NCBI RefSeq assembly: GCF_014643835.1
Contig: NZ_BMKD01000002.1
Location: 1-64,000 of the forward strand
DNA: 64,000 bases
Source: Mucilaginibacter rubeus
Lineage (GTDB): Bacteria; Bacteroidota; Bacteroidia; Sphingobacteriales; Sphingobacteriaceae
Direction of reading: 5' to 3'
Positions 1-64,000 of this stretch are shown here, one piece after another. A program made the position numbers and the translations under genes. The notes below the pieces were generated by a model. That model worked only from the letters and a program-made list of their open reading frames with translations, was not told the origin of the DNA and did not search any database. Each line of letters starts with the position of its first letter. Positions within the stretch are counted from its first letter, which is position 1.

Positions 1-40
1 CGAACATGGAAAAGTTATTATAAACCTCAAAATGTGATTT

Positions 41-120
41 TGTAAACCTATTTTAGGATTAATTAATATTGTAAACGTATAACAGGATTTAGCAGTTAAA
101 CTGTAAACTTTTTTTAGGAC
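41..120. repeat. Three iterated direct repeats upstream of merR
   Basis: Three copies of TGTAAAC-N7-AGGA start at 41, 70 and 102. The first two share the ending AGGATT. A weaker TATAAAC lies at 19. The spacing (29 and 32 bp) is close to three helical turns, which suits a row of protein sites on one DNA face. The repeats lie about 130-210 bp before the MerR gene and outside any gene I can see. The repeat pattern is seen directly; a role as operators is inference. Confidence 0.5.
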
Positions 121-203
121 GAGACACACCTCCGTTTTTTTCCGTGCTTAACAACCCTGCAATACTTGCGCCTAAGGAATTGGCATACTTCATAAAGAAA
201 CAT

Positions 204-232
204 TTGTTAATTCATTTTTTTGTCTAAATTTG
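204..232 (+). promoter_or_regulatory. Bacteroidota-type promoter of merR-crtB
   Basis: TTG at 204-206 and TAAATTTG at 225-232 are separated by 18 bp. This matches the Bacteroidota primary sigma consensus (TTG, about 17-23 bp, TAnnTTTG). Transcription would start near 238-240, giving a leader of about 15 bases. The -7 element lies inside the left arm of the palindrome at 218-254, so a protein bound there would block it. Confidence 0.65.
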
Positions 233-254
233 AAATAGAAAAATTTAGACAAAA
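218..254. promoter_or_regulatory. Perfect 14-bp inverted repeat, likely MerR operator
   Basis: The left arm TTTTGTCTAAATTT (218-231) and the right arm AAATTTAGACAAAA (241-254) are perfectly complementary, with 9 bp between them. The left arm contains the -7 element, and the right arm ends on the A of the merR start codon. MerR/CarH-type repressors bind palindromes in their own promoters, so autorepression is the natural reading. An RNA hairpin hiding the start codon is less likely, because transcription probably starts inside the loop. Confidence 0.65.
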
Positions 255-1147
255 TGAGTTATTCCATTTCTGATCTTGAGCAATTGTCAGGTGTTTCCGC
301 CCATAATATCCGTATTTGGGAAAGGAGGTACCAAGCATTTACGCCTTCAAGGACAGCCGGAAATACGCGCTTTTATAATGATGACCAGCTAAAGAAATTA
401 TTGAACATAGCCGGACTTTACCACGCGGGCTACAAAATTTCTAAAGCCTGCGCGTTAAGCCGGGAGGAAATGAACAAACTACTCCAGACTGAAATAGATA
501 AAACCCGGCCCGCGCGGCATAAGCATGAGTATTTCATTTCTCAGATCATCAGCAATGCATTAATTTTTCATGAGTATGCAGTAAACGAGCTTATAACCAA
601 ATCGTTCGAGCAGAATGGAGTTTTAGGGACATATAAATTCGTGATATACCCCATGTTAGTACGTGCTGGTTTAATGTGGCTAAACAATTCGCTTTGCCCA
701 TCACAGGAGCATTTTCTTTCGTCCATTATCAGGCAAAAGCTATTTTCTGCAATCAATGATTGTATGGAGCAACAGCAAAATAGCAAACCGTTATGGCTGC
801 TATTTTTACCGGAAGACGAAGATCATGATATTGGCCTCCTCCTTGCAAGCTATATGTTGCGGACTGCCGGCCATCGGGTGATTTATTTAGGTCCGAAGGT
901 GCCCATGTCGGCTTTAAACCATGCGCTTGAAAGTACGCAACCTCACAACCTTCTTTTTTTTATGACGCGTGTAAGGCCAATTGCTAATGCACAGGCATAT
1001 ATTGACCAGCTCGCGTCTACTTTCAAATCTGTTAAAATATACTTATCTGGCAACAAGCAAGTCATAAATAGCGTTCACTTCCCGAAAAATGTGTATTGGT
1101 TGGAAACGCTTCCGGATTTTGAACAAATAATCGCGCCGGTTATATGA
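254..1147 (+). CDS. MerR-family regulator with B12-binding-like domain
   Basis: Residues 1-70 form a MerR winged helix with the typical WERRY motif (22-26). The second half (about 90-290) resembles the helical cap and Rossmann cobalamin domain of CarH/LitR photoreceptor repressors. Around H191 the motif is E-x-H-x-x-G, a variant of the D-x-H-x-x-G cobalamin signature, so B12 binding is plausible but unproven. In Bacteroidota this regulator normally heads a carotenoid operon, and here crtB follows. The stop codon overlaps the start of the crtI relic (ATGA at 1144-1147), as in an intact translationally coupled operon. The start ATG directly follows a perfect palindrome overlapping the promoter, suggesting autoregulation. 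Confidence 0.85.
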   Translation: MSYSISDLEQLSGVSAHNIRIWERRYQAFTPSRTAGNTRFYNDDQLKKLLNIAGLYHAGYKISKACALSREEMNKLLQTEIDKTRPARHKHEYFISQIISNALIFHEYAVNELITKSFEQNGVLGTYKFVIYPMLVRAGLMWLNNSLCPSQEHFLSSIIRQKLFSAINDCMEQQQNSKPLWLLFLPEDEDHDIGLLLASYMLRTAGHRVIYLGPKVPMSALNHALESTQPHNLLFFMTRVRPIANAQAYIDQLASTFKSVKIYLSGNKQVINSVHFPKNVYWLETLPDFEQIIAPVI

Positions 1148-1317
1148 GCAAAAAGGAACGAAAAAGGTACGCGATACCAGGCACTGACATTGCGGGATTA
1201 AGCGCCGCGGCGTACCTCTTTTTTGCGGGTGTTCCGCCAGCCAGCGTTTCCGGTAATGTTTCAATACATCAATTATTAAACTCTCTGAAAAACCTAATCG
1301 ATGAAAGAAAAATTTGA
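1144..1317 (+). pseudogene. crtI: crtI (phytoene desaturase) relic with internal deletion
   Basis: A 57-residue reading frame starts in an ATGA overlap with merR and ends 17 bases inside crtB. Its start reads IPGTDIAGLSAAAYL, a decayed copy of the CrtI dinucleotide-binding motif (usually VIGAGIAGLSAAAYL); the second glycine is now Asp. It then passes into AGVPPASVSGNV, which resembles the conserved C-terminal part of CrtI (GGxPxxxxSGK). The frame therefore looks like the two ends of a roughly 490-residue desaturase joined in frame after loss of the middle. Position and both overlaps fit the normal merR-crtI-crtB order. The product cannot be active. The alternative is an unrelated short frame, but the order and the motif make that unlikely. 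Confidence 0.7.
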
Positions 1318-2137
1318 CCGCCTTTCTGCGGAATGCAGTAAACTGGCAACGCGCAGGTACAGTACCAGCTTTTTTCTGGGCATCAATTTTCTTGATAAAG
1401 AATTGCATCAGCCAATTTATGCTATCTATGGCTTTGTCAGGCTTACTGACGAAATCGTAGACAGCTTTCATAATTATGACAAGCGTGAATTACTAAATAA
1501 ATTTAGAAAGGATTGCTTTGAAGCAATAGAACTGGGTATCAGCCTGAATCCCATTCTTAACGCTTTCCAGGAAACAGTTAATAAATATCGTATAGATCAC
1601 CAATTGATTAACCAATTTCTGCATAGCATGGAAATGGACCTGGACGACCAGCTTTATGATCAACAAAAATTTGAGGAATATATCCTTGGATCTGCAGAAG
1701 TGGTTGGCCTGATGTGCTTATATGTGTTCACAAACGGCAATAAGGAACGTTACGAAGCTCTTAAGCCGGGAGCCATGCGCTTAGGTGCGGCCTTTCAAAA
1801 GGTTAATTTTCTGAGAGATATCGGTGCGGACTACCTTCAGCTCAACAGAAGCTACTTTCCGGGGATTGACCTTAAGCATTTTTCCGAAACAGATAAAAAA
1901 AAGATAGAACAAGAAATTGAAAAAGACTTCAATGAAGCGTTGAAGGACATCCGAAAGCTACCAAAATCTTCCCGCCGGGGCGTCTATCTGGCTTATCAAT
2001 ATTATCGCGAGTTGTTTAAAAAAATTAAGCTTGCGAGCGCCTGCGTGGTTTTTTCGAAAAGATTCAGAATTTCTAATGGCAGCAAGCTTATATTGATATT
2101 CGATACTTTGCTTAAACACCAACTCAATTACCTTTAA
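1301..2137 (+). CDS. crtB: Phytoene synthase
   Basis: Squalene/phytoene synthase family, 278 residues, the usual length for Bacteroidota CrtB. It condenses two geranylgeranyl diphosphates into phytoene at the membrane face. Both Asp-rich motifs are present: TDEIVD (49-54) after YGFVR, and NFLRDIGAD (169-177). The gene overlaps the crtI relic by 17 bases, and no functional desaturase follows it in the window. Unless crtI exists elsewhere, the enzyme would make phytoene that is not desaturated to coloured carotenoids. The reading frame itself looks intact. Confidence 0.88.
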   Translation: MKEKFDRLSAECSKLATRRYSTSFFLGINFLDKELHQPIYAIYGFVRLTDEIVDSFHNYDKRELLNKFRKDCFEAIELGISLNPILNAFQETVNKYRIDHQLINQFLHSMEMDLDDQLYDQQKFEEYILGSAEVVGLMCLYVFTNGNKERYEALKPGAMRLGAAFQKVNFLRDIGADYLQLNRSYFPGIDLKHFSETDKKKIEQEIEKDFNEALKDIRKLPKSSRRGVYLAYQYYRELFKKIKLASACVVFSKRFRISNGSKLILIFDTLLKHQLNYL

Positions 2138-2147
2138 AAACCGTTTT

Positions 2148-2402
2148 TCAGATATCCAATTTTTCAGAAATGTGTCCTATAGCGTTATTAAGATTGTCTG
2201 CGGAAGCAATCAAATAGCTCACCGAACTCTCAAATTCCGTTTGACGGTCATCAGCGTCCTTTATTAGTCCAATAATGCCCATGATATTGGAAAGATGACG
2301 GCGAACTTCATGCGAATGAATGAACGCGAGTTCTTCGCTTCTTGCTTTAAACACCAGTTGATCATAATAACGCTTCTTTCTTATCGCGCCATCAATAGTC
2401 AT
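2148..2402 (-). CDS. Orphan histidine-kinase DHp domain fragment
   Basis: About 84 residues, starting from the ATG at 2402, which overlaps the end of the flavodoxin gene by 11 bases; an in-frame start at 2468 is less likely. The sequence FIHSHEVRRHLSNIMGIIG is a histidine-kinase dimerisation/phosphoacceptor (H-box) motif, with H31 followed by Glu. Nothing follows: the N, G1 and G2 boxes of the ATPase domain are missing, and the next gene converges from the other side. It is either the remnant of a PAS-type hybrid kinase or a stand-alone DHp protein that another kinase could phosphorylate. I favour a remnant. Confidence 0.5.
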   Translation of the reverse strand: MTIDGAIRKKRYYDQLVFKARSEELAFIHSHEVRRHLSNIMGIIGLIKDADDRQTEFESSVSYLIASADNLNNAIGHISEKLDI

Positions 2403-2907
2403 CAGCCATACGGTGAATATTTTCGATGAGAGGTTTGAGGTTGCTCCGCTCAAGATGATCAAACCCATTACGCATCACCGATTTCTTTTCAGGATCTTTT
2501 TCAATCCAGGCGCCCAATTTTAGCATAAGCCGGTCTTTCCACGACAGTCCGGAAACGACACACCTGCCGGGCAGGAAAAATATTTCGGCAACATCTTTGA
2601 TTTTGGCACCAAGATTATTTTTTATTATCTCCAATTGTTGCGTCATGTCATTAACTGCGAAGCTGCAAACAATAAAAATGAAAAGCTTTTTGTCTTTTAG
2701 CCTGATGTCATTTTCCTTTAACCAATCGCGTAGTACCAGCCGGCCGATATAAACTGAGCTGCCTATAATAATGGTATCATAAAGGGCTAAAACTGCAGGT
2801 GTTACATTCTCTACTTTTGATACCGGCATCTGCAATGTTTCTCCAAGCCAATGCGCATACTGCCTGGTTGCACCATATTTGCCCTGATAAATAATAATTC
2901 CGTTCAT
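2392..2907 (-). CDS. Flavodoxin-domain protein (HemG-like)
   Basis: 171 residues with a flavodoxin fold. The N-terminal strand MNGIIIYQGKYGAT resembles the FMN phosphate loop of menaquinone-dependent protoporphyrinogen oxidase HemG (YxSxYGxT). IIIGSSVYIGR (around 47-57) is the second flavin loop typical of that family. It is probably a small soluble FMN protein in electron transfer. A HemG role is not certain, because many Bacteroidota carry several such proteins. The downstream DHp fragment overlaps its stop codon. Confidence 0.7.
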   Translation of the reverse strand: MNGIIIYQGKYGATRQYAHWLGETLQMPVSKVENVTPAVLALYDTIIIGSSVYIGRLVLRDWLKENDIRLKDKKLFIFIVCSFAVNDMTQQLEIIKNNLGAKIKDVAEIFFLPGRCVVSGLSWKDRLMLKLGAWIEKDPEKKSVMRNGFDHLERSNLKPLIENIHRMADDY

Positions 2908-3165
2908 GGCGGTAATTTGATTTGGTTATACAAGTTACCGAACCGGAGCTAATGCAAAAATGACAATGGTCATCTCTGAACCGTCAATTATATCAAAGCC
3001 GACAATAGCGTCAGTCGATTCTTAACCCGAAACGAGATACATAAAGCTTTTATGAGTACCACTCCCCTGTTATTCATGACGAGAATCAATGATCTTGCTG
3101 ACAGAAATCACAGCACAGTATATTGTGTAATTTAAATCATTAAATTAAAGGGGCCAAATCCCGTG

Positions 3166-4458
3166 CTAATACAATGTATAACACAAAGCTATTGCAGCTG
3201 CCCCCATGGCAGCAAAACTGCTCCAAAGCATCAATTTGGAAATAAACTTGCTATTGTACTCTCCCATGATTTTGGGGTTAGAGGAGATCCTGGCAATCAG
3301 GAACAATAGTGGTACCGCTGCTATCCCATTTAATACCGCCGCATAAACTAATGCCTTAACCGGATCGATGCCAATATAATTGATTAGTAATCCAATTAAA
3401 GTGGCAATGCATATGACAGCATAAAAAGAGCGCGCCTTTTTCAATTTTAAATTAAGCCCTGCCTTCCAGTTAAAGGCCTCACAAGCGGCATATCCTACCG
3501 AGCCGGAAAGTACCGGGACAGCCAATAAACCAAGGCCTATAATGCCGGTAGAAAAAATTAATTTGGCTAAAAATCCGGCGTTAGGAAAGGTATGCACCAG
3601 CGGCTCTATCGCCCTTGCCGCATCAGACGCACTTTTTATGTCAGTTACACCGCTATTGTGCAAAACGGTTGCAGCAACTACAATAATACTCCAGGCAGTG
3701 AATTCTGAAAATATCATGCCGATAGTGTTATCAATACGCATTTTTTTTATTTGCATCCAACCGGGCCTGGGTTTATGCCGCGAAATCCTCTCCTTTTCTT
3801 TCTGCTCCTCCACTTCCTGTGAGGCCTCCCAAAAAAACATATATGGAGAAATTGTGGTTCCCAAAACCCCCGTTATGATAAATAGAAAACTAAAATTTAA
3901 CTCAAAATGAGGTATAACAGTTGCTTTCAGAACGGTAAGCCATGGCTGGTGTACAATAAACAAAGTTATGGGATATGCCAATAAAGTTACTGCAAGCCAT
4001 TTTAGTATCCTGGCGTAAGAATGATAAGAAGTAAAAACCTCCAGAACAAGGGTCAACAATGTAAAAAACAAGGTTAATGCAACAAACGGGGCTGGGATAA
4101 GTAATTGGGCCGCAGCTGCCATAGCTCCTATATCGGCCCCGATATTGATTGTATTGGCCACTAATACGAGCCCGACAACTGCATATAAAACAGTTTTGCT
4201 GTAATGTTCCTTAATTACAGCTGATAGGCCTTTACCTGCTACCATGCCGATACGTGCGCAAGCTTCCTGAACGGCAATCATAAAAGGTAACATATATAGC
4301 GCTGTCCACAGCTGATTGTAGCCAAACTGTGCGCCGGTTTGCGAATAAGTAGCAATGCCAGAGGGGTCATCATCAGCAGCACCAGTAGTAAGGCCCGGGC
4401 CTAAAATTGAAAAAAATCTCAAAAAGCGGTTCTTTTTTTTCTGTTGATTACCTTTCAT
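3166..4458 (-). CDS. NRAMP-family divalent metal transporter, atypical motif
   Basis: 430 residues with about 11 hydrophobic helices and the NRAMP opening GPGLTTGAADDDPSG. Classical manganese/iron transporters carry DPGN in helix 1 and MPH in helix 6. Here these read DPSG (Asn lost) and TISPYMFFW (the metal-binding Met absent). Relatives lacking the Met form a separate NRAMP-related clade, some members of which carry Mg2+ or other hard ions. Substrate should therefore not be assumed to be Mn2+ or Fe2+. It stands alone, 258 bases from the flavodoxin gene. Confidence 0.85.
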   Translation of the reverse strand: MKGNQQKKKNRFLRFFSILGPGLTTGAADDDPSGIATYSQTGAQFGYNQLWTALYMLPFMIAVQEACARIGMVAGKGLSAVIKEHYSKTVLYAVVGLVLVANTINIGADIGAMAAAAQLLIPAPFVALTLFFTLLTLVLEVFTSYHSYARILKWLAVTLLAYPITLFIVHQPWLTVLKATVIPHFELNFSFLFIITGVLGTTISPYMFFWEASQEVEEQKEKERISRHKPRPGWMQIKKMRIDNTIGMIFSEFTAWSIIVVAATVLHNSGVTDIKSASDAARAIEPLVHTFPNAGFLAKLIFSTGIIGLGLLAVPVLSGSVGYAACEAFNWKAGLNLKLKKARSFYAVICIATLIGLLINYIGIDPVKALVYAAVLNGIAAVPLLFLIARISSNPKIMGEYNSKFISKLMLWSSFAAMGAAAIALCYTLY

Positions 4459-4605
4459 GGTCTTGAATATCAGAAAATTATATTATTCCCATACACCAAA
4501 TGATGAATTTTCTGATCACCTACTATGTTTTGACGCTGGTAGTAGTGGCCGCTTATAAGTTAAAGGTTTAAAATTTGATTTAACAACTTTCGCGCAAAAT
4601 GAAGC

Positions 4606-6018
4606 TTATCTTATGCTCGTATTGCGTTGAAGCTTGCTGTAAATAGCCAATTCCAGGCTTGTGTCCATATTATAGATATCCTCAAACCTGATTAATTCAC
4701 CTTTTTTTATGTCACATGTCAGGTAAGTGATTTTTATAGGAACAGGTTTATTAAGCACGAAATTATGTGTCTTTGATTTTTTAAGAATTTTAAACAATTT
4801 GTCGCTTTGCTCTGAAGCGTCATATTTGAGCAATAACGCGGCGAGCCCGGCAGCATCATCTAACCAGATACAACCATTACTTAAATCACGTTTATCTTTT
4901 TCAAACAGCTTTTGATCAGCAATTTGGTTTAAGTATATGTTGTACACATTTTGAAAATGAAAAACCAGCGATCCCAGGGTGTTATCGCAGCCGGGCGCCT
5001 GTTTAGCGTAATAGCCCTGGGGCGAAGTCAATATGCTCTTAAGTTGGGCGTTAGTGATATCTTTTAATTGACCAGCCTTATTATAAATACTGATCTGAAG
5101 CCGGTCAAGGAATAAACTATCAGCTATTGCTTTCGGGAGGATGTCGCGGATAAATATCCGGTCAGGAACAAGCCAGTCTGGAAAAGAAGTAAAATAGGTG
5201 ATTTGGCTCTGCAAAGTCGGGCTGGGAGTTTGTGGCGTCCCGACAATAGCTTTAAATACCACCAATGTATCCGGCAAATGAAATGTCAGCTCGTAGGTAG
5301 GGATATTGATTTGTATATATTTTTCCCCGTCATCAACGTTTGCCCACCTGATTCTTTCCATGTTGACGGCGATTTTCATTACATCATTCCCTGGGGTTCC
5401 ATAGCAATCATCCGGAGCTTGTCCTCTGATTATGTGCAGCATTTCCTGAAAAGCGGTATAGAGTTTTGCATTAGGTTGTACCTCCAAAACAGACTTCGTA
5501 AACTCCTGCGAATGTATAATGTCCTGCAGTTTAGCTTCTGCATGAAATGGTACATCCATGCCATGATCTACCCTGTCGGATCCGTAGTCAGGATTGAGCT
5601 TTCCATAATGCAAATAGTTCAGCATGGTAATGACAGCATCTGTAAGCAAAACATCAAACTGTGCCTTTAAGGAGTCACTAACCGAACCTGGATTTTCCAA
5701 AATATCGCGGAGCATATCAAACTGAAGCTCTTTAGGATGAAAATCATCATGCGATAATCCGTATTGTAACACACAATCTAAAAGCACCATTGCATTCCCG
5801 GTGTTTTGACGTGATTGCGGGTTAGTCCATACCGGAAGGTAATTGTTTTGCCGATAAAACCGGGTAACGCTTTGTGGGTAATGTAATTGTTGCGACGTAG
5901 CAGCACTTTTGAGCTGTTCGTTAATTACGTTATTGGTAATCCCCTTCTTTTCCTGGGCAAATACATTAACCAGAAAAAACGAACTGAAAGTGAATAACAA
6001 AAGAACCGACTTTTTCAT
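4606..6018 (-). CDS. L,D-transpeptidase (YcbB-like) with altered active site
   Basis: 470 residues with a Sec signal peptide (1-21), a helical scaffold domain and a C-terminal YkuD fold. Such periplasmic enzymes make 3-3 cross-links in peptidoglycan. The catalytic Cys is kept in SNGC (C383). The upstream His of the family motif YLHDTP is Asn here (YLNQIADQ, N364), and the Arg that usually follows GCIR is Trp (W385). Other landmarks align without gaps (LF at 371-372, R377). The protein may be inactive or have a different role. It is monocistronic; the 224 bases to the divergent adaptor gene probably hold both promoters. Confidence 0.82.
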   Translation of the reverse strand: MKKSVLLLFTFSSFFLVNVFAQEKKGITNNVINEQLKSAATSQQLHYPQSVTRFYRQNNYLPVWTNPQSRQNTGNAMVLLDCVLQYGLSHDDFHPKELQFDMLRDILENPGSVSDSLKAQFDVLLTDAVITMLNYLHYGKLNPDYGSDRVDHGMDVPFHAEAKLQDIIHSQEFTKSVLEVQPNAKLYTAFQEMLHIIRGQAPDDCYGTPGNDVMKIAVNMERIRWANVDDGEKYIQINIPTYELTFHLPDTLVVFKAIVGTPQTPSPTLQSQITYFTSFPDWLVPDRIFIRDILPKAIADSLFLDRLQISIYNKAGQLKDITNAQLKSILTSPQGYYAKQAPGCDNTLGSLVFHFQNVYNIYLNQIADQKLFEKDKRDLSNGCIWLDDAAGLAALLLKYDASEQSDKLFKILKKSKTHNFVLNKPVPIKITYLTCDIKKGELIRFEDIYNMDTSLELAIYSKLQRNTSIR

Positions 6019-6242
6019 TGCAATATTTTGTGAGTATCCAAATCTTCTTCAGTGCGGCCCATGGCTACATTGATATTGTGTAAAGTTTTGAATAAGACCC
6101 AGCAAAAAGAATGACACACATCAAATAACTTGTTGATGCAGATCATAAAATTATGCCTGCCACCAAATTGGCGTGAGCACCGTCACTATTCATCCTGATA
6201 TTTATCAAACTTAAAGTACTTAAGAGTGATGACATTAGCGAT

Positions 6243-7382
6243 ATGAAAATTGTTAGGGGCTTTAGTATTACTGATAATATAACAAACCATCAGATAAATA
6301 TTGTAAAAGCGATAATTACTGCATCCACGTTTCTGTTCAGCTTTTCCTGTCAATTAAAAAGCGATAAAATAAGCCCGGTAGTTGCTTCCATATCAGAGTC
6401 CGTATATGCGTCCGGCATAATTAAAAGCAAGGATCAATATCAAGCTTTTGCCTCAGTTAGCGGTATTATTCAGGAACAATTTGTAACTGAAGGTCAATAT
6501 GTTACTGCTGGCACTCCTTTAATATCTATTAAAAAAGAAAATCAAAAGCTAAATGTTGAAAACGCGATGATATCGGCTTCGTTTGCCGACTTCAGGCTAA
6601 ATAAAGATAAACTGGCCGCAGCGGCAATCGCGGTTGATCAGGCCCGGTCCAGGATGCTTAACGACTCAGTAATGTTGGTCAGGCAAAAAGAACTGTGGGG
6701 GCAGCAGATCGGTACTAAAGTACAGCTTGAGGAAAGTGAATTAGCAGTAGTCAATTCAAAAACAGCTCTGCAAACAGCCATAATTAACTTCACAGAATTG
6801 AAAAGACAGTTGCGTTATAACGCCGCGCAAAGCATAAATAATCTCAGTATTAACAAACAACAGGAAAGCGACTTTACTGTTAAAAGCAATATAAACGGAG
6901 TAGTATATAACCTTTACAAAAATCCAGGCGAAACTGTTAGCCCGCAAACACCGCTGGCCCTCATTGGCAAAGCCGACCGTTTCCTGCTTGAATTACAAGT
7001 GGACGAATATGATATCGTTAAAGTAAATCCGGGGCTTACCGTTTTTGTCACAATGGATAGTTACAGAGGCAAGGTATTTGAAGCCAGAGTGACCAAAATA
7101 TATCCGGAAATGAACGAACACACCAAAACATTTCGCGTCGAAGCTATTTTTACTACCCCGCCGCTAAAATTGTATCCTAACACTACTTTGGAAGCGAATA
7201 TAATTATCCAAACCCGGAAAAAGGCTTTGCTTATCCCCAGAAGCTACTTGCTCAATGATTCCGTTGTGATAAGAAGCAACGGTGAAAAACTTAAAATAAA
7301 AACAGGTCTTAGTGATTACCTGCAAGTAGAAGTAATTTCCGGTCTCCAGTTAAATGATGAACTAATAAAACCGATACCATGA
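6243..7382 (+). CDS. HlyD/MacA-type periplasmic adaptor subunit
   Basis: 379 residues. An N-terminal hydrophobic segment ends in FSFSC, a weak lipobox, so it may be a lipoprotein. A biotinyl/lipoyl-like half motif (ASGIIKS to EGQYVTAGTPL, about 58-97) is followed by an alpha-helical hairpin (about 105-195), the second lipoyl half (NINGVVYNLYKNPGETV, around 220) and a beta-barrel. This is the architecture of membrane fusion proteins that link an inner-membrane exporter to an outer-membrane channel. The stop overlaps the permease start (ATGA, 7379-7382), so the genes are coupled. Cargo is unknown. Confidence 0.85.
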   Translation: MKIVRGFSITDNITNHQINIVKAIITASTFLFSFSCQLKSDKISPVVASISESVYASGIIKSKDQYQAFASVSGIIQEQFVTEGQYVTAGTPLISIKKENQKLNVENAMISASFADFRLNKDKLAAAAIAVDQARSRMLNDSVMLVRQKELWGQQIGTKVQLEESELAVVNSKTALQTAIINFTELKRQLRYNAAQSINNLSINKQQESDFTVKSNINGVVYNLYKNPGETVSPQTPLALIGKADRFLLELQVDEYDIVKVNPGLTVFVTMDSYRGKVFEARVTKIYPEMNEHTKTFRVEAIFTTPPLKLYPNTTLEANIIIQTRKKALLIPRSYLLNDSVVIRSNGEKLKIKTGLSDYLQVEVISGLQLNDELIKPIP

Positions 7383-8638
7383 ATTTTAAGCTGACCTGGA
7401 ACATCGCGGTAGCTTTATTATTAGCCCACTTAAGACAGACGATTGTTGCCGCAACCGGTGTAACTTTTAGCATAACAATGTTTATTGCCCTATTGAGTTT
7501 TATGGGTGGCTTAAACAAGCTTTTAGATGGGCTGGTAATAAACCGCACTCCTCATATCAGATTGTATAATGAAATTGCAGCCGCACGGCATCAACCGGTG
7601 GACCTTACCAACGCATATCGCCACAGTTACAACTTTGTAAGCTCCGTCAAGCCGCAGAACAAGCGCCTGGGCATTTACAATAGCAGGGCTATAATGAAGG
7701 CTATCGCACTCGATCCGCGCGTACAGGGACTTTCACCGCTAATTACCGCGCAAATATTCTACAATACGGGACAGGTTAATATCACCGGGCTTATTAACGG
7801 GATTGATCCGAACAAGGAAAATGAACTTTTTTTATTTGGGGACTATATTATAGCGGGCAAATTCATTGACCTGAAAAATACTCCTAACAGTATTATTTTA
7901 GGAAAAGGCATCGCAAAAAAAATGATAGTCCATCTCGGGGATATCATTCATGTAACTCCGGCTAATGGAAACCAGGTGCCTTTAAAAGTAGTAGGGATTT
8001 ATCAATCCGGTCTTGAAGAGATTGACAACAAGCAAAGTTATACCTCTATCGCAACAACTCAAAAATTACTTAACGAATCAAACAATTATATCACAGACAT
8101 CCAGGTCAAATTAAAAAACATCAGCGAAGCACCGAAAATTGCAGCTTATTACAGGCAGGTATTTAATATAGATGCGATGGATATTCAAACGGCCAATTCA
8201 CAATTTGATACCGGTAGTTTTATCCGCTCGCTGATATCTTACACAGTTGGGGTAACTTTACTGATTGTAGCAGGTTTTGGGATATATAACATTCTGAATA
8301 TGATGATTTATGAAAAGCTCGATTCAATCGCAATATTAAAAGCCACAGGATTTTCAGGCAAAGATGTCAGTCGCATATTTAGCACAATTGCATTAGGCAT
8401 AGGTATTTTTGGCGGCCTGGCAGGGCTGATTCTGGGTTTCATCTTATCTGTTATCATAAACCACATCCCATTTAATACAACCGCGCTTCCTACAATTAAA
8501 ACCTATCCCATTGATTTCAATATAGGTTTTTATTTTATCGCTGGTCTGTTCTCTTTTCTAACCACCTATTTCGCGGGATATTTTCCCTCAAAAAAAGCAA
8601 GTAAAGTAGATCCTGTAATCATTATAAGAGGGAAATAA
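7379..8638 (+). CDS. ABC transporter permease, FtsX/MacB type
   Basis: 419 residues: helix 1 near 10-40, a periplasmic domain of about 230 residues, then three helices at about 280-400 forming an FtsX domain. It ends with the typical PSKKASKVDPVIIIRGK tail. It lacks a fused ATPase, which is the next gene, one base after its stop. With the upstream adaptor this makes a split MacAB/DevBCA-like exporter that pushes substrate from the periplasm across the outer membrane. No TolC gene is next to it. Confidence 0.88.
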   Translation: MNFKLTWNIAVALLLAHLRQTIVAATGVTFSITMFIALLSFMGGLNKLLDGLVINRTPHIRLYNEIAAARHQPVDLTNAYRHSYNFVSSVKPQNKRLGIYNSRAIMKAIALDPRVQGLSPLITAQIFYNTGQVNITGLINGIDPNKENELFLFGDYIIAGKFIDLKNTPNSIILGKGIAKKMIVHLGDIIHVTPANGNQVPLKVVGIYQSGLEEIDNKQSYTSIATTQKLLNESNNYITDIQVKLKNISEAPKIAAYYRQVFNIDAMDIQTANSQFDTGSFIRSLISYTVGVTLLIVAGFGIYNILNMMIYEKLDSIAILKATGFSGKDVSRIFSTIALGIGIFGGLAGLILGFILSVIINHIPFNTTALPTIKTYPIDFNIGFYFIAGLFSFLTTYFAGYFPSKKASKVDPVIIIRGK

Positions 8639-8639
8639 C

Positions 8640-9317
8640 ATGGACTCAATAATATTAGAAGCTTTAAACATCTCAAAAACCTTTTATGAACCCAAAGCGG
8701 TAAAAGTATTGAGGGATGTTAATTTTTCGCTTCATAAAGGCGAATTCGCGTCAATTATGGGAAAATCAGGCTGCGGCAAATCAACACTATTATATATCCT
8801 TTCAACCATGGACACTGATTATGAAGGAGACCTAAGGATTGATCATATCAGTATGAAACAAAAGAACGAACCGGAGCTGGCCTCGGTAAGAAACGAAAAA
8901 ATAGGCTTCGTATTTCAATTCCATTACCTGTTAAATGAATTCTCTGTACTCCAAAATGTGATGCTCCCAGGCCTGAGGCTTGGAAAATACAGCGCAGAAG
9001 AAACTGAACACCGGGCTTTTGAAAAATTAAAAGTATTAGGCGTTGAAACGGAAGCAAAAAAAAAGCCGAATCAATTATCTGGCGGGCAAAAGCAAAGGGT
9101 AGCCATTGCACGGGCATTGATCAATGATCCGCTAATCATCATGGCTGATGAGCCAACCGGTAATTTGGATAAAAAAAATACTGAAATCGTTTTTAACATT
9201 TTTAACGAATTGATTACCAATTATCAACAGACGATACTTGTAGTTACACATGATAGTGAATTCGCGCGTAAGACCCAAAGAATTATTGAAATGGAAGACG
9301 GAACCATCATAAACTAA
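8640..9317 (+). CDS. ABC transporter ATP-binding protein, LolD/MacB class
   Basis: 225 residues, normal for this class. Walker A GKSGCGKST (near 41-49), Q-loop FQFHYLLN, signature LSGGQKQR (near 143-150), Walker B LIIMADEP and switch His in VVTHD are all present and intact. It energises the permease encoded immediately upstream. A possible short, broken frame begins right after its stop codon. Confidence 0.92.
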   Translation: MDSIILEALNISKTFYEPKAVKVLRDVNFSLHKGEFASIMGKSGCGKSTLLYILSTMDTDYEGDLRIDHISMKQKNEPELASVRNEKIGFVFQFHYLLNEFSVLQNVMLPGLRLGKYSAEETEHRAFEKLKVLGVETEAKKKPNQLSGGQKQRVAIARALINDPLIIMADEPTGNLDKKNTEIVFNIFNELITNYQQTILVVTHDSEFARKTQRIIEMEDGTIIN

Positions 9318-9467
9318 TTGAAAAAACAGCAACCGCATCGGCATGTAAGAATGCTTCTCAGCGGAATCTCATCATCCAAGGTTTTCTTGCTTTTATCCGG
9401 GCTTTTCCTGGTTTTGTCGAACGATCTGCCAAGTCATTTTCTCAATCAACGAATTGGGCCATCCTGA
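9318..9467 (+). other. Possible short or truncated ORF after the ABC operon
   Basis: A TTG-initiated frame of 49 codons starts on the base after the ATPase stop. It holds a single hydrophobic, signal-like stretch (SSKVFLLLSGLFLVLS). An internal ATG exists at 9351. I do not recognise it. It could be the remaining 5' end of an outer-membrane partner of the exporter, or chance. The rest of the gap up to 9532 shows no gene. Confidence 0.2.
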
Positions 9468-9532
9468 AATTATTTCACAGTTACAGCTATTATAATCATG
9501 GTGATCTATTGGCAAAAACAGGTTTATATTAA

Positions 9533-9564
9533 GAGGCCGTATCAAAATAAATTGATACGGCCTC
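9533..9564. terminator. Perfect 13-bp stem-loop after susD
   Basis: GAGGCCGTATCAA (9533-9545) pairs perfectly with TTGATACGGCCTC (9552-9564) around a 6-base A/T loop. It sits 24 bases past the stop of the SusD gene on the minus strand and also terminates reading from the ABC operon side. There is no long T tract, so strength is uncertain. Confidence 0.65.
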
Positions 9565-9587
9565 GCTGTCTAACAATTATTTATTAT

Positions 9588-11150
9588 TTAATAACCGGGA
9601 TTTTGCACCAGTTCGGGCGAATTCCTGTCAATTTCGGGTTGCGGAATCGGCCAAAAATCATAGTTATCGGCATACTTGGTTTTCACAGTGGGGAATAAAG
9701 GATTTTGCACAAAGCCGTTCAACTTCTGCGTAGCAATTCCCCATCTCCTCAAATCAAAATAACGGATCCCCTCCAGGGCAAATTCAACCCTTCTTTCATG
9801 ACGCACTTTCTCTCTAAACTGGGCCTGTGATAGGCCGGCAGCCAGGTCGGGCATATTAACCCTTTTCCTAACCAGGTTAATTGCGTTGTAAGCGCTTGCA
9901 TCCGGGCCTACTGCCTCGTTTTGTGCTTCAGCATACATCAGTAATACATCTGCATAACGCAATAAAACAAAGTCATTATCACCCTTTACTCCATAGTCAG
10001 GGTCTACAAGTGTTGGATCAAGCCATTTTTTTACAGCATAGTAACCTACTATCCATGAATCTTTTCCGGGCTGGGCCACGGCATATGATCCTGTAAATGG
10101 CCACCCCTGCGCTTTGGTATCACCTGGAAAAAACAGGGTCATCCGCATCCGGGGATCGCGATTGTCAAACGGTTTTCCCTTTACATAAACGGCAGATGAG
10201 GTTGTGTCCTTGCCATCAGCAGCTTCGTACTCGTTAACCAAATCCTGGGTTGCTAATTCTCCTTTCCAGCGTTGTAAGGGCACACTTATACCATTATCCT
10301 GGTGCGAGAGATTTGGCAGTTGGTATTTAACCGAAAACATGATTTCAGGGCTGCTGTTCTGCGCAGGTTTATAAAAATTTGAAGGATAAGACGGGTTTAA
10401 AGAAAATTTCCCGCCTGCGATAATGGTATTGGCGAGCGTGGCCGCATCGGCGTATTTTTTCTCAAATAACAATGCCCTTACCTTGTAACCCTGGGCTGTA
10501 GCTTTAACAGCATGTCCGTTGCCATAGGCAACATCCGGTAAGCCAGCTATCGCCAGGTCAAGGTCTGCCTCTACTTGTTTCAAAACATCGGCCCTGGTAG
10601 ATTTGGCCATGTGTTTTTTATAATCCAGCGTAAAAGGATCGGCCGTGGTAATGATCACATTTCCGTATAATATAGCAAGCCAGTAATAATTAAAGGCACG
10701 CAAAAAATAGGCTTCAGCCTTGTATTGTTTAAGCTTATCGCCGGTAAGTACTTTATCAACGTTTGCCAAAAAATAGTTAATGGAGGCTATAGCAGTATAA
10801 TTATTAACATAATAGGACGATTGATAAAGATTATAAGTATCAAAAACGCCGGGAGATAAACCAGATGACAGTGCACTGGTACCGCCACCATAGTTATATT
10901 GCCCGTAAGAATTGTCACTAAAATTATCCCATGCAACCACCTCATATTGCGATGTGGAATAGCTCCCTCCCTGTGCATATAAGAAATTGTAACAACCTGT
11001 TAATGCCAGGTCGGCATCACTTTCTGACTTCCAAAAATTTTGAGTAGAAAGTTTATCCGGTGGATTGAGGTCAAGGGAACTTTTCTTACAAGATACCAGT
11101 ATGACTACCACCGTCATCAGTATGTATATATACTTATTATAAAGTTTCAT
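9588..11150 (-). CDS. SusD/RagB-family nutrient-binding lipoprotein
   Basis: 520 residues. The signal peptide ends in VILVSC, a lipobox, and CKKSSLDLNPPDKLSTQNFWKSE is the usual SusD beginning. TPR-like helices follow, and the conserved end (ERRVEFALEGIRYFDLRRWG, NPGY) is complete. It forms the lid over its SusC channel on the cell surface and captures a glycan or similar ligand. The gene follows susC by 20 bases. No glycosidase is directly attached, so the ligand cannot be predicted. Confidence 0.93.
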   Translation of the reverse strand: MKLYNKYIYILMTVVVILVSCKKSSLDLNPPDKLSTQNFWKSESDADLALTGCYNFLYAQGGSYSTSQYEVVAWDNFSDNSYGQYNYGGGTSALSSGLSPGVFDTYNLYQSSYYVNNYTAIASINYFLANVDKVLTGDKLKQYKAEAYFLRAFNYYWLAILYGNVIITTADPFTLDYKKHMAKSTRADVLKQVEADLDLAIAGLPDVAYGNGHAVKATAQGYKVRALLFEKKYADAATLANTIIAGGKFSLNPSYPSNFYKPAQNSSPEIMFSVKYQLPNLSHQDNGISVPLQRWKGELATQDLVNEYEAADGKDTTSSAVYVKGKPFDNRDPRMRMTLFFPGDTKAQGWPFTGSYAVAQPGKDSWIVGYYAVKKWLDPTLVDPDYGVKGDNDFVLLRYADVLLMYAEAQNEAVGPDASAYNAINLVRKRVNMPDLAAGLSQAQFREKVRHERRVEFALEGIRYFDLRRWGIATQKLNGFVQNPLFPTVKTKYADNYDFWPIPQPEIDRNSPELVQNPGY

Positions 11151-11170
11151 AATCGTTTTCTTTAATAATT

Positions 11171-14100
11171 TTAAAGTTTAATGGAAGCTCCAAAGGTTAT
11201 CGTTCTGTTTTGCGGATAAGTAACGTAGGTTCCGTCCCCTACCCGTTCAGGATCAAGGCCCGGATACTTACTTATAGTAAATACGTTGTCAGCCGCTACA
11301 AAAACCCTCAGCGATTTTATCGACACCTTTTTTAGCACAGGTAAGGCGAAATTATAACCCAGTTGTAAGCTTTTAAGACGAACGAACGAGGCATCTTTTA
11401 AGAAATAAGTAGAAGGATAATTTTGAACCGCCGCATAACCATCTGCCACGTAAATCTTAGGCATTGTATTCGTATGGTTGGTTGGAGTCCAACGATTTAG
11501 CCAATCTGTTGTTGGAACAGAACCTTGCCTGAAAGGCTCAATTCCCCAGCCATTAACATAAGCCTTTTGGCCCTGGGAGCCATATAGCTGAGCGCTAAAA
11601 TCAAACCCCTTATAAGCAGCGCCGATATTGGCCGAATATTGATATGAAGGGAATCTGCCGCTCACATAAGTTCTGTCATTGGCATCTATTTTACCGTCGC
11701 CGTTAACATCTTTGATCTTCAGGTCGCCGGGAGTAGGTGTAACCGGCTGTTTAGGCGAATTGTCTATCTCCTGCTGACTTTGGAATATCCCGTCCCACAC
11801 ATACATGTAGTAAGCATCCAGTTCATGTCCCTCTTGCCTGATGGTGTGGTCGCTGATATCCTTTGATCCGTACCTTTCAAGCTTGTTTTTGTAGGTTTGA
11901 AGATTTACGCCTACGGTATAAGAGAAATCTCTTCCAATCCTGTCGTTATATTGCAGGGCAAACTCGAAACCTTTATTACGAAGCGCCCCGTCATTGATTG
12001 TAGGCGCGTTCAAACCAATATAGAATGGCACCTGCGAGCTTCTCAAAATATCAAAAGTATATTTATTGAAATAATCTGCCGACAAAACAAGTTTGTTATT
12101 TAAAATGGTCATATCAAGGCCAATATCTCCAACCCGCGTGGTTTCCCAGGTCAGGCTCGGATCAACCAGCGTATTGGCGACGAAACCTGAAGAAACAGAG
12201 CCTCCAAAGGCATAATTGGCACCCGACAGAGTTGATTGATAAGGATAAGTTCCGATATTCTGATTACCCAACTGTCCCCACGAGCCCCGGACTTTAAGGT
12301 CATTTAACCACAAAACATCCTTCAGGAAATTCTCTTTGGAAATTCGCCAGCCACCGGAGAATGAATAGAAAGTACCATACCTTGAGTTTGAAGGCAAACG
12401 GGAGGTTCCATCGTATCTGATGTTAGCGCCCAGTAAATATTTATCTGCATAATCATAATTGGCACTGCCATAAAATGAGCTGATCGCCCATGCGGATGAT
12501 GTGCCGTTATTGGTTTGCCCGTCAGAAGGCCCGGCATTCAGTTCCCGCAGGTAGTTTGTTACATACTGGGTGCGGGACGCGTTGATGTTACTGGCATTAT
12601 TTTTTTCCCGCTGATAACCGGCAAATGCCGAAAAATTGTGAAGCCCAAGGCTCTTTTTATAAGTCAGCTGGCTATAATATACCGTATAAATATTGTCTGA
12701 ATTGCCCACATTTAAACCCGGCGACCCATCATCAAGGTTGCCCGCAGGAGACATATCACTATAATAATATGTAGGAATTACCGGCCTGAAATCATTGAAT
12801 TTATAGTAGCCATAATTAAACCCTCCTTTATTTTCCCAACGCAAACCTTTAAAAAGATCGATATCCAGGGATAGGTTACCCTGTAAATAATAATCATTAC
12901 CCCGTGTTCTGATATCCTCGCCTACAATAGCCGCGGGATTTTTATTACCCTGCTCGTTGGAGTATGCTTTTTTTATCCATCTGCCATCTGAACTTTGGGC
13001 AGGATATAATGGTGATTGGGCCAATGCCGAAAGAAACTGATCACTTGCGCCATTTTCAGGGGTCAGTTTTCTGCCGTACCGCATCTGGATATCCGATCCA
13101 AAAGTGATCCGTTTATTTAGCTTTGAGTTTAAACCCAGTGAAAACGTATATTTCGAATAGTCAAATCCCCGCATCACGCCAGGCTGGTTGGTAATACCGA
13201 CGCCAACACTATACGTTGTACTATCCTTACCCCCGCTCATGTTCAGATAATGGTTTTGGGTATAAGCTGTTCGAAAAATATCATTCAACCAGTTATGATT
13301 CGGATATTTTACCCTGTCGGTTGCGTTTTGGTACAGATCTATCTGGGCCTGCGTATACAGGGGCGCGAGCGAGGAGTTTGTCCGTGCCTCATTTGACAAT
13401 TGCATGTACGTTGCCGAATTGGTGATTATATCAGGGAGTTTGGTAGCCTTGGAGACCCCCAGATTGTATGTATACTGGATAGCCAGGCTACCGGCCTTAC
13501 CTCTTTTAGTTTTTACTACAATAACACCGTTAGCACCCCGGGAGCCGTAAATGGCCGCCGAAGAAGCATCCTTTAATACAGATATCGATTCGATATCATT
13601 GGCGTTCAATACATCAAGGCTTCCCGGAAGGCCATCAACAATAATTAATGGATTGGACCCTGCCCCGCTGAATGTACCGACGCCCCTTATGGTTAATTGA
13701 ACATTTTCATTTCCAGGCTCTCCGGAACCCTGAACAACCTGTAAACCCGGCAACTTACCCTGCAGTAAAGTTGAGGGTGAAGTAGCGACCCTTTTATTAA
13801 GTTCATCGCCAGAAACGGTAACTACTGCACTGGTCAATTTATGCCTGCTCTGCGTACTGTAACCAACAACAACTACTTCGTTAAGGGCCTTGTTATCTTC
13901 CTGCAATTGAATATTGACAACTTTTTGGCCATTTATCGCTACTTCACGGGTTACGTAGCCTAAATAACTGACAATTAACGTCGCGTTATAATCGGGCGCA
14001 TTTATCGTATAATTACCCTGTCCATCGGTTGCCGCTGCTACAGTGGTTCCTTTTACCTTAATGGTAACTCCCGGCAATACTACTCCCTTATCATCGGTAA

Positions 14101-14545
14101 CCTGCCCGGTAACTTTTACCTGTATTATCTCCGGTCCATCATTTTTATCTTCACTATTTCGTGAGCCGGTGTCGGCAGGTGTTCGGAGTTTTGTCAGGAT
14201 AATTTGATTGTTAACGAGTTCAAAACCAATACCATTAGCAAGAAAAACCTGCTCCAATATTGCTTTTAAATCTTTCTGCCCTCCCGCAGTCGTAACCTTT
14301 TGTTGATTACTTAAAGTTTCTTTTAAATAGACAAACTTAACTCCCGCTTTTTTTGAAAGCATATTAAGAAAAGACTTCATATCCATATCAACAGCGGCGA
14401 TATCAACCTTGCGGTCCAGGACTCCCTGCGCACGCGTGGTGCCGGCTACCGATACACCTGCAAATATGATGGCCAACAAAATCTGGCAACAGGATAACTT
14501 CATAATTTTATACCAGTTGATCGATATTAGTAAATTAATATTCAT
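11171..14545 (-). CDS. SusC/RagA TonB-dependent transporter with STN domain
   Basis: 1124 residues. The start may instead be the ATG at 14503 (MKLSCCQILL). Order: signal peptide, STN signalling domain (about 50-125), carboxypeptidase-like domain (about 145-220), TonB plug (about 230-350, with VVVGYSTQ and SIYGSRGANGVIVVKT-like sequence) and a 22-strand barrel. The STN domain is what talks to a FecR anti-sigma factor, and a fecR/sigma pair lies directly upstream. Uptake and induction are therefore probably coupled: the ligand in the channel signals through FecR to the sigma factor, which transcribes susCD. Confidence 0.95.
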   Translation of the reverse strand: MNINLLISINWYKIMKLSCCQILLAIIFAGVSVAGTTRAQGVLDRKVDIAAVDMDMKSFLNMLSKKAGVKFVYLKETLSNQQKVTTAGGQKDLKAILEQVFLANGIGFELVNNQIILTKLRTPADTGSRNSEDKNDGPEIIQVKVTGQVTDDKGVVLPGVTIKVKGTTVAAATDGQGNYTINAPDYNATLIVSYLGYVTREVAINGQKVVNIQLQEDNKALNEVVVVGYSTQSRHKLTSAVVTVSGDELNKRVATSPSTLLQGKLPGLQVVQGSGEPGNENVQLTIRGVGTFSGAGSNPLIIVDGLPGSLDVLNANDIESISVLKDASSAAIYGSRGANGVIVVKTKRGKAGSLAIQYTYNLGVSKATKLPDIITNSATYMQLSNEARTNSSLAPLYTQAQIDLYQNATDRVKYPNHNWLNDIFRTAYTQNHYLNMSGGKDSTTYSVGVGITNQPGVMRGFDYSKYTFSLGLNSKLNKRITFGSDIQMRYGRKLTPENGASDQFLSALAQSPLYPAQSSDGRWIKKAYSNEQGNKNPAAIVGEDIRTRGNDYYLQGNLSLDIDLFKGLRWENKGGFNYGYYKFNDFRPVIPTYYYSDMSPAGNLDDGSPGLNVGNSDNIYTVYYSQLTYKKSLGLHNFSAFAGYQREKNNASNINASRTQYVTNYLRELNAGPSDGQTNNGTSSAWAISSFYGSANYDYADKYLLGANIRYDGTSRLPSNSRYGTFYSFSGGWRISKENFLKDVLWLNDLKVRGSWGQLGNQNIGTYPYQSTLSGANYAFGGSVSSGFVANTLVDPSLTWETTRVGDIGLDMTILNNKLVLSADYFNKYTFDILRSSQVPFYIGLNAPTINDGALRNKGFEFALQYNDRIGRDFSYTVGVNLQTYKNKLERYGSKDISDHTIRQEGHELDAYYMYVWDGIFQSQQEIDNSPKQPVTPTPGDLKIKDVNGDGKIDANDRTYVSGRFPSYQYSANIGAAYKGFDFSAQLYGSQGQKAYVNGWGIEPFRQGSVPTTDWLNRWTPTNHTNTMPKIYVADGYAAVQNYPSTYFLKDASFVRLKSLQLGYNFALPVLKKVSIKSLRVFVAADNVFTISKYPGLDPERVGDGTYVTYPQNRTITFGASIKL

Positions 14546-14586
14546 ACATTAGTGTGTTTTATTTGGTAAAAAAATGAGACAAAAAA

Positions 14587-14629
14587 GCCCCGCACCTCTA
14601 CGAAAGGTGTGTAATGACACGGCCGGGGC
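14587..14629 (-). terminator. Rho-independent terminator between fecR and susC
   Basis: Read on the minus strand, GCCCC (14629-14625) pairs with GGGGC (14591-14587). A CACCT/AGGTG inner stem and a run of six T (14586-14581) follow. It ends the sigma-fecR transcript before the SusC gene, or attenuates read-through, so susCD likely has its own sigma-dependent promoter in the short space before 14545. Confidence 0.6.
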
Positions 14630-14631
14630 CC

Positions 14632-14662
14632 GAAGAAAGCGTGGTAACGACACGCTTTCTTC
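14632..14662. terminator. 12-bp perfect hairpin next to the fecR terminator
   Basis: GAAGAAAGCGTG (14632-14643) and CACGCTTTCTTC (14651-14662) are perfectly complementary with a 7-base loop. The hairpin lies 72 bases beyond the fecR stop and just before the G/C-rich terminator, so the two may act together. Confidence 0.45.
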
Positions 14663-14733
14663 ATTTTACATAAGTGGTGTTTGCTGAGGTTAATCTTTCT
14701 TCATAATTTAACTTTAGGGTTAATAATAATTGG

Positions 14734-15738
14734 TTAATTGGTTGTTATGGCTCTCTGTAACACAAACTTCTTCCCATCGGTTACATAGCTAACGTTGAGG
14801 AGTTTTTCAAGTACTTCCATTATTTCGGGCAGGCTTTGATTGCTAAAGTCAGCCTGTAACTTGGCTTCTGCAAGATCGTGATCTCCGTCGGGCAATATAA
14901 TTATCACATCAAATTGCTGTTGAAGTACACGAACTGCTTCTCTAAGGGACACATCATTAAATGAAAGGCTGGTTTTTCCCCAAATTTTCAATACCGAGTG
15001 CTTCTCTACAAGGCTAACTTCAAGTTTATCAGTCTTTTTTGCTGTTACCTGCCAAACTGCCTTTTGCTGAGGATGGAGCATAACATCTGCAACGTCTTTA
15101 TTTCGATCAGCTATCGCGACAGATACTTTTCCGGTAACTACTGCTACTTCGGCGCGAAGCGCATGTTCATTATCCTTTACACTAAAACTGGTTCCCCAAA
15201 CTTTAGTTGACATGTGCGCTGTCCGGACAATAAATGGATGGGCGTGATCTTTTTTCACGTCAAAAAACGACTCGCCGGTAAGCGAAACAGTCCGGAATTC
15301 ACGATTAAATGCACGGTCGTATGCAACCATAGTCCCTGGGCTAAGCCAGGCCGTACTACCATCGGGCAGCGTTACTTTTTTTATCTTTTGCCCTGTATTT
15401 ACAATCCTGACATTATCATTACTAACCGTTGATTTATTTGCCGCCGGTTGTTTGTACCATAAAAGGCCAATTGTAATAAAAATCAAAATGCTGGCTGCTA
15501 TTGCACCGGCCCAATAATAATTAAATTTCTTTACGGGAGGTTCGGACAAGCGTATTTTCTCGCGTATTCCCAATATCAACCGGTCCTGTAAGGCCTGTTT
15601 AGCCTCCGGCGAAAGCTGATCATACGCATCCGGTTCATTTTCCGGCGCATTAAACCACGTGAGTACTGTGGCCTCTTCGTCAGTATTACATTTCCCTGCA
15701 AGGTATTTCTCAATAAGTTCCGGTGTAATAGGTTGCAT
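14734..15738 (-). CDS. FecR-family anti-sigma factor
   Basis: 334 residues. A cytoplasmic helical anti-sigma part (1-75) is followed by one transmembrane helix (about 78-95) and a periplasmic FecR domain (about 110-220, with LPDGSTAWLSPGTMV and LTGESFFDVKKD). The C-terminal DUF4974-like end (about 255-330) contacts the STN domain of SusC. It holds the adjacent sigma factor inactive until the transporter signals. The gene lies 69 bases downstream of the sigma gene and upstream of susC, the standard order. Confidence 0.93.
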   Translation of the reverse strand: MQPITPELIEKYLAGKCNTDEEATVLTWFNAPENEPDAYDQLSPEAKQALQDRLILGIREKIRLSEPPVKKFNYYWAGAIAASILIFITIGLLWYKQPAANKSTVSNDNVRIVNTGQKIKKVTLPDGSTAWLSPGTMVAYDRAFNREFRTVSLTGESFFDVKKDHAHPFIVRTAHMSTKVWGTSFSVKDNEHALRAEVAVVTGKVSVAIADRNKDVADVMLHPQQKAVWQVTAKKTDKLEVSLVEKHSVLKIWGKTSLSFNDVSLREAVRVLQQQFDVIIILPDGDHDLAEAKLQADFSNQSLPEIMEVLEKLLNVSYVTDGKKFVLQRAITTN

Positions 15739-15807
15739 GGTTTTAAAATTGTCCTTTTAATAACCAAGACAGTTAAAACCTATGTAGCACCCAAAAGAAT
15801 TTTATTT

Positions 15808-16410
15808 TTATTTAAAAAAAGTTTTAAGATAGAGCAAGGAGTATATAATAGCAATTGTAAACAACTGGTGGAGGGATAATCGCAAAAATCTGAGTGCCCG
15901 GTTCATATGATTTTCTACCGTTTTTTCGGTAATACCCAGCTCGGCGGCAATCTGCTTATTAGATTTGTATTGTTTCCGGCTGAGTTCGTAAACAGTTCTG
16001 CATTTTTCGGGGAGTAAATGAAGATTCCGGTCAACCTCCTGCCCAATTTCTTTAACTATCAGCATTTCCTCAGGGGCGGTTTGCGGAACAGGCGCCGCTA
16101 AACGCAAAATTTCAGTGGCCCTATCACGAAGCATTTGCTTTTGAATATGATTCAACACCAAATTTCGTAACGCAACATACAGGTATCCACTCAGGGTTGC
16201 CTTTATATACAATTGCCCGCGTTTAATCCATAAATTCACAAACAGGTCCTGCACCAGTTCTTCTGCTATTTCTGCTTCGCGGCACCGTTTTAGTGCAAAT
16301 GAATATAAAGCCCCGTGATAACGGTGAAAAATTTCTGTAAATGCTGCATGGTCAGAAAAATTTAACCGCTCAACCAACTCCTCATCGGTTAATGTTTTCC
16401 AATTGTTCAT
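15808..16410 (-). CDS. ECF sigma-70 factor, Bacteroidota Sus-type
   Basis: About 200 residues from MNNWKTL; an upstream in-frame start at 16464 adds 18 residues that do not look conserved. Region 2 (about 10-80, AFTEIFHRYHGALYSFA) binds core polymerase and the -10, and region 4 (about 120-175, QIAAELGITEKTVENHM) binds the -35. A hydrophobic C-terminal tail is common in this subfamily. It probably activates the susC-susD genes downstream after release by FecR. Confidence 0.92.
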   Translation of the reverse strand: MNNWKTLTDEELVERLNFSDHAAFTEIFHRYHGALYSFALKRCREAEIAEELVQDLFVNLWIKRGQLYIKATLSGYLYVALRNLVLNHIQKQMLRDRATEILRLAAPVPQTAPEEMLIVKEIGQEVDRNLHLLPEKCRTVYELSRKQYKSNKQIAAELGITEKTVENHMNRALRFLRLSLHQLFTIAIIYSLLYLKTFFK

Positions 16411-16678
16411 GCTTAAACTAAATTTAAAATTGGTTCTCGGTGCTAAGAACGCACTGGCAGTCAAATCTAAAATAGTATTTTAATTTTTCATTAACATAAT
16501 CCGACTTTCTTATGTACGAATCAGGCATTTTATTAAGCCCTTTATGCAATTTTTACTTTTATTAAATTGTTGATTGACCTGTAAAAAAGATTTTGGTTGC
16601 CCCTCTTCACCAATTTTTGTTTGCATTCCTACTATTTGACTATAATAGCAAAATGCCGCCTGTATACCGGCAGAGCTT

Positions 16679-18325
16679 TTATTGATCTGCCAGTAATAAT
16701 ACAACACGCTGGTCTTGTGGCCTGATGCGGTATAAACTGCCATTGGCGCTTTTTTCCAGAGTGCCCTGCTGCATAGCAAGCCGGTAGGTATGGCCATCAA
16801 ATTCATACAGGGCGCTGTTGCCTGTCAATTGTTTAAACGGGGTTTTAGCACCTTCCGCAATGCATAAGTCCAGGAACCAGTCGCCGGCCGGATGGTTCGT
16901 CGCCGTGATGGTCAGGGATTTCTCGCTCATATTGATTTCGAAAGAACCTTTACCAACAGGCCATGAAGCATGGGCCGTCGTCGTATTCAGATTTGTGAAA
17001 ACAGGATCTCCTCCCTGAACCGGCACCTCCCCGCCCCCGTCGTTCATCATCAGGCGAAAGCCCTCGGGTTTGCCGCGTTTTCCCCATTGAAAACCATCTG
17101 CCACCGGGAGCGTGTAAAAGAAACTTTGATTAACGGTAGTAACGTTATTCAGGTATTTATCCGGCACGGTTTCGTTAAACAGGTGGATATCTGTTATCCG
17201 CAACGTTCCATTTTCCCAAAGCAGGTTAGTCCTGTAAAACCTGCTGTTATACCAAACGGTTTTTTTATCGCTGTTTGCCAGATCCCTGCTTACCGTAAAA
17301 GTAGTAGCCGGGGTTACCTTGTAGGTATGTTTAAACCATTCGCCCGACTGTGCCATGGTTTCTACGCGAACCTTGCCCTGTTTGCGGAGACGGGCAATTA
17401 CCGGCATCTGCCATTCCAGCCCTTTTTTCATGGCATCCCAGGTGAATGAATTTTCCTGCCCAGCCTGCGTATAATTGTAACCGAGCGAGGGGTCATCGGC
17501 AAAAGTTTGTAAAAACCAGTTGATCCACTGCTCATTTCCGCCAGCATGGGGGTAAACAGGCTCAAGCGTGGTTACCGAGCTGCCATCGGCGTATTGCCGT
17601 ATAGGGTCGCTGCCCAGCATCCTGAATACGGGCACGGGCAACTGCTTATCCGCATGCTGGGCAGGCATATAAGCGTTTAAACGGCTCGGGTAATAGGCTT
17701 GGTTCCAGTAACCGCCCCAAAGGGTAAAGCCGTCGGTTCCTACCTGGTCTTTACAGTTGGCAGAGGCAACAATCTTATATTTATCACACATGTAGTTCAG
17801 CGAATGCGCATCGATGACCCATGAAGCAATGGATTTGGGATAATACCCGAATATGCTTTTAAAATCAGCAAAATAAACGTCGATGATCTTTTCGCGTTCG
17901 GCAGGCGTGTAACCCACAGAAAAACCGATGTCTGAATGCCAGTCCCAGGCATATTTTCCCCGCCATTTGATCCCAGCTTTTTCAATCAGCGGTTGCGGCA
18001 GTTCCCACCATCCCCCAATCTCAAACTCATCTTTCGGAAGTGTTTTCAGCAAATCCTGGTAGCGCTTATCGATCAGGGCATCGTACTGTAACAAAAAAGT
18101 TCCGCCCAGGTGATATTGCTTCATCAGCGCAATCTGGTTCACCACGGTTTGGTACAGGACATCTTTGGTGATACCCGCATCACGTGGTTCGATGTCGCGG
18201 ATAAAATTGACAATGTTAACGATTTTAGGCGTATTGCCTGGCTTTGTTTTTTGAGCGAACAAAGGTGTGGTAACGACCGCCGCCATTGCCGCTGAAGTGA
18301 AGATCAAAAGAGTTTTAAATCTCAT
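16679..18325 (-). CDS. Secreted deacetylase/glycosidase-like barrel protein
   Basis: 548 residues with a Sec signal peptide (1-24). The N-terminal half has the look of a polysaccharide-deacetylase/GH57-type (beta/alpha) barrel: EIGGWWELPQ, a conserved WDWHSDIGFSVGYT stretch and a long FGYYPKSIASWVIDAHSL segment, with Asp and His residues in likely catalytic strands. The C-terminal part is beta-rich. I cannot assign a family number or substrate. It lies upstream of the sigma-fecR-susCD set on the same strand, after a gap of about 270 bases, so it may belong to the same regulon. Confidence 0.55.
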   Translation of the reverse strand: MRFKTLLIFTSAAMAAVVTTPLFAQKTKPGNTPKIVNIVNFIRDIEPRDAGITKDVLYQTVVNQIALMKQYHLGGTFLLQYDALIDKRYQDLLKTLPKDEFEIGGWWELPQPLIEKAGIKWRGKYAWDWHSDIGFSVGYTPAEREKIIDVYFADFKSIFGYYPKSIASWVIDAHSLNYMCDKYKIVASANCKDQVGTDGFTLWGGYWNQAYYPSRLNAYMPAQHADKQLPVPVFRMLGSDPIRQYADGSSVTTLEPVYPHAGGNEQWINWFLQTFADDPSLGYNYTQAGQENSFTWDAMKKGLEWQMPVIARLRKQGKVRVETMAQSGEWFKHTYKVTPATTFTVSRDLANSDKKTVWYNSRFYRTNLLWENGTLRITDIHLFNETVPDKYLNNVTTVNQSFFYTLPVADGFQWGKRGKPEGFRLMMNDGGGEVPVQGGDPVFTNLNTTTAHASWPVGKGSFEINMSEKSLTITATNHPAGDWFLDLCIAEGAKTPFKQLTGNSALYEFDGHTYRLAMQQGTLEKSANGSLYRIRPQDQRVVLLLADQ

Positions 18326-18518
18326 AGACGATAGTGCTTCTATTTTATTTTCCGGGAACAGGTATCGGTAGCTTTGCGCGCGGATGAATAAGTATTCCGT
18401 TTGACTGGTTTATAACGATTGTAACCGCTAAGTTATCATAATTCGATTTTTTCAAACAGCCTGCTAAGATATATAATGCGTATCCGTAACCGTCCCCAAC
18501 TGTCTGTCGAAGCAAACC
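18326..18518. other. Intergenic, no gene seen
   Basis: About 190 bases before the MITE. It should hold the promoter of the barrel protein gene (start 18325). No open frame, tRNA or hairpin stands out. Confidence 0.4.
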
Positions 18519-18705
18519 CCAGAAGTGTTCGGAAGATTTTTAATTCCTTCCCTGGGAGGGGGGCGGCTGGATTTCGTGGTGGCAGGGAGGGGTATATACG
18601 TCATTTCAGGCGAATAAGTCTGTGAATGAAACCCCTCTCTACACCCTCCCAGGGGAGGGAATCGCACAATCCTCGCTTTTTTTTATTTCTTCCGAACACT
18701 TTTGG
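18519..18705. mobile_element. MITE-like element with TIRs and 8-bp target duplication
   Basis: The left end CCAGAAGTGTTCGGAAG (18519-18535) and the inverted right end (18689-18705) match at 16 of 17 bases. The element is flanked on both sides, with no gap, by the direct repeat AGCAAACC (18511-18518 and 18706-18713), a classical 8-bp target site duplication. Inside is a second inverted pair built on CCTGGGAGGG (about 18545-18560) and CCCTCCCAGG (18644-18653). The 187-bp element has no coding capacity. Such elements are moved by a transposase encoded elsewhere. It lies between convergent-free minus-strand genes and breaks neither. Confidence 0.8.
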
Positions 18706-18870
18706 AGCAAACCCGGTGGATCAACCGCTGTCTTGCCTTGCGTATCTCACGAAATAAAACGACAACTATCAAAAACTCCGCAGATTTTGCCCCTCACTTG
18801 AACCGCGCAAAATAATACACTGTCCGGGTCAGTTGCTTTCGGTTTGTAGTATAGATATAAGGCAAGGTAA
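18706..18870. other. Short intergenic stretch after the MITE
   Basis: Contains the right target duplication and the 3' side of the ketopantoate reductase-family gene. No gene or clear terminator seen. Confidence 0.4.
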
Positions 18871-19794
18871 TTATCGATTCAGGCTTAAGCTTGATTTGAT
18901 CGCTGTCAGTTCCCCTAAAAGGCGCGTTTCTTTTACCATATCTTCCAGGCCCAGCTCTTTGGCTATCCGTGCGATCTCCAGGTTGAGGGTGGCAATTTCC
19001 GTAGGGCGGTGTTCATTGATGTCCTGCAGGGTAGATATCAATTGTCCATCGGATGAGCGGCTGATGGCAAGCAATGTCTCGGTTACCTCTTCCTCCGGAA
19101 GGGATACGCCATAAGTGTTAGCTACCTGGATACACTCTTTAATTATTCGTTTTCCGATTGCCAGCGCTTCATTATTACGGTGAAAAATACCGTTATCAAT
19201 GCTCAGCAAAGGGCACACAGAGTTGAACACGCAGTTGACGATCACTTTTTTCCAGATCACTGCCTGGATGTTTAATTCTGGTTTAAAGGAAAATGCAGGG
19301 CTGTTTATTTCTGATACGACTGCTGCAAGACTTTCCTCATTGCTATTGATCGCCCCTACCGGGCAGGTTGCTACCGGTTTGAACCGTACCACGTTTTCGG
19401 AGGTAAACTGGCCCGTCACAAACAACACGCAACGATATAACTGCGTAAAACCAAGCATGATAAATGGCTGCTCCACATTCAGACCATTCTGCAAAAGGAC
19501 GACAGGATAATGGACTCCCTTCAAAGCTAACTTCGCCGCTAAAGTGCTATTGGCAAATGATTTGGCGGTGATGACAACGATACCATCAATCGTTTTTATT
19601 TGACTGAAAGTTTTTACATCAATGTTTTCACTTACTTCTGATCCGTCGGGCAAGTTAATCCTGATCCTTTCAGATGTGCCCGGCAAGCCATCAACAGTTC
19701 CGCGGATCAACAGCACATTCTTACCGGCATGCTTTAATATAACCGCAAGCGTGCGGCCTATGACGCCCGCTCCTGCAATATATATCGTTTTCAT
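18871..19794 (-). CDS. Ketopantoate reductase (PanE/ApbA) family protein
   Basis: 307 residues. N-terminal Rossmann motif AGAGVIGRTLA (GxGxxG, around 7-17) binds NADP(H). The C-terminal helical domain carries WKKVIVNCVFNSVCPLL (K in the WxKxxxN motif, around 185), where catalytic Lys and Asn of ketopantoate reductase sit. True PanE reduces 2-dehydropantoate for coenzyme A. Members in accessory positions may use other 2-keto acids, so the pathway role is unsure. It stands alone, 18 bases from the PEBP gene on the same strand. Confidence 0.8.
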   Translation of the reverse strand: MKTIYIAGAGVIGRTLAVILKHAGKNVLLIRGTVDGLPGTSERIRINLPDGSEVSENIDVKTFSQIKTIDGIVVITAKSFANSTLAAKLALKGVHYPVVLLQNGLNVEQPFIMLGFTQLYRCVLFVTGQFTSENVVRFKPVATCPVGAINSNEESLAAVVSEINSPAFSFKPELNIQAVIWKKVIVNCVFNSVCPLLSIDNGIFHRNNEALAIGKRIIKECIQVANTYGVSLPEEEVTETLLAISRSSDGQLISTLQDINEHRPTEIATLNLEIARIAKELGLEDMVKETRLLGELTAIKSSLSLNR

Positions 19795-19812
19795 ATCTGT
19801 TGTGTTTCCAGG

Positions 19813-20355
19813 TTATCGCTTGCAATAAACCACGAGGGAAGCTTTAGCCAGGGCCGCTTTGTTAAGCAGGTATCCTGATAACGCAGCCGGCGTGCCAGTT
19901 GCAATACCCAATTTATCTGTATTCAATGCGTAAACCGTGATGATGTAGCGATGCGGTGCTTCTCCTTCACCAGGGCAGGGCCCCTGGTAGCCGGCAGCGC
20001 CCGTGTCGTTAATGCTTTGCAAACTACCGGCCGGCACAGCGCTGGCTTTTGGGTCACCTGCTCCACGTTTCAGTTCTGTAACAATCGGAGGGATATTGAC
20101 AATCACCCAATGCCAGAACCCGCTCCCGGTAGGTGCATCAGCGTCATACATGGTAACCGCGAAGCTTTTTGTACCTGCAGGCGCGTTTGACCAGCCGAGC
20201 TGCGGCGAATGATTTTGTCCGTTGCAGCCAAAGTTGCCGGCCACAAATTCATTGGTAAACTGACCGCCAAGGTCTGCACTTTTAAGGGTAAATGTCTGTG
20301 CTGAAGAGCAGTAGTAACTGATTGCAAAGGCGCAAAAGAGGGTGAATTTTTTCAT
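19813..20355 (-). CDS. YbhB/YbcL-type PEBP-family protein
   Basis: About 180 residues from MKKFTLF; the longer frame to 20427 lacks conserved sequence. The signal peptide ends near SSAQT. Conserved PEBP sequence follows: SPQLGWSNAPAGTKSFAVTMYDADAPTGSGFWHWVIVN carries the DPD-like and HW ligand-pocket residues, and YQGPCPGEGEAPHRY the second conserved block. These secreted proteins bind phosphate-like or lipid head groups; the biological role is unknown. Confidence 0.88.
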   Translation of the reverse strand: MKKFTLFCAFAISYYCSSAQTFTLKSADLGGQFTNEFVAGNFGCNGQNHSPQLGWSNAPAGTKSFAVTMYDADAPTGSGFWHWVIVNIPPIVTELKRGAGDPKASAVPAGSLQSINDTGAAGYQGPCPGEGEAPHRYIITVYALNTDKLGIATGTPAALSGYLLNKAALAKASLVVYCKR

Positions 20356-20428
20356 GCCCCAAATATGCCTGCGTATTGCATAAGGTAATTGTTGCGGAAA
20401 GTTCAGAATATATTGAGATAAGCTCAAA

Positions 20429-21265
20429 TTATGGCGTTTTGCGGTAATTTGCCGGAGTTACGCCATATTTCCTTTTGAAAGCCGTGTTGAAATTGGACAC
20501 GTGCTGATAACCGTAGTCCAGGTAGAGCTCGCTGGCCGACTTGCCTTTTAGCAGTTCGGTACATGCCATTTCCAGTTTCCGCTCCCGGATGTATTTTTGA
20601 GGAGCTACCCCGTAATCTCTTTCGAAGTCACGCTTAAATGACGACACGCTCCGATTACTCAGAAAGGCAAGTTCATCGAGTGTAAGGCTGCCCAACAGGT
20701 TATTTTCAACAACAGTTTTAAGGGATATATCTGCAGGGGTGCAGAACATGCTGGTCAAAAGTTCGGGCGCCAACTCGTGCAAAGCGGTGAGCAATTCAGT
20801 AAGCTTGAGTAAGGCCATTTCATAAGAAAGGCTTTGCCTGCCGGCGATCAGGGATTTGATGTTGCGCACATACTCATTGATATAAGTGTTGGTCTTGAAA
20901 TAAATATACGGCGCATCACCGGCGCTGGCTCCCCCCTTGCCGGGACGGCTTACCGTGAATTCCTGCCCGATGCTGCGCGGAAAAAAGACAATTACACTAC
21001 CATAGGGCTCGGCATTATTGCTGTGCTCGGCAATAATTGAATTACCTTCAGGTATCAGCATGCCGTAGCCCGGAGTAAGAACAGTGTTTTCGGCAGCGCG
21101 ATAGATCTGTTTTTGACCGTTTTGTACAAAGCTGACCGCGCACCGGCTAAAAAAAACGCGCGTACGGAAAGCGCTGCCCTTATCATGATAATCCACGAAA
21201 GTGATCTCACCAGCCGAAATGTGGGAATGGTGACGTGTAACTTCCGGTACCTGTATGATTTCCAT
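20429..21265 (-). CDS. AraC-family regulator
   Basis: 278 residues from MEIIQVPEV. A frame extending to 21406 would overlap the divergent oxidoreductase gene and adds no conserved sequence. The N-terminal half is a cupin-like sensor (about 1-150). The C-terminal AraC double helix-turn-helix includes LDELAFLSNRSVSSFKRDF and YGYQHVSNFNTAFKRKYGVTP. It is divergent from the LLM oxidoreductase gene with 139 bases between them, so it probably controls that gene. Confidence 0.88.
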   Translation of the reverse strand: MEIIQVPEVTRHHSHISAGEITFVDYHDKGSAFRTRVFFSRCAVSFVQNGQKQIYRAAENTVLTPGYGMLIPEGNSIIAEHSNNAEPYGSVIVFFPRSIGQEFTVSRPGKGGASAGDAPYIYFKTNTYINEYVRNIKSLIAGRQSLSYEMALLKLTELLTALHELAPELLTSMFCTPADISLKTVVENNLLGSLTLDELAFLSNRSVSSFKRDFERDYGVAPQKYIRERKLEMACTELLKGKSASELYLDYGYQHVSNFNTAFKRKYGVTPANYRKTP

Positions 21266-21404
21266 GCTGTTTTTTGGAACAAATAAACCGCAAAATACGC
21301 TCAATCCAAAATGGGTGCGGATAAAAACCCGCGGTTCATGGACTAAAACCTTGACTTTTCCCTGATGCCGAATCAGCGATTCATTCCTTAGATTTGTTGT
21401 TAGC

Positions 21405-22427
21405 ATGAAGAAAATTGGCTTTTTATCATTCGGACACTGGTCCGACCACCCTGCATATAAGACGCGTACCGCGGCTGATACCTTGCTGCAGTCTATTGAT
21501 TTGGCGGTTGCTGCCGAAGAGATCGGCCTTGACGGCGCTTATTTCCGTGTCCATCATTTCGCATCTCAACTGGCATCTCCCTTTCCTTTACTATCGGCTA
21601 TCGGTATAAAAACAAGTCGGATTGAGATCGGCACAGGTGTTATCGATATGCGGTATGAGAACCCGCTTTATATGGTTGAAGACGCCGGTGCCGCCGATCT
21701 GATCTCGGGCGGACGGTTACAACTGGGCATCAGCCGCGGTTCTCCGGAGCAGGTGATCGAGGGCTGGCGTTATTTTGGATATGAGCCCGCTGAGGACGAA
21801 AACGATGCGGATATGGGGCGTAAAAAAGCGCTGGTGTTTTTGGATAAGTTAAAAGGTGTTGGTTTCGCCGAGCCAAACCCATACCCTATGTTTCCAAATC
21901 CGCCGGGCTTGTTACGTTTAGAACCCTACTCAGAAGGACTGCGGGAACGCATTTGGTGGGGCGCTGCTTCGAACGCCACGGCTGTTTGGGCAGCCGAACA
22001 GGGAATGCATCTGCAAAGTTCCACATTAAAGTTCGATGAAAGCGGCAAGCCTTTCCATGTGCAGCAGGCCGAGCAAATCAGGGTGTATAAAGAGGCGTGG
22101 AAGAAGGCTGGTCATGATCGCGAGCCAAGGGTGTCAGTAAGCCGTTCTATTTTTGCATTGGTAAACGACCATGACAGGCTTTATTTTGGCCAGCAAGGGA
22201 AAGGAGCAGACAGTTTCGGTTATATAGAGGCGGACAAGCGGGCGGTCTTCGGCAGAAGTTACGCCGCCGAACCGGACCGGCTGATCGCCGAACTATCAAA
22301 AGATGAAGCCATCCAGGAAGCAGATACGGTGCTTTTGACTATACCTAACACCTTAGGTGTTGATTACAACGTGCATGTGCTGTCTTCAATCCTGGAGCAT
22401 GTGGCTCCCGGGCTGGGTTGGCGTTAA
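21405..22427 (+). CDS. LLM-class flavin-dependent oxidoreductase
   Basis: 340 residues of bacterial luciferase-like TIM barrel. Typical blocks are YFRVHHFASQLASPFPLLSA, IEIGTGVIDMRYENPLYMVEDAG and GGRLQLGISRGSPEQ. It should use reduced FMN or F420-type flavin to oxidise a small molecule. The substrate is not predictable. It is probably regulated by the divergent AraC gene. Confidence 0.88.
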   Translation: MKKIGFLSFGHWSDHPAYKTRTAADTLLQSIDLAVAAEEIGLDGAYFRVHHFASQLASPFPLLSAIGIKTSRIEIGTGVIDMRYENPLYMVEDAGAADLISGGRLQLGISRGSPEQVIEGWRYFGYEPAEDENDADMGRKKALVFLDKLKGVGFAEPNPYPMFPNPPGLLRLEPYSEGLRERIWWGAASNATAVWAAEQGMHLQSSTLKFDESGKPFHVQQAEQIRVYKEAWKKAGHDREPRVSVSRSIFALVNDHDRLYFGQQGKGADSFGYIEADKRAVFGRSYAAEPDRLIAELSKDEAIQEADTVLLTIPNTLGVDYNVHVLSSILEHVAPGLGWR

Positions 22428-22443
22428 AACACTTGTTAAGCGC

Positions 22444-22704
22444 ATGCGGCCTGCAGCCATCCTGACGGCAGGCGCCTATGATTCGCGCTTCGAATTGTAT
22501 GCCCATGAGATCATGGCGGCGGCTTTCGGCATACCTGCAGATGTGATAGCTCCCCCCGCTGCCGGTGGCGGGCCATATGGTTTAACTGAACAAGATGCCT
22601 TCGCCAACAATGTCGCGAAGGCACTTGTTTACGGTCGGATCATTCCTGCCTCAATTATCCAAACCTTGCTACCTAAAACTGATAAATATCATCTTTATCA
22701 TTGA
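22444..22704 (+). CDS. Unrecognised 86-residue protein or gene remnant
   Basis: Starts 17 bases after the oxidoreductase stop (MRPAAILTAGAYDS). It has a long well-behaved frame with a Gly-rich turn (PPAAGGGPYG) followed by a helical part. It reads like the C-terminal portion of a larger enzyme rather than a complete domain, but I cannot name the family. Both a small co-transcribed gene and a leftover of a deletion are possible. The codon choice looks like its neighbours. Confidence 0.35.
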   Translation: MRPAAILTAGAYDSRFELYAHEIMAAAFGIPADVIAPPAAGGGPYGLTEQDAFANNVAKALVYGRIIPASIIQTLLPKTDKYHLYH

Positions 22705-22742
22705 TTTCTTGCAGGTAAAGCGGCCTGTAATGGCGGATATAT

Positions 22743-23414
22743 TTGCATGTGCCAACACAATACCCATTTTCAGCATTTCCCGCCCGTTCCGAAGAACAGC
22801 AGCAGCGCGCGACGACACTTTTTAAGAAAAAAAATCCCAATGATTGTTTTTTTCGCAATGATGCGGAATTTGACTGGCTCTACCCGGAGCATTTGCAGTC
22901 GTTATCACAAAAACAATGGACACCTATTGCCATCGCCAAAAAGGCCGCCGAATATTTAGCAGTAAAAGGCGCCAAAGTACTGGATGTTGGTAGCGGCATA
23001 GGAAAATTTTGCTTAACCGCGGCGCATTTTTATCCTGATTCTTTTTATTTCGGGGTTGAACAGCGGCATGAACTGGTGCACTACGCCCAAGCCACACAAA
23101 AATACCTGGATCTTAATAATGTCAGTTTCATACATGCCAATATCACCCAGGTTAACTTTCATCAGTTTGACCATTTCTATTTCTATAATTCTTTCTTTGA
23201 AAATTTAGACCAGGAGAACGCTATTGATGATCATATAGAAACTTCCTACGGCCTCTACGCCTATTATTCACGGTATTTAAAATCAATGCTGAATGATAAA
23301 CCGTCGGGTACAAGAGTAGTGACCTATCAGAGTTTCGGAGAAATTATTCCGATAGATTACAGCATGAAAGATCTCGCTTATGATTCCTTACTTCAGTTGT
23401 GGGTCAAAGATTAA
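22743..23414 (+). CDS. SAM-dependent methyltransferase-like protein, copy 1
   Basis: Up to 223 residues. Motif I is VLDVGSGIGKF (around 80-90), followed by an acidic loop FYFGVEQRHEL, the typical class I SAM-binding site. Homology to the next gene begins near residue 39. The only in-frame starts upstream are TTG (22743) and GTG (22749), so the true start is uncertain and the 5' end may be slightly damaged. The substrate is unknown. It is followed by a paralogue after 46 bases, an evident tandem duplication. Confidence 0.7.
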   Translation: MHVPTQYPFSAFPARSEEQQQRATTLFKKKNPNDCFFRNDAEFDWLYPEHLQSLSQKQWTPIAIAKKAAEYLAVKGAKVLDVGSGIGKFCLTAAHFYPDSFYFGVEQRHELVHYAQATQKYLDLNNVSFIHANITQVNFHQFDHFYFYNSFFENLDQENAIDDHIETSYGLYAYYSRYLKSMLNDKPSGTRVVTYQSFGEIIPIDYSMKDLAYDSLLQLWVKD

Positions 23415-23460
23415 TTACGATTTAATTTAAACACGTGAATAACATGCAGTTCCCTTTTTT

Positions 23461-24054
23461 ATGTATAGTGATACAATAAGCATTTCTTATTTCCGCAAAG
23501 ACGCGGCTTTCGATACTTTGTATCCGATACACATCCGGGAGCTATCGCAAATGCACTGGACTGGCCTGGACATTTCGCTCGAAGCCAGCAATTTCCTTGC
23601 AGCCCCAGGGGCCAGAATCCTGGATATTGGCAGCGGTGTCGGTAAATTTTGTATCGCGTCGGGCGTTTATCATCCGGAGGCTATCTTTTATGGCATTGAG
23701 CAGCGGGAAGAGTTGTTCAATTATGCAGAATCAGCCAAAGCGCAGATCGGTGTACCCAATGTGCAGTTTATGCATGGTAACCTCACTAACCTGGATTATG
23801 ACCTGTTTGATCATTTTTATTTCTTCAATCCCTTTTATGAAAATATAGAACCAAGCATCCGGATCGATCATAACGTCAATACTTCGTTTGATCTGTACAA
23901 CTACTATACTTTGTTCATTTACGAAATGCTGAACAAAAGACCGGCCGGCACCCGGTTGGTTACTTTCCATGCACCGGAAAAACAGATTCCGGTCAGTTAT
24001 CAATTAATGAACAATTCCTATAGCCGGGTGCTGAAAATGTGGATCAAGAAGTAA
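23461..24054 (+). CDS. SAM-dependent methyltransferase-like protein, copy 2
   Basis: 197 residues with motif I ILDIGSGVGKFC (around 59-70) and FYGIEQREELFNYA. It aligns along its whole length with the preceding gene (shared DHFYF, SQxxW, PxGTRxVT). Roughly four in ten residues appear identical by eye, so the duplication is not recent. The C-terminal half is hydrophilic and does not reveal the methyl acceptor. The next gene, gcvH, starts 99 bases on. Confidence 0.75.
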   Translation: MYSDTISISYFRKDAAFDTLYPIHIRELSQMHWTGLDISLEASNFLAAPGARILDIGSGVGKFCIASGVYHPEAIFYGIEQREELFNYAESAKAQIGVPNVQFMHGNLTNLDYDLFDHFYFFNPFYENIEPSIRIDHNVNTSFDLYNYYTLFIYEMLNKRPAGTRLVTFHAPEKQIPVSYQLMNNSYSRVLKMWIKK

Positions 24055-24153
24055 AAGAGCCGGTTCAGCCTTGCTATAGAAAACATTCAAATCAGGCTTG
24101 ATAAACGCGGCAATCTTTATTAAATAATAATTGAACGATAAAAAATAAAAATC

Positions 24154-24534
24154 ATGAATTACCCCGAACATTTATTTTATACCAAAGACCATGAATGGAT
24201 CAGCTTCGAGCAGGACCATGCATTGATCGGCATCACCGATTTTGCACAAAAGGAATTAGGTGATATCGTTTATGTTGATATCCCATGCCTGAACAAGATC
24301 ATTGCTAAAGAGGCCATATTTGGCACAGTTGAAGCGGTAAAAACAGTATCAGACCTTTTTATGCCGGTAAATGGTAAAGTAATAGCGGTTAATCCTTTGC
24401 TTGAAACTAACCCCGAACTGGTGAACCAGGACCCTTATAGATGCTGGATGATCAAAGTGCTGGTAAGCTTAGCAGACGACCGCGAGTCGCTGTTGACGGC
24501 AGAACAATACCTGGCACAGATCGGAGGTAACTAA
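24154..24534 (+). CDS. gcvH: Glycine cleavage system H protein
   Basis: 126 residues, standard length. YTKDHEWI opens the lipoyl fold, ITDFAQKELGDIVYVDIP is the conserved core, and EAVKTVSDLFMPVNGKV carries the lipoyl-lysine K63. The protein shuttles the aminomethyl group between GcvP, GcvT and the lipoamide dehydrogenase. Cys45 in VDIPCLN and the generally diverged sequence set it apart from the usual Bacteroidota GcvH. gcvP and gcvT are not in the window, so this may be a second copy. Confidence 0.9.
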   Translation: MNYPEHLFYTKDHEWISFEQDHALIGITDFAQKELGDIVYVDIPCLNKIIAKEAIFGTVEAVKTVSDLFMPVNGKVIAVNPLLETNPELVNQDPYRCWMIKVLVSLADDRESLLTAEQYLAQIGGN

Positions 24535-24634
24535 TCCTCTGCGTTGATACCATTTTGACGGTATTAAGCCAAATATTTAACCTTACTGGCTAAAAAACAA
24601 AATCAAACACATTATTTATTTAACACAAAACACA

Positions 24635-24814
24635 ATGGAAAAATTTAAAGCGGCAAAAGATTTGATAGATGCCATAGAGAAAGACATGTTCAGCTTTTAC
24701 GAAAAAGGCAACAAAGCTGCAGGAACCAGGGTTAGAAATGCTATGCAGCAATTAAAAGTTATGGCAACAGATATCCGTAAAGAAATAACAGAAAAGAAAA
24801 ACAATCAACAATAG
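24635..24814 (+). CDS. Histone H1-like (Hc1-type) small protein
   Basis: 59 residues, lysine rich: MEKFKAAKDLIDAIEKD at the start, then FYEKGNKAAGTRVRNAMQQL, the signature of Bacteroidota histone H1-like proteins. They probably bind DNA or help compact the nucleoid; direct evidence is limited. It starts 101 bases after gcvH and ends just before a strong hairpin terminator, so it is probably a short highly expressed single gene. Confidence 0.8.
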   Translation: MEKFKAAKDLIDAIEKDMFSFYEKGNKAAGTRVRNAMQQLKVMATDIRKEITEKKNNQQ

Positions 24815-24832
24815 TTTAAGAACTGTTTTGGG

Positions 24833-24869
24833 AAAATAAACCTGGTCAACCTTTGACCTGGTTTATTTT
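24833..24869 (+). terminator. Terminator after histone H1-like gene
   Basis: A 17-bp stem with one mismatch (24833-24849 and 24853-24869), a 3-base loop and A/T-rich outer bases giving an A tract before and a T tract after. It lies 18 bases past the stop codon. Confidence 0.8.
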
Positions 24870-24905
24870 ATCAATAACAGCCTGACAAATCATTCTTTTT
24901 GATAT

Positions 24906-25142
24906 ATGATCGGATTTCCTTTACGTGTTACTTATCAGCAGCATGATTTTATTTATTATATCATTGCTGCCCCAAGTAAAAAGAACCATACCCTCGAGAT
25001 TCTTTTAGATGCTAAAAGTTACACCTTTATTCTAGGTTTAAATAAACTATGGATCGAAAAAGATCCGGATAAAGATCGCCCTCTTGATCAGGGATTGGTG
25101 CTGGCCATAAGCAGAGCGGTGATCTTGCGTTACCCTATTTAA
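24906..25142 (+). CDS. Small hypothetical protein
   Basis: 78 residues with no signal or transmembrane segment. Alternating beta-like strands (FPLRVTYQQHDFIYYIIAA) and a helical end suggest a compact soluble fold. Not recognised. It converges with the SulP gene, which ends 9 bases beyond, and has its own start after the histone gene terminator. Confidence 0.5.
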   Translation: MIGFPLRVTYQQHDFIYYIIAAPSKKNHTLEILLDAKSYTFILGLNKLWIEKDPDKDRPLDQGLVLAISRAVILRYPI

Positions 25143-25150
25143 TACCAGGA

Positions 25151-26875
25151 TTATAACAGATCAAAGCCTTTATTAACCTGCATAGTTTTTTTTGAGAGGT
25201 CGGTGTCTGATAAAACTTCATCTGCCCGTTTTAATGCTTTTTCAAATGTGTCCCGGACATTGCCTTTCCCGATTTGAAATAATAAACGCGTCTTTTTTAA
25301 CGCTCCTGTTACCTGTTCGCTGTTTACCTCCGACAGGATAAGTTTAGTTCCTTTCTTTTTTATTTCCTGATGAACATCCCTTAATACCCTGATACCGGTT
25401 GCATCAATGACGGGTACATTCCCCATCCGGATAATCAATACCCGGGCGGGTTTTTCCAGCACTTTCATTGTGTCTTTAAATTTATAGGCCGCACCAAAGA
25501 ACAAAGGCCCATTGATCTCAAAAACGTCAACCCCTTTGGGGATAGCTGACTGGTTAAATTCATCATCAGATAATTGATCCGGAGACAAAATGGTTTGCTG
25601 TACCGAACTGGACTGCATCATTTTGCGCATAAAAAGGAAAGCGGCAACAATTATCCCAATTTCAATAGCTACGGTCAGGTCTACCAATATGGTGAGGCCG
25701 AAAGTGATCAACAAAACGGAAGCATCACTTTTAGAGCCTTTAAATACGTCTATAAAATTCCCCAGTTCGCTCATATTCCAGGCCACCACCACCAATATAC
25801 CTGCAAGTGTTGCCATGGGGATCAGTGCTGCCCATTTGCCTATAAAAAGCATAATAAGAAGTAAGGTAATGGCATGTATGATACCCGCTACGGGTGTACT
25901 TCCGCCATTTTTAATATTGGTAGCCGTTCTTGCTATTGCGCCGGTGGCCGGAATTCCCCCTAAAACAGATGAACAGATATTGGCCACTCCCTGTGCAATG
26001 AGCTCTGTATTAGACCGGTGATTTCCGCCGGTCATGCCATCTGCCACAACGGCTGATAATAAAGACTCAATGCTGCACAACAAAGCGATGGTAAAGGCAG
26101 GCCTGATCAATTGCCTGATGGTTTCCAGGCTTACATCTGGCATAACCGGGTGCGGTAAAGCAGCAGTAATCACTCCAAAACGGCTGCCAATAGTTTCTAC
26201 CGGAAGATGGAAATACCGGACAAGCAGTGTGCTTATGACAATTGCGATCAGCGAACCGGGAACTTTCCGGGTTACCCTGGGCCACAGCAAAACCACCAGT
26301 AAGGTAAAAACCCCGATAAACAAGGCATAAAGGTTCAGCGAAGACAGGTGCCGGCTATAGCCGATCCATTTACTGATAAAATCAGCAGGGACATTACCCA
26401 TTTTCAACCCTAAAAAATCTTTAACTTCTGAAGAAAAAATGATAACGGCGATCCCCGTAGTAAAACCAATAACCAGCGGATAGGGAATGTATTTAATAGT
26501 ATTACCTAATTTAGCTACCCCCATTATGATCAAAATGATGCCGGCAATAAATGTGGCAATAACCAACCCGCTAACACCGAACTGCTGAACGATCCCATAA
26601 ACCACAACGATAAATGCGCCTGTGGGCCCTCCTATCTGTACCTTGCTGCCTCCCAATGCGGATATAATTGCCCCCGCAATGATAGCCGTAAAAATTCCTT
26701 TTTCGGGGGATACGCCTGAAGCAATGGCAAAAGCTATGGCCAGGGGCAAAGCAACAACACCTACAATTACTCCGGCAACAACATCTTTATAAAATTGCGC
26801 GGGGGTGTAACCTTTAAGGGTGTCAATCAGCTTGGGCCTGAACAAATTCATCATCTTGTTCATTATTGAAACCAT
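25151..26875 (-). CDS. SulP-family inorganic anion transporter
   Basis: 574 residues. About 12-14 membrane helices start with DVVAGVIVGVVALPLAIAFAIASG, and the family motif IGGPTGAFIVVVYGIV is present. The cytoplasmic STAS domain (about 430-550) contains VLIIRMGNVPVIDATGIRVLRD. The family carries sulfate, bicarbonate or similar anions. Its start overlaps the DUF983 gene end by 13 bases, so the two are co-transcribed, perhaps under the divergent Crp/Fnr regulator. Confidence 0.92.
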   Translation of the reverse strand: MVSIMNKMMNLFRPKLIDTLKGYTPAQFYKDVVAGVIVGVVALPLAIAFAIASGVSPEKGIFTAIIAGAIISALGGSKVQIGGPTGAFIVVVYGIVQQFGVSGLVIATFIAGIILIIMGVAKLGNTIKYIPYPLVIGFTTGIAVIIFSSEVKDFLGLKMGNVPADFISKWIGYSRHLSSLNLYALFIGVFTLLVVLLWPRVTRKVPGSLIAIVISTLLVRYFHLPVETIGSRFGVITAALPHPVMPDVSLETIRQLIRPAFTIALLCSIESLLSAVVADGMTGGNHRSNTELIAQGVANICSSVLGGIPATGAIARTATNIKNGGSTPVAGIIHAITLLLIMLFIGKWAALIPMATLAGILVVVAWNMSELGNFIDVFKGSKSDASVLLITFGLTILVDLTVAIEIGIIVAAFLFMRKMMQSSSVQQTILSPDQLSDDEFNQSAIPKGVDVFEINGPLFFGAAYKFKDTMKVLEKPARVLIIRMGNVPVIDATGIRVLRDVHQEIKKKGTKLILSEVNSEQVTGALKKTRLLFQIGKGNVRDTFEKALKRADEVLSDTDLSKKTMQVNKGFDLL

Positions 26876-27288
26876 TTAAATTTATTCCCATCCACCGGTA
26901 TTTCAATATCAAGTTCGGGGTGATAATGGACCTTGGGAGATAACCAGTAAAGTAATATTACACGGGAATACCTGAAATTCAGCGGTGCAAGCAAGAACAA
27001 ACCACCGAGAATGGTACTGAGATATAACCATGGCGAATCGTTATTTTGGGTTATCATGAAAGTGGCGGCCCACAAGATGCCTCCCTCCGCTACATTCATA
27101 GCGTAACTAATATACATCGCCGCATAAAAATAGCCGGGCTCGATCTCAAAGATCATCTGACAATGCGGGCAATTCAGATTGATCTTGTTGGAACCCAAAC
27201 GGTATGTTGCTCCTTCGAACATATTGCCCCTGCGGCAGCGCGGGCATTTTGCATGGAGCATTGCCCACGATTTTGATGTTCTTACCAT
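26863..27288 (-). CDS. DUF983 zinc-ribbon membrane protein
   Basis: 141 residues. A CPRC...CPHC zinc ribbon occupies about 15-44, followed by two to three transmembrane helices (YFYAAMYISYAMNVAEGGILWAA region and LYLSTILGGLFLLAPLNF). Function of the family is unknown. It precedes SulP in the same operon. Confidence 0.85.
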   Translation of the reverse strand: MVRTSKSWAMLHAKCPRCRRGNMFEGATYRLGSNKINLNCPHCQMIFEIEPGYFYAAMYISYAMNVAEGGILWAATFMITQNNDSPWLYLSTILGGLFLLAPLNFRYSRVILLYWLSPKVHYHPELDIEIPVDGNKFKWFQ

Positions 27289-27342
27289 TAATACAAAGCT
27301 ATGCTTATAATAAGGGCCTGATATGGTATGACATCAGCAAAC

Positions 27343-27362
27343 AAACTGATATTTATCAGTTT
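27343..27362. promoter_or_regulatory. FNR-like palindrome between DUF983 and crp/fnr
   Basis: AAACTGATA-TT-TATCAGTTT is a perfect 9-bp dyad. Its centre reads CTGAT-N4-ATCAG, one base per side away from the FNR consensus TTGAT-N4-ATCAA. It lies 55 bases upstream of the DUF983 start and about 100 bases upstream of the Crp/Fnr start, so that protein is the natural ligand, controlling both directions. Confidence 0.55.
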
Positions 27363-27464
27363 TAGACTGCAAGCCCGCGCCTGTACATGCTTTACGGGTT
27401 TTTCCGGTCATACAGGGCATACCAGCCAATCACATCGGCTTCATTAAATTTATATATTTGTAAT

Positions 27465-28184
27465 ATGAGTTTATCCGGAATTTTTCCAATTGATAAGTGG
27501 GAATTCACAACACAATCTGTTCTTAATACACTTTCCGAAGAAGATTATAACTTTTTAATCTCCCGGCAAGGCGCGCAGAAATATCAAAAAGGAGAAATCA
27601 TCTTTAAGGAAGGTATTGTACCTTCCGGTATCTATTTTATTCACCAGGGAAAGATAAAAAAATACAAAGTTGACCGGAATGGCCGGGAGCAGATCATATA
27701 TGTAGCTAATAAAGGCGAATTAATAGGATATCACGCGATTTTGGCGGAAGAGCGTTGCCCTGATTCTGCAGCTGCATTGGAAGACTGCCTGATCAGTTTT
27801 ATCCCTAAAGAGGACTTTTTAACTATTCTGGACAGATCGCCGCTTTTCATGCGGCGCTTATTGAAATCATTGAGCCATGAATTTAGTGTATTGGCCAACA
27901 GTATTTCCGTGATCTCTCAGAGAACAGCATCTGAACGCCTCGCTATTTCCCTGATCATTTTGAGAGAAAAATTTAAAGGGGAAGGATCAGGTGAAAAAGA
28001 TGTTATTCTCAATATCTCAAGAATGGACCTGGCCGGCATGGCAGGGATAGCGCAGGAAAATGTGATCCGCCTATTAAAAGAATTTAAAGAGGAAGGCGTA
28101 CTGGAAACCGATGGCCGGAAGATATGGATCAAAGACATTAAACGATTGGTTAAAAAATCGAACTACGGATTTGGGAACCCGTAG
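27465..28184 (+). CDS. Crp/Fnr-family transcription regulator
   Basis: 239 residues from MSLSGIF; 26 extra in-frame residues upstream look non-coding. A cyclic-nucleotide-like beta-barrel sensor (about 35-130, EGIVPSGIYFIHQGKIK) is joined by a long helix to a winged helix-turn-helix (about 165-225, ISRMDLAGMAGIAQENVIRLLKEF). There are no N-terminal Cys clusters, so it is not an iron-sulfur FNR. The effector is unknown. It faces away from the SulP operon. Confidence 0.9.
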   Translation: MSLSGIFPIDKWEFTTQSVLNTLSEEDYNFLISRQGAQKYQKGEIIFKEGIVPSGIYFIHQGKIKKYKVDRNGREQIIYVANKGELIGYHAILAEERCPDSAAALEDCLISFIPKEDFLTILDRSPLFMRRLLKSLSHEFSVLANSISVISQRTASERLAISLIILREKFKGEGSGEKDVILNISRMDLAGMAGIAQENVIRLLKEFKEEGVLETDGRKIWIKDIKRLVKKSNYGFGNP

Positions 28185-28233
28185 TTACGCAGGCGCAATT
28201 GCATCAGCGAGGAATTAGTGACAATATCTTGTC

Positions 28234-28420
28234 AGTGTTCAATTTTTAAAAAACAGGTGTTCAATCAATTAAAATGCAATTTCACAACTAATTGATTATC
28301 AACAACAACTTGTTCAAATTGAGATTTATCAGATTTTAATTCAACCATAAGTCATTGATTATCAATGGCAATTTATTTTGAAAAAATATCAACTGTTCAT
28401 ACTTTTAAAAGTTGAACACT
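28234..28420. repeat. A/T-rich region with long inverted repeat and twin 12-mers
   Basis: AGTGTTCAATTTTTAAAA (28234-28251) and its near-perfect inverse (28403-28420, 17 of 18) enclose a stretch holding two identical copies of ATTGATTATCAA (28291-28302 and 28354-28365), each with the palindromic core TTGAT-T-ATCAA and 63 bp apart. It fills the space between the convergent Crp/Fnr and SusD genes, and I see no open frame. No target duplication was found at the ends, so a mobile origin is not shown. It could be a nucleoid or regulator binding array. Confidence 0.45.
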
Positions 28421-28474
28421 CGTGAGTAAACAGTTACTTCAGCAACCCGCAACGTTTTGTGACCCGTTTAATGA

Positions 28475-28502
28475 TACCCCGGCGCCAAATGCTGCCGGGG
28501 TA
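28475..28502. terminator. Hairpin after the second susD
   Basis: TACCCCGGC (28475-28483) and GCCGGGGTA (28494-28502) pair perfectly around a 10-base loop, 26 bases past the SusD stop on the minus strand. There is no clear T tract. Confidence 0.6.
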
Positions 28503-28528
28503 CTAAACTGTAATTAATCAGGGCTAAT

Positions 28529-30040
28529 TTATTTATCCCAAAACACAGGTGTATCCAGGTCATCTGCGCCTATGCTGGCCACCGCCGCCCTGTAGTTATC
28601 GGCATTAATGGCTGCTTCTGTTTGCGGGTAGGTGTACCTGCGTACAAAATTGCCTTTTATTTGCCTGCCCGGATAGGTATTTGGCGCTAATGCAGGGTAC
28701 CCACTCCTCCTGAAATTAGCCCATGTTTCCGCGCCGTTTCCAAACGAAGTTACCCAATACTGTGTATTGATCAGCTTAAGGGCATTGGCATCAGAATATG
28801 CAATTGCCGGGTTATTTAAATAGGCGTTTTGTGCATCGCTGCTGATAACAGCGGTAGCATCATAGCTGGTAAATTGATCCAGGGCGGCCTTTACACCATT
28901 ATTATAATAAGTACTTGCCGTACCTGCTATATATCCCCTAAAAGCCGCCTCGGCCAGTAACAACTGCGTTTGGGCATAGGTTACAAAGAACTGCGGAGCG
29001 GTTATTTTACCAAATACGCTGTAATTTACCTGCGAATATTTGAACCCTGATCCGCTTACGCCGCGAAACCCAGGTGCTGTTGGCAGTGTACCGCTATCAT
29101 AGCCTATAGGCAAACCAAACTGGTTGGCTGAGGCTGTATCAGGCGCAAGAGATAATGCTTTCCCCGGATCGGCATACATAGCCGAGATATACTTCAGCCT
29201 TGGATCGCCGGTAGATTTTAATTGTGTTACAAACGGTTCGGCAAGATAATAAGTGTTTGTTAACTGTTGAATTTGCTGCGTAACCAGGTTGGGGTACGTA
29301 TTGTTATATTTCAGGTAACAGTTATCGGCATTTGATTGCATTACTCCTCCGGTAACAGCTGCCTGAACAATAGTTTTTGCCTTGCCCGGGTCTATTTTAG
29401 AATAACGCATGCCTATGCGCAGTAAAAGTGAATAACCCAGGCGCTTCCATTGCGTAATATCTCCTCCATAAAACACATCTCCTTTAACAAGGTCCTTCGC
29501 TGGGTCTAACGCTGCGGTGGCCGTGGTGAGTTCGTTTACCAGATCAGCATAAATATCCTGTTGCTTATCGTATTTAGGCAGAAAAGCAGAATTGAGGTAG
29601 GCCTGGCCAGCCTGGCTGTACGGTACATCGCCATAAGTATCAACCAGCATCATATAATTATAAGCCCGCCATATCCTGGTTTCGTTGTACAAATTAGACC
29701 GGGAAGCGTTGCTTTTTAAATCCGGCAAAATGTGCTCAAGCAATTTTATGGTGTTTGGATAAGCGTTATTCCACCGCATCACCGTATAGGTTTGATTTAA
29801 TACATTGAAGTTAAATGCTGATGTGACCCCGCCAAAAGGGTCAATAAACTGCTGAACAACCGTTGGTTCAGTTTCCATTAATGCCGCATATGTTAAAACT
29901 TCCGCGTTGGAAAACAAAAACACCGGATCGAGACTGGTAGTGTTATTTGGATTAACGTTCAACTCTCTGAACCCTTTATCGCAACCTGCTGCAGAAAACA
30001 GGCAGGCCGCGGACAATATGATCTTTATATATCTTTTCAT
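28529..30040 (-). CDS. SusD/RagB-family lipoprotein (second pair)
   Basis: 503 residues. Lipobox SAAGC ends the signal peptide, and CDKGFRELNVNPNNT is the start typical of the SusD-like_2 group. Helical repeats and the end ANFRRSGYPAL match the family. It follows its SusC by 12 bases and is the last gene of the long minus-strand sugar-acid cluster, so the ligand is likely an acidic sugar or an oligomer containing it. Confidence 0.92.
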   Translation of the reverse strand: MKRYIKIILSAACLFSAAGCDKGFRELNVNPNNTTSLDPVFLFSNAEVLTYAALMETEPTVVQQFIDPFGGVTSAFNFNVLNQTYTVMRWNNAYPNTIKLLEHILPDLKSNASRSNLYNETRIWRAYNYMMLVDTYGDVPYSQAGQAYLNSAFLPKYDKQQDIYADLVNELTTATAALDPAKDLVKGDVFYGGDITQWKRLGYSLLLRIGMRYSKIDPGKAKTIVQAAVTGGVMQSNADNCYLKYNNTYPNLVTQQIQQLTNTYYLAEPFVTQLKSTGDPRLKYISAMYADPGKALSLAPDTASANQFGLPIGYDSGTLPTAPGFRGVSGSGFKYSQVNYSVFGKITAPQFFVTYAQTQLLLAEAAFRGYIAGTASTYYNNGVKAALDQFTSYDATAVISSDAQNAYLNNPAIAYSDANALKLINTQYWVTSFGNGAETWANFRRSGYPALAPNTYPGRQIKGNFVRRYTYPQTEAAINADNYRAAVASIGADDLDTPVFWDK

Positions 30041-30052
30041 GATCGTACTCTT

Positions 30053-33000
30053 TTAAAATTTGACGTTTAAGTTAAAGCCATAAGTCCGCGTGGTAGGCAG
30101 TGAACTTTGCTCGTAACCGGTTAAAATATCACCGCTTGATGAGATAGCCTCCGGATCAATATTTGGTGTATACTTTTTGATGATCAGCACGTTGTGGCAT
30201 ACTGCTGAAAGCACAAGCCCTTTAATAAATTTGGTTTTCATCATTTTCGAAAAGTCATAGCTAACCGATAGGTTCCTCAGCTTGATGAAGTCCGATTTAT
30301 AAACGAAAGGATCCAGGATGCCCTGCGACCGATAATTGGCATAAAAATCCTCGGCGTTCACTGCAGTTGTATTAGGAGTGCCGTCGGCATTCACCGCGTC
30401 AAACGTTACGCCTCCCTCCCTGCCTACCAGCGACTCTTTTGATAACCCTTCCCTCAGGAAATTCAGGTTGGAGCTCGACAATATTTTACCTCCGGTTTTA
30501 TAATCGATATGCGCCATCAGGGTAACCCTTTTATAAGTAAATGTATTTACCCACCCACCGGTAGCCTTAGGCAACGCGCTGCCGAAAAGCACGGGAGCAG
30601 CACTTGCTACGGGCTTACCACCAGATACGATGATTTTACCATTAGCATCCCTGCGGTAGGTTGAACCCTGGATCTGGTTCAGCGGAAGACCTACCTGGTC
30701 AACAATAGAGCCGAAGAATTCTCCTGCACCCAGTGTCAATTGTTTTTGACCGTTAGCCAGCGCTAAAACTTTAGAGGTATTTATAGCCGTATTAAATGCC
30801 GAACGCCAGCTAAAGTTGGGTTTCCTGATGGGTACTAACTCCAATAAGAACTCCATACCACGGTTTTGCAGCTCGCCAAGGTTTACGATGGTACCCGTAT
30901 AACCTGAAGCGTTAGAGATGGCAACGCTTAAGATCTGGTTGGTGGTATGCTTATCGTATGCAGCAATATCCAGGTTTACCCGGCTGTTGAACATACGCAA
31001 CTCAAGCCCGATTTCTTTTTCTTTTACACTGTACGGCTTAATTGCTTGATTCGGCGTAGTAACGTTGCTGATACTTCCCAGCGGAACGCCGTTGAACGCG
31101 TTTTGTGAAAGCGTGAACGTGAGCGAATTGCTGTAAGGATTAATACCGTTAGCACTACCTACGTTAGCATAAGTCGCCCTGATCTTTCCAAAGGTGAGCC
31201 ATGAAGGCGGGTTCTTTAAAAACTCCGAAAAAACAAAGCTGCCGCTTACGGATGGATAAAAATAATGGTTATGTTCGGGGCTTAACACCGAGAACCAGTC
31301 GTTACGGCCGGTTACATTTAAAAACAAATATGATTTATAGCCAAACTCGGCGGTGCCATAAAGCGAGTTTACTGTTGATTTGGAAACCGCGAAGGCAGAT
31401 GTGTTGGTTACGCCATTTCCAAGGGTATAAAAATCCCTCACGTAGAAATTTGTAGCGGTGACAGTATATCCTTGTGATGAGGAGGGGAATGTATTTCCTC
31501 CTACCGTGGCATCAAAAGAAAAGGGTCCCCATTTGTGGCCGCCGCCTAATAAGAAGTCGGCGTTAAGCGCACGATAGGTATTATCATTTGAGTTATAACT
31601 ACCATTATAAAGGCCAACCGGTGCAGCCGCATTTGCTAAAGTACCTGTTGGCGAATTTTGTTCGTAGTAAGATGGACTATATTCCATATTTACACGGCCC
31701 TGTAAATAAAGCCAGTCAAAAAACTGGTATCGCAGGGTAGCGGTACCTAAAAGATGATCTTTAGTTTGCCTGGTAAATTGCTTGTTCATGATCCAGTACG
31801 GGTTGGTAAGCGTAGTGAAACGTGATGTGGGCGTTTCATTGCCGTTTGCATCAACCGCGGCCGCTTTTAACACATCCAAACTAACCGAGTTACTGTAACG
31901 GTAGATATAATTGGTAACCGAAGATCCCTGGATGCCAATAACCGGAGGGTTTTTGTTGTTCTCATGGTCATAGTTCACATAGATCTGCGCAGACAATTTG
32001 GGGGTGAAATTATAGTTGAGCCCCAGATTGAAGATCTTTTTATGATAGTCATTATTAGGTATGATGCCTTGCGCATCCTGGTTTGAATAAGAAAACCTAA
32101 AGCTGCCTTTTTCATTACCGCCTGAAAACGCGATGGTATTGGTCCAGGCGTTGGCGAGCCTGAAAAACTTGCTGATCCGGTTTCTTTCGGGCGCGTAAGG
32201 GCGTTGAACGCCATCAAACTGGTAGGTAGGCGCATTATCAAATTTTTCCCCAAAGCTCCATGCGCCCGAACTTTGCGCCTGTCCCTGTGTTTTTGGGCGC
32301 ACGTTATTTTCGCCTTGTCCGTATTCGTACTGAAAATCGGTAAAATCCAGGGCCTTGTTTTGGGTAAAGTTAGAGGTAAACTCAATACCTATCCCGCCAT
32401 TTTTATTACCGCTTTTGGTAGTGATGATCAACGCGCCATTACTTGCCCTTGAACCGTAAAGCGCCGCGGCTGTAGCTCCTTTTAATACAGTCATCGATTC
32501 GATATCATCCGGGTTTATCTGCTGCATATTATCGCCCAAATCCACCGACTGGGTGTAACCGTTAGTGCTTGACGGGCTTTGCGATAAAGGCAGGCCGTTT
32601 AACACGATCAGCGGCGCATTATCGCCCTGAAACGCAGACTGCCCCCGCAGCCTGATCTTGGTGCTGCCACCGGGACCACTTGCCGGTGGAGAAATGTCTA
32701 AACCGGCGACTTTTCCTTCAAGCGAATTAACAAAGTTTGTTGAGCGGTTAGTTGTTATTTCGGCTACACGCACATTTTCTGCCGCATAGCCTAATTTTTT
32801 TGACTCGCGCTTGATGCCTAAGGCGGTTACGATGATCTCGCTGATGGCGGTTGACTTGGGCTCAAGCGAAACATTCAGCGTAGTGCGCCCGTTAAGGGGC
32901 TCGGTTTTTGGATTGTAGCCCACGTAGCTGAATAGTAAAACAGCGTTATCGGCAGATACCTGGAGTTTGTAATTACCGTTCGCGTCGGTTAAAACACCAT

Positions 33001-33211
33001 TTTTTGTTCCTTTTTCGCTTACGCTAACGCCGATAAGCGGGCCGCCTTTTTCGTCGGTCACTTTACCGGTAACTATTTGTACCCCCACTTCGGGGTTGGT
33101 TCGGGCTGCGACGGCGCTTTCCGCCTGCACATGCCCTGCAATCATAAGTGTAAAAAGAACACTTATTGCAATGGACAGCATCATTCCTGATACTTTGATT
33201 TCTTTTTCCAT
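30053..33211 (-). CDS. SusC/RagA TonB-dependent transporter without STN domain
   Basis: 1052 residues: signal peptide (1-30), carboxypeptidase-like domain (about 48-125), TonB plug (about 130-250) and barrel. Unlike the other SusC in this window it has no STN domain, and no sigma or FecR gene is nearby, so it must be controlled another way, perhaps by the AraC gene at 41149. The start lies 186 bases from the GntP stop, a gap carrying the shared motif at 33365. Confidence 0.94.
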   Translation of the reverse strand: MEKEIKVSGMMLSIAISVLFTLMIAGHVQAESAVAARTNPEVGVQIVTGKVTDEKGGPLIGVSVSEKGTKNGVLTDANGNYKLQVSADNAVLLFSYVGYNPKTEPLNGRTTLNVSLEPKSTAISEIIVTALGIKRESKKLGYAAENVRVAEITTNRSTNFVNSLEGKVAGLDISPPASGPGGSTKIRLRGQSAFQGDNAPLIVLNGLPLSQSPSSTNGYTQSVDLGDNMQQINPDDIESMTVLKGATAAALYGSRASNGALIITTKSGNKNGGIGIEFTSNFTQNKALDFTDFQYEYGQGENNVRPKTQGQAQSSGAWSFGEKFDNAPTYQFDGVQRPYAPERNRISKFFRLANAWTNTIAFSGGNEKGSFRFSYSNQDAQGIIPNNDYHKKIFNLGLNYNFTPKLSAQIYVNYDHENNKNPPVIGIQGSSVTNYIYRYSNSVSLDVLKAAAVDANGNETPTSRFTTLTNPYWIMNKQFTRQTKDHLLGTATLRYQFFDWLYLQGRVNMEYSPSYYEQNSPTGTLANAAAPVGLYNGSYNSNDNTYRALNADFLLGGGHKWGPFSFDATVGGNTFPSSSQGYTVTATNFYVRDFYTLGNGVTNTSAFAVSKSTVNSLYGTAEFGYKSYLFLNVTGRNDWFSVLSPEHNHYFYPSVSGSFVFSEFLKNPPSWLTFGKIRATYANVGSANGINPYSNSLTFTLSQNAFNGVPLGSISNVTTPNQAIKPYSVKEKEIGLELRMFNSRVNLDIAAYDKHTTNQILSVAISNASGYTGTIVNLGELQNRGMEFLLELVPIRKPNFSWRSAFNTAINTSKVLALANGQKQLTLGAGEFFGSIVDQVGLPLNQIQGSTYRRDANGKIIVSGGKPVASAAPVLFGSALPKATGGWVNTFTYKRVTLMAHIDYKTGGKILSSSNLNFLREGLSKESLVGREGGVTFDAVNADGTPNTTAVNAEDFYANYRSQGILDPFVYKSDFIKLRNLSVSYDFSKMMKTKFIKGLVLSAVCHNVLIIKKYTPNIDPEAISSSGDILTGYEQSSLPTTRTYGFNLNVKF

Positions 33212-33364
33212 AATTTTAGGGTTAATTCAAATTGGCAAATCTTACTTTAACTTCTTTCTCAAAATTGGTGGTTGTGAAAGAGCTTTTCCGGGCGGCACTT
33301 TAAAAGCCGCTTTTTCATTTTAGTATCGCTTTTTCTTCATGTTACGCAGGGTTTTAGTTTTAAA

Positions 33365-33378
33365 TTGGTTTATATACA
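33365..33378 (+). promoter_or_regulatory. Shared sugar-acid cluster motif, site D (before susC)
   Basis: TTGGTTTATATACA, matching TTGGTTTTTATACA at 41024 in 13 of 14 bases and TTGATTTTTACACA at 37462 in 11 of 14. It is 154 bases upstream of the SusC start. The match is by eye and the region is A/T rich, so chance is possible. Confidence 0.4.
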
Positions 33379-33397
33379 GTTTGTAGGTATAATCTAT

Positions 33398-34714
33398 TTA
33401 TAGTAAAATATCTAATAATAAGACTCCGGCAAGCCCTATTACAGCTACAAGGCTTTCCATTACCGTCCATGAGCGCAGCGTTTCCTTAACTGTTAACCCG
33501 AAATATTCTTTGCATAGCCAAAAAGCCGTATCGTTTACATGCGAACCAAACAGGCTGCCCGCTCCAATAGCCAGCACCAGTAAATTGGTATTTACGCCCG
33601 CATGATGAGCTATCGGGAACAACACGCCCGCGGCCGTTACACCAGCTACCGTGGCCGAACCAAGACAAAGCCGTAAACAAGCTGTCGCCAGCCATGCGAG
33701 TAATAAAGGGTGTATGGTGCTGCTGACCAGCATTAATGCAAGAGCATTGCTTAAGTGGCTATCCACAAATACCTGCTTTAGTGCACCCGCGCTGCCAATG
33801 ATGAGCAATACCATGGCTATATCTTTTACTGCACACACATAACCATCCATTAATTTTGCCAATGACCTACCTTTACGCAAACCAAGCGTATACGTACTTA
33901 TAATTACGGTGATCAGTATGGCTATAATTGGTTCGGCGAGCCATTCAGATAAACTCTTTATCAAAGAATTATCCCTAAAAAGCACAGGCAGCAAATGGGC
34001 CAGGCAAATCAATACTACAGGTAAAAGAGATGATAGTATGCTGTTAACAATACCCGGTAGTTCATGAACAGGCAAGGCGGCCGAACTATGGGTAAATTGC
34101 AAACCGTTAGGCCCAATTTTTTTAAGGGTGGCCGAGAACATCGGTCCGGCAATTATTATAGCAGGAATAGCGATGATCAGCCCATAGCCAAATGTTTTTA
34201 CTACATCGGCATGAAAAACGCTGATGAGTGTCATTGGCGAAGGATGAGGTGGTAAAAAGCCGTGCATTACAGATAGCGCCGTAAGCATAGGCATCCCCAC
34301 ATACAACAGTGGTAAACGGTAGCTGGAAGCAACCGAAAAAATGATAGGCACCAGCAGTATGAACCCGACGTTGTAATACAATGGGATCCCTACAATAAAG
34401 CCTGTAAGGGCCATGGCATAGCTTACATATCCGGCACCAAACAAATCATGCATGAAATGGGCTATCCGCTGCGCGGCACCGCTTTCAGCAACCAATTTAC
34501 CCAGCATGGCACCTAATACAATAATGATCGCTACCGAACCTAAGGTATCGCCCAGTCCTTTATTTATGGATACGATAACCGCTGTAAATGGCATACCGAA
34601 AAAGCAGCCCGCCAACAGTGCTACGATAATAAAGGCAAGAAAAGCATTCACTTTTGCCCATGTTATCAGCGCTATAAGCAATAAAATACAAAGGATCAGT
34701 ATTAATATTGTCAT
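33398..34714 (-). CDS. GntP-family gluconate/sugar-acid:H+ symporter
   Basis: 438 residues with about 12 membrane helices. SVMHGFLPPHPSP (near 150) and GSHVNDTAFWLCKEYFGLTVKETLRSW (near 395) are GntP signatures. It imports gluconate or related aldonates across the inner membrane. It follows the dehydratase gene by 16 bases in the same operon. Confidence 0.92.
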   Translation of the reverse strand: MTILILILCILLLIALITWAKVNAFLAFIIVALLAGCFFGMPFTAVIVSINKGLGDTLGSVAIIIVLGAMLGKLVAESGAAQRIAHFMHDLFGAGYVSYAMALTGFIVGIPLYYNVGFILLVPIIFSVASSYRLPLLYVGMPMLTALSVMHGFLPPHPSPMTLISVFHADVVKTFGYGLIIAIPAIIIAGPMFSATLKKIGPNGLQFTHSSAALPVHELPGIVNSILSSLLPVVLICLAHLLPVLFRDNSLIKSLSEWLAEPIIAILITVIISTYTLGLRKGRSLAKLMDGYVCAVKDIAMVLLIIGSAGALKQVFVDSHLSNALALMLVSSTIHPLLLAWLATACLRLCLGSATVAGVTAAGVLFPIAHHAGVNTNLLVLAIGAGSLFGSHVNDTAFWLCKEYFGLTVKETLRSWTVMESLVAVIGLAGVLLLDILL

Positions 34715-34730
34715 TTACAATCAGGTTAAT

Positions 34731-36446
34731 TTAATGCGAATCGCGGGTTACAACAGATCCTGAATTTCCAACCAGGAAATCCAGATCGGCTCCTTTATCG
34801 GCTTGCTGCACATGGCGCTGATACATAGATACGTACCCCCTATCGGTATGATAAGCAGGTTTTTGCCATAACAACCGCCGTCTTTGCAATTCAACTTCAT
34901 CTACAAGCAACTCTATTTTTTTGGCCGGTACATCGAGGCATATCAGGTCCCCGTTTTCAACCAGCGCCAGGTTACCGCCGATGGCGGACTCCGGTGAAAC
35001 ATGGAGCACAACCGTACCGTATGCGGTGCCGCTCATCCGTCCGTCGGAGATCCTTACCATATCCGTAATACCTTTATCCAGCAGTTTTTTGGGCAGCACC
35101 ATATTGCCAACTTCGGGCATGCCGGGATAACCTACCGGCCCAACATTTTTAAGCACCATCACGCAGGTTTCGTCAATATCAAGCTGCGGGTCATCAACCC
35201 TGGCGTGATAGTCTTCGATAGTTTCAAAAACCACCGCCCTGCCGGTATGCTGCATTAGTGTTGGCGTTGCCGCCGACGGCTTGATAACCGCACCGTTAAC
35301 GGCCAGGTTTCCTTTTAAAACGGCTATGCCTGCTTCAGCAATGATTGGATCCTCATAAGCGGCGATAACGTCCTTATTGTAGCATATAGCATCGTCTTTT
35401 ATATTTTCCGCATGCGATTTACCTGTTACCGTTATCGCGTCCATATCCAGCTCATTGCTAAGCTCTTTCAATATCACCGGCAGGCCGCCTGCATAGTAAA
35501 AATCTTCCATAAGGTATTTTCCGGAAGGCATGAGGTTGAGTAACAAAGGTATTTTGCTGCCCAGCCTGTCAAAATCGTCGAGGCATAAGTCAACCCCGAT
35601 ACGCCCGGCAATTGCCGTAAGATGTATAATGAAATTGGTTGACCCTCCTATTGCCGCGTTTACTTTAATAGCGTTTTCGAAAGCGGCACGTGTAAGAACT
35701 TTTGATATCGTTAAACCTTCCTTTACCATTTCAACGATACGCCTGCCGGATAGCTGCGCCAGTACTTTTTTCCTGGAGTCGACCGCCGGGGTAGCCGCGG
35801 CCTGCGAAAGGCACATGCCAAGCGACTCGACCATACAAGCCATGGTAGACGCGGTACCCATCGTCATACAATGGCCTGCACTTCTTGACATGCAGCTTTC
35901 AGCAGCAAGGTATTCATCGCTGGTTATTTTACCGGTTTTGAGGTCGTCGGTCAGCTTCCATACCGCTGTGCCCGATCCGATATCAGCGCCGCGATATTTA
36001 CCGTTGAGCATTGGCCCGCCCGGCACTACGATGGTAGGTAAGCCTACACTGGCCGCTCCCATCATGGTAGATGGTGTAGTTTTGTCGCAGCCGGTCAGCA
36101 ATACCACGCCATCTATCGGGTTGCCGCGAATTGATTCTTCCGCGTCCATACTGGCCAGGTTCCTGAACAGCATAGCGGTTGGTTTTAGCAAAGTTTCGCC
36201 TAAGGACATGATCGGGAACTCTACCGGGAAACCGCCTGCTTCGTAAACCCCGCGTTTAACAGCTTCGGCAAGGTCCCGTAGGTGTGCATTGCAAGGGGTT
36301 AGCTCCGACCAGGTGTTGCAGATCCCGATGACCGGTCTTCCGTCGAAAAGGTCGGTAGGCACACCCTGGTTTTTCATCCAGCTCCTGTATAAGAACCCCA
36401 TTTTACCTGTTTTTCCAAACCAATCGGCACTTCTGAACTGTGACAT
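34731..36446 (-). CDS. IlvD/Edd-family pentonate (arabinonate-type) dehydratase
   Basis: 571 residues. The three cluster cysteines are C52 (NTWSELTPCN), C120 (LTGCDKTTP) and C193 (SAGHCMTMGTAS). Their spacing of 68 and 73 residues equals that of the characterised L-arabinonate dehydratase of the family (Cys59, 127, 200), which carries a [2Fe-2S] cluster. It dehydrates an aldonate to a 2-keto-3-deoxy acid. Dihydroxy-acid dehydratase proper (IlvD) is less likely, since no branched-chain amino acid genes are nearby. It sits between the FAH-type dehydratase and GntP. Confidence 0.85.
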   Translation of the reverse strand: MSQFRSADWFGKTGKMGFLYRSWMKNQGVPTDLFDGRPVIGICNTWSELTPCNAHLRDLAEAVKRGVYEAGGFPVEFPIMSLGETLLKPTAMLFRNLASMDAEESIRGNPIDGVVLLTGCDKTTPSTMMGAASVGLPTIVVPGGPMLNGKYRGADIGSGTAVWKLTDDLKTGKITSDEYLAAESCMSRSAGHCMTMGTASTMACMVESLGMCLSQAAATPAVDSRKKVLAQLSGRRIVEMVKEGLTISKVLTRAAFENAIKVNAAIGGSTNFIIHLTAIAGRIGVDLCLDDFDRLGSKIPLLLNLMPSGKYLMEDFYYAGGLPVILKELSNELDMDAITVTGKSHAENIKDDAICYNKDVIAAYEDPIIAEAGIAVLKGNLAVNGAVIKPSAATPTLMQHTGRAVVFETIEDYHARVDDPQLDIDETCVMVLKNVGPVGYPGMPEVGNMVLPKKLLDKGITDMVRISDGRMSGTAYGTVVLHVSPESAIGGNLALVENGDLICLDVPAKKIELLVDEVELQRRRLLWQKPAYHTDRGYVSMYQRHVQQADKGADLDFLVGNSGSVVTRDSH

Positions 36447-36496
36447 TTTATTTTCTTTTATAATTTTATTTAATTGATATCGTTGCCCTGATGCAA

Positions 36497-37333
36497 TTAT
36501 TTGCCCACCAGGTTTGTAAGTGTTCCTATATTGCTTATTGTAATACTAATCACATCGCCGTAGTTAAGTGTGAAAGAATCCGGGGGCACTATACCGGTAC
36601 CGGTCATCAGGTATGCACCTGCAGGAAATGACATCTCCATAAACAGGTAACCGGCAAGCTCCTGGTGCGTACGCTTCATCCTGCTGATCAATATGGTGTC
36701 GGCAAATACCTGAACATTATCTCTCACTATTTCAATTTGAATTTCGGTGTCAGGCGGGATAGCTGTTCCCGGCACATAAAGACACGGGCCAACCGCGGCG
36801 GCTCCGTCGTATGATTTAGCCTGAGGAAGATATAAGGGATTTTCTCCTTCGATATCTCTTGAGGACATGTCATTGCCAATCATATAACCCTCAATAGTCC
36901 CCGCGCTGCAAATGAACAATACCAACTCGGGCTCCGGAACGTTCCATTCCGAATCTTTCCGGATGCGAACCGTTCCGCCGGGGCCAACCGCACGGGATGC
37001 AGATGATTTAAAAAATATCTCAGGACGTTCGGCGCTGTAAACCCTTGCATAAAAATCACCTCCACCGGCATCTTTAGATTCTTCCATCCGGGCATCTTTG
37101 CTGCGCAGATAAGTGACACCCGACGCCCAAATCTCTTGGTTGGCAATGGGAGCGCTTATGTTTTCCAGATGATGAGCCAACGAAGAGTTGGATGCAATAC
37201 TTTGGAGGTCTTTTAAAACCTCGCCGTGCAATGCCTGTCGGTTTATAAAATTGTCCCAGGTCCAATCCGGCGAACTGTATAACAGACCGGCGTATTTTAC
37301 AATAACTTTATCGTTGGTTTTAAATATATGCAT
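36497..37333 (-). CDS. FAH-family protein, 2-keto-3-deoxy-arabinonate dehydratase-like
   Basis: 278 residues. [15 protein letters not shown] and [21 protein letters not shown] are hallmarks of the 2-dehydro-3-deoxy-D-arabinonate dehydratase group. Metal ligands E134, E136 and D155 and the catalytic K173 have the same spacing as the characterised archaeal enzyme (Glu143, Glu145, Asp164, Lys182). It should turn the 2-keto-3-deoxy acid made by the neighbour dehydratase into 2-oxoglutarate semialdehyde, a Weimberg-type step. The aldehyde dehydrogenase needed next is not in the window. Confidence 0.85.
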
Positions 37334-37461
37334 AGCTATTTATTGCTGTCCGGCGTTTATGCGGCAGTTATTTCGTTATCAAAAAGTGTAACAAATCGGT
37401 TACTTGGTTATGTACAAAGAATGCTAAAGCAAATCGCTTAAGCTTCCAAAAAAACACAGTG

Positions 37462-37475
37462 TTGATTTTTACACA
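37462..37475 (+). promoter_or_regulatory. Shared sugar-acid cluster motif, site B (before FAH gene)
   Basis: TTGATTTTTACACA; the wider segment 37459-37477 matches 41021-41039 in 16 of 19 bases, and both are preceded by an A tract. It lies 129 bases upstream of the FAH gene, in the 172-base gap after the BASS symporter gene, so a second promoter probably starts here. Confidence 0.5.
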
Positions 37476-37505
37476 AAAAACTTAGCGTAAAAACCCAGTG
37501 CCACC

Positions 37506-38636
37506 TTAGTTCTCAGCAGAATTTTGCAAAGTAGTCTCGTGTGCGGGACCGGGCTTTCTTTTATGCCAATAAGAAGCCAGCAATGAGCCCGTAATATTCA
37601 TGAAAGTTGAAAAGATAACCGGGGCAAGGCCCAGCGTAGCGATTTTGCCCATCGCTTTGGCAAGTCCAGCAGCCATCCCCCCATTTTGCATCCCTACTTC
37701 TATAGCGATGGTGCGGCAGTCACGTTCTTCCATTCCAAATGCCTTAGCCGACCAAAAGCCAAGTAAATAGCCGCCAATATTATGCAGCAATACCAAAAAT
37801 GCCAGTAGCAGGCCAACTTTAAGCAGGCTTTCTCTCCCCGCGGCTGTTATAATAATAATGATACAGATAATCCCTCCCATGGATATCATGGGCATTATCC
37901 TTTTTAGCCATGTACTGCGTGTTTTGGCTATTGAAGAAAACAGCACACCCAAAGCAATGGGTATCATGACCATTTTAAAAATATCCACCACCATTAACCA
38001 GGGGTCTATTTTAATAAGCGGACCGGCAAGTAAATTCATTAAAAATGGTGTCAATACCGGTGACAGCATGGTGGAAATGCTGGTTATAGTAACCGAGAGC
38101 GCCAGGTTTGCCCTCGCCAGATAGGATACCACATTGGATGCCATGCCGTTAGGGCAACAACCGATCAGTATAATGCCGGCCGCTATCTCGGCAGGCATTC
38201 CGGCTAATTTTACGCTCAGTGTCGCGATGCTGAAGCCAAGTAAGGGCATTATAATGAAATGGCTCACCACCCCTATAATGATTCCTCCGGGCGACTTTAA
38301 CACGCCAAGAAAATCCTGGTAATGCATGGAAGTGCCCATGCCAAACATGATGAGCTGTATTAGCGGGATAATAAGTGTGGCATATTTAAAATTGCCATAA
38401 CTGATAAAAAAACCAGGATAATAAAGCGCCATGGCCGCCGCGCCAAAAATCAATACCGTATAAGAAAAGCTTTTGGTTTTTGGCGAAGCACAGAGGCTTA
38501 CTGCAAGCAGTATAAAAAATGCAAGTACATAAGGCCCTGTGTATCCAAGGCCTTTAGGTATCACAATAAGTACAGCGGCAAACGCAGCGATGGTTAACGT
38601 GATAGTGACTTTGAAAAAAGTATTCATACCCGGCAT
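37506..38636 (-). CDS. Bile acid:sodium symporter (BASS) family transporter
   Basis: 376 residues with about 9-10 membrane helices. GCCPNGMASNVVSYLARANLALSVTITSIST and the EVGMQNGGMA motif are the BASS sodium-binding cross-over segments. In this cluster it more likely imports an organic or sugar acid than bile salts. The start is 4 bases from the stop of the enolase-superfamily gene. With GntP, the cluster has two inner-membrane importers for acids. Confidence 0.88.
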   Translation of the reverse strand: MPGMNTFFKVTITLTIAAFAAVLIVIPKGLGYTGPYVLAFFILLAVSLCASPKTKSFSYTVLIFGAAAMALYYPGFFISYGNFKYATLIIPLIQLIMFGMGTSMHYQDFLGVLKSPGGIIIGVVSHFIIMPLLGFSIATLSVKLAGMPAEIAAGIILIGCCPNGMASNVVSYLARANLALSVTITSISTMLSPVLTPFLMNLLAGPLIKIDPWLMVVDIFKMVMIPIALGVLFSSIAKTRSTWLKRIMPMISMGGIICIIIIITAAGRESLLKVGLLLAFLVLLHNIGGYLLGFWSAKAFGMEERDCRTIAIEVGMQNGGMAAGLAKAMGKIATLGLAPVIFSTFMNITGSLLASYWHKRKPGPAHETTLQNSAEN

Positions 38637-38639
38637 TGA

Positions 38640-39923
38640 TCAAGCAAAGAAAGGGACTCCGGGCATCGCGTATTTCTTCAACCCTTCCTCGTTGATCTCA
38701 ACACCCACTCCGGGCTTGTCAGATAGCACCAGGAAACCTTTCTCAATAAAGGGTTTATCGTATTGTACTATTTCCTTCCATTTTGGCTCGGTATCGCTCA
38801 ACGTTTGCCATTCCAGGATATGGAAATTGGGTACCGAGGCACAAACATGCGCGGTTGCCATAGCCCCCAGGAAAGATCCCACCATGTGCGGCGAAAACGG
38901 CACATAATATAAGTTGGCAAGGTTAGCTATCCGCTGCCCCTCGCCCAGCCCGCCGCATTTTTGAAGATCGGGCATCACAATATCAATTCCGGCTTCCGAA
39001 AGCAGCCTGGTATAACCATAGGCCAGGTAAAAATTTTCCCCGGCACAAATTGGCGTGCTTGTTTCCTGGGTTATTGTTTTGTACACATCAATATTATCTG
39101 CAGGTACTGGTTCCTCCAGCCACATTAAATTAAGAGGTTCCATCATTTTTGCAACCCTACGGCCAGTTGTAGCATCGTAACGGCCGTGCATATCTACGCA
39201 GATATCAATATTGGGCCCTACCTCTTTCCGCACGGCGGCTATGGCATTATACATCCTGTCGAGCTCGGCATTACTGGCAGTCCAGTTATAACGGTCGAAT
39301 TTATTCGGATCGCGGGCATCATCAATATCAAATTTCACGGCAGTATAACCGCGGTTAACCGCGCCGCGGGCAGCCTTTGCATAATCATCAGGCACCGGGT
39401 TTGTGGCTGTGTATAATTCTGTATCACAGTAAACGCGGCATTTATCACGGTATTTACCGCCTAATAACTGGTAAACCGGTAAGCCTAAAGCCTTACCTGT
39501 CAAATCCCAAAGGGCTGCCTCAACCGCAGTAAGCACTGCGACAAACATACCTGACTGCGCCCCGGCAAAAAAATGAGCTTTCCTGATCTCCTCCGCTATC
39601 CGGTTTGGGTTTAAGGGGCTCCGGCCTTTCAGCATCCATTCCAACCGTTTAACCAGGTAATACGTTCCCGCTATGGCATCAACCCCTTCGCCCGAACCCC
39701 AGATGCCCTGGTTGGTATATATTTTTACAAAAAGCCCGCCGCCCGCGTAGGCACACTTAACTTCTGTAATTTTAAGGTCGGATGGGGATGATGCCTGCGG
39801 GGTACGCTCTTTGGCATCTATTAACCCCTGCCCAAATGTTTTATTTAATGGTCCTGCCAGTACGGCTGCACCGGCTAATACAGTTTTCGAAAGAAAGCTG
39901 CGCCTGTTTTGATAGTTTGACAT
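38640..39923 (-). CDS. Tat-exported GalD-like acid-sugar dehydratase (enolase superfamily)
   Basis: 427 residues. The first 31 form a twin-arginine signal (NRRSFLSKTV), so it is exported folded. Ligands D244, E270 and E296 and histidines H246 and H346 have exactly the spacing of D-galactonate dehydratase (Asp183, Glu209, Glu235, His185, His285). This supports an active acid-sugar dehydratase with one His as base or acid on each side. The export is unusual, as the known family members are cytoplasmic. It follows the RraA-like gene by 24 bases and is the second gene of the operon. Confidence 0.85.
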   Translation of the reverse strand: MSNYQNRRSFLSKTVLAGAAVLAGPLNKTFGQGLIDAKERTPQASSPSDLKITEVKCAYAGGGLFVKIYTNQGIWGSGEGVDAIAGTYYLVKRLEWMLKGRSPLNPNRIAEEIRKAHFFAGAQSGMFVAVLTAVEAALWDLTGKALGLPVYQLLGGKYRDKCRVYCDTELYTATNPVPDDYAKAARGAVNRGYTAVKFDIDDARDPNKFDRYNWTASNAELDRMYNAIAAVRKEVGPNIDICVDMHGRYDATTGRRVAKMMEPLNLMWLEEPVPADNIDVYKTITQETSTPICAGENFYLAYGYTRLLSEAGIDIVMPDLQKCGGLGEGQRIANLANLYYVPFSPHMVGSFLGAMATAHVCASVPNFHILEWQTLSDTEPKWKEIVQYDKPFIEKGFLVLSDKPGVGVEINEEGLKKYAMPGVPFFA

Positions 39924-39947
39924 ATTTTATATTTAGGATAGATTTAT

Positions 39948-40901
39948 TTACCAGGTCCGGTTTTTCAGGATATTTTGGATCTGCTCTTTGGGTACCGGCA
40001 GTTCATTGATGTGCTCGTTAAGCCATGCGGAAAAATCTTTTTCGATATCCGCGCTCCAGCGGGCATCTATTTGCCCGGCTGTGTATTTACCTTCTTTTAA
40101 CCGCAAGTGGCCAAACATATCCCGTAACCTCACCACTTCGGAGGTGGTCACTACCTTTTCGGCCAGGTGCGGCGGGATAAATATGACTACGCCATTCTCG
40201 CCCAAAACCACATCTCCGGGCATTACGGTAGCCTGCTTGATCCTGGTAGGCTGATTGATCCCGACAATCATGGTGTTCAGGTCGCCGGGCGGGTTATGGT
40301 ACGATGGATCATAGCTTTCTACAAAGGATGTAAAGCCGCCTATCTCTTTTAATCCCCGCAGATCCCTCACCGCGCCGTTATAAACTATACCGTTACCGGT
40401 TTTCGCGTAGATAGCGTTACCGACGTTATCGCCAATGGTAGGCCCGTTTTTATGAGCCCCAAACTGATCGGCCACGTACACATCGCCTTTTACCAGCAGG
40501 TCTACCGGCCAGGTGTTTTGCCCTTTTTTTCCCTGGGTTTTGCCCCTGTCGTCAATCGCTTTCCATACATCGGGGCGCGCAGGCATGAAAACCGCGGTTA
40601 CCGCGCGGCCAACCAAAACGCTATCCGGGTTTATTACCAGCCAGTTTTCGGTGAGTTGGTAGCCGTAGCCTGCGTTTTTTAAAACGGCCCAGGCTTCTTC
40701 AATACTAACGTGCTTCATCCGGGCCAAAATATTGTCGGATACCTTCGGACGCCCGTCGGCAAAGCGCTCACCCTTCCATTCCGGAGTAAGGAAAAGCAAC
40801 TCGTCCCTGGATATTTGTTGCGCGAAGGCGTGATGAAAAAACAAACAGCATTGCAGCAATGCAATACCCGCAATACGGCAAAGAAGAAAACATTTTCTCA
40901 T
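39948..40901 (-). CDS. Secreted RraA-family protein (aldolase/lyase-like)
   Basis: About 317 residues from MRKCFLLC with a Sec signal peptide ending AFAQ. The RraA fold is recognised by NIGDNVGNAIYAKTGNGIVYNGAVRDL, with the conserved GAxRD, and MPGDVVLGENGVVIFIP. Cytoplasmic relatives are 4-hydroxy-4-methyl-2-oxoglutarate aldolases; others bind RNase E. Here a lyase acting on a keto sugar acid in the periplasm fits the neighbouring exported dehydratase. It is the first gene of the minus-strand cluster, divergent from the AraC gene. Confidence 0.82.
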   Translation of the reverse strand: MRKCFLLCRIAGIALLQCCLFFHHAFAQQISRDELLFLTPEWKGERFADGRPKVSDNILARMKHVSIEEAWAVLKNAGYGYQLTENWLVINPDSVLVGRAVTAVFMPARPDVWKAIDDRGKTQGKKGQNTWPVDLLVKGDVYVADQFGAHKNGPTIGDNVGNAIYAKTGNGIVYNGAVRDLRGLKEIGGFTSFVESYDPSYHNPPGDLNTMIVGINQPTRIKQATVMPGDVVLGENGVVIFIPPHLAEKVVTTSEVVRLRDMFGHLRLKEGKYTAGQIDARWSADIEKDFSAWLNEHINELPVPKEQIQNILKNRTW

Positions 40902-41023
40902 CGTAATAAATTTAAAACGCACACTATTAAGGGGAGTAGCGGCTTTGGTGTTGGTTGTAACTGGTTATAATACTTACAAAGTATCATAATATTTAACCCG
41001 GAAAATACCATTAAAAAACAGCG

Positions 41024-41050
41024 TTGGTTTTTATACAAATTTTAGTTTTG
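41024..41050 (+). promoter_or_regulatory. Shared motif site A plus promoter of araC-kinase operon
   Basis: TTGGTTTTTATACA (41024-41037) is the best copy of the motif shared with 37462 and 33365. In the same stretch a TTG (41024-41026) and a TAGTTTTG (41043-41050), 16 bp apart, resemble a Bacteroidota promoter pointing to the AraC gene. A regulator bound here would affect its own promoter and, from 102-123 bases upstream, the divergent RraA-like gene. Confidence 0.45.
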
Positions 41051-41148
41051 TAATGTGTAAACTTGCTTTCAATGGGCGCCCCCTGTTGGATGCCCGATAA
41101 CCGTTGCAGTACAGAGGCGGCAGCAACGTATACCAATTATTATACTGA

Positions 41149-42015
41149 ATGAATCAATTGATACTTCAGCAGGGCATATCTAAAGAACTTATGCATTTTC
41201 CGCATATTCTGGAGTTTACCCACAAAAAGAACAATACTATCCAACTCAATTCCTTTAACAGCAACGTTACAGACTGCATTTGCCTGTATTATATTTTAGA
41301 GGGAAAATTCAGTTGGATGATTGATTTACAACAACATACCTTATATCCGGGCGATTTTGCCTTAGTATTGCCCGGGCAACGCATTGGCGGGGAAAGCGGG
41401 ATATTAAATATCGGCGCTCTATTTGGGTTAAAGATCTCTGCCGAAGATTGTGGAAAGCTTTTGCTGGGCAAATGGAGCGGGCTTAGTAAAAAGGAAAAAT
41501 TATCCATCAACCAGATTTTGCTCGTCAATAAACAACAGCTTGTTTTAAAACTGAAAGAAGCGCAGGTTTTAATGTATAATTTACAACTGGAACTGCAAAA
41601 TGAGGAGGTGGGCTTTTACACACGTGTAAACCAGCTGCTTGATGAGCTTTTTGTATTGATCAGCAGGCAATTGATCAGGCAAAATAATTCAAGGAGAGAT
41701 TTCCCTCAAACATTTTTAAAGCTGGAGCAAACGTTGCGGCAAAACCTTGCCCACCAATGGACGGTGGAAGAAATGGCCGCACTGACAGGCATGGGGACTA
41801 CTGCCTTCACGGAAAAAGTAAAAAACTATTCAGGCTTTTCACCTCTAAACTATTTAATCAACATAAGGATAACCGAAGCCACCAAACTGCTTAAAAAAAA
41901 CGAGGTAAATGTTACCGACATAGCGCTGAGCACAGGATTTTATTCGTCTCAGCATTTTTCCACAACCTTTAAAAAACTTACCGGGTACACCCCAAGCGAG
42001 TTCAGAAAAAAATAA
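41149..42015 (+). CDS. AraC-family regulator of the sugar-acid locus
   Basis: 288 residues: a cupin-like sensor (about 1-130) with a His/Asp-rich pocket, then the AraC DNA-binding domain (about 195-285, TVEEMAALTGMGTTAFTEKV and VTDIALSTGFYSSQHFSTTFKKLTGYTPSEF). It is divergent from the minus-strand cluster and precedes the kinase by 24 bases. It is the only regulator in the region, so it probably senses a sugar acid or its keto-deoxy product. Confidence 0.9.
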   Translation: MNQLILQQGISKELMHFPHILEFTHKKNNTIQLNSFNSNVTDCICLYYILEGKFSWMIDLQQHTLYPGDFALVLPGQRIGGESGILNIGALFGLKISAEDCGKLLLGKWSGLSKKEKLSINQILLVNKQQLVLKLKEAQVLMYNLQLELQNEEVGFYTRVNQLLDELFVLISRQLIRQNNSRRDFPQTFLKLEQTLRQNLAHQWTVEEMAALTGMGTTAFTEKVKNYSGFSPLNYLINIRITEATKLLKKNEVNVTDIALSTGFYSSQHFSTTFKKLTGYTPSEFRKK

Positions 42016-42039
42016 AACACCAGATCATCAATATACATC

Positions 42040-43566
42040 ATGAATTGTATTATCATCATAGAAATGGGCACAGACGCTGTAAGGGTCTTCGCCTTTGATC
42101 TTTCCGGTAACTTGATCAGTTCGTCAAAGGGGCATTATCCCACCTTTCATGAACAACCTGACCATAGCGAACAGGACCCTGAGCAGATGTTTATTACCAT
42201 GCTCTACATTTTGAAAAATCTGCTTAATGAAAAGATCTACCCAAAAAAATATACCGTAACCTGTATCTGCTTTGGCTCATCTATGCACAGTTTACTGGCG
42301 GTGGATAAGGATGGCATACCGTTAGGCAACGCTATTACCTGGGCTGATAACCGGGGCAAAAAAGAGGCCGCAGAACTTAAACAAAGCGGCCTGGGCGAGG
42401 AGATTTACAGGGCTACCGGCACTCCCATCCACCCGATGTCGTCGTTAATTAAAATTGCCTGGATGAAAAACCACGAACCCGAAAAATTCAAACAGGCACA
42501 AAAGTTTATGCCTATAAAAAGCTATATCATTCAGCAACTAACAGGAGACTGTGTGATAGATTACAGTATAGCATCTGCAACAGGCCTAATGAATATTCAT
42601 AAATTAACCTGGGATGAGGCTGCATTAGAGTTTGCCGGCATAACACCACAGGAGCTTCCGGATCTGCACCCGGTTTTCTATTCGGGGGTAACGCTGAAAA
42701 AAGAATATCAAAGGGTTTTAAAACTGTCGCCAACGGTTAAAATCCTGATTGGATCAAGTGATGGTTGCCTGGCTACACTGGGCGCGGGCGTTTGGGAAAA
42801 CAGTATGGCCACTATTACCATTGAAGATAGCGGCGCGTTCCGGATCATTGGCGATAAAATAATAGAAGACCCCAAACAGCAGATTTTCAACTATCTGCTT
42901 ACCGATAAGCATATCATCACCGGAGGGCCTACAAGTAATGGTGGTGTGATATTCAATTGGTTTGCGAAACAATTTGGTGATTTTCGGGAGGCTTTTGATA
43001 TCGATCAATCAATGGAAATGCTGATAGAGGAAGCTGCGGGTGTCGAAGTCGGCTCGGGCGGTTTGATCTTTCTTCCCTTTTTGCACGGCGAACGGGCTCC
43101 TATCTGGAACCCCAATTCGAGGGGGTGTTATTTTGGCGTTAACATCAGGCACGAGCGCAAACACTTTATACGGGCCACCATTGAGGGTATCTTATATGAG
43201 ATGTACAGTATTGGGCGTACGCTGGAAAAGCACCGTCATATCGAAAGCCTGTCTATCAACGGCAGTTTCGCGTCTATACCCTTTTGCACTCAAATTATAG
43301 CCGACCTGTTTAATAAACCCGTAAGCACACTTAACCATGCGGATAGCATAGGCAAAGGTGCGTTCCTGCTAAGCGCGACCGAGATGGGTATTTATCCTTC
43401 TTTAGAAGAAGCCTCCAAAACGGTAACCATGCATCAAACCTATTTGCCCAACGCGGAAAACCACAAGGTGTATGCCCAATATTTTAAAGTATTTGAAAGT
43501 CTGATAACAAAAGTCGCTGATGAATTTGACGCTATTTCTGATTTGCAACAACGGTATAGTCAATAA
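42040..43566 (+). CDS. FGGY-family carbohydrate kinase, gluconokinase-like
   Basis: 508 residues. IIEMGTDAVRVFAFD is the phosphate 1 motif, ITWADNRG and SSDGCLATLGAGV are family blocks, and GGLIFLPFLHGERAPIWNPNSRGCYFGV is typical of FGGY gluconate/xylulose kinases. It phosphorylates a sugar or sugar acid with ATP. Together with GntP a gluconate branch (gluconate to 6-phosphogluconate) is plausible alongside the non-phosphorylative pentonate branch. Confidence 0.85.
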   Translation: MNCIIIIEMGTDAVRVFAFDLSGNLISSSKGHYPTFHEQPDHSEQDPEQMFITMLYILKNLLNEKIYPKKYTVTCICFGSSMHSLLAVDKDGIPLGNAITWADNRGKKEAAELKQSGLGEEIYRATGTPIHPMSSLIKIAWMKNHEPEKFKQAQKFMPIKSYIIQQLTGDCVIDYSIASATGLMNIHKLTWDEAALEFAGITPQELPDLHPVFYSGVTLKKEYQRVLKLSPTVKILIGSSDGCLATLGAGVWENSMATITIEDSGAFRIIGDKIIEDPKQQIFNYLLTDKHIITGGPTSNGGVIFNWFAKQFGDFREAFDIDQSMEMLIEEAAGVEVGSGGLIFLPFLHGERAPIWNPNSRGCYFGVNIRHERKHFIRATIEGILYEMYSIGRTLEKHRHIESLSINGSFASIPFCTQIIADLFNKPVSTLNHADSIGKGAFLLSATEMGIYPSLEEASKTVTMHQTYLPNAENHKVYAQYFKVFESLITKVADEFDAISDLQQRYSQ

Positions 43567-43654
43567 ATTAACAAGGTGGCCGGAACCGGGCTGGGATTGA
43601 CACAGTTTATTTTACAGCCCCAGTTTTAGCTCAACTTTAGGATATTTGAAACAG

Positions 43655-45025
43655 TTAGTTACCTTTTGTTTTTAACTCCAAAGTGGTTGCCAGTGAATCC
43701 AGTTTTACTGTGGCTAAGTCAAGATTAATACCCGTTGAATCCTGATGAAATTTAACTTTTTTACCATGCAGTACCCTGCAATGTGTAATAGTTTGTTTAA
43801 CAGGCGGTAATTTAATGACAGTATCTCCAGCCGGCATTTTCAGCACGTGGATATATATTTTATCACCCCTGCTTGTGGCTCCGTAGAAATCATCAACAGG
43901 TTGAAAAGGCCCCGGACGCGTTTGATATATGCTCTCGCCATTTTTTGCTAACCACTGCCCCACTTCTCTCAGGCGATCCACATGAGCAGGAGGAATAACA
44001 CCGTCCGGATCCGGCCCAACATTTAATAACATATTTCCGCCGCGGTCAACGGTATTAACAAGCATGTTTATAATCTTTTTCAGCGGCATCAATCGCTGAG
44101 CTTTATTGTATCCCCAACTGGTTTCGTTAAGGTTCAAGCATTTTTCCCAAGGGAAGGAAATAATAGGCCCTTTAACATCCGCGCCACCTTCGTCGGTCTG
44201 GAAATCTCCCACCATGCCTGATCTTGGATTAATGACCACATCCGGGTTGTAGCTACGTACCATAGCATTAAGTTTTAATGGTTCCCAAAACCAGGCAGCG
44301 TCAGCATCGGTACCTTTATGCGCCAGCCAGCCGCCATCATACCACAAAATATCTATTTTGCCGTAATTCTTCATTAGCTCCTCTACCTGCCCATATGTTT
44401 GTTTTTTGAGCAAGGCAGCGTTGTCAGGAAGCCCTTTGGGGTCGAAATAACCAGGAAAACGCCAATCCAGAGGGGAATAATAAATACCTACATAGAGGCC
44501 AGCTTTACGGCACGCATCAGTATATTCCTTTACAAAATCACGGTGAGCGGCAGTTTCCCAACTATCAAAATGCCGGTAACTTGAGGGGCTGTTCCAAAGG
44601 GCAAAGCCATCGTGATGGCGGCTAACCATTACCATATACTTCATACCTGCCTCTTTGGCTACCTTAGCCCACTCTGTGGCGCTAAAATGTTTTGGGTTAA
44701 ACTGATCGGCTAACCTGGCATATTCCTCTGCCGGTATCTTTTGATTGAACATGGTCCATTCACCCGTGGCTGGAATTGCATATAAGCCCCAATGGATGAA
44801 CATCCCAAATTTCTGATCTGCCCACCATTGCATCTTTTCGGGCGGAAGATTAGAGCCCGGGTCCGATACACCCTGCCCTGCACCCTTTAATGCGGGGTAT
44901 ACCTTACCTTTTTCCATTGACTTTCTTTCTGCGTCGCTCATTTGCTGGCTCTTCACCACAAAAGAATGGCTCAATAATGTTAGCAGCAAGCAAGCCGCCT
45001 TGATCGTGTTTTTTTTGTTAAACAT
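43655..45025 (-). CDS. GH29 alpha-L-fucosidase, secreted
   Basis: 456 residues with a Sec signal (1-26). KFGMFIHWGLYAIPATGEW opens the barrel, SRHHDGFALW (135-144) carries the conserved His pair, and the nucleophile is D230 in DILWYDGGW. NMLLNVGPDPDG is the conserved end of the catalytic domain. It cleaves terminal alpha-L-fucose from glycans in the periplasm or outside. It is convergent with the kinase gene and may supply fucose, whose oxidation product fuconate would be one candidate for the acid-sugar pathway; this link is inference. Confidence 0.92.
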   Translation of the reverse strand: MFNKKNTIKAACLLLTLLSHSFVVKSQQMSDAERKSMEKGKVYPALKGAGQGVSDPGSNLPPEKMQWWADQKFGMFIHWGLYAIPATGEWTMFNQKIPAEEYARLADQFNPKHFSATEWAKVAKEAGMKYMVMVSRHHDGFALWNSPSSYRHFDSWETAAHRDFVKEYTDACRKAGLYVGIYYSPLDWRFPGYFDPKGLPDNAALLKKQTYGQVEELMKNYGKIDILWYDGGWLAHKGTDADAAWFWEPLKLNAMVRSYNPDVVINPRSGMVGDFQTDEGGADVKGPIISFPWEKCLNLNETSWGYNKAQRLMPLKKIINMLVNTVDRGGNMLLNVGPDPDGVIPPAHVDRLREVGQWLAKNGESIYQTRPGPFQPVDDFYGATSRGDKIYIHVLKMPAGDTVIKLPPVKQTITHCRVLHGKKVKFHQDSTGINLDLATVKLDSLATTLELKTKGN

Positions 45026-45400
45026 AATTAGGGTATTCGTACAGTAACAATTCAGCCAAATAGCAATGGTTTAAACCTTTTGTATAATAATAAACCCAAC
45101 GTTTTTCAGGACGGTTTAATAATTAAGGTGTACGCCACGCTAAATTAATTAAAGTCGGCGGTGCTGAATTTCCTAAACCAGACTTTATTTTATACAAAAA
45201 CGACCTCCGGCCGGTGTCCCTTCCGGCTTAGCAAAAACTCATCACTTCCGATATGTAAGCGTTTTTACCTGGTTACAATGCAAAACCGTTGTCCATCTCC
45301 AATAGAAAATGAAGTTGTCAAGCGTAAGAAAATATATATTGATATATGAGCCTTAGATTACATTACATTTATTAATTTGCCTGGCTCCGATCTGTTCAAT
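45026..45400. other. Divergent intergenic region, fucosidase / ebo cluster
   Basis: About 375 bases with no credible gene. It should hold promoters for both directions. On the minus strand a spaced version of the shared motif occurs: TTGGGTTT (45092-45099) and TTATACAA (45080-45087), preceded by an A tract, which may place the fucosidase under the same AraC regulator. A TTTTATACAAAA stretch lies at about 45189-45200 on the plus strand. Confidence 0.35.
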
Positions 45401-45763
45401 ATGATTGCTATTATAAATATCATTTTCTGTCTTTCTTTCCTGGTTTTCGCTTACCTTAACCTGAATGATGTCGATCCATGGCTTTGGGTACCAATCTACC
45501 TTAGTGCGGCGGTGTGTTGCGGGCTAGTAGTTTTTCACCAGGTTTATCCGAAGTTGTATCTATGCCTGATCGCGATATACCTTGTTCACGCAGGTATCAT
45601 TTATTTTTCTAAAGATGGTGTCCGCGACTGGGTAACAAAATATAACAGGCCAAGTTTGGTAGAAACGATGCAGGCAGACAAGCCTTATATAGAAAAAACG
45701 AGGGAGTTCTTTGGCTTGCTGATCATTGCCGGCGCATTGCTCATCAATTATATCGCGGCCTGA
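45401..45763 (+). CDS. TMEM220-family membrane protein
   Basis: About 120 residues from the ATG at 45401; a TTG frame starts at 45377. Four hydrophobic helices, with LNLNDVDPWLWVPIYLSAAVCCG after the first, resemble the TMEM220 signature (QxNDPDPxxWIxIY). The family is widespread in Bacteroidota and eukaryotes, without known function. It begins the plus-strand run that continues with eboA after 36 bases, suggesting co-transcription. Confidence 0.75.
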   Translation: MIAIINIIFCLSFLVFAYLNLNDVDPWLWVPIYLSAAVCCGLVVFHQVYPKLYLCLIAIYLVHAGIIYFSKDGVRDWVTKYNRPSLVETMQADKPYIEKTREFFGLLIIAGALLINYIAA

Positions 45764-45799
45764 GCAGCACAGATCGGTCAACCCTGATGATTTGAAGAT

Positions 45800-46672
45800 A
45801 TGTTCACTTATGATATAGAAAAATTTAAACCCCTGCTTACAGATCTCATTGTAACGCATGTAAGCCCGGATGCAAAAGACTGGCTGCTGGCCCTGGGAGC
45901 CCCTGCTGCATCTGCTACAGCATTTAATGCTGCCTTTGCCGCTTTGCCGCGTAAGACAGGAAAAGCGCCGGTCAATGCCGGTCCTGAAAACGAAGCTGGT
46001 TTATCGGCTATCCGTAAAGATTTTTCGATCGCAGGATGGTCGGTTGACAGGCTTGCCAGGGTATGGCTGTTGTTAACGCTTGATACCACCGATAAGGAGC
46101 GTTATAAAAGCAATATCGAAAACCTATTTTTAGCTGCTGAAATGAACGAATTGGTGGCTTTATATTCGGCTTTGCCTCTGCTTGCTTACTCCCCGATATG
46201 GGTACAACGCTGTACGGAAGGTAACCGCAGCAATCTGGGCGTTGTGCTCGAAGCGATTATGTATCACAACCCCTACCCTACGGAAAACCTGCCCGAGCCG
46301 GCCTGGAACCAAATGGTGCTAAAGGCACTTTTCACCGAAAAAAAGCTGGAACTGATCACGGGATTGGACCAGCGTGCCAATGCCAGCCTTGCACATACAT
46401 TGATCGATTACGCGCGAGAGCGCTGGTCAGCCGGCCGGAGTACAGATCCTATGCTATGGCGATTAGTAAGTCACTTTATGGATGAAGCGATACTGCAGGA
46501 CATCAAGGAAGGATTACCGGGTTTAAGCGAACTTGAAAGGGAAGCGGTGGCATTAGCTATTGCCGAAAGTGGCTTTCAGCCAGCAAAAGAATTGTTGAAA
46601 GTTGATCCTATAAAGATGGCGGCGGGCAGAAAAACGAGTTGGAACGAATTTATTAACGATACAAAAAATTAA
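45800..46672 (+). CDS. eboA: EboA-domain protein
   Basis: 290 residues, mostly helical, no signal. LAHTLIDYARERWSAGRSTDPMLWRLVSHF is close to the conserved EboA block, and the length fits. Function unknown: in the ebo cluster it may serve as a scaffold. It is followed by eboB after 9 bases. The six genes that follow are in the classical ebo order, which makes the assignment safe. Confidence 0.88.
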   Translation: MFTYDIEKFKPLLTDLIVTHVSPDAKDWLLALGAPAASATAFNAAFAALPRKTGKAPVNAGPENEAGLSAIRKDFSIAGWSVDRLARVWLLLTLDTTDKERYKSNIENLFLAAEMNELVALYSALPLLAYSPIWVQRCTEGNRSNLGVVLEAIMYHNPYPTENLPEPAWNQMVLKALFTEKKLELITGLDQRANASLAHTLIDYARERWSAGRSTDPMLWRLVSHFMDEAILQDIKEGLPGLSELEREAVALAIAESGFQPAKELLKVDPIKMAAGRKTSWNEFINDTKN

Positions 46673-46681
46673 TTTTGGGAT

Positions 46682-47668
46682 ATGTGTTGCAGCAATTTTG
46701 AAAACAGAGAGCAAATACCTGGCGAAAAACCAGAGTCATTTGACATAACCGCCGTAAAAGGTATGCGTTTTTTTGACCCGCATGTACATATGACATCCCG
46801 TACTACTGATGACTACCAGGCTATGGCTGATGCGGGCGTGGTTGGGCTGATAGAACCGGCTTTCTGGCTGGGACAGCCCCGGACGGGCATTGACAGCTTT
46901 CGCGATTATTACAGCAGCCTGGTTGGCTGGGAAAGATTCCGCTCATCGCAGTTTGGCATTAAACATTATTGCACCATAGGGCTTAACTCCCGCGAGGCAA
47001 ACAATGAAAGCCTTGCAGAACAAGTGATGGAAATACTTCCGCTGTTTGCTTATAAAGAGGGTGTTGTGGGTATCGGTGAAATAGGTTTCGACGATCAAAC
47101 AGCCGCTGAAGAAAAATATTACCGCTTGCAACTGGAACTGGCCAGGGAAGCCGGCCTGCCGGTACAGGTCCACACGCCGCACCGCGACAAGAAAAACGGC
47201 ACACGCCGTAGTATGGACATCGCGATAGAACATGGCATTGATCCTTATAAGGTCATCATTGATCATAACAACGAGGAGACCGTTAAAGAGGTCCTTGACC
47301 GGGGTTTTTGGGCCGCATTCACGATTTACCCCTTCACCAAAATGGGTAATGAGCGCATGGTTGAAATCGCCAGACAATATGGCCCGGAGCGGATCATGGT
47401 CAATTCGGCTGCTGATTGGGGCATCAGTGATCCCCTGGCTGTGCCGAAAACCGCCGCACTAATGAAAATACGCGGTATCAGTGACAAAGATATCCAATTG
47501 ATCACCTACGGTAACGCAATTACCGCTTTTGCCCAAAGCGGACAGCTCGATGAAACTGATTTCGCCGCGGTGAGGAACGTTGATCAAAGCGTAAAATTTG
47601 AAGGTAACAGTATATTGCGCGGCGGCCAGCAACCGAGAATCGATAAATCATCCATCATCATTAGCTAA
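46682..47668 (+). CDS. eboB: TatD-like metal-dependent hydrolase (EboB)
   Basis: 328 residues, amidohydrolase barrel. Metal ligands: DPHVHM (HxH, around 34-37), GEIGFDDQ (Glu), VHTPH, IDHNN and SAADWG (Asp). Classical TatD proteins are DNases, but members of this group act on an unknown small molecule. The N-terminal 20 residues with CCSNF are not conserved. It lies between eboA and eboC. Confidence 0.88.
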   Translation: MCCSNFENREQIPGEKPESFDITAVKGMRFFDPHVHMTSRTTDDYQAMADAGVVGLIEPAFWLGQPRTGIDSFRDYYSSLVGWERFRSSQFGIKHYCTIGLNSREANNESLAEQVMEILPLFAYKEGVVGIGEIGFDDQTAAEEKYYRLQLELAREAGLPVQVHTPHRDKKNGTRRSMDIAIEHGIDPYKVIIDHNNEETVKEVLDRGFWAAFTIYPFTKMGNERMVEIARQYGPERIMVNSAADWGISDPLAVPKTAALMKIRGISDKDIQLITYGNAITAFAQSGQLDETDFAAVRNVDQSVKFEGNSILRGGQQPRIDKSSIIIS

Positions 47669-47670
47669 TC

Positions 47671-48561
47671 GTGATCTTGAGGAAACTGTACATTTATCTT
47701 CAGCTCATGCGGCCCGCCAATATTGTTACTTCGGTCGCAGATATTCTGGCGGGGATCGCTATTGCCAGTGCTCCGGGTACTTTAACGGAAAGAGCCTGGC
47801 CAACGGCCCTCCTCCTTTGCCTTTCCACAGCTTGTCTTTACGGCGGCGGTATTGTTTTTAACGATATTTTCGATGTGGAGACTGATAAGATTGAACGGCC
47901 TGAAAGGGCTATCCCCTCAGGCAAGGTTAGTTTACCGGAAGCTTCAGTGCTCGGCACGTTGTTGTTAAGCGCAGGCATTTTATTGGCATTTCTCGTTTCG
48001 GCGGCATCTGGTATACTCGCGGCAGCTATCGCGCTCTGCGCGCTGCTCTACGACAAGTTTGGCAAGCATCATCCCTTTTTCGGGCCGCTTAATATGGGGT
48101 TGTGCCGGGGATTAAACCTGTTGCTCGGAGTCAGCATCATACCGGATGCGCTCAACCATTGGTCAATGTTAGCATTGGTGCCTGTGGTTTACATATTCTC
48201 GATCACCCTGACCAGTCGTGGCGAAGTTCATGGGGGCAAAAGGAACAACTTGTATATAGCGGCATTTTTGTACGCCTCGGTCATCGCCTTTATCAGCTAC
48301 TTTTCGTACGTTAATAACCGGCTGCTATGGTCACTGCTTTTCATCTTACCCTTTACCTGGATGATATCCAAACCGTTGCTCAGAGCTATAAGAGAGCCTA
48401 TCGGCAAAAATATTGGTAATGCCGTAAAGGCCGGGGTGATCTCCCTGATATTGATGGACGCTTCCTGGTCTGCCACATTCAGCTCACTTACATTCGCCCT
48501 GATGATCGCCTGCCTCTTACCACTCTCCATGTGGCTGTCGAAAACCTTTGCAGTCACCTAA
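47671..48561 (+). CDS. eboC: UbiA-like prenyltransferase (EboC)
   Basis: 296 residues with about 8-9 membrane helices. The first Asp-rich motif is intact (NDIFDVETDKIERPERAIPSG). The second is not the usual DxxxD, since LYDKFGKHHP is found there. UbiA enzymes move prenyl groups to aromatic or other acceptors within the membrane. The start is a GTG, 2 bases after the eboB stop. In cyanobacteria this gene goes with export of scytonemin precursors. Confidence 0.88.
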   Translation: MILRKLYIYLQLMRPANIVTSVADILAGIAIASAPGTLTERAWPTALLLCLSTACLYGGGIVFNDIFDVETDKIERPERAIPSGKVSLPEASVLGTLLLSAGILLAFLVSAASGILAAAIALCALLYDKFGKHHPFFGPLNMGLCRGLNLLLGVSIIPDALNHWSMLALVPVVYIFSITLTSRGEVHGGKRNNLYIAAFLYASVIAFISYFSYVNNRLLWSLLFILPFTWMISKPLLRAIREPIGKNIGNAVKAGVISLILMDASWSATFSSLTFALMIACLLPLSMWLSKTFAVT

Positions 48562-48591
48562 TTAATTTCAATAACAATAGATCTTCCTCCG

Positions 48592-49764
48592 ATGGAACAT
48601 TTGCAACAGAACTTCAGCGTAAAATATAGTTATAACGTCTTTTTTACTTCGGCTTTATTCGCAAAGGACAATCCCCTTCTGAACGATTTTCTGACAAACG
48701 CTGCTACTTCAGGCGCGTTAAGGAAGATTCTTTTTGTGGTGGATCAGGGGGTGGCCGACGCCCACGAGCATTTATGCTCTGATATCAGTTCTTATTTTCA
48801 GGCGCATACTGCTGTTCATCTGGTGCCCGAGATCTTGCTGATACCCGGCGGCGAGTACGTAAAGAATGATGAACGCTATTTTGATATGATCCTCGAAGCG
48901 GTAAATAATTACGGTATAGACCGGCATTCATACATCGCAGCAATTGGTGGCGGGGCCGTATTGGATATGGCAGGTTATGCTGCTGCAGTAGCCCACCGGG
49001 GAGTAAAGCTTATCCGCATACCAACAACTGTGCTGTCTCAGAACGATTCAGGGATCGGCGTGAAGAACAGCATCAATTATTTCGGGAAAAAGAATTTTCT
49101 GGGCACATTCGCACCGCCTGCCGCTGTTTTTAATGATGACCAGTTTTTGACCACGCTGACCGACCGAGACTGGCGTTCCGGAATATCCGAAGCTATCAAA
49201 GTTGCCTTGATCAAAGACCCTGTTTTTTTCAACTGGATAGAACAGAATACACCCGCCCTCGTGAGCCGCGACGCGACAGCAATGAATTACCTGATTTGGC
49301 GCTGCGCGCAGCTGCACATGCAGCACATTGCCGGCGCCGACCCCTTTGAAAGCGGCTCATCACGCCCTTTGGATTTCGGGCATTGGAGCGCGCACAAACT
49401 GGAATTTCTCAGCGGTTTCGACGTTCGACATGGTGAAGCAGTAGCCATGGGGATAGCCCTGGATACGGTTTATTCCTGCCTTTGCGGCCGTTTAACCGTT
49501 GCGGACAGTGAGCGCGTGGTAAGCCTGATCCAAAACTTAGGTTTTGAAATCAGCCATGGGCTCTTAAAGATCAACGGAGATGACAGCCCATTATTGCACG
49601 GCCTGGAGGAGTTTCGCGAGCATTTAGGCGGGGAGCTCACCATTACGTTACTCAATGCTATTGGCGAAGGTGCCGAGGTGCATGAAATTGATACCCAGCT
49701 TTTGAAACAAGCGAGTATTGAACTATACAACCGGCAATTCGAACTTCAGCAAACGCAAATTTAA
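48592..49764 (+). CDS. eboD: 3-dehydroquinate synthase-like enzyme (EboD)
   Basis: 390 residues. NAD site GGGAVLDMAGYAAAVAHRG, sequence IPTTVLSQNDSGIGVKNSINYFGKKNFLG and metal ligands in ISEAIKVAL, DFGHWSAHKLE and RHGEAVAMGIALD show a sugar-phosphate cyclase fold of the AroB type. The cluster enzyme is not the shikimate AroB, and its substrate is unknown. A C7-cyclitol or related ring could be made and then prenylated by EboC. Confidence 0.88.
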   Translation: MEHLQQNFSVKYSYNVFFTSALFAKDNPLLNDFLTNAATSGALRKILFVVDQGVADAHEHLCSDISSYFQAHTAVHLVPEILLIPGGEYVKNDERYFDMILEAVNNYGIDRHSYIAAIGGGAVLDMAGYAAAVAHRGVKLIRIPTTVLSQNDSGIGVKNSINYFGKKNFLGTFAPPAAVFNDDQFLTTLTDRDWRSGISEAIKVALIKDPVFFNWIEQNTPALVSRDATAMNYLIWRCAQLHMQHIAGADPFESGSSRPLDFGHWSAHKLEFLSGFDVRHGEAVAMGIALDTVYSCLCGRLTVADSERVVSLIQNLGFEISHGLLKINGDDSPLLHGLEEFREHLGGELTITLLNAIGEGAEVHEIDTQLLKQASIELYNRQFELQQTQI

Positions 49765-49785
49765 ACAATACAAACATCTGCCCTC

Positions 49786-50997
49786 ATGAAAATAAATGCA
49801 GCGCACCTGACCTATTGTACGAATATCCATCCCGCGGAGAACTGGCCGGAAACTTTCGGGGCCCTGAAAAACCATTTCCCGGCAATCAGGGCTGCCCTTG
49901 CGGGGAAGGAACAAATGGGTATTGGCCTGCGCCTTTCTAATATGGCCAGCCTGGGTTTGCTGGCAGAGGAAGATAATTTAGCGGAGTTTAAACAATGGCT
50001 GTTTGATCATGATGCTTATGTTTTCACGATGAACGGTTTCCCCTATGGCGGTTTCCATAACACCGTAGTTAAGGACGAAGTGCATGCGCCGGATTGGACA
50101 ACAGTTGAGCGCGTGGATTATACCTTACGCCTGTTTCATATACTGGGCGAATTACTTCCTGAAGGTTTGCAGGGAGGGATTTCAACCTCACCCTTAAGCT
50201 ATAAACCATGGCATGCGGCCGGTGAGGCCAGGAACACTGCAAGGGCGATCGCCACGGAGAATATTTTAACAGTGATGGCTGCACTTTTTAAAATATACAG
50301 TTCGGCCGGAGTCCTGATGCACCTGGATATCGAACCCGAGCCGGATGGCTTCCTGGAATCAGGCCGGGAGTTTATAGATTGGTTTGAAAACGACCTGTTG
50401 CCGCGTGGTATTTTATTGTTGGGAGAACAGTTTGGCCTGTCTCCGGCTGATGCAGAAGAAGCTGTCAAACAACACATTAACCTATGCTATGACGTTTGCC
50501 ATTTTGCTATCGGCTATGAGGAACATGAGTGCGTCATTGACGAACTGGCCGCGAAAGGTATCCAGGTAGGCAAGATACAAATCAGTGCTGCCTTGAAGGC
50601 CCATCTTCCGGCGGAATTGGCGATGAGGGACGAGGTGACCGACGAGCTTGCCAGATTCAACGAGCCAACGTATTTGCACCAGGTGATCGCGAAAACCGCA
50701 AATGGAGAATTGATCCGTTATCCGGATTTACCGGAAGCCCTGGCAGATAACCAGACCCCGGCAGTCAATGAATGGCGTGCGCACTTTCATGTGCCTGTTT
50801 TTGTTGAGGATATGGGTGTGGTGCAATCAACACAAAACGATATTGTCAGAGTGCTCAACAAATTCAGGAACGCTGCTTTTACACAACACCTGGAAGTGGA
50901 AACATATACCTGGAGTGTATTACCGGATGAGCTGAAAGCACCCTTAACGCAATCGATCATCCGGGAATTGGATTGGGTTAAAGCGCAAATATCATAA
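49786..50997 (+). CDS. eboE: Sugar-phosphate isomerase-like TIM barrel (EboE)
   Basis: 403 residues. The barrel starts with HLTYCTNIHPAENW, then FTMNGFPYGGFHN, LHLDIEPEPDGFLES-like (VLMHLDIEPEPDGF) and CYDVCHFAIGYE, which gives the metal site of an epimerase/endonuclease IV-type barrel. Known in databases as the metabolite traffic protein EboE. The next gene starts 13 bases after it. Confidence 0.88.
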   Translation: MKINAAHLTYCTNIHPAENWPETFGALKNHFPAIRAALAGKEQMGIGLRLSNMASLGLLAEEDNLAEFKQWLFDHDAYVFTMNGFPYGGFHNTVVKDEVHAPDWTTVERVDYTLRLFHILGELLPEGLQGGISTSPLSYKPWHAAGEARNTARAIATENILTVMAALFKIYSSAGVLMHLDIEPEPDGFLESGREFIDWFENDLLPRGILLLGEQFGLSPADAEEAVKQHINLCYDVCHFAIGYEEHECVIDELAAKGIQVGKIQISAALKAHLPAELAMRDEVTDELARFNEPTYLHQVIAKTANGELIRYPDLPEALADNQTPAVNEWRAHFHVPVFVEDMGVVQSTQNDIVRVLNKFRNAAFTQHLEVETYTWSVLPDELKAPLTQSIIRELDWVKAQIS

Positions 50998-51010
50998 GAA
51001 AGAAGCCAAT

Positions 51011-52363
51011 ATGAATAAAACGGTAGTTATCGATGTAGTGGGTTTATCCACGTCTCTGATCGGCGAGCATACGCCATTTCTTAAATCTTACATCAAAGGC
51101 AGACATTTGACGCATATAACGCCTGTATTGCCTGCTGTTACCACCGCCATGCAGTCCGCCTACGTCACCGGCAAATTTCCTGTTGACAATGGCATTGTAG
51201 GTAATGGGTGGTATGACCGCGCGGATTGTGAAGTAAAATTCTGGAAGCAGTCAAACAAACTCGTTGAAGGACAGAAAATATGGGAAAAGGCCAAGAGCGA
51301 AGATCCATCTTTCACGAGCTCGATAATGTTTTGGTGGTACAATATGTACTCCTCGGCGGATTACTCCGTGACGCCCAGGCCAAATTACCTTGCCGACGGA
51401 CGAAAAATACCGGATTGTTACTCGGAGCCTGCCGACCTGCGTGACCACCTTCAGGCGAAGTTGGGCCAGTTTCCGCTTTTTCAGTTTTGGGGGCCCGGCG
51501 CCAATATCAAATCAAGCCGTTGGATAGCTGACGCTGCAATGGAAACAGATACGCTGCATGACCCGACGCTAACACTGATATACCTGCCTCATCTGGACTA
51601 TTGCCTGCAAAAATTCGGTCCGGATTTACCAATTATTGCCAAAGACCTGAATGATATTGATAAAATTATCGAAGATCTGGTTTCGTTTTACAGGAAAAAA
51701 GATGCCGAGATCATTATCCTTTCCGAATATGGTATCTCCCCGGTGGACCGCCCGGTTCATTTAAACCGGGTATTGAGGCAAAACGGCTTGTTAGGCATCA
51801 GGATTGAGCGTGGACTGGAGATACTTGACCCTGGCGCTTCAAAAGCCTTTGCGGTAGCTGATCACCAACTGGCACATGTCTACATCAACGATGCGAGCGT
51901 AACGGCAAAAGTCAAAGCGCTGCTTGAAGCCGTGCCTGGTGTTGAACGGGTGCTTACCCGGGAAGAGCAGGCCGCATATCACATCGACCATCCCCGGGCC
52001 GGCGACCTGGTCCTGATCGCTGATGAAAGAAGTTGGTTCACTTATTACTTTTGGCTGGATGACGCGCTTGCCCCGGATTACGCGCGCGTAGTTGACATCC
52101 ATAAAAAACCGGGTTATGATCCTGTTGAGATGTTTATGAGCTCAAAGCTCCGCGCCGGCTACAAGTTGCTGCGCAAAAAGGCTGGTTTCAGGTATGTGAT
52201 GGATGTCATTCCCCTGGATGCCGCCCTGATTAAAGGCTCTCATGGCCGGGTGGATGTACCGTCAGAATATCAGCCGGTGATCATTACCGATAACCCATTG
52301 GAAAAACAGGACCTGATAGCGACCGACATTCATGATATCATCTGGAGGCACCTGAAAAATTGA
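51011..52363 (+). CDS. eboF: Nucleotide pyrophosphatase/phosphodiesterase-family protein (EboF)
   Basis: 450 residues of the alkaline phosphatase superfamily. VIDVVGLS with Asp, and the nucleophile Thr in LPAVTTAMQSAYVTGKFPVDNGI, form the first metal site; SEYGISPVDRP and GSHGRVDVP give the other ligands. No signal peptide, unlike typical secreted NPPs, so it acts in the cytoplasm. It closes the ebo operon; no clear terminator follows. Confidence 0.87.
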   Translation: MNKTVVIDVVGLSTSLIGEHTPFLKSYIKGRHLTHITPVLPAVTTAMQSAYVTGKFPVDNGIVGNGWYDRADCEVKFWKQSNKLVEGQKIWEKAKSEDPSFTSSIMFWWYNMYSSADYSVTPRPNYLADGRKIPDCYSEPADLRDHLQAKLGQFPLFQFWGPGANIKSSRWIADAAMETDTLHDPTLTLIYLPHLDYCLQKFGPDLPIIAKDLNDIDKIIEDLVSFYRKKDAEIIILSEYGISPVDRPVHLNRVLRQNGLLGIRIERGLEILDPGASKAFAVADHQLAHVYINDASVTAKVKALLEAVPGVERVLTREEQAAYHIDHPRAGDLVLIADERSWFTYYFWLDDALAPDYARVVDIHKKPGYDPVEMFMSSKLRAGYKLLRKKAGFRYVMDVIPLDAALIKGSHGRVDVPSEYQPVIITDNPLEKQDLIATDIHDIIWRHLKN

Positions 52364-52464
52364 TTAGCTAAGCTGGCCTTGTATACTGATTGCCGGTTGT
52401 TCAAATGATCATCCTGCCATCCGATATGGTCCTTTTTATTAACTGTTCAATATTACAAAAGCAG

Positions 52465-53553
52465 TTATTCAAAATTCCACCACGCAACCTGTTTGAGGGG
52501 GCTGCCTAAAGTGTAAGGCTCCCCAATACGCGGAACGTTTAGTTCGACACCCAACTCCTTTGCTGCAGGCACAAGCCTTTTTATCGGTTCGTTCCAGGGC
52601 TGGTTAGCTTCAATAAACTTAGCCCAGTGAATAGGCTGTAACAAACGGGCATGCAGGTCAGCAGCAGCCTGTGCGGGTTGCCCTAACCACAGGTGCGTCC
52701 ATGGCCAATTGGGGCTATACTGTCCGCATTCCAAAAACGCCAGATCAAATGGCCCGAATTGCTGGCCTATTTGTTTAAAATGCGGCCCGTACCCGCTATC
52801 GCCACTGTAAAACAGCCTATAACTGCCAATCTGAAAAACGTAAGAGGCCCATAATGTTTTATTCTCATTCTTATACGTACGATTGCTGCGATGTTGGGCT
52901 GGGGTGGCGGTAATCCGAATACCACCGGACAACGTAATCGATTGGTTCCAATTAAGTTCGATGATCTTTTTAGGGTCAAACCCCCAGTATACCAGATCAG
53001 CGCCTACTCCCATCGGCACGATAGCCATTTTAATACGATCTTTTAATTTTTTCAAAGTTCGATAATCCAGATGATCGTAGTGATCATGAGAAATGATCAG
53101 CGCATCTATTTGAGGCATATCATCGGCGTGATAATGCTTTGTACCCGGGAATGCGGTAATCAATCCGGGCACCGGTCCGGCATGATTGCTAAAAACCGGA
53201 TCAATGAGCATATTAAACTGTCCGCTTTTTATAAGTAAAGACGAATGTCCAAACCAAACGATCGTAGGTGCAGGAGCAGCTAATGAATTCAGATCGGTTT
53301 TAATCCACGGAAGTGCATGAGAAGGCCTGATGGTTTCAGGACGTCTGCTCAAAAAAAGAAATTTACGTTTGACCGTAGAATCGGAAAGTTCAGCCAAATT
53401 TATAAAAGCTCCATTTTTATAATTTGGTAAAGAATCCAACCGGGTAAGTTCTTCGCCATCCGGATTTTTACCCAGAGATTTAACTACGCCGCAACCGTCG
53501 ACCGTCAATAATAACAGTGCAGCCAACACAATTCCCAAACACGCTCTTTTCAT
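52465..53553 (-). CDS. MBL-fold metallo-hydrolase lipoprotein
   Basis: 362 residues. Lipobox-like LLLTVDGC near residue 21. The zinc motif is HDHYDH (HxHxDH), with a GDSGYG Asp and the distal His in LQPIHWAKF. The WFGHSSLLIK start and these blocks are typical of the NAPE-PLD/UlaG-like branch, which cleaves phospholipid head groups or lactones. It stands alone. Confidence 0.85.
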   Translation of the reverse strand: MKRACLGIVLAALLLLTVDGCGVVKSLGKNPDGEELTRLDSLPNYKNGAFINLAELSDSTVKRKFLFLSRRPETIRPSHALPWIKTDLNSLAAPAPTIVWFGHSSLLIKSGQFNMLIDPVFSNHAGPVPGLITAFPGTKHYHADDMPQIDALIISHDHYDHLDYRTLKKLKDRIKMAIVPMGVGADLVYWGFDPKKIIELNWNQSITLSGGIRITATPAQHRSNRTYKNENKTLWASYVFQIGSYRLFYSGDSGYGPHFKQIGQQFGPFDLAFLECGQYSPNWPWTHLWLGQPAQAAADLHARLLQPIHWAKFIEANQPWNEPIKRLVPAAKELGVELNVPRIGEPYTLGSPLKQVAWWNFE

Positions 53554-53854
53554 GCACTAAATGATGAATGTAACGCTTAAAAACAACATTTATTTTATCG
53601 ATGCGTAATCTGTCTTCCCGGCTGCCATATTCCCACAATTTGAGCCGGCCGTTCTGAATTTATTTCAAAACATAACAAAAGACGATTTTAAGGCAGGTGA
53701 GTTTCCGACGCAAGCCGGCCAGTGTCCGAGAACGATATTGTTGGCTATCGACGGCGAGACGAAATTATCGTGGGAACAAGGGCAGACTCAGAAACAACTC
53801 TGATAACACTTTACTCCACCTCAATTCAACGTAACCGGATCCCCCAGGGACGTG
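53554..53854. other. Intergenic, nothing identified
   Basis: About 300 bases upstream of the MBL gene and downstream of the small repeat protein gene. An in-frame stretch of about 65 codons exists on the plus strand (roughly 53606-53803) but has no ATG/GTG start and is not recognisable. No hairpin stands out. Confidence 0.3.
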
Positions 53855-54088
53855 CTAATCTTCGCGATTTTTAATTACAAGGTTATCTACGCTGAGATTA
53901 CCGACATGGAGGTTTCTGATTACAGCTTTTTTAACCATGATTCGGCTAATCACCAATGCGCCTATAGCAATCGCGCCAATAGCCATAGATCCCAATGCTA
54001 ACACAGCAATTGCTGATGCCCCGGTTGCAGAAGCTCCGGTTACCCCGACACAGTTTGTTTTGCCCGTTTCCTTTTCAAAAAGTTTCAT
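53855..54088 (-). CDS. Small membrane-associated repeat protein
   Basis: 77 residues from the ATG at 54088. A hydrophobic Ala/Gly/Ile segment (ASAIAVLALGSMAIGAIAIG) repeats every five residues and passes into a hydrophilic ladder (IRNLHVGNLSVDNLVI), giving a pentapeptide-like or beta-helix look. Similar unnamed small proteins exist in many bacteria. Function unknown. Confidence 0.6.
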   Translation of the reverse strand: MKLFEKETGKTNCVGVTGASATGASAIAVLALGSMAIGAIAIGALVISRIMVKKAVIRNLHVGNLSVDNLVIKNRED

Positions 54089-54204
54089 GTGATTTTTAAT
54101 AAAGTCTCTCAAATACGTAACACGACTTGCCTATAATCATTTGTAATTTCCAATTCACCGGACGGTTATTATTTAGTTGCGGAATAGCCAGACTATGCCA
54201 TCCG

Positions 54205-54579
54205 CTACCGGATCATGTGAAAATATTTCTCCCTGTTTTCAAATAGCACCCAGATGAGCACCGCCCAAAGCACAAGCACCATCGGTATTCCCGAAGATAA
54301 AGAAATAACAGTTAACAATATGCCAACCATAACTGGAAAAATGATCACCGCGCCTAAAGCCCTGAAACGGGGAATAATCACCAGGATCCCTCCAATAATT
54401 TCGGCGATGCCGATAAGTGGCATCAGCCATTTGATCTGCATAATGGCGCCAAACATGGCCATAGCATTTGGCGGCATATCTTTTGGTACAGGCATGTAAT
54501 TTAAAAACTTGTTCAGGCCTGCATTGATAAACATCAGCCCGAATAACAGGCATGCAATGAATAGGATTTTGTTTTTCAT
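54205..54579 (-). CDS. DoxX-family membrane protein
   Basis: 124 residues with four helices. LFGLMFINAGLNKF opens the DoxX fold, and IGIAEIIGGILVIIPRFRALGAVIIFPVMVGI is the conserved centre. The family sits in the inner membrane, probably in redox or stress metabolism. It lies 46 bases downstream of the MATE gene and is probably co-transcribed with it. Confidence 0.87.
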   Translation of the reverse strand: MKNKILFIACLLFGLMFINAGLNKFLNYMPVPKDMPPNAMAMFGAIMQIKWLMPLIGIAEIIGGILVIIPRFRALGAVIIFPVMVGILLTVISLSSGIPMVLVLWAVLIWVLFENREKYFHMIR

Positions 54580-54625
54580 TTTTTATGTGGTTTAATTGTT
54601 TTTTAGTAATTCAATATGGACGGCC

Positions 54626-56017
54626 TTACACTTTCACCTTTTTCCAGTTCCCTTTTTTAAAGTAATACCAGGAAACCAGGGCTAAAAGCGCCTCCGCCGC
54701 GGGCACCGCTGCGATGGCGCCTGCCGAATGCCATCCTAAGCCTTTTGCGAGTAAGTAAGCTAAAGGCACCTGAAAAAGCCAGAAGCACCCAAAATTGATC
54801 CATGTAGGCGTTTTGGTGTCACCGGCCCCGTTTAAGGCCTGGCTCATGACCATGGCTATAGCATAAAAAATAAATCCCGAACCGATGATCCGGAGCGCCG
54901 TACTGCCAAAGTTCAAAATAACGGGTTCGGTTGTAAATATGCTGATGATGGGACGGGCAAAGAACAGGAACAGCAGCATGACGAAACTCATCAATACAGC
55001 ATTATATCGCGCCGTAAGCAACACACTTTGAGCCGCCCTTTCAACATGACCTGCACCTAAATTTTGCCCTACCAGGGTCGCAGCAGCATTACTTAACCCC
55101 CAGCATGGTAAAATAAAGAAAACAAAATTCCGAAAAGCGATCTGGTAGCCGGCTGAAGCTGCTGTACCGCCGGTTTCAGCAACCAACCGCGTCAAGATGA
55201 TCCAACTGCCGCTTGCAATGATAAATTGAAAGGTTGCCGGCCAGGCCACAGCGATGATGGTCTTTACCACAGCGGGATCCCAATTAAAGTGGACACTGCG
55301 AAATTTCAGAATGCCGCTGCCTTTAAACAGGTGGTATACCTGGAAGGTCACCCCGCAACTCCTTCCAATTACGGTGGCCATAGCAGCGCCCTTCAACCCA
55401 AAAAAGTGAATGAAAACCGGGCAGAGAATAATGTTTATAATGCTTGCAATCCAAAGGCTCTTCATCGCCATGGCGGCGTCACCCGCGCCGCGAAAAATTC
55501 CGTTGATCAGAAACAACAGGATAATAATAAGGCTGCTGCCCAGCATGATCCGGGTAAAAATAGCTCCGTCCCTCACCACTTCTTCGCTTGCACCCATTAA
55601 CTTTAAGATCTCAGGTGCATATAAAACACCAGCCATGCTTACTATTATAGTTGTAATCAGGCAAATTACCAGCGCCTGGGCTCCTGCATGTGCCGCGGCT
55701 TCCGGTTTCTTTTCACCAATCCTTCGCGCTACGATTGCCGTGGCCGCGGTGCTTAAGCCAATAGCGATGGAATAGACAATGGTGATCACCGACTCCGTTA
55801 AACCTACCGTGGCTATAGCGTTTTGTCCAAGTTTACCTACAAAGAACATATCTACCACCGCAAAAACGCTTTCCAGGCTTAATTCCAGGATCATTGGGAT
55901 AGCCAGTAAAAAGATGGCTTTCGGGATACTGCCTTGTGTATAATCCTGCTGCTCGCCGTTTAGAGAAAGCTTAATGGCGTTCCAAAGCTTTGAGCTTGTA
56001 ATTTGTATTGTACTCAT
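54626..56017 (-). CDS. MATE-family multidrug exporter
   Basis: 463 residues, 12 helices in two MatE halves: PKAIFLLAIPMILELSLESVFAVVDMFFVGKLG and the symmetric AWPATFQFIIASGSWIILTRLVAETGG part. Exports cationic compounds against H+ or Na+. It is 168 bases downstream of the rifampicin phosphotransferase gene on the same strand and may share its regulation. Confidence 0.9.
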   Translation of the reverse strand: MSTIQITSSKLWNAIKLSLNGEQQDYTQGSIPKAIFLLAIPMILELSLESVFAVVDMFFVGKLGQNAIATVGLTESVITIVYSIAIGLSTAATAIVARRIGEKKPEAAAHAGAQALVICLITTIIVSMAGVLYAPEILKLMGASEEVVRDGAIFTRIMLGSSLIIILLFLINGIFRGAGDAAMAMKSLWIASIINIILCPVFIHFFGLKGAAMATVIGRSCGVTFQVYHLFKGSGILKFRSVHFNWDPAVVKTIIAVAWPATFQFIIASGSWIILTRLVAETGGTAASAGYQIAFRNFVFFILPCWGLSNAAATLVGQNLGAGHVERAAQSVLLTARYNAVLMSFVMLLFLFFARPIISIFTTEPVILNFGSTALRIIGSGFIFYAIAMVMSQALNGAGDTKTPTWINFGCFWLFQVPLAYLLAKGLGWHSAGAIAAVPAAEALLALVSWYYFKKGNWKKVKV

Positions 56018-56185
56018 CGTTATTTGCTTGTTTAAAAATTTTGTACGGTTTACTTTGTTGTTTTCGTAACACGATCCTAATTGATCATAAACTTAATCAA
56101 CGATACAAAGATGGGATGCACGCCGGTGTTTCGCAGTGTGCAAAAGCGACAATCCCGGGGGTAATTCGCGACAAGATTATTTCCA

Positions 56186-58822
56186 CTACACGTCTGCTTC
56201 GCTCATAATCTCCACATACCCTGCGGTTCCATGCACACGAATGCGTTGACCGTCTTTAATCAGCTTGGTCGCGTTTTCCACGCCAACAACCGCCGGCAAA
56301 CCGTATTCACGGGCTATTACCGCGCCATGTGTCATCAGTCCGCCAACTTCCGTAACCACGCCCTTGATGGCTAAAAATAAAGGGGTCCAGCTTGGGTCGG
56401 TAAAGGTTGTAACCAGGATATCGCCATCTTCCAGATCAGCACCTTCTACGTTTAGCACCACTCGTGCGCGCCCTTCAACTATGCCGGAAGAAACAGCGAG
56501 ACCGGCCAGGGCCCCTGCCGGGATATTTTCCCGTCTGTAATGACCTGTTATTACCTCACCTTCAGATGTAATAACTCGTGGCGGCGTCAGCTTTTCATAA
56601 AATTGATAATCCGTTTTGCGCTGGTCAATAAGCTGGTAATCTACTTCTCCGGTACGCACCGCCTCCTGCAACTCTTCAAAATAAAGATAATAGCTATCTT
56701 TTTCATCATGAAGCACACCGGCTTTTACAAGGCGTTCGGCTTCCTGAAGCAAAGCCTGCTTATAGATAAAGTACCTGCTCACGATATCGTATTTCGGATA
56801 TTCGCGGTAGCCGATAAAATTCCGCAACAGGTCAATCATCTGCTTCGTTTCCCGGGCTTTTTCTTCACCATCAGGCAATTGTTTCAAGCGCAACATTAAG
56901 TCTTGTTCTTTTTCTAAGGCTGCCTGCTTCCCCTGCTTAAATCTTCGGGTGCTCTCCCCTGGTTCGAGGTTTTTGGTATTACTCAAGATCATCGGAACCA
57001 GCGCACCTGGATTTTCCCTCCATCGGGTACGGGTAATATCGATCTCGCCGGCGCAACGCATACCATACTTGTTAAGATAAGCAATGAAAGCGTCGTGTAC
57101 TTGCGATCCGCCCTCCAACTGGCATAACCCATTCAATAAATTATTCTGTTTTGCCCCTTGCAGATAGGCGATGACCTCCGGATAGGGACGAATCACATCC
57201 GCCAGGTCCAAAAGTTCAAGGCCCATTTCTGAGGTAATGTTGTTTGGAACAGAAAGCGACAGAACATCTGCTGCGTTGATTTCACCAAGCCACTCTTTCA
57301 TCTTGTCATTGATCCAGGCCGATGCATGGATGGCCGCCATGATCACGTTCAGATTTTTCTTTTCTAAAGACAGCTGCCTCCGTTGCTGCATATCGTCCAG
57401 GATGTAATCAAATACATCGGGTCCTGTTTTTGCCCGGATGTTATCTTTCAATGCTGATACCGACTTTTCACTGCTATTGATGAGATCGGCAACAATTCCC
57501 ACGTCGTTCCCTACTTCCGTGAGTATATCCGACGCTGACATCCCGTGATGACCTTTAACCTGTCCGGGAATATTGGCTTCAGGGTCCTCTTTTACAAAGT
57601 TTCGATCGATTACAGTCATCAGTGCGTCTTTTATGAGCGGATCTGAATGCCCCAACACGTTCAACAGATTTTCCCTGCCTGCCGGCGAAGCCAGGCCCTT
57701 CGAGATATCAACAAATAACCTTCCGCCAGCCATTTTGAACATCGCGCGGTTTCCGGTTAACATCCAAACGGATATGCCGAGTGGTTTAAATGCATCAGTC
57801 ATCATTTGTTGATGCCCTACAGATACATAAACCCGGTTCTCCTGATCGTCTGCCGCTGGCACAGGATATATTGTGGTGATTGGCCGGCTTTGTACAATAT
57901 AGAATTTATCGTCAGCTAAACACCATTCAATATCCTGGGGATGGCCGAAATGTGCCTCGATCATCCTGCCCGCTTGTTCGAGTTTTAGAATTTGCTCGTC
58001 AGTTAGTGCTTGCATATGTTGTTGCTCCGGCCCGATCTCTGTTTGCCTGGTGCCGCCATTTTTAATGATCTCAATAGCGATCCTTTTCTCCGAAATCTTC
58101 TTTTCAATAATTCTTGACTCACGCACCTGGTAATTATCGGCGTTAACCAAACCAGAAACCAGTGCTTCCCCCAAACCAAAGCTTGCATCTATCGAGCTCA
58201 CTGTCCTGTTTCCATTAACCGGATGGGCTGTAAACAGCACGCCTGCTACCTTTGCAGCTACCATTTGCTGTACAATAACAGCCAGGTAAACCTTGCGGTG
58301 ATCAAAGCCATTCTGAAGCCGGTAGATTATGGCACGTTCCGTAAAAAGAGATGCCCAACATTTGCTGATGTGTTTTAAAATAGCGGCTTCGCCGATAACG
58401 TTTAGGTAGGTATCTTGTTGTCCGGCGAACGATGCGGTGGCTAAGTCCTCCGCTGTCGCACTTGAACGAACGGCGTAAGCGTAATCACTTCCATATTGGT
58501 CCATATGCGCAACGATCTGGCTTTTCAGTTCCTGAGAAAGAGCTATCGATTCTATCAGCGTTCTGATCTTTTTGCTTATTTCATTGATCTCATTCTTTTG
58601 GTTTTCGGTTAGCAATGCTAATTGCTCCAGCAGTGAATTAAACTCCTGGTCGTTCCCAACAGTTTCTTTAAACGCTTCAGTGGTTATACAAAAACCGTCA
58701 GGCACATTAAGCGCCTTAATTTTGTATAATTCTGCCAGATTTGCCCCCTTGCCCCCGATTAACTTAATAAACGTTTTATCGGCCTTTTTTAAATCAACAA
58801 TGTATAAACTTCTGTTTTTCAT
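56186..58822 (-). CDS. rph: Rifampicin phosphotransferase
   Basis: 878 residues from the ATG; a GTG at 58831, overlapping the MarR stop, is an alternative. N-terminal PEP-synthase-type ATP-grasp domain (GGKGANLAEL, RSSATAEDL), a central helical rifampicin-binding domain with YVSVGHQQMMTDAFKPLG and RNFIGYREYPKY, and a C-terminal swivelling domain with the catalytic His in GGLMTHGAVIAREYG (about 832). Length and these blocks fit Rph, not PEP synthase (about 790 residues with a different C-terminus). It transfers phosphate to rifamycins and inactivates them. It lies just after a MarR regulator gene. Confidence 0.85.
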   Translation of the reverse strand: MKNRSLYIVDLKKADKTFIKLIGGKGANLAELYKIKALNVPDGFCITTEAFKETVGNDQEFNSLLEQLALLTENQKNEINEISKKIRTLIESIALSQELKSQIVAHMDQYGSDYAYAVRSSATAEDLATASFAGQQDTYLNVIGEAAILKHISKCWASLFTERAIIYRLQNGFDHRKVYLAVIVQQMVAAKVAGVLFTAHPVNGNRTVSSIDASFGLGEALVSGLVNADNYQVRESRIIEKKISEKRIAIEIIKNGGTRQTEIGPEQQHMQALTDEQILKLEQAGRMIEAHFGHPQDIEWCLADDKFYIVQSRPITTIYPVPAADDQENRVYVSVGHQQMMTDAFKPLGISVWMLTGNRAMFKMAGGRLFVDISKGLASPAGRENLLNVLGHSDPLIKDALMTVIDRNFVKEDPEANIPGQVKGHHGMSASDILTEVGNDVGIVADLINSSEKSVSALKDNIRAKTGPDVFDYILDDMQQRRQLSLEKKNLNVIMAAIHASAWINDKMKEWLGEINAADVLSLSVPNNITSEMGLELLDLADVIRPYPEVIAYLQGAKQNNLLNGLCQLEGGSQVHDAFIAYLNKYGMRCAGEIDITRTRWRENPGALVPMILSNTKNLEPGESTRRFKQGKQAALEKEQDLMLRLKQLPDGEEKARETKQMIDLLRNFIGYREYPKYDIVSRYFIYKQALLQEAERLVKAGVLHDEKDSYYLYFEELQEAVRTGEVDYQLIDQRKTDYQFYEKLTPPRVITSEGEVITGHYRRENIPAGALAGLAVSSGIVEGRARVVLNVEGADLEDGDILVTTFTDPSWTPLFLAIKGVVTEVGGLMTHGAVIAREYGLPAVVGVENATKLIKDGQRIRVHGTAGYVEIMSEADV

Positions 58823-58827
58823 ATACC

Positions 58828-59283
58828 TCACTTGTCTTTAAACTGATTGGCTGTTTCATTCATAATTGCAATCGATCCTTCCAAAAATTTTTCGATAATT
58901 TTCAAATCTTCTTCAGCGAAAGAACCGATCAATTGCTCCGAATGGCTGCGATAATCCTTGTAAAGCGGAGCCATGAGCTGCATTATCTTTTCAGTATCCG
59001 GCACTACCAATACTTTTCGCCTGTCCGTTTTCGCAAATTCTCTTTTGACCAGGTCTTTTTTCTCAAACCGGTCAATCAAACCTGTAACAGCGCCGCTGGT
59101 AAGCCCTGTTACTTCCATAAGCTCACCGGCTGTCATGGCCCCTTTCACCAGGAAAAAGCCCAGGTATTTTTGATCGGTACCTGATAGTCCGGCTTTTCGA
59201 GCGATATTTTCATGCATTTGAATGGATGTATAAGCATACAACTGGCTTAGTTTTCTTATCCGGGTAATAGCTTCGCTTTTCAC
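58828..59283 (-). CDS. MarR-family regulator
   Basis: 151 residues with a GTG start. Winged helix-turn-helix: KGAMTAGELMEVTGLTSGAVTGLIDRFEKKDLVKREFAKTDRRKV, with the DRR wing. It ends 5 bases before the rph ATG, so the two form an operon. A palindrome overlapping the start region (59286-59322) is a probable operator: it would repress rph until a ligand, perhaps a rifamycin or a plant/soil phenol, binds. Confidence 0.9.
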   Translation of the reverse strand: MKSEAITRIRKLSQLYAYTSIQMHENIARKAGLSGTDQKYLGFFLVKGAMTAGELMEVTGLTSGAVTGLIDRFEKKDLVKREFAKTDRRKVLVVPDTEKIMQLMAPLYKDYRSHSEQLIGSFAEEDLKIIEKFLEGSIAIMNETANQFKDK

Positions 59284-59285
59284 AA

Positions 59286-59322
59286 TATCTTTGTAACTTT
59301 GATTATCTTAGTTACAAAGATA
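59286..59322. promoter_or_regulatory. Perfect 13-bp palindrome with a -7 element in each arm
   Basis: TATCTTTGTAACT (59286-59298) and AGTTACAAAGATA (59310-59322) are perfect inverses 11 bp apart. Each arm starts with TATCTTTG, an exact TAnnTTTG -7 element, one on each strand. The minus-strand copy would start transcription of marR-rph about 25 bases before its GTG; the other would serve the AraC-like fragment. A MarR dimer bound here would block both. Confidence 0.7.
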
Positions 59323-59361
59323 ATTTTATTTTATTAATTGAAAGAAGTAATTTAGAAATCG

Positions 59362-59736
59362 GTGAATATAATTACGTTGTTTCCGCCTCCCGACCTTGAC
59401 GAATATGTCGCTGGTATACTGACCATTGAAAGCAAAACCCTCAGTGCTGATTTTATTTTGCCGCTTTATGCCAATGGCTGCCCTACACTGGTATTTCAAA
59501 CGGCATTAGGAAAGCGTTCTGAATCGGATACCGGATATCTTAACCTCTATGGACAAACAATCCAACCGAAAACGCTCATGATCAAACAGCCTTTTACGTT
59601 GATTGCCTTTTTTATGCTCCCACATATCGTCCAGAGCTTATTTGGTGTAAGTGCCCGTGAATTAACCGACAGCTATCTCGACTTAAGCGAGATCTCACAT
59701 TTTCATCGCCATATTATTGATACTAAGTTTTTTTAA
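59362..59736 (+). pseudogene. Truncated AraC-type regulator, N-terminal domain only
   Basis: 124 residues from a GTG. The N-terminal DUF6597-like sensor domain (LFPPPDLDEYVAGILTIE, LIAFFMLPHIVQSLFGVSARELTDSYLDLSEI) is that of AraC regulators of about 260 residues. After the SEI the sequence changes, runs into the 3' end of the FG-GAP gene and stops; the DNA-binding domain is missing. The remnant probably cannot regulate. Confidence 0.6.
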
Positions 59737-61950
59737 TTGAATCAGGGCCACTTTCTCTTTTCCTTCGATAATGTGGTAAAACTGATTTACTTTCAAATTA
59801 CGAAACCGTTGAACAGTATGGCTGCCAGCCCATGTTATTTCAAGCTCTTCGATAAGCCCGGCATGCCCTACCCCTATTTCCGCCTGTATGGGCGATGAAC
59901 CAAAACTACCGCCCGAGTTTAGGTCGTGGTAAACATTTCTTTTAACACCATTGTCAACAAATGTTATTTTTAACCGACTGCCAATGGCAACCTTATTACA
60001 TTTCACCCCTTCTGCCTTTATAGTTATCCAGTTATTATCGTTCTGACCAGGGTTTACGTACAAGGCACTGGTATAGGCATCGCCGGCGTAAGCCCCGCCC
60101 ATTTCAATGAAGATATCCTGTAAACCACGGTTCCTGAAATCTGCAAACGCGACACCGTGGCCTTTTTGCAGGTTTCCCGTCCCGGAGACGCCTGTAATGT
60201 CCTCAAACCGCTGTCCGTCTAGGTTCCTGAACATTTTATTGGGTATAAGGGAGCCAAAATCGGGGTTGCCTGTGCCAAAATACAGGTCGGGAAAGCCGTC
60301 ATTATCAATATCACCAAAGTTTGCGCCCATGCTGAACACTACTTTATCAAGACCCGTTTGTTTGGTAACATCAGTGAAAGTGCCGTTATGGTTATTTTTA
60401 TACAGGTAAATGTTTCCTGCATTGGATATGGGCTTTCCGAGCGCTTCTGCAGCCGAATAATATCCCAGCGGGGCCTCGAATTTGTAATCTGCAATCAGGA
60501 TATCCTGCCAGTCATCATTATTATAATCAAAAAACCAGGTAGTAAAAGTGCTGTTGGTATTTGCCAATATCCCGGATTGCTTGGTAACGTCTTCAAAGTC
60601 GGGGATATTCCCGCTGTTACCTTTATTTTTTAAAAGGTACTTACGCCCGTCCATTGTTGAAATAAAAATATCCGGCCACCCGTCATGGTTAAAATCTGCC
60701 GATGTAACCCCTTTTACGTATGACATTACATCGCAATGCGCTTTATGGCCAACCTCAGTAAAGGTACCGTTCCGGTTATTTATATAAATCATGCTCCGAT
60801 GGATATTGACGCTGTCGCCGTTGTTAAAACCCTCCGCCCCTACAAATACATCAAGCCATCCATCATTATTAAAATCAGCCCAGACTGCCGCCTGTGTAGG
60901 GTGATAAAAAAGTAGCCCGGCGGGTATCGTTACATCCGTGAATGTGCCATCGCCATTGTTACGGAGCAGCGAGGCAGGCTGGTTGCCAAAACCGTTCTTT
61001 TTCCAGGCACCCCGCAGTACAAAAATGTCCATCTTCCCATCGTTGTTGTAATCAGTTTGCTGGATATTCAGCCCGCCTGTAAACTTCCCCAACCCGCTTG
61101 TTTCAGACTTGTCAATAAATGTTCCGTCCTGATTATTTTGAAAATAATGCATATGATCATCAAGTTCCGTTCCCGAGGTTACTATATCAAGGTAACCGTC
61201 GTTATTAAAATCATCTGCTATAACGCCACCCGCCCTGCTGTTCAGTTTAATACCCACATCGGCAGCCATATCGGTAAACGGCTTTATTTTTGTCGCGGAT
61301 GTTTTATTGAGATTTGGGATTAAAAACGGCTTGGGCACACTATCGGGGTAGTGTCCCAATGTCATGTAAGCAATATTGAGCATCCAGCGGGATTCCAGGT
61401 CGGCCGGATGCTTCTTCAAAATGCTTTCATAAACTGCAATAGCATGTCGCGAACCGGTTTGATTTACATGAATCGCGTTATCCCTTATTGGGTAGGTACA
61501 TGACATTCGGTTGTGGTTCAACATACAATTAGTTCGCTCGCCTAACCTCATGTAGGCCAGTGCCATATCCGGTTCAAATAAGTCACGCTTTGAGCTATCG
61601 GCCCCCATCATCATTTTTTCGTAGATGGCAACAGCCTGTGTTTCGTCACCGGTTTCCAATAAAAGCTTAGCCTTGGTATTTAAAAGATAAAAATCATTTT
61701 CCCTGCCCGGCAGTTTAAGTAAGCTATCGCACTGCGCCACTTTCGCTTCGGGACAAAACGGATTGCGGCTGTTGTAATCCTTTTGGTTCAGACCGGCAAT
61801 GACCTGGATCATTTTACCCTCGGATGATTCGCGGCATGATGTAATAAATGACATGGCCGGTATCAAGAGCAAAAATTTTGCATAAATATTTAACGACGTT
61901 TTTCCACGGGCCAAATTCAAAGCAAAATTGATAATTACATTCTTCGGCAT
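59695..61950 (-). CDS. FG-GAP/ASPIC-UnbV surface lipoprotein
   Basis: 751 residues. Signal peptide with lipobox SFITSC (near residue 39), a TPR-like helical part (about 55-220), then 7-8 FG-GAP/VCBS calcium-binding repeats of the type DFNNDGYLDI, DYNNDGKMDI and DFNHDGWPDI, and the ASPIC/UnbV domain (about 620-730, NSGGSFGSSPIQAEIGVGHA). This type of CRTAC1-like surface protein often accompanies SusCD pairs; here no pair is next to it. The last 10-15 codons overlap the AraC remnant and may be foreign. Confidence 0.88.
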   Translation of the reverse strand: MPKNVIINFALNLARGKTSLNIYAKFLLLIPAMSFITSCRESSEGKMIQVIAGLNQKDYNSRNPFCPEAKVAQCDSLLKLPGRENDFYLLNTKAKLLLETGDETQAVAIYEKMMMGADSSKRDLFEPDMALAYMRLGERTNCMLNHNRMSCTYPIRDNAIHVNQTGSRHAIAVYESILKKHPADLESRWMLNIAYMTLGHYPDSVPKPFLIPNLNKTSATKIKPFTDMAADVGIKLNSRAGGVIADDFNNDGYLDIVTSGTELDDHMHYFQNNQDGTFIDKSETSGLGKFTGGLNIQQTDYNNDGKMDIFVLRGAWKKNGFGNQPASLLRNNGDGTFTDVTIPAGLLFYHPTQAAVWADFNNDGWLDVFVGAEGFNNGDSVNIHRSMIYINNRNGTFTEVGHKAHCDVMSYVKGVTSADFNHDGWPDIFISTMDGRKYLLKNKGNSGNIPDFEDVTKQSGILANTNSTFTTWFFDYNNDDWQDILIADYKFEAPLGYYSAAEALGKPISNAGNIYLYKNNHNGTFTDVTKQTGLDKVVFSMGANFGDIDNDGFPDLYFGTGNPDFGSLIPNKMFRNLDGQRFEDITGVSGTGNLQKGHGVAFADFRNRGLQDIFIEMGGAYAGDAYTSALYVNPGQNDNNWITIKAEGVKCNKVAIGSRLKITFVDNGVKRNVYHDLNSGGSFGSSPIQAEIGVGHAGLIEELEITWAGSHTVQRFRNLKVNQFYHIIEGKEKVALIQLKKLSINNMAMKM

Positions 61951-62040
61951 TTCGTTCTGTAAAATTAGCTACACATTATTTTTTCTTAAGACTCTGATCA
62001 ATATTGAAGGTGTTATATTTTGAATACCACAAGCGGATTA

Positions 62041-64000
62041 TTAAAGCTTAATTTCCCTACACCGGCCATCGTTAGATACAATCTTAACTTTCTGCACGTC
62101 CGGGCTTATTTTCAGAAACCTTGCCGATTGTGATAAAAAAGACGAGCCGTAATAAAACTCCTGCTTGGTAACCGAACCATCTTTTGCAGATACTTCCGCA
62201 TAGGCATCCTGCGGCCCGATCTTTATGGTTTTTCCCGGTGCGTTGAGCTTTAACAACTTCAAATTGCCGTTATGCTCGCTGGCCGCGAGGTAGTAACGGC
62301 TATCGTTCCCCTTAAGTTTTACCAGGGCTTTCCCATCGCCGGGGAAACAGATCCCGCTTTGCAAAATCGTTAATGGCTTAAACCCTCCTTTACCATCACC
62401 TTTTAAAAGCAATCCGTTTAAGGCATCGTACCGGCCTACCGAAACATTTGTACTGTAATCGTTCCCGTTTATGGCTACGTCTAAATTGCCATCACCGTCA
62501 AAATCATCCACTACCATTCCGTTAATGGCAGAAACCTGCGCATAGTTTGGCAGAGGGTACATTTTAAATTTCCCGTTTCCTAAATTTTTGAGATAACATG
62601 AAGTAAGCGTATTGGCTTTTAACCGCAAGGCATTTTTCAGTTGTTCAGGCGATAACAAATCCTGCAACGTTGCGTGGCCAAAGGATCTGTAATTAACAAA
62701 CTTTTTTCGGAGACTGATCATTTGCTTAATAGCATCGTCGCGAACAAAAGATGGAAATTCACGTTTCACCCCGTCAGTGTCGGGGAGGAATAGGGATGGA
62801 AAGGCATCAGTGGTTTTACGTTTATCAAAATCGCCTGCCGTGATATATACGGGCTCTTTATCGCTGGCTTTGAAAAAACTATTCTTTCCCAGGTTGCCAA
62901 CAATATAGTCTATCTTACCGCAATGCCTGAAATCGCCGGCCGCGATGGAATTCCACCAGCCGATCTTATCAGCAATACCAGACGCTGCTGTGGAGTTAAC
63001 GAATTTGCCCCCAACGTTTTTGATAAACGTAATGGGCATCCATTCACCCGCTATAACAAGATCCGGCCAACCGTCATTATCATAATCTGTAACCAGGGCA
63101 TCACAGGTTAGCCCCAGATTTTTTAAGCAAGGGGCAACTGATGCCGTTACATCTGTAAATTGCAGCTTCCCGGGTTTACTGTCGTTTCGTAAAATAAAAC
63201 TGGATACCGGGTTGGGATAATGCCAGGGATCAACCCGACCGGTTACCAGCAAGTCGAGCTTGCCATCCTTATTATAATCGAACGCTCTGACACATAGCTT
63301 ACTTGTAAAATTACCGGGTAAGGCACCTTTTTGTTCGCTGAACCGCCCGCGGCCATCGTTAAGGTAGATGCGGTCTGCATAATTTTTTGAACCCGGCGCG
63401 CTTTCATATCCCCCGCTGGCCATATACAGATCTGGCTTCCCATCGCCATCGGCATCAAAGAACAATAAACTTTCATCCTTATAATTTGCACTGTCCGGTT
63501 TTACATCAATTAAATTTCGCTGATTAAATTTACCGTTAGCCTGCTGCAGGAAAACCTGAGCGGGAAATTTCGTGTTACCGCCAATAGCGATATCATCAAG
63601 CCCGTTGCCATCAATATCTTCGGCTGCAAGCGCCGGAGCGTACGCCGAAAATTTGTGAGGCAATAATTTCTGAATGGTAAAATCCGGAAAATCATCCTCC
63701 TTGTGCCTGTAACTAATACCTGCCGTGCCTGTAACTTCAGTAAACAGTGCCCCCCTGTTTTTTTGGGGTATAACCCAACTATAAGCCTGACGCGCATCAT
63801 TGATATTTACTTTCAGCGTTTGATTAGCGCTTACATTTTTTAATACCTGCTTATAATTATTCGACCATCTCACTACTACAGAATCGAGCTTATTGACTTT
63901 GCCGAGGCCAAAGTGCGCGATGTTTTGGATAGAAGATAAATATCCACGATAAGGATTGTTCTCGTATACCTGGTGTTGCTTGCCTGCATAATAGATATCT
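62041..64000 (-). CDS. FG-GAP/ASPIC-UnbV protein, partial (5' end outside window)
   Basis: The frame is open to the window edge; it is not limited to an internal start near 63873. The edge part (YENNPYRGYLSSIQNIAHFG, then LDSVVVRW) is the ASPIC/UnbV consensus, so a first repeat unit ends there and a second FG-GAP series (DIDGNGLDDIAIGG, DADGDGKPDLYMASG, DYNKDGKLDLLVTG) follows. At least 650 residues are present. It is probably a large surface protein with two propeller modules. It ends 90 bases before the start of the other FG-GAP gene. Confidence 0.85.
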   Translation of the reverse strand, partial: DIYYAGKQHQVYENNPYRGYLSSIQNIAHFGLGKVNKLDSVVVRWSNNYKQVLKNVSANQTLKVNINDARQAYSWVIPQKNRGALFTEVTGTAGISYRHKEDDFPDFTIQKLLPHKFSAYAPALAAEDIDGNGLDDIAIGGNTKFPAQVFLQQANGKFNQRNLIDVKPDSANYKDESLLFFDADGDGKPDLYMASGGYESAPGSKNYADRIYLNDGRGRFSEQKGALPGNFTSKLCVRAFDYNKDGKLDLLVTGRVDPWHYPNPVSSFILRNDSKPGKLQFTDVTASVAPCLKNLGLTCDALVTDYDNDGWPDLVIAGEWMPITFIKNVGGKFVNSTAASGIADKIGWWNSIAAGDFRHCGKIDYIVGNLGKNSFFKASDKEPVYITAGDFDKRKTTDAFPSLFLPDTDGVKREFPSFVRDDAIKQMISLRKKFVNYRSFGHATLQDLLSPEQLKNALRLKANTLTSCYLKNLGNGKFKMYPLPNYAQVSAINGMVVDDFDGDGNLDVAINGNDYSTNVSVGRYDALNGLLLKGDGKGGFKPLTILQSGICFPGDGKALVKLKGNDSRYYLAASEHNGNLKLLKLNAPGKTIKIGPQDAYAEVSAKDGSVTKQEFYYGSSFLSQSARFLKISPDVQKVKIVSNDGRCREIKL

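Follow-up and report, generated by a model that had tools for sequence, protein, structure and literature searches.

The ebo cluster, which is widespread in bacteria, was named in 2016 and its product has gone without identification since, and no product was reported in the literature that we found. Among the described systems, the eustigmatophyte plastid and bacterial ebo operon (Yurchenko et al, 2016, PMC5133447) consists, in the part of that paper considered here, of the same six families in the order ABCDEF as the locus analysed in this study. The same part includes a Leeuwenhoekiella ABCEF cluster without eboD, for which it gives no explanation, and the word "inositol" is absent from the portion of its main text considered. 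It also mentions two copies of eboD in Nostoc punctiforme. The same genes are present in Nostoc punctiforme, where, according to the sections considered of Klicki et al (2018, PMC6282210), they help move the scytonemin monomer to the periplasm, leading to a lipid-carrier hypothesis. The SCO3242-type clusters of Actinomycetota also share with the present locus an EboA domain, a TatD hydrolase, a UbiA transferase, EboE, and an NPP-like protein, but in the place of EboD they carry an inositol-3-phosphate synthase (INO1) and a second TIM barrel (TIM2). SCO3242 and the myo-inositol phosphate synthase SCO3243 are listed among the CDA cluster genes in the considered part of PMC3610822. The cluster type and the absence of a known product are, hence, already published, and what is new here is the identity of what takes the place of EboD in other lineages.

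The window, which is the whole stretch of 64,000 nucleotides analysed, carries at 45800–52363 an intact, tightly packed eboA–F operon of a Sphingobacteriaceae-like bacterium. The homologues of eboA–F are all present in a single run on the plus strand, with intergenic gaps of 2 to 30 bases. The original prediction of a six-gene ebo cluster was confirmed, because the open reading frames were found at exactly the positions given below and each scored over the cut-off of an identifying profile. The predicted gene order was borne out by tblastn, which found A-B-C-D-E-F also in many Bacteroidota and cyanobacterial contigs, so that chance can be excluded, and the predicted distribution of the cluster was likewise supported.

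The first gene of the run (45377–45763, plus strand), which had not been included in the original prediction, encodes a TMEM220-family small membrane protein (PF15071, 84 bits) of 120–128 amino acids, with its start being ATG at 45401 or TTG at 45377, and ends 36 bases before eboA, with which it is directly adjacent. Its presence is a difference from the ebo operon described in the considered part of PMC5133447. The family was found near ebo in 52 of the 71 loci compared by the PF15071 profile (the window, L009–L077, and L079), and there was one further match near ebo in genome G773 (132 bits). No tblastn match was found in the Emticicia, Lacihabitans, Spirosoma, and cyanobacterial ebo loci compared. 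Upstream of the run, what we take to be the Bacteroidetes-type promoter pattern gave no strict match and one loose match at 45376. EboC relatives were not found in viral contigs with the patterns used.

The eboD product (48592–49764, plus strand) was identified as a sugar phosphate cyclase by NF004852 (571 bits, cut-off 333), but it scored 219.9 bits on the AroB model TIGR01357, below the cut-off of 305. A separate AroB matching over that cut-off is present in 45 of the 46 ebo genomes, and further TIGR01357 matches in ebo genomes lie below it (208–239 bits). In addition, the AroB substrate-site Lys and Asn columns, presumably K250 and N268 in the numbering and roles of the A. nidulans enzyme, hold His and Asp in 89/89 EboD sequences. 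EboD as the housekeeping AroB was rejected on these grounds. The original prediction had named EboD being an ordinary dehydroquinate synthase as its refutation, and the score, the separate AroB, and the changed residues, as evidence from sequence, went against that. EboD shares with the sugar phosphate cyclases AroB, EEVS, DDGS, and DOIS the columns that we take to be their metal ligands (E200, H264, and H280; 89/89), but differs from them in a five-residue pattern of its own (His242, Asp261, Trp265, His268, and His344; 89/89), for which the residue comparison was made with the DOIS sequence left out.

These residues bear on an alternative that we regard as unlikely but deserving serious weight, namely that the substrate of EboD is sedoheptulose 7-phosphate, giving a valiolone-type C7 cyclitol as the ring, and that INO1-type clusters make a different ring, resulting in related but non-identical lipids. 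The Asp261 and His344 columns hold Asp and His also in the annotated sedoheptulose 7-phosphate cyclase of S. clavuligerus, and Ala and Thr in two cyanobacterial third paralogues, and the match to the S. clavuligerus enzyme favours a C7 substrate against an inositol-like reading. We take these columns to be the ones separating EEVS from DDGS. That two sites tell these enzymes apart is stated in the considered part of PMC4426668, and the C7 substrate was proposed in print from the tree of sugar phosphate cyclases, as given in the considered part of PMC5133447. On the other hand, His268 of EboD is as in dehydroquinate synthase, whereas the enzymes of the sedoheptulose 7-phosphate type have Pro there.

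The INO1 family produces inositol phosphate from glucose 6-phosphate. INO1 and TIM2 were found instead of EboD in the ebo clusters of Streptomycetaceae, Nonomuraea, Gemmatirosa, and haloarchaea, and the INO1 gene is an actual part of the ebo cluster in Streptomyces, Embleya, Nonomuraea, Gemmatirosa, and three haloarchaea. Among 90 loci carrying all of B, C, and F, EboD only was present in 80, INO1 only in 9, both in 0, and neither in 1, and TIM2 was present in 9/9 INO1 loci vs 0/80 EboD loci. This count left out ten loci without B, C, or F in the stretch (L039, L041, L055, L059, L069, L076, L078, L088, L097, and L111) as well as loci that are duplicates or not clusters (L005–L008, L100–L110, and L114). 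The Halomarina INO1 of L114 was rejected as ebo-linked and remained uncounted, because it is outside any ebo cluster. An ebo locus on a haloarchaeal plasmid (L003) has neither EboD nor INO1, which counts against the replacement reading. In 40 listed of 48 plasmid EboE records, INO1 was found within 12 kb in 22 and EboD beside EboE in 15, with neither in 3 and both in 0.

The same replacement was suggested within one Bacteroidota order, in which EboE was found in 30 of 348 genomes, 21 with eboD and 9 without. The nine EboD-less genomes retain A, B, C, E, and F, and their EboC is 45–50% identical to that of the window; the presence of INO1 without EboD beside such an EboC argues against the C7 alternative. 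INO1 was present in 9/9 EboD-less vs 5/21 EboD genomes (Fisher 1.4e-4, uncorrected for kinship), and TIM2 in 9/9 vs 0/21; INO1 was also present elsewhere in 2/23 EboD genomes (G001 and G249), and such genomes with both enzymes are a weak point of the replacement reading. Starred branches of the EboB+EboF+EboC tree require at least four switches between EboD and INO1, and the INO1 of the EboD-less Bacteroidota forms a clade distinct from in-cluster INO1.

It could be argued that INO1 and TIM2 are in these genomes by coincidence, working in phospholipid synthesis or with a YcaO/Gfo-Idh gene set, and that EboD was simply lost. Another pathway might indeed be served, because INO1-TIM2 is present with YcaO genes in G241, a genome with no EboE match, and because an INO1 lies beside Gfo/Idh, MBL-fold, and YcaO genes in 5/9 EboD-less genomes; a related Halomarina INO1 lies among glycosyltransferases, and eight of the nine EboD-less genomes are in a single clade. 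We consider such a coincidence improbable, however, given the absence of TIM2 from all 21 genomes of that order with EboD, the sole INO1 being paired with TIM2 without YcaO genes in 4/9 EboD-less genomes (G224, G764, G794, and G816), the separate switch represented by G824, and the INO1 genes located within the clusters of actinobacteria, Gemmatirosa, and haloarchaea.

The ebo-linked INO1 retains in 19/19 sequences Lys 274, 278, 306, and 367, Asp225, and Asn255 of the A. fulgidus enzyme (MIPS), although its Asp residue 329, which was picked by hand, is not kept. The TIM2 of Actinomycetota, Gemmatirosa, and the EboD-less Bacteroidota has a common ETGAR motif and is 43–52% identical between groups for the pairs shown; a broader reading, by which any PF01261 neighbour would count as TIM2, was rejected. 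The haloarchaeal TIM2 diverges, and its equivalence is less sure, because it is only about 27–34% identical. Taken together, these results suggest that INO1 and TIM2 replace the ring-forming step and that an inositol-like ring is favoured over the sedoheptulose-derived one proposed before. As the ring-forming step appears to be replaceable by an inositol-making enzyme, the ebo product is probably an inositol-like ring on a lipid tail. If the replacement is true, known inositol chemistry constrains the ring, and the ebo clusters apparently lacking eboD have a candidate explanation.

The eboC product (47671–48561, plus strand, GTG start; NF035940, 403.9 bits, cut-off 250) is a predicted UbiA-superfamily intramembrane prenyltransferase, in which N64, D65, D68, and D72, constituting the first Asp-rich motif, are kept in 111/111 homologues. 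After the EboC and SCO3242 models, it scored best on those of digeranylgeranylglycerylphosphate (DGGGP) synthase, among its best curated relatives, but the match stops at residue 175 of 296. This likeness had already been noted in the considered part of Klicki et al (PMC6282210). PDB sequence searches with EboE and EboA gave no useful matches, so that folds were compared instead. For EboE (49786–50997, plus strand; NF035939, 494.3 bits, cut-off 250), no Pfam match was found, nor any PDB match by single-sequence or profile searches, and the AlphaFold2 model (pLDDT 92.1) gave 71 matches (E≤0.001) in a fold search of PDB, including UlaE, Art22, IolI, IolE, and AsbF. Xylose-isomerase-like TIM barrels have a Glu-Asp-Gln/His-Glu metal tetrad. 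EboE keeps E183, D236, H239, Q265, and E372 in 106/106 homologues, and, with this putative tetrad and its modelled fold, it is predicted to be a barrel of this type.

The match of the EboE fold to AsbF, besides those to IolI and IolE, is in line with an aromatic product of the quinoline or hydroquinone type, for which EboD and EboE, the latter as an AsbF-like dehydroshikimate dehydratase, would build the ring and EboC would C-prenylate it. Ubi-297, which is an EboC, and two marine Bacteroidota homologues farnesylate 8-hydroxyquinoline-2-carboxylic acid (PMC9235831), and this in vitro activity fits an aromatic acceptor, against the cyclitol reading. However, the 14 acceptors tried in that study were all aromatic, and neither phenols nor catechols worked. 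Furthermore, the score of EboC was 87 bits with a DGGGP synthase model vs 30 bits with that of the 4-hydroxybenzoate transferase, and INO1 at the ring-forming step is hard to square with a shikimate-type acceptor, so that we assign little probability to an aromatic product.

The eboA product (45800–46672, plus strand) is predicted to be a soluble, mainly helical protein belonging to its family at the domain level (NF035938, 163.7 bits, cut-off 50); it scored 212.1 bits on the narrower EboA_family model, below the cut-off of 320. Its AlphaFold2 model (mean pLDDT 94.1, 18 helices) gave 0 matches at E≤0.001 in a fold search of PDB, and its profile only two matches, with E of 0.8 and 0.93, among PDB sequences. 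EboB (46682–47668, plus strand) is a TatD-like metallohydrolase (PF01026, 62 bits, cut-off 27) and scored 38.7 bits on the TatD DNase model TIGR00010 (cut-off 206); its putative ligands are nevertheless kept, H34 and H36 in 107/108 homologues (one gap) and E133, H164, H195, and D245 in 108/108.

The phosphodiesterases of the NPP/alkaline phosphatase superfamily have six His/Asp metal ligands and a Thr nucleophile. EboF (51011–52363, plus strand; PF01663, 208.1 bits, cut-off 23) belongs to this superfamily with an altered metal site, as judged by columns taken from an alignment with phosphonoacetate hydrolase. Thr44 is kept in 104/105 homologues (one gap), and Asp196 and His411 in 105/105, whereas Glu-Tyr (E239 and Y240) replaces D-H in 105/105, and Q200 replaces His, being Gln in 102/105 and Leu in 3. 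The first Asp column holds D in 73, N in 26, L in 4, C in 1, and a gap in 1. EboF has thus lost canonical phosphodiesterase ligands, and phosphoester processing by EboF, as the original prediction had it, was unsupported, because 102 to 105 of the 105 homologues have other residues in the place of these ligands. The cyclised, sugar-derived ring that is then prenylated was supported, in addition to the identity, order, and distribution of the cluster, and the case for sedoheptulose 7-phosphate as the obvious substrate of EboD was weakened by inositol-3-phosphate synthase occupying the place of EboD in several lineages.

We estimate a probability of about 0.55 that the locus makes a membrane lipid in which a polyhydroxylated carbocycle (cyclitol) is joined to an isoprenoid. 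Also in favour of this reading, an EboD from Salipiger occurs as a fusion with a VTT (DedA-like) membrane domain. EboD would close the ring of a sugar phosphate to give a keto-cyclitol, and INO1 with TIM2 would convert glucose 6-phosphate to that ring or to one equivalent to it. EboE may then isomerise or dehydrate the keto-cyclitol ring, and EboC may add the prenyl chain, probably at an oxygen, with EboA/EboG assisting and EboF binding or reshaping the product instead of working as a classical phosphodiesterase. The lipid could help aromatic metabolites cross the inner membrane, in line with the Nostoc genetics in the considered part of PMC6282210. Such a role is supported by ScyD/ScyE-like and VioB-like neighbours at ebo loci elsewhere; two Streptomyces have a member of the ScyD/ScyE family close to their INO1-type ebo genes, and relatives are present in 7/10 cyanobacterial loci. 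The window differs from the Nostoc system of PMC6282210, as far as the considered part describes it, in having no ScyD/ScyE relative, and no VioB-like, INO1, or TIM2 relative was found in it either.

Beyond this, it is possible, although we put it forward tentatively and with some doubt, that a prenylated inositol-type cyclitol lipid is common to Bacteria and Archaea, that EboD is a glucose-6-phosphate cyclase of new specificity repeatedly replaced by INO1 and TIM2, and that the lipid acts generally as a carrier or membrane factor expelling toxic or coupling-prone aromatic monomers from the cytoplasm, after which ScyE-like enzymes act. The replacement of EboD by INO1 and TIM2, if true, would also unite the clusters of cyanobacteria, Bacteroidota, actinobacteria, and haloarchaea in one system.

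The original prediction of a complete ebo cluster was borne out, as eboA to eboF were named by family models in a profile search of the window and form six intact genes on the + strand (45800-52363) with intergenic gaps of 2-30 bases. It had correctly spotted a cluster of a known kind, and its interpretation was partly right; new here is the repeated replacement of EboD, the sugar phosphate cyclase, by inositol-3-phosphate synthase (INO1) together with a second PF01261 TIM barrel (TIM2), and this replacement makes the long-open question of the ebo product testable. A gap of 36 bases separates eboA from a TMEM220-family gene upstream (45377-45763, profile match). The family was matched in 52 of the 71 loci compared (the window, L009-L077 and L079), mostly in Pedobacter, Mucilaginibacter and Daejeonella, and was not found in the Emticicia, Lacihabitans, Spirosoma and cyanobacterial ebo loci of the tblastn set; therefore, it looks like a lineage-specific companion outside the general ebo set. 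Both flanking genes, an alpha-L-fucosidase family gene on the left (43655-45025, - strand) and a metallo-beta-lactamase fold gene on the right (52465-53553, - strand), look unrelated to ebo. The closest EboC found by tblastn was that of Pedobacter sp. L105, with 73% identity to the EboC of the window, which points to a Sphingobacteriaceae-like host.

A match above the TIGR01357 cut-off of 305 bits was present in 45 of 46 ebo-bearing genomes, where the next-best matches scored 208-239 bits; in one genome (G001), the second match is the EboD adjoining EboE. The only genome of the 46 without AroB (G027) has a MAG as its source (L048). EboD was also aligned with two AroB from ebo genomes, two solved dehydroquinate synthases, an annotated sedoheptulose 7-phosphate (S7P) cyclase and two cyanobacterial paralogues. 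His242 and Asp261 of EboD occupy the columns of AroB Lys250 and Asn268 (A. nidulans numbering) in 89/89 EboD, and the reading of EboD as AroB was ruled out by these residues and by the separate AroB in all but one of the genomes. The NCBIfam model NF004852, titled 3-dehydroquinate synthase, in effect recognises the EboD family; it scored above its cut-off in 23/24 EboE-bearing Bacteroidota genomes, compared with 0/14 control genomes.

Using tblastn of EboC and EboE against plasmids, we reached clusters with the same partners and no EboD in haloarchaea, Gemmatirosa, Streptomyces, Nonomuraea and Embleya, and every such cluster carries INO1 and TIM2. Among the 90 loci with EboB, EboC and EboF within the fetched stretch (window counted), 80 had only EboD, 9 only INO1, none both and one neither, in a sample that is biased and holds many near copies because its Bacteroidota and cyanobacterial loci were chosen by EboC likeness to the window. 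TIM2 was present in 9/9 INO1 loci and in the locus with neither cyclase (L003, Haladaptatus), whereas it was present in 0/80 EboD loci. Of the 48 plasmid EboE records found, many from near-identical strains, 40 were listed; among these, INO1 lay within 12 kb in 22, EboD in 15 and neither in 3, all Streptomyces, and none had both. The choice of EboA or EboG does not depend on that of the cyclase, since EboG occurs with EboD in Deinococcus and with INO1 in Gemmatirosa. Partial sets were also seen: on Streptomyces plasmids, EboE alone adjoins a type II polyketide cluster (L097:8968-10146), and a run of EboB, EboE and EboF had no detected EboC, cyclase or EboA (L111:7417-10647). In Spirosoma profusum (L069), eboA, eboB and eboC lie together, and no eboD, eboE or eboF was detected in the 20.9 kb stretch retrieved; the genome has, at another place, an AroB-family match with a score like that of EboD. 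A MAG titled Williamsia (L068) carries a Bacteroidota-type ebo cluster without INO1, and its title or bin may be wrong.

In a sample of 296 genomes drawn evenly from Bacteroidota, EboE was found in 24 and EboD in 23 of those; INO1 was present in three of the 24 (G224, G249 and G001). The latter two have EboD as well, with no TIM2 adjoining their INO1, and the EboD-less G224 has an A-B-C-E-F ebo run and, elsewhere in the genome, INO1 directly followed by TIM2. In the order of G224, 30 of 348 genomes have EboE, 21 with EboD and 9 without. INO1 was found in 9/9 EboD-less versus 5/21 EboD-bearing genomes, and the INO1 of these five fall in a different clade. TIM2 relatives (E<=1e-12; 64-100% identical to the query, which came from one of the nine) were present in 9/9 versus 0/21. 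Fisher's test gave 1.4e-4 when any INO1 was counted and 7e-8 for the 9/0 versus 0/21 split, but the genomes are related. INO1 directly neighbours TIM2 in five genomes; in three more (G734, G800 and G824) the two lie about 5-6 kb from each other, and G712 has them on different contigs. In cyanobacteria, EboE was present in 8/194 genomes, and INO1 in 0/7 of those tested.

In a tree built from concatenated EboB, EboF and EboC, where EboD-less Bacteroidota carry genome labels, eight of the nine form one clade, and G824 falls outside it next to the EboD-bearing G587 (95/90); the starred branches give at least four cyclase switches over all lineages. In the EboB tree, Gemmatirosa (INO1) and Deinococcus (EboD) group together with 100/100 support, subject to a long-branch warning, and the EboF tree places Gemmatirosa amid proteobacterial rows with weak support, only one change being forced.

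Evidence against the cyclase swap comes from INO1-TIM2 outside ebo. TIM2 occurs in two of the 296 Bacteroidota genomes, and one of them, G241, had no EboE match in this survey; there, INO1 and TIM2 are found alongside Gfo/Idh, MBL-fold and YcaO genes. Because the same set accompanies INO1 in G712, G734, G800 and G824 and a second INO1 in G810, INO1-TIM2 is a portable module serving at least two settings. The sole INO1 of G224, G764, G794 and G816 is that of the TIM2 pair, without Gfo/Idh, MBL-fold or YcaO genes; the pair of G764 is followed by genes for chorismate-binding and class IV aminotransferase proteins. The order of the conserved Bacteroidota set is INO1, an unknown protein, (methyltransferase), Gfo/Idh oxidoreductase, MBL-fold, YcaO and (TIM2), seen at L126:276-6975, L123, L130, L122, L128 and L150 and also in an EboE-less genome, and it looks like another inositol-based pathway.

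Regarding the chemistry of the swap, Lys 274, 278, 306 and 367, Asp225 and Asn255 (numbering of MIPS, the INO1-family enzyme of A. fulgidus) are conserved in all 19 of the ebo-linked INO1 compared; given these residues, ebo-linked INO1 should produce inositol phosphate from glucose 6-phosphate. Asp329 of MIPS, picked by us, is not kept. The simplest reading is that EboD and INO1 with TIM2 supply an equivalent six-carbon ring. An opposing hint is that EboD has an Asp and a His in common with the annotated S7P cyclase in the alignment; S7P is the substrate of EboD in the published proposal of an isoprenoid-cyclitol product (PMC5133447; Yurchenko et al, 2016). EboE has a conserved set of putative metal-site residues and matches the folds of UlaE, Art22, IolI, IolE and AsbF at 8-15% identity, features that would be compatible with action on a keto-cyclitol. 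The first Asp-rich motif is intact in 111/111 EboC, and the profile scores of EboC were best for SCO3242, followed by digeranylgeranylglycerylphosphate synthase-type models. An EboC is reported to farnesylate quinolines in vitro (the Ubi-297 paper, PMC9235831), and SCO3242 and SCO3243 are listed next to each other among the CDA genes, where the ebo name is not used (PMC3610822). In EboF, the nucleophilic Thr, a single Asp and the final His are retained; because Asp-His is replaced by Glu-Tyr in 105/105 and His by Gln in 102/105, it is unlikely to be a canonical di-metal phosphodiesterase. Asp284, His285 and His289 are present in 105/105, and EboF may have a different metal site. EboA was predicted with high confidence to be mainly helical, and its predicted structure gave no significant PDB fold match.

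In a word search, "inositol" was absent from the main text of PMC5133447 and of Klicki et al, 2018 (PMC6282210), which describes Nostoc ebo mutants whose scytonemin monomer stays in the cytoplasm. An INO1-ebo connection was not found among the literature matches listed, a scope that excluded subscription papers and preprints. ScyD/ScyE relatives (E<=1e-6) were found in 7/10 cyanobacterial loci, the other three stretches being short upstream, and in none of the Bacteroidota loci compared with them, nor in the window. With a family cut-off of 80 bits, ScyD/ScyE-family genes were also found near the INO1-type ebo of Streptomyces NBC_00028 (255 bits) and, in Streptomyces AMCC400023, within the aromatic polyketide cluster (228 bits). 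Furthermore, the unrelated hosts Aureibacter and Mycetohabitans have the same VioB-like and ferritin-like gene pair directly upstream of the ebo run (L001:2171-5231 and L096:3054-6072); its first protein matches VioB weakly in Aureibacter (2.4e-7) and not in Mycetohabitans, and the second is a PF12902 ferritin-like protein. The EboD of Salipiger sp. CCB-MM3 (L093:7073-8974) carries a VTT (DedA-like) membrane domain as an N-terminal fusion, for which no relative was found in the other compared loci. Such ScyD/ScyE, VioB-like and VTT neighbours are what a role of ebo in getting aromatic monomers through the membrane would predict, and they extend the Nostoc result. An INO1-type ebo cluster lies inside an aromatic type II polyketide cluster (NZ_CP024990.1, L116:4607-26058) with glutamine synthetase-like, amidase, adenylosuccinate lyase-like and ScyD/ScyE genes, and our guess is that its product is diazofluorene-like.
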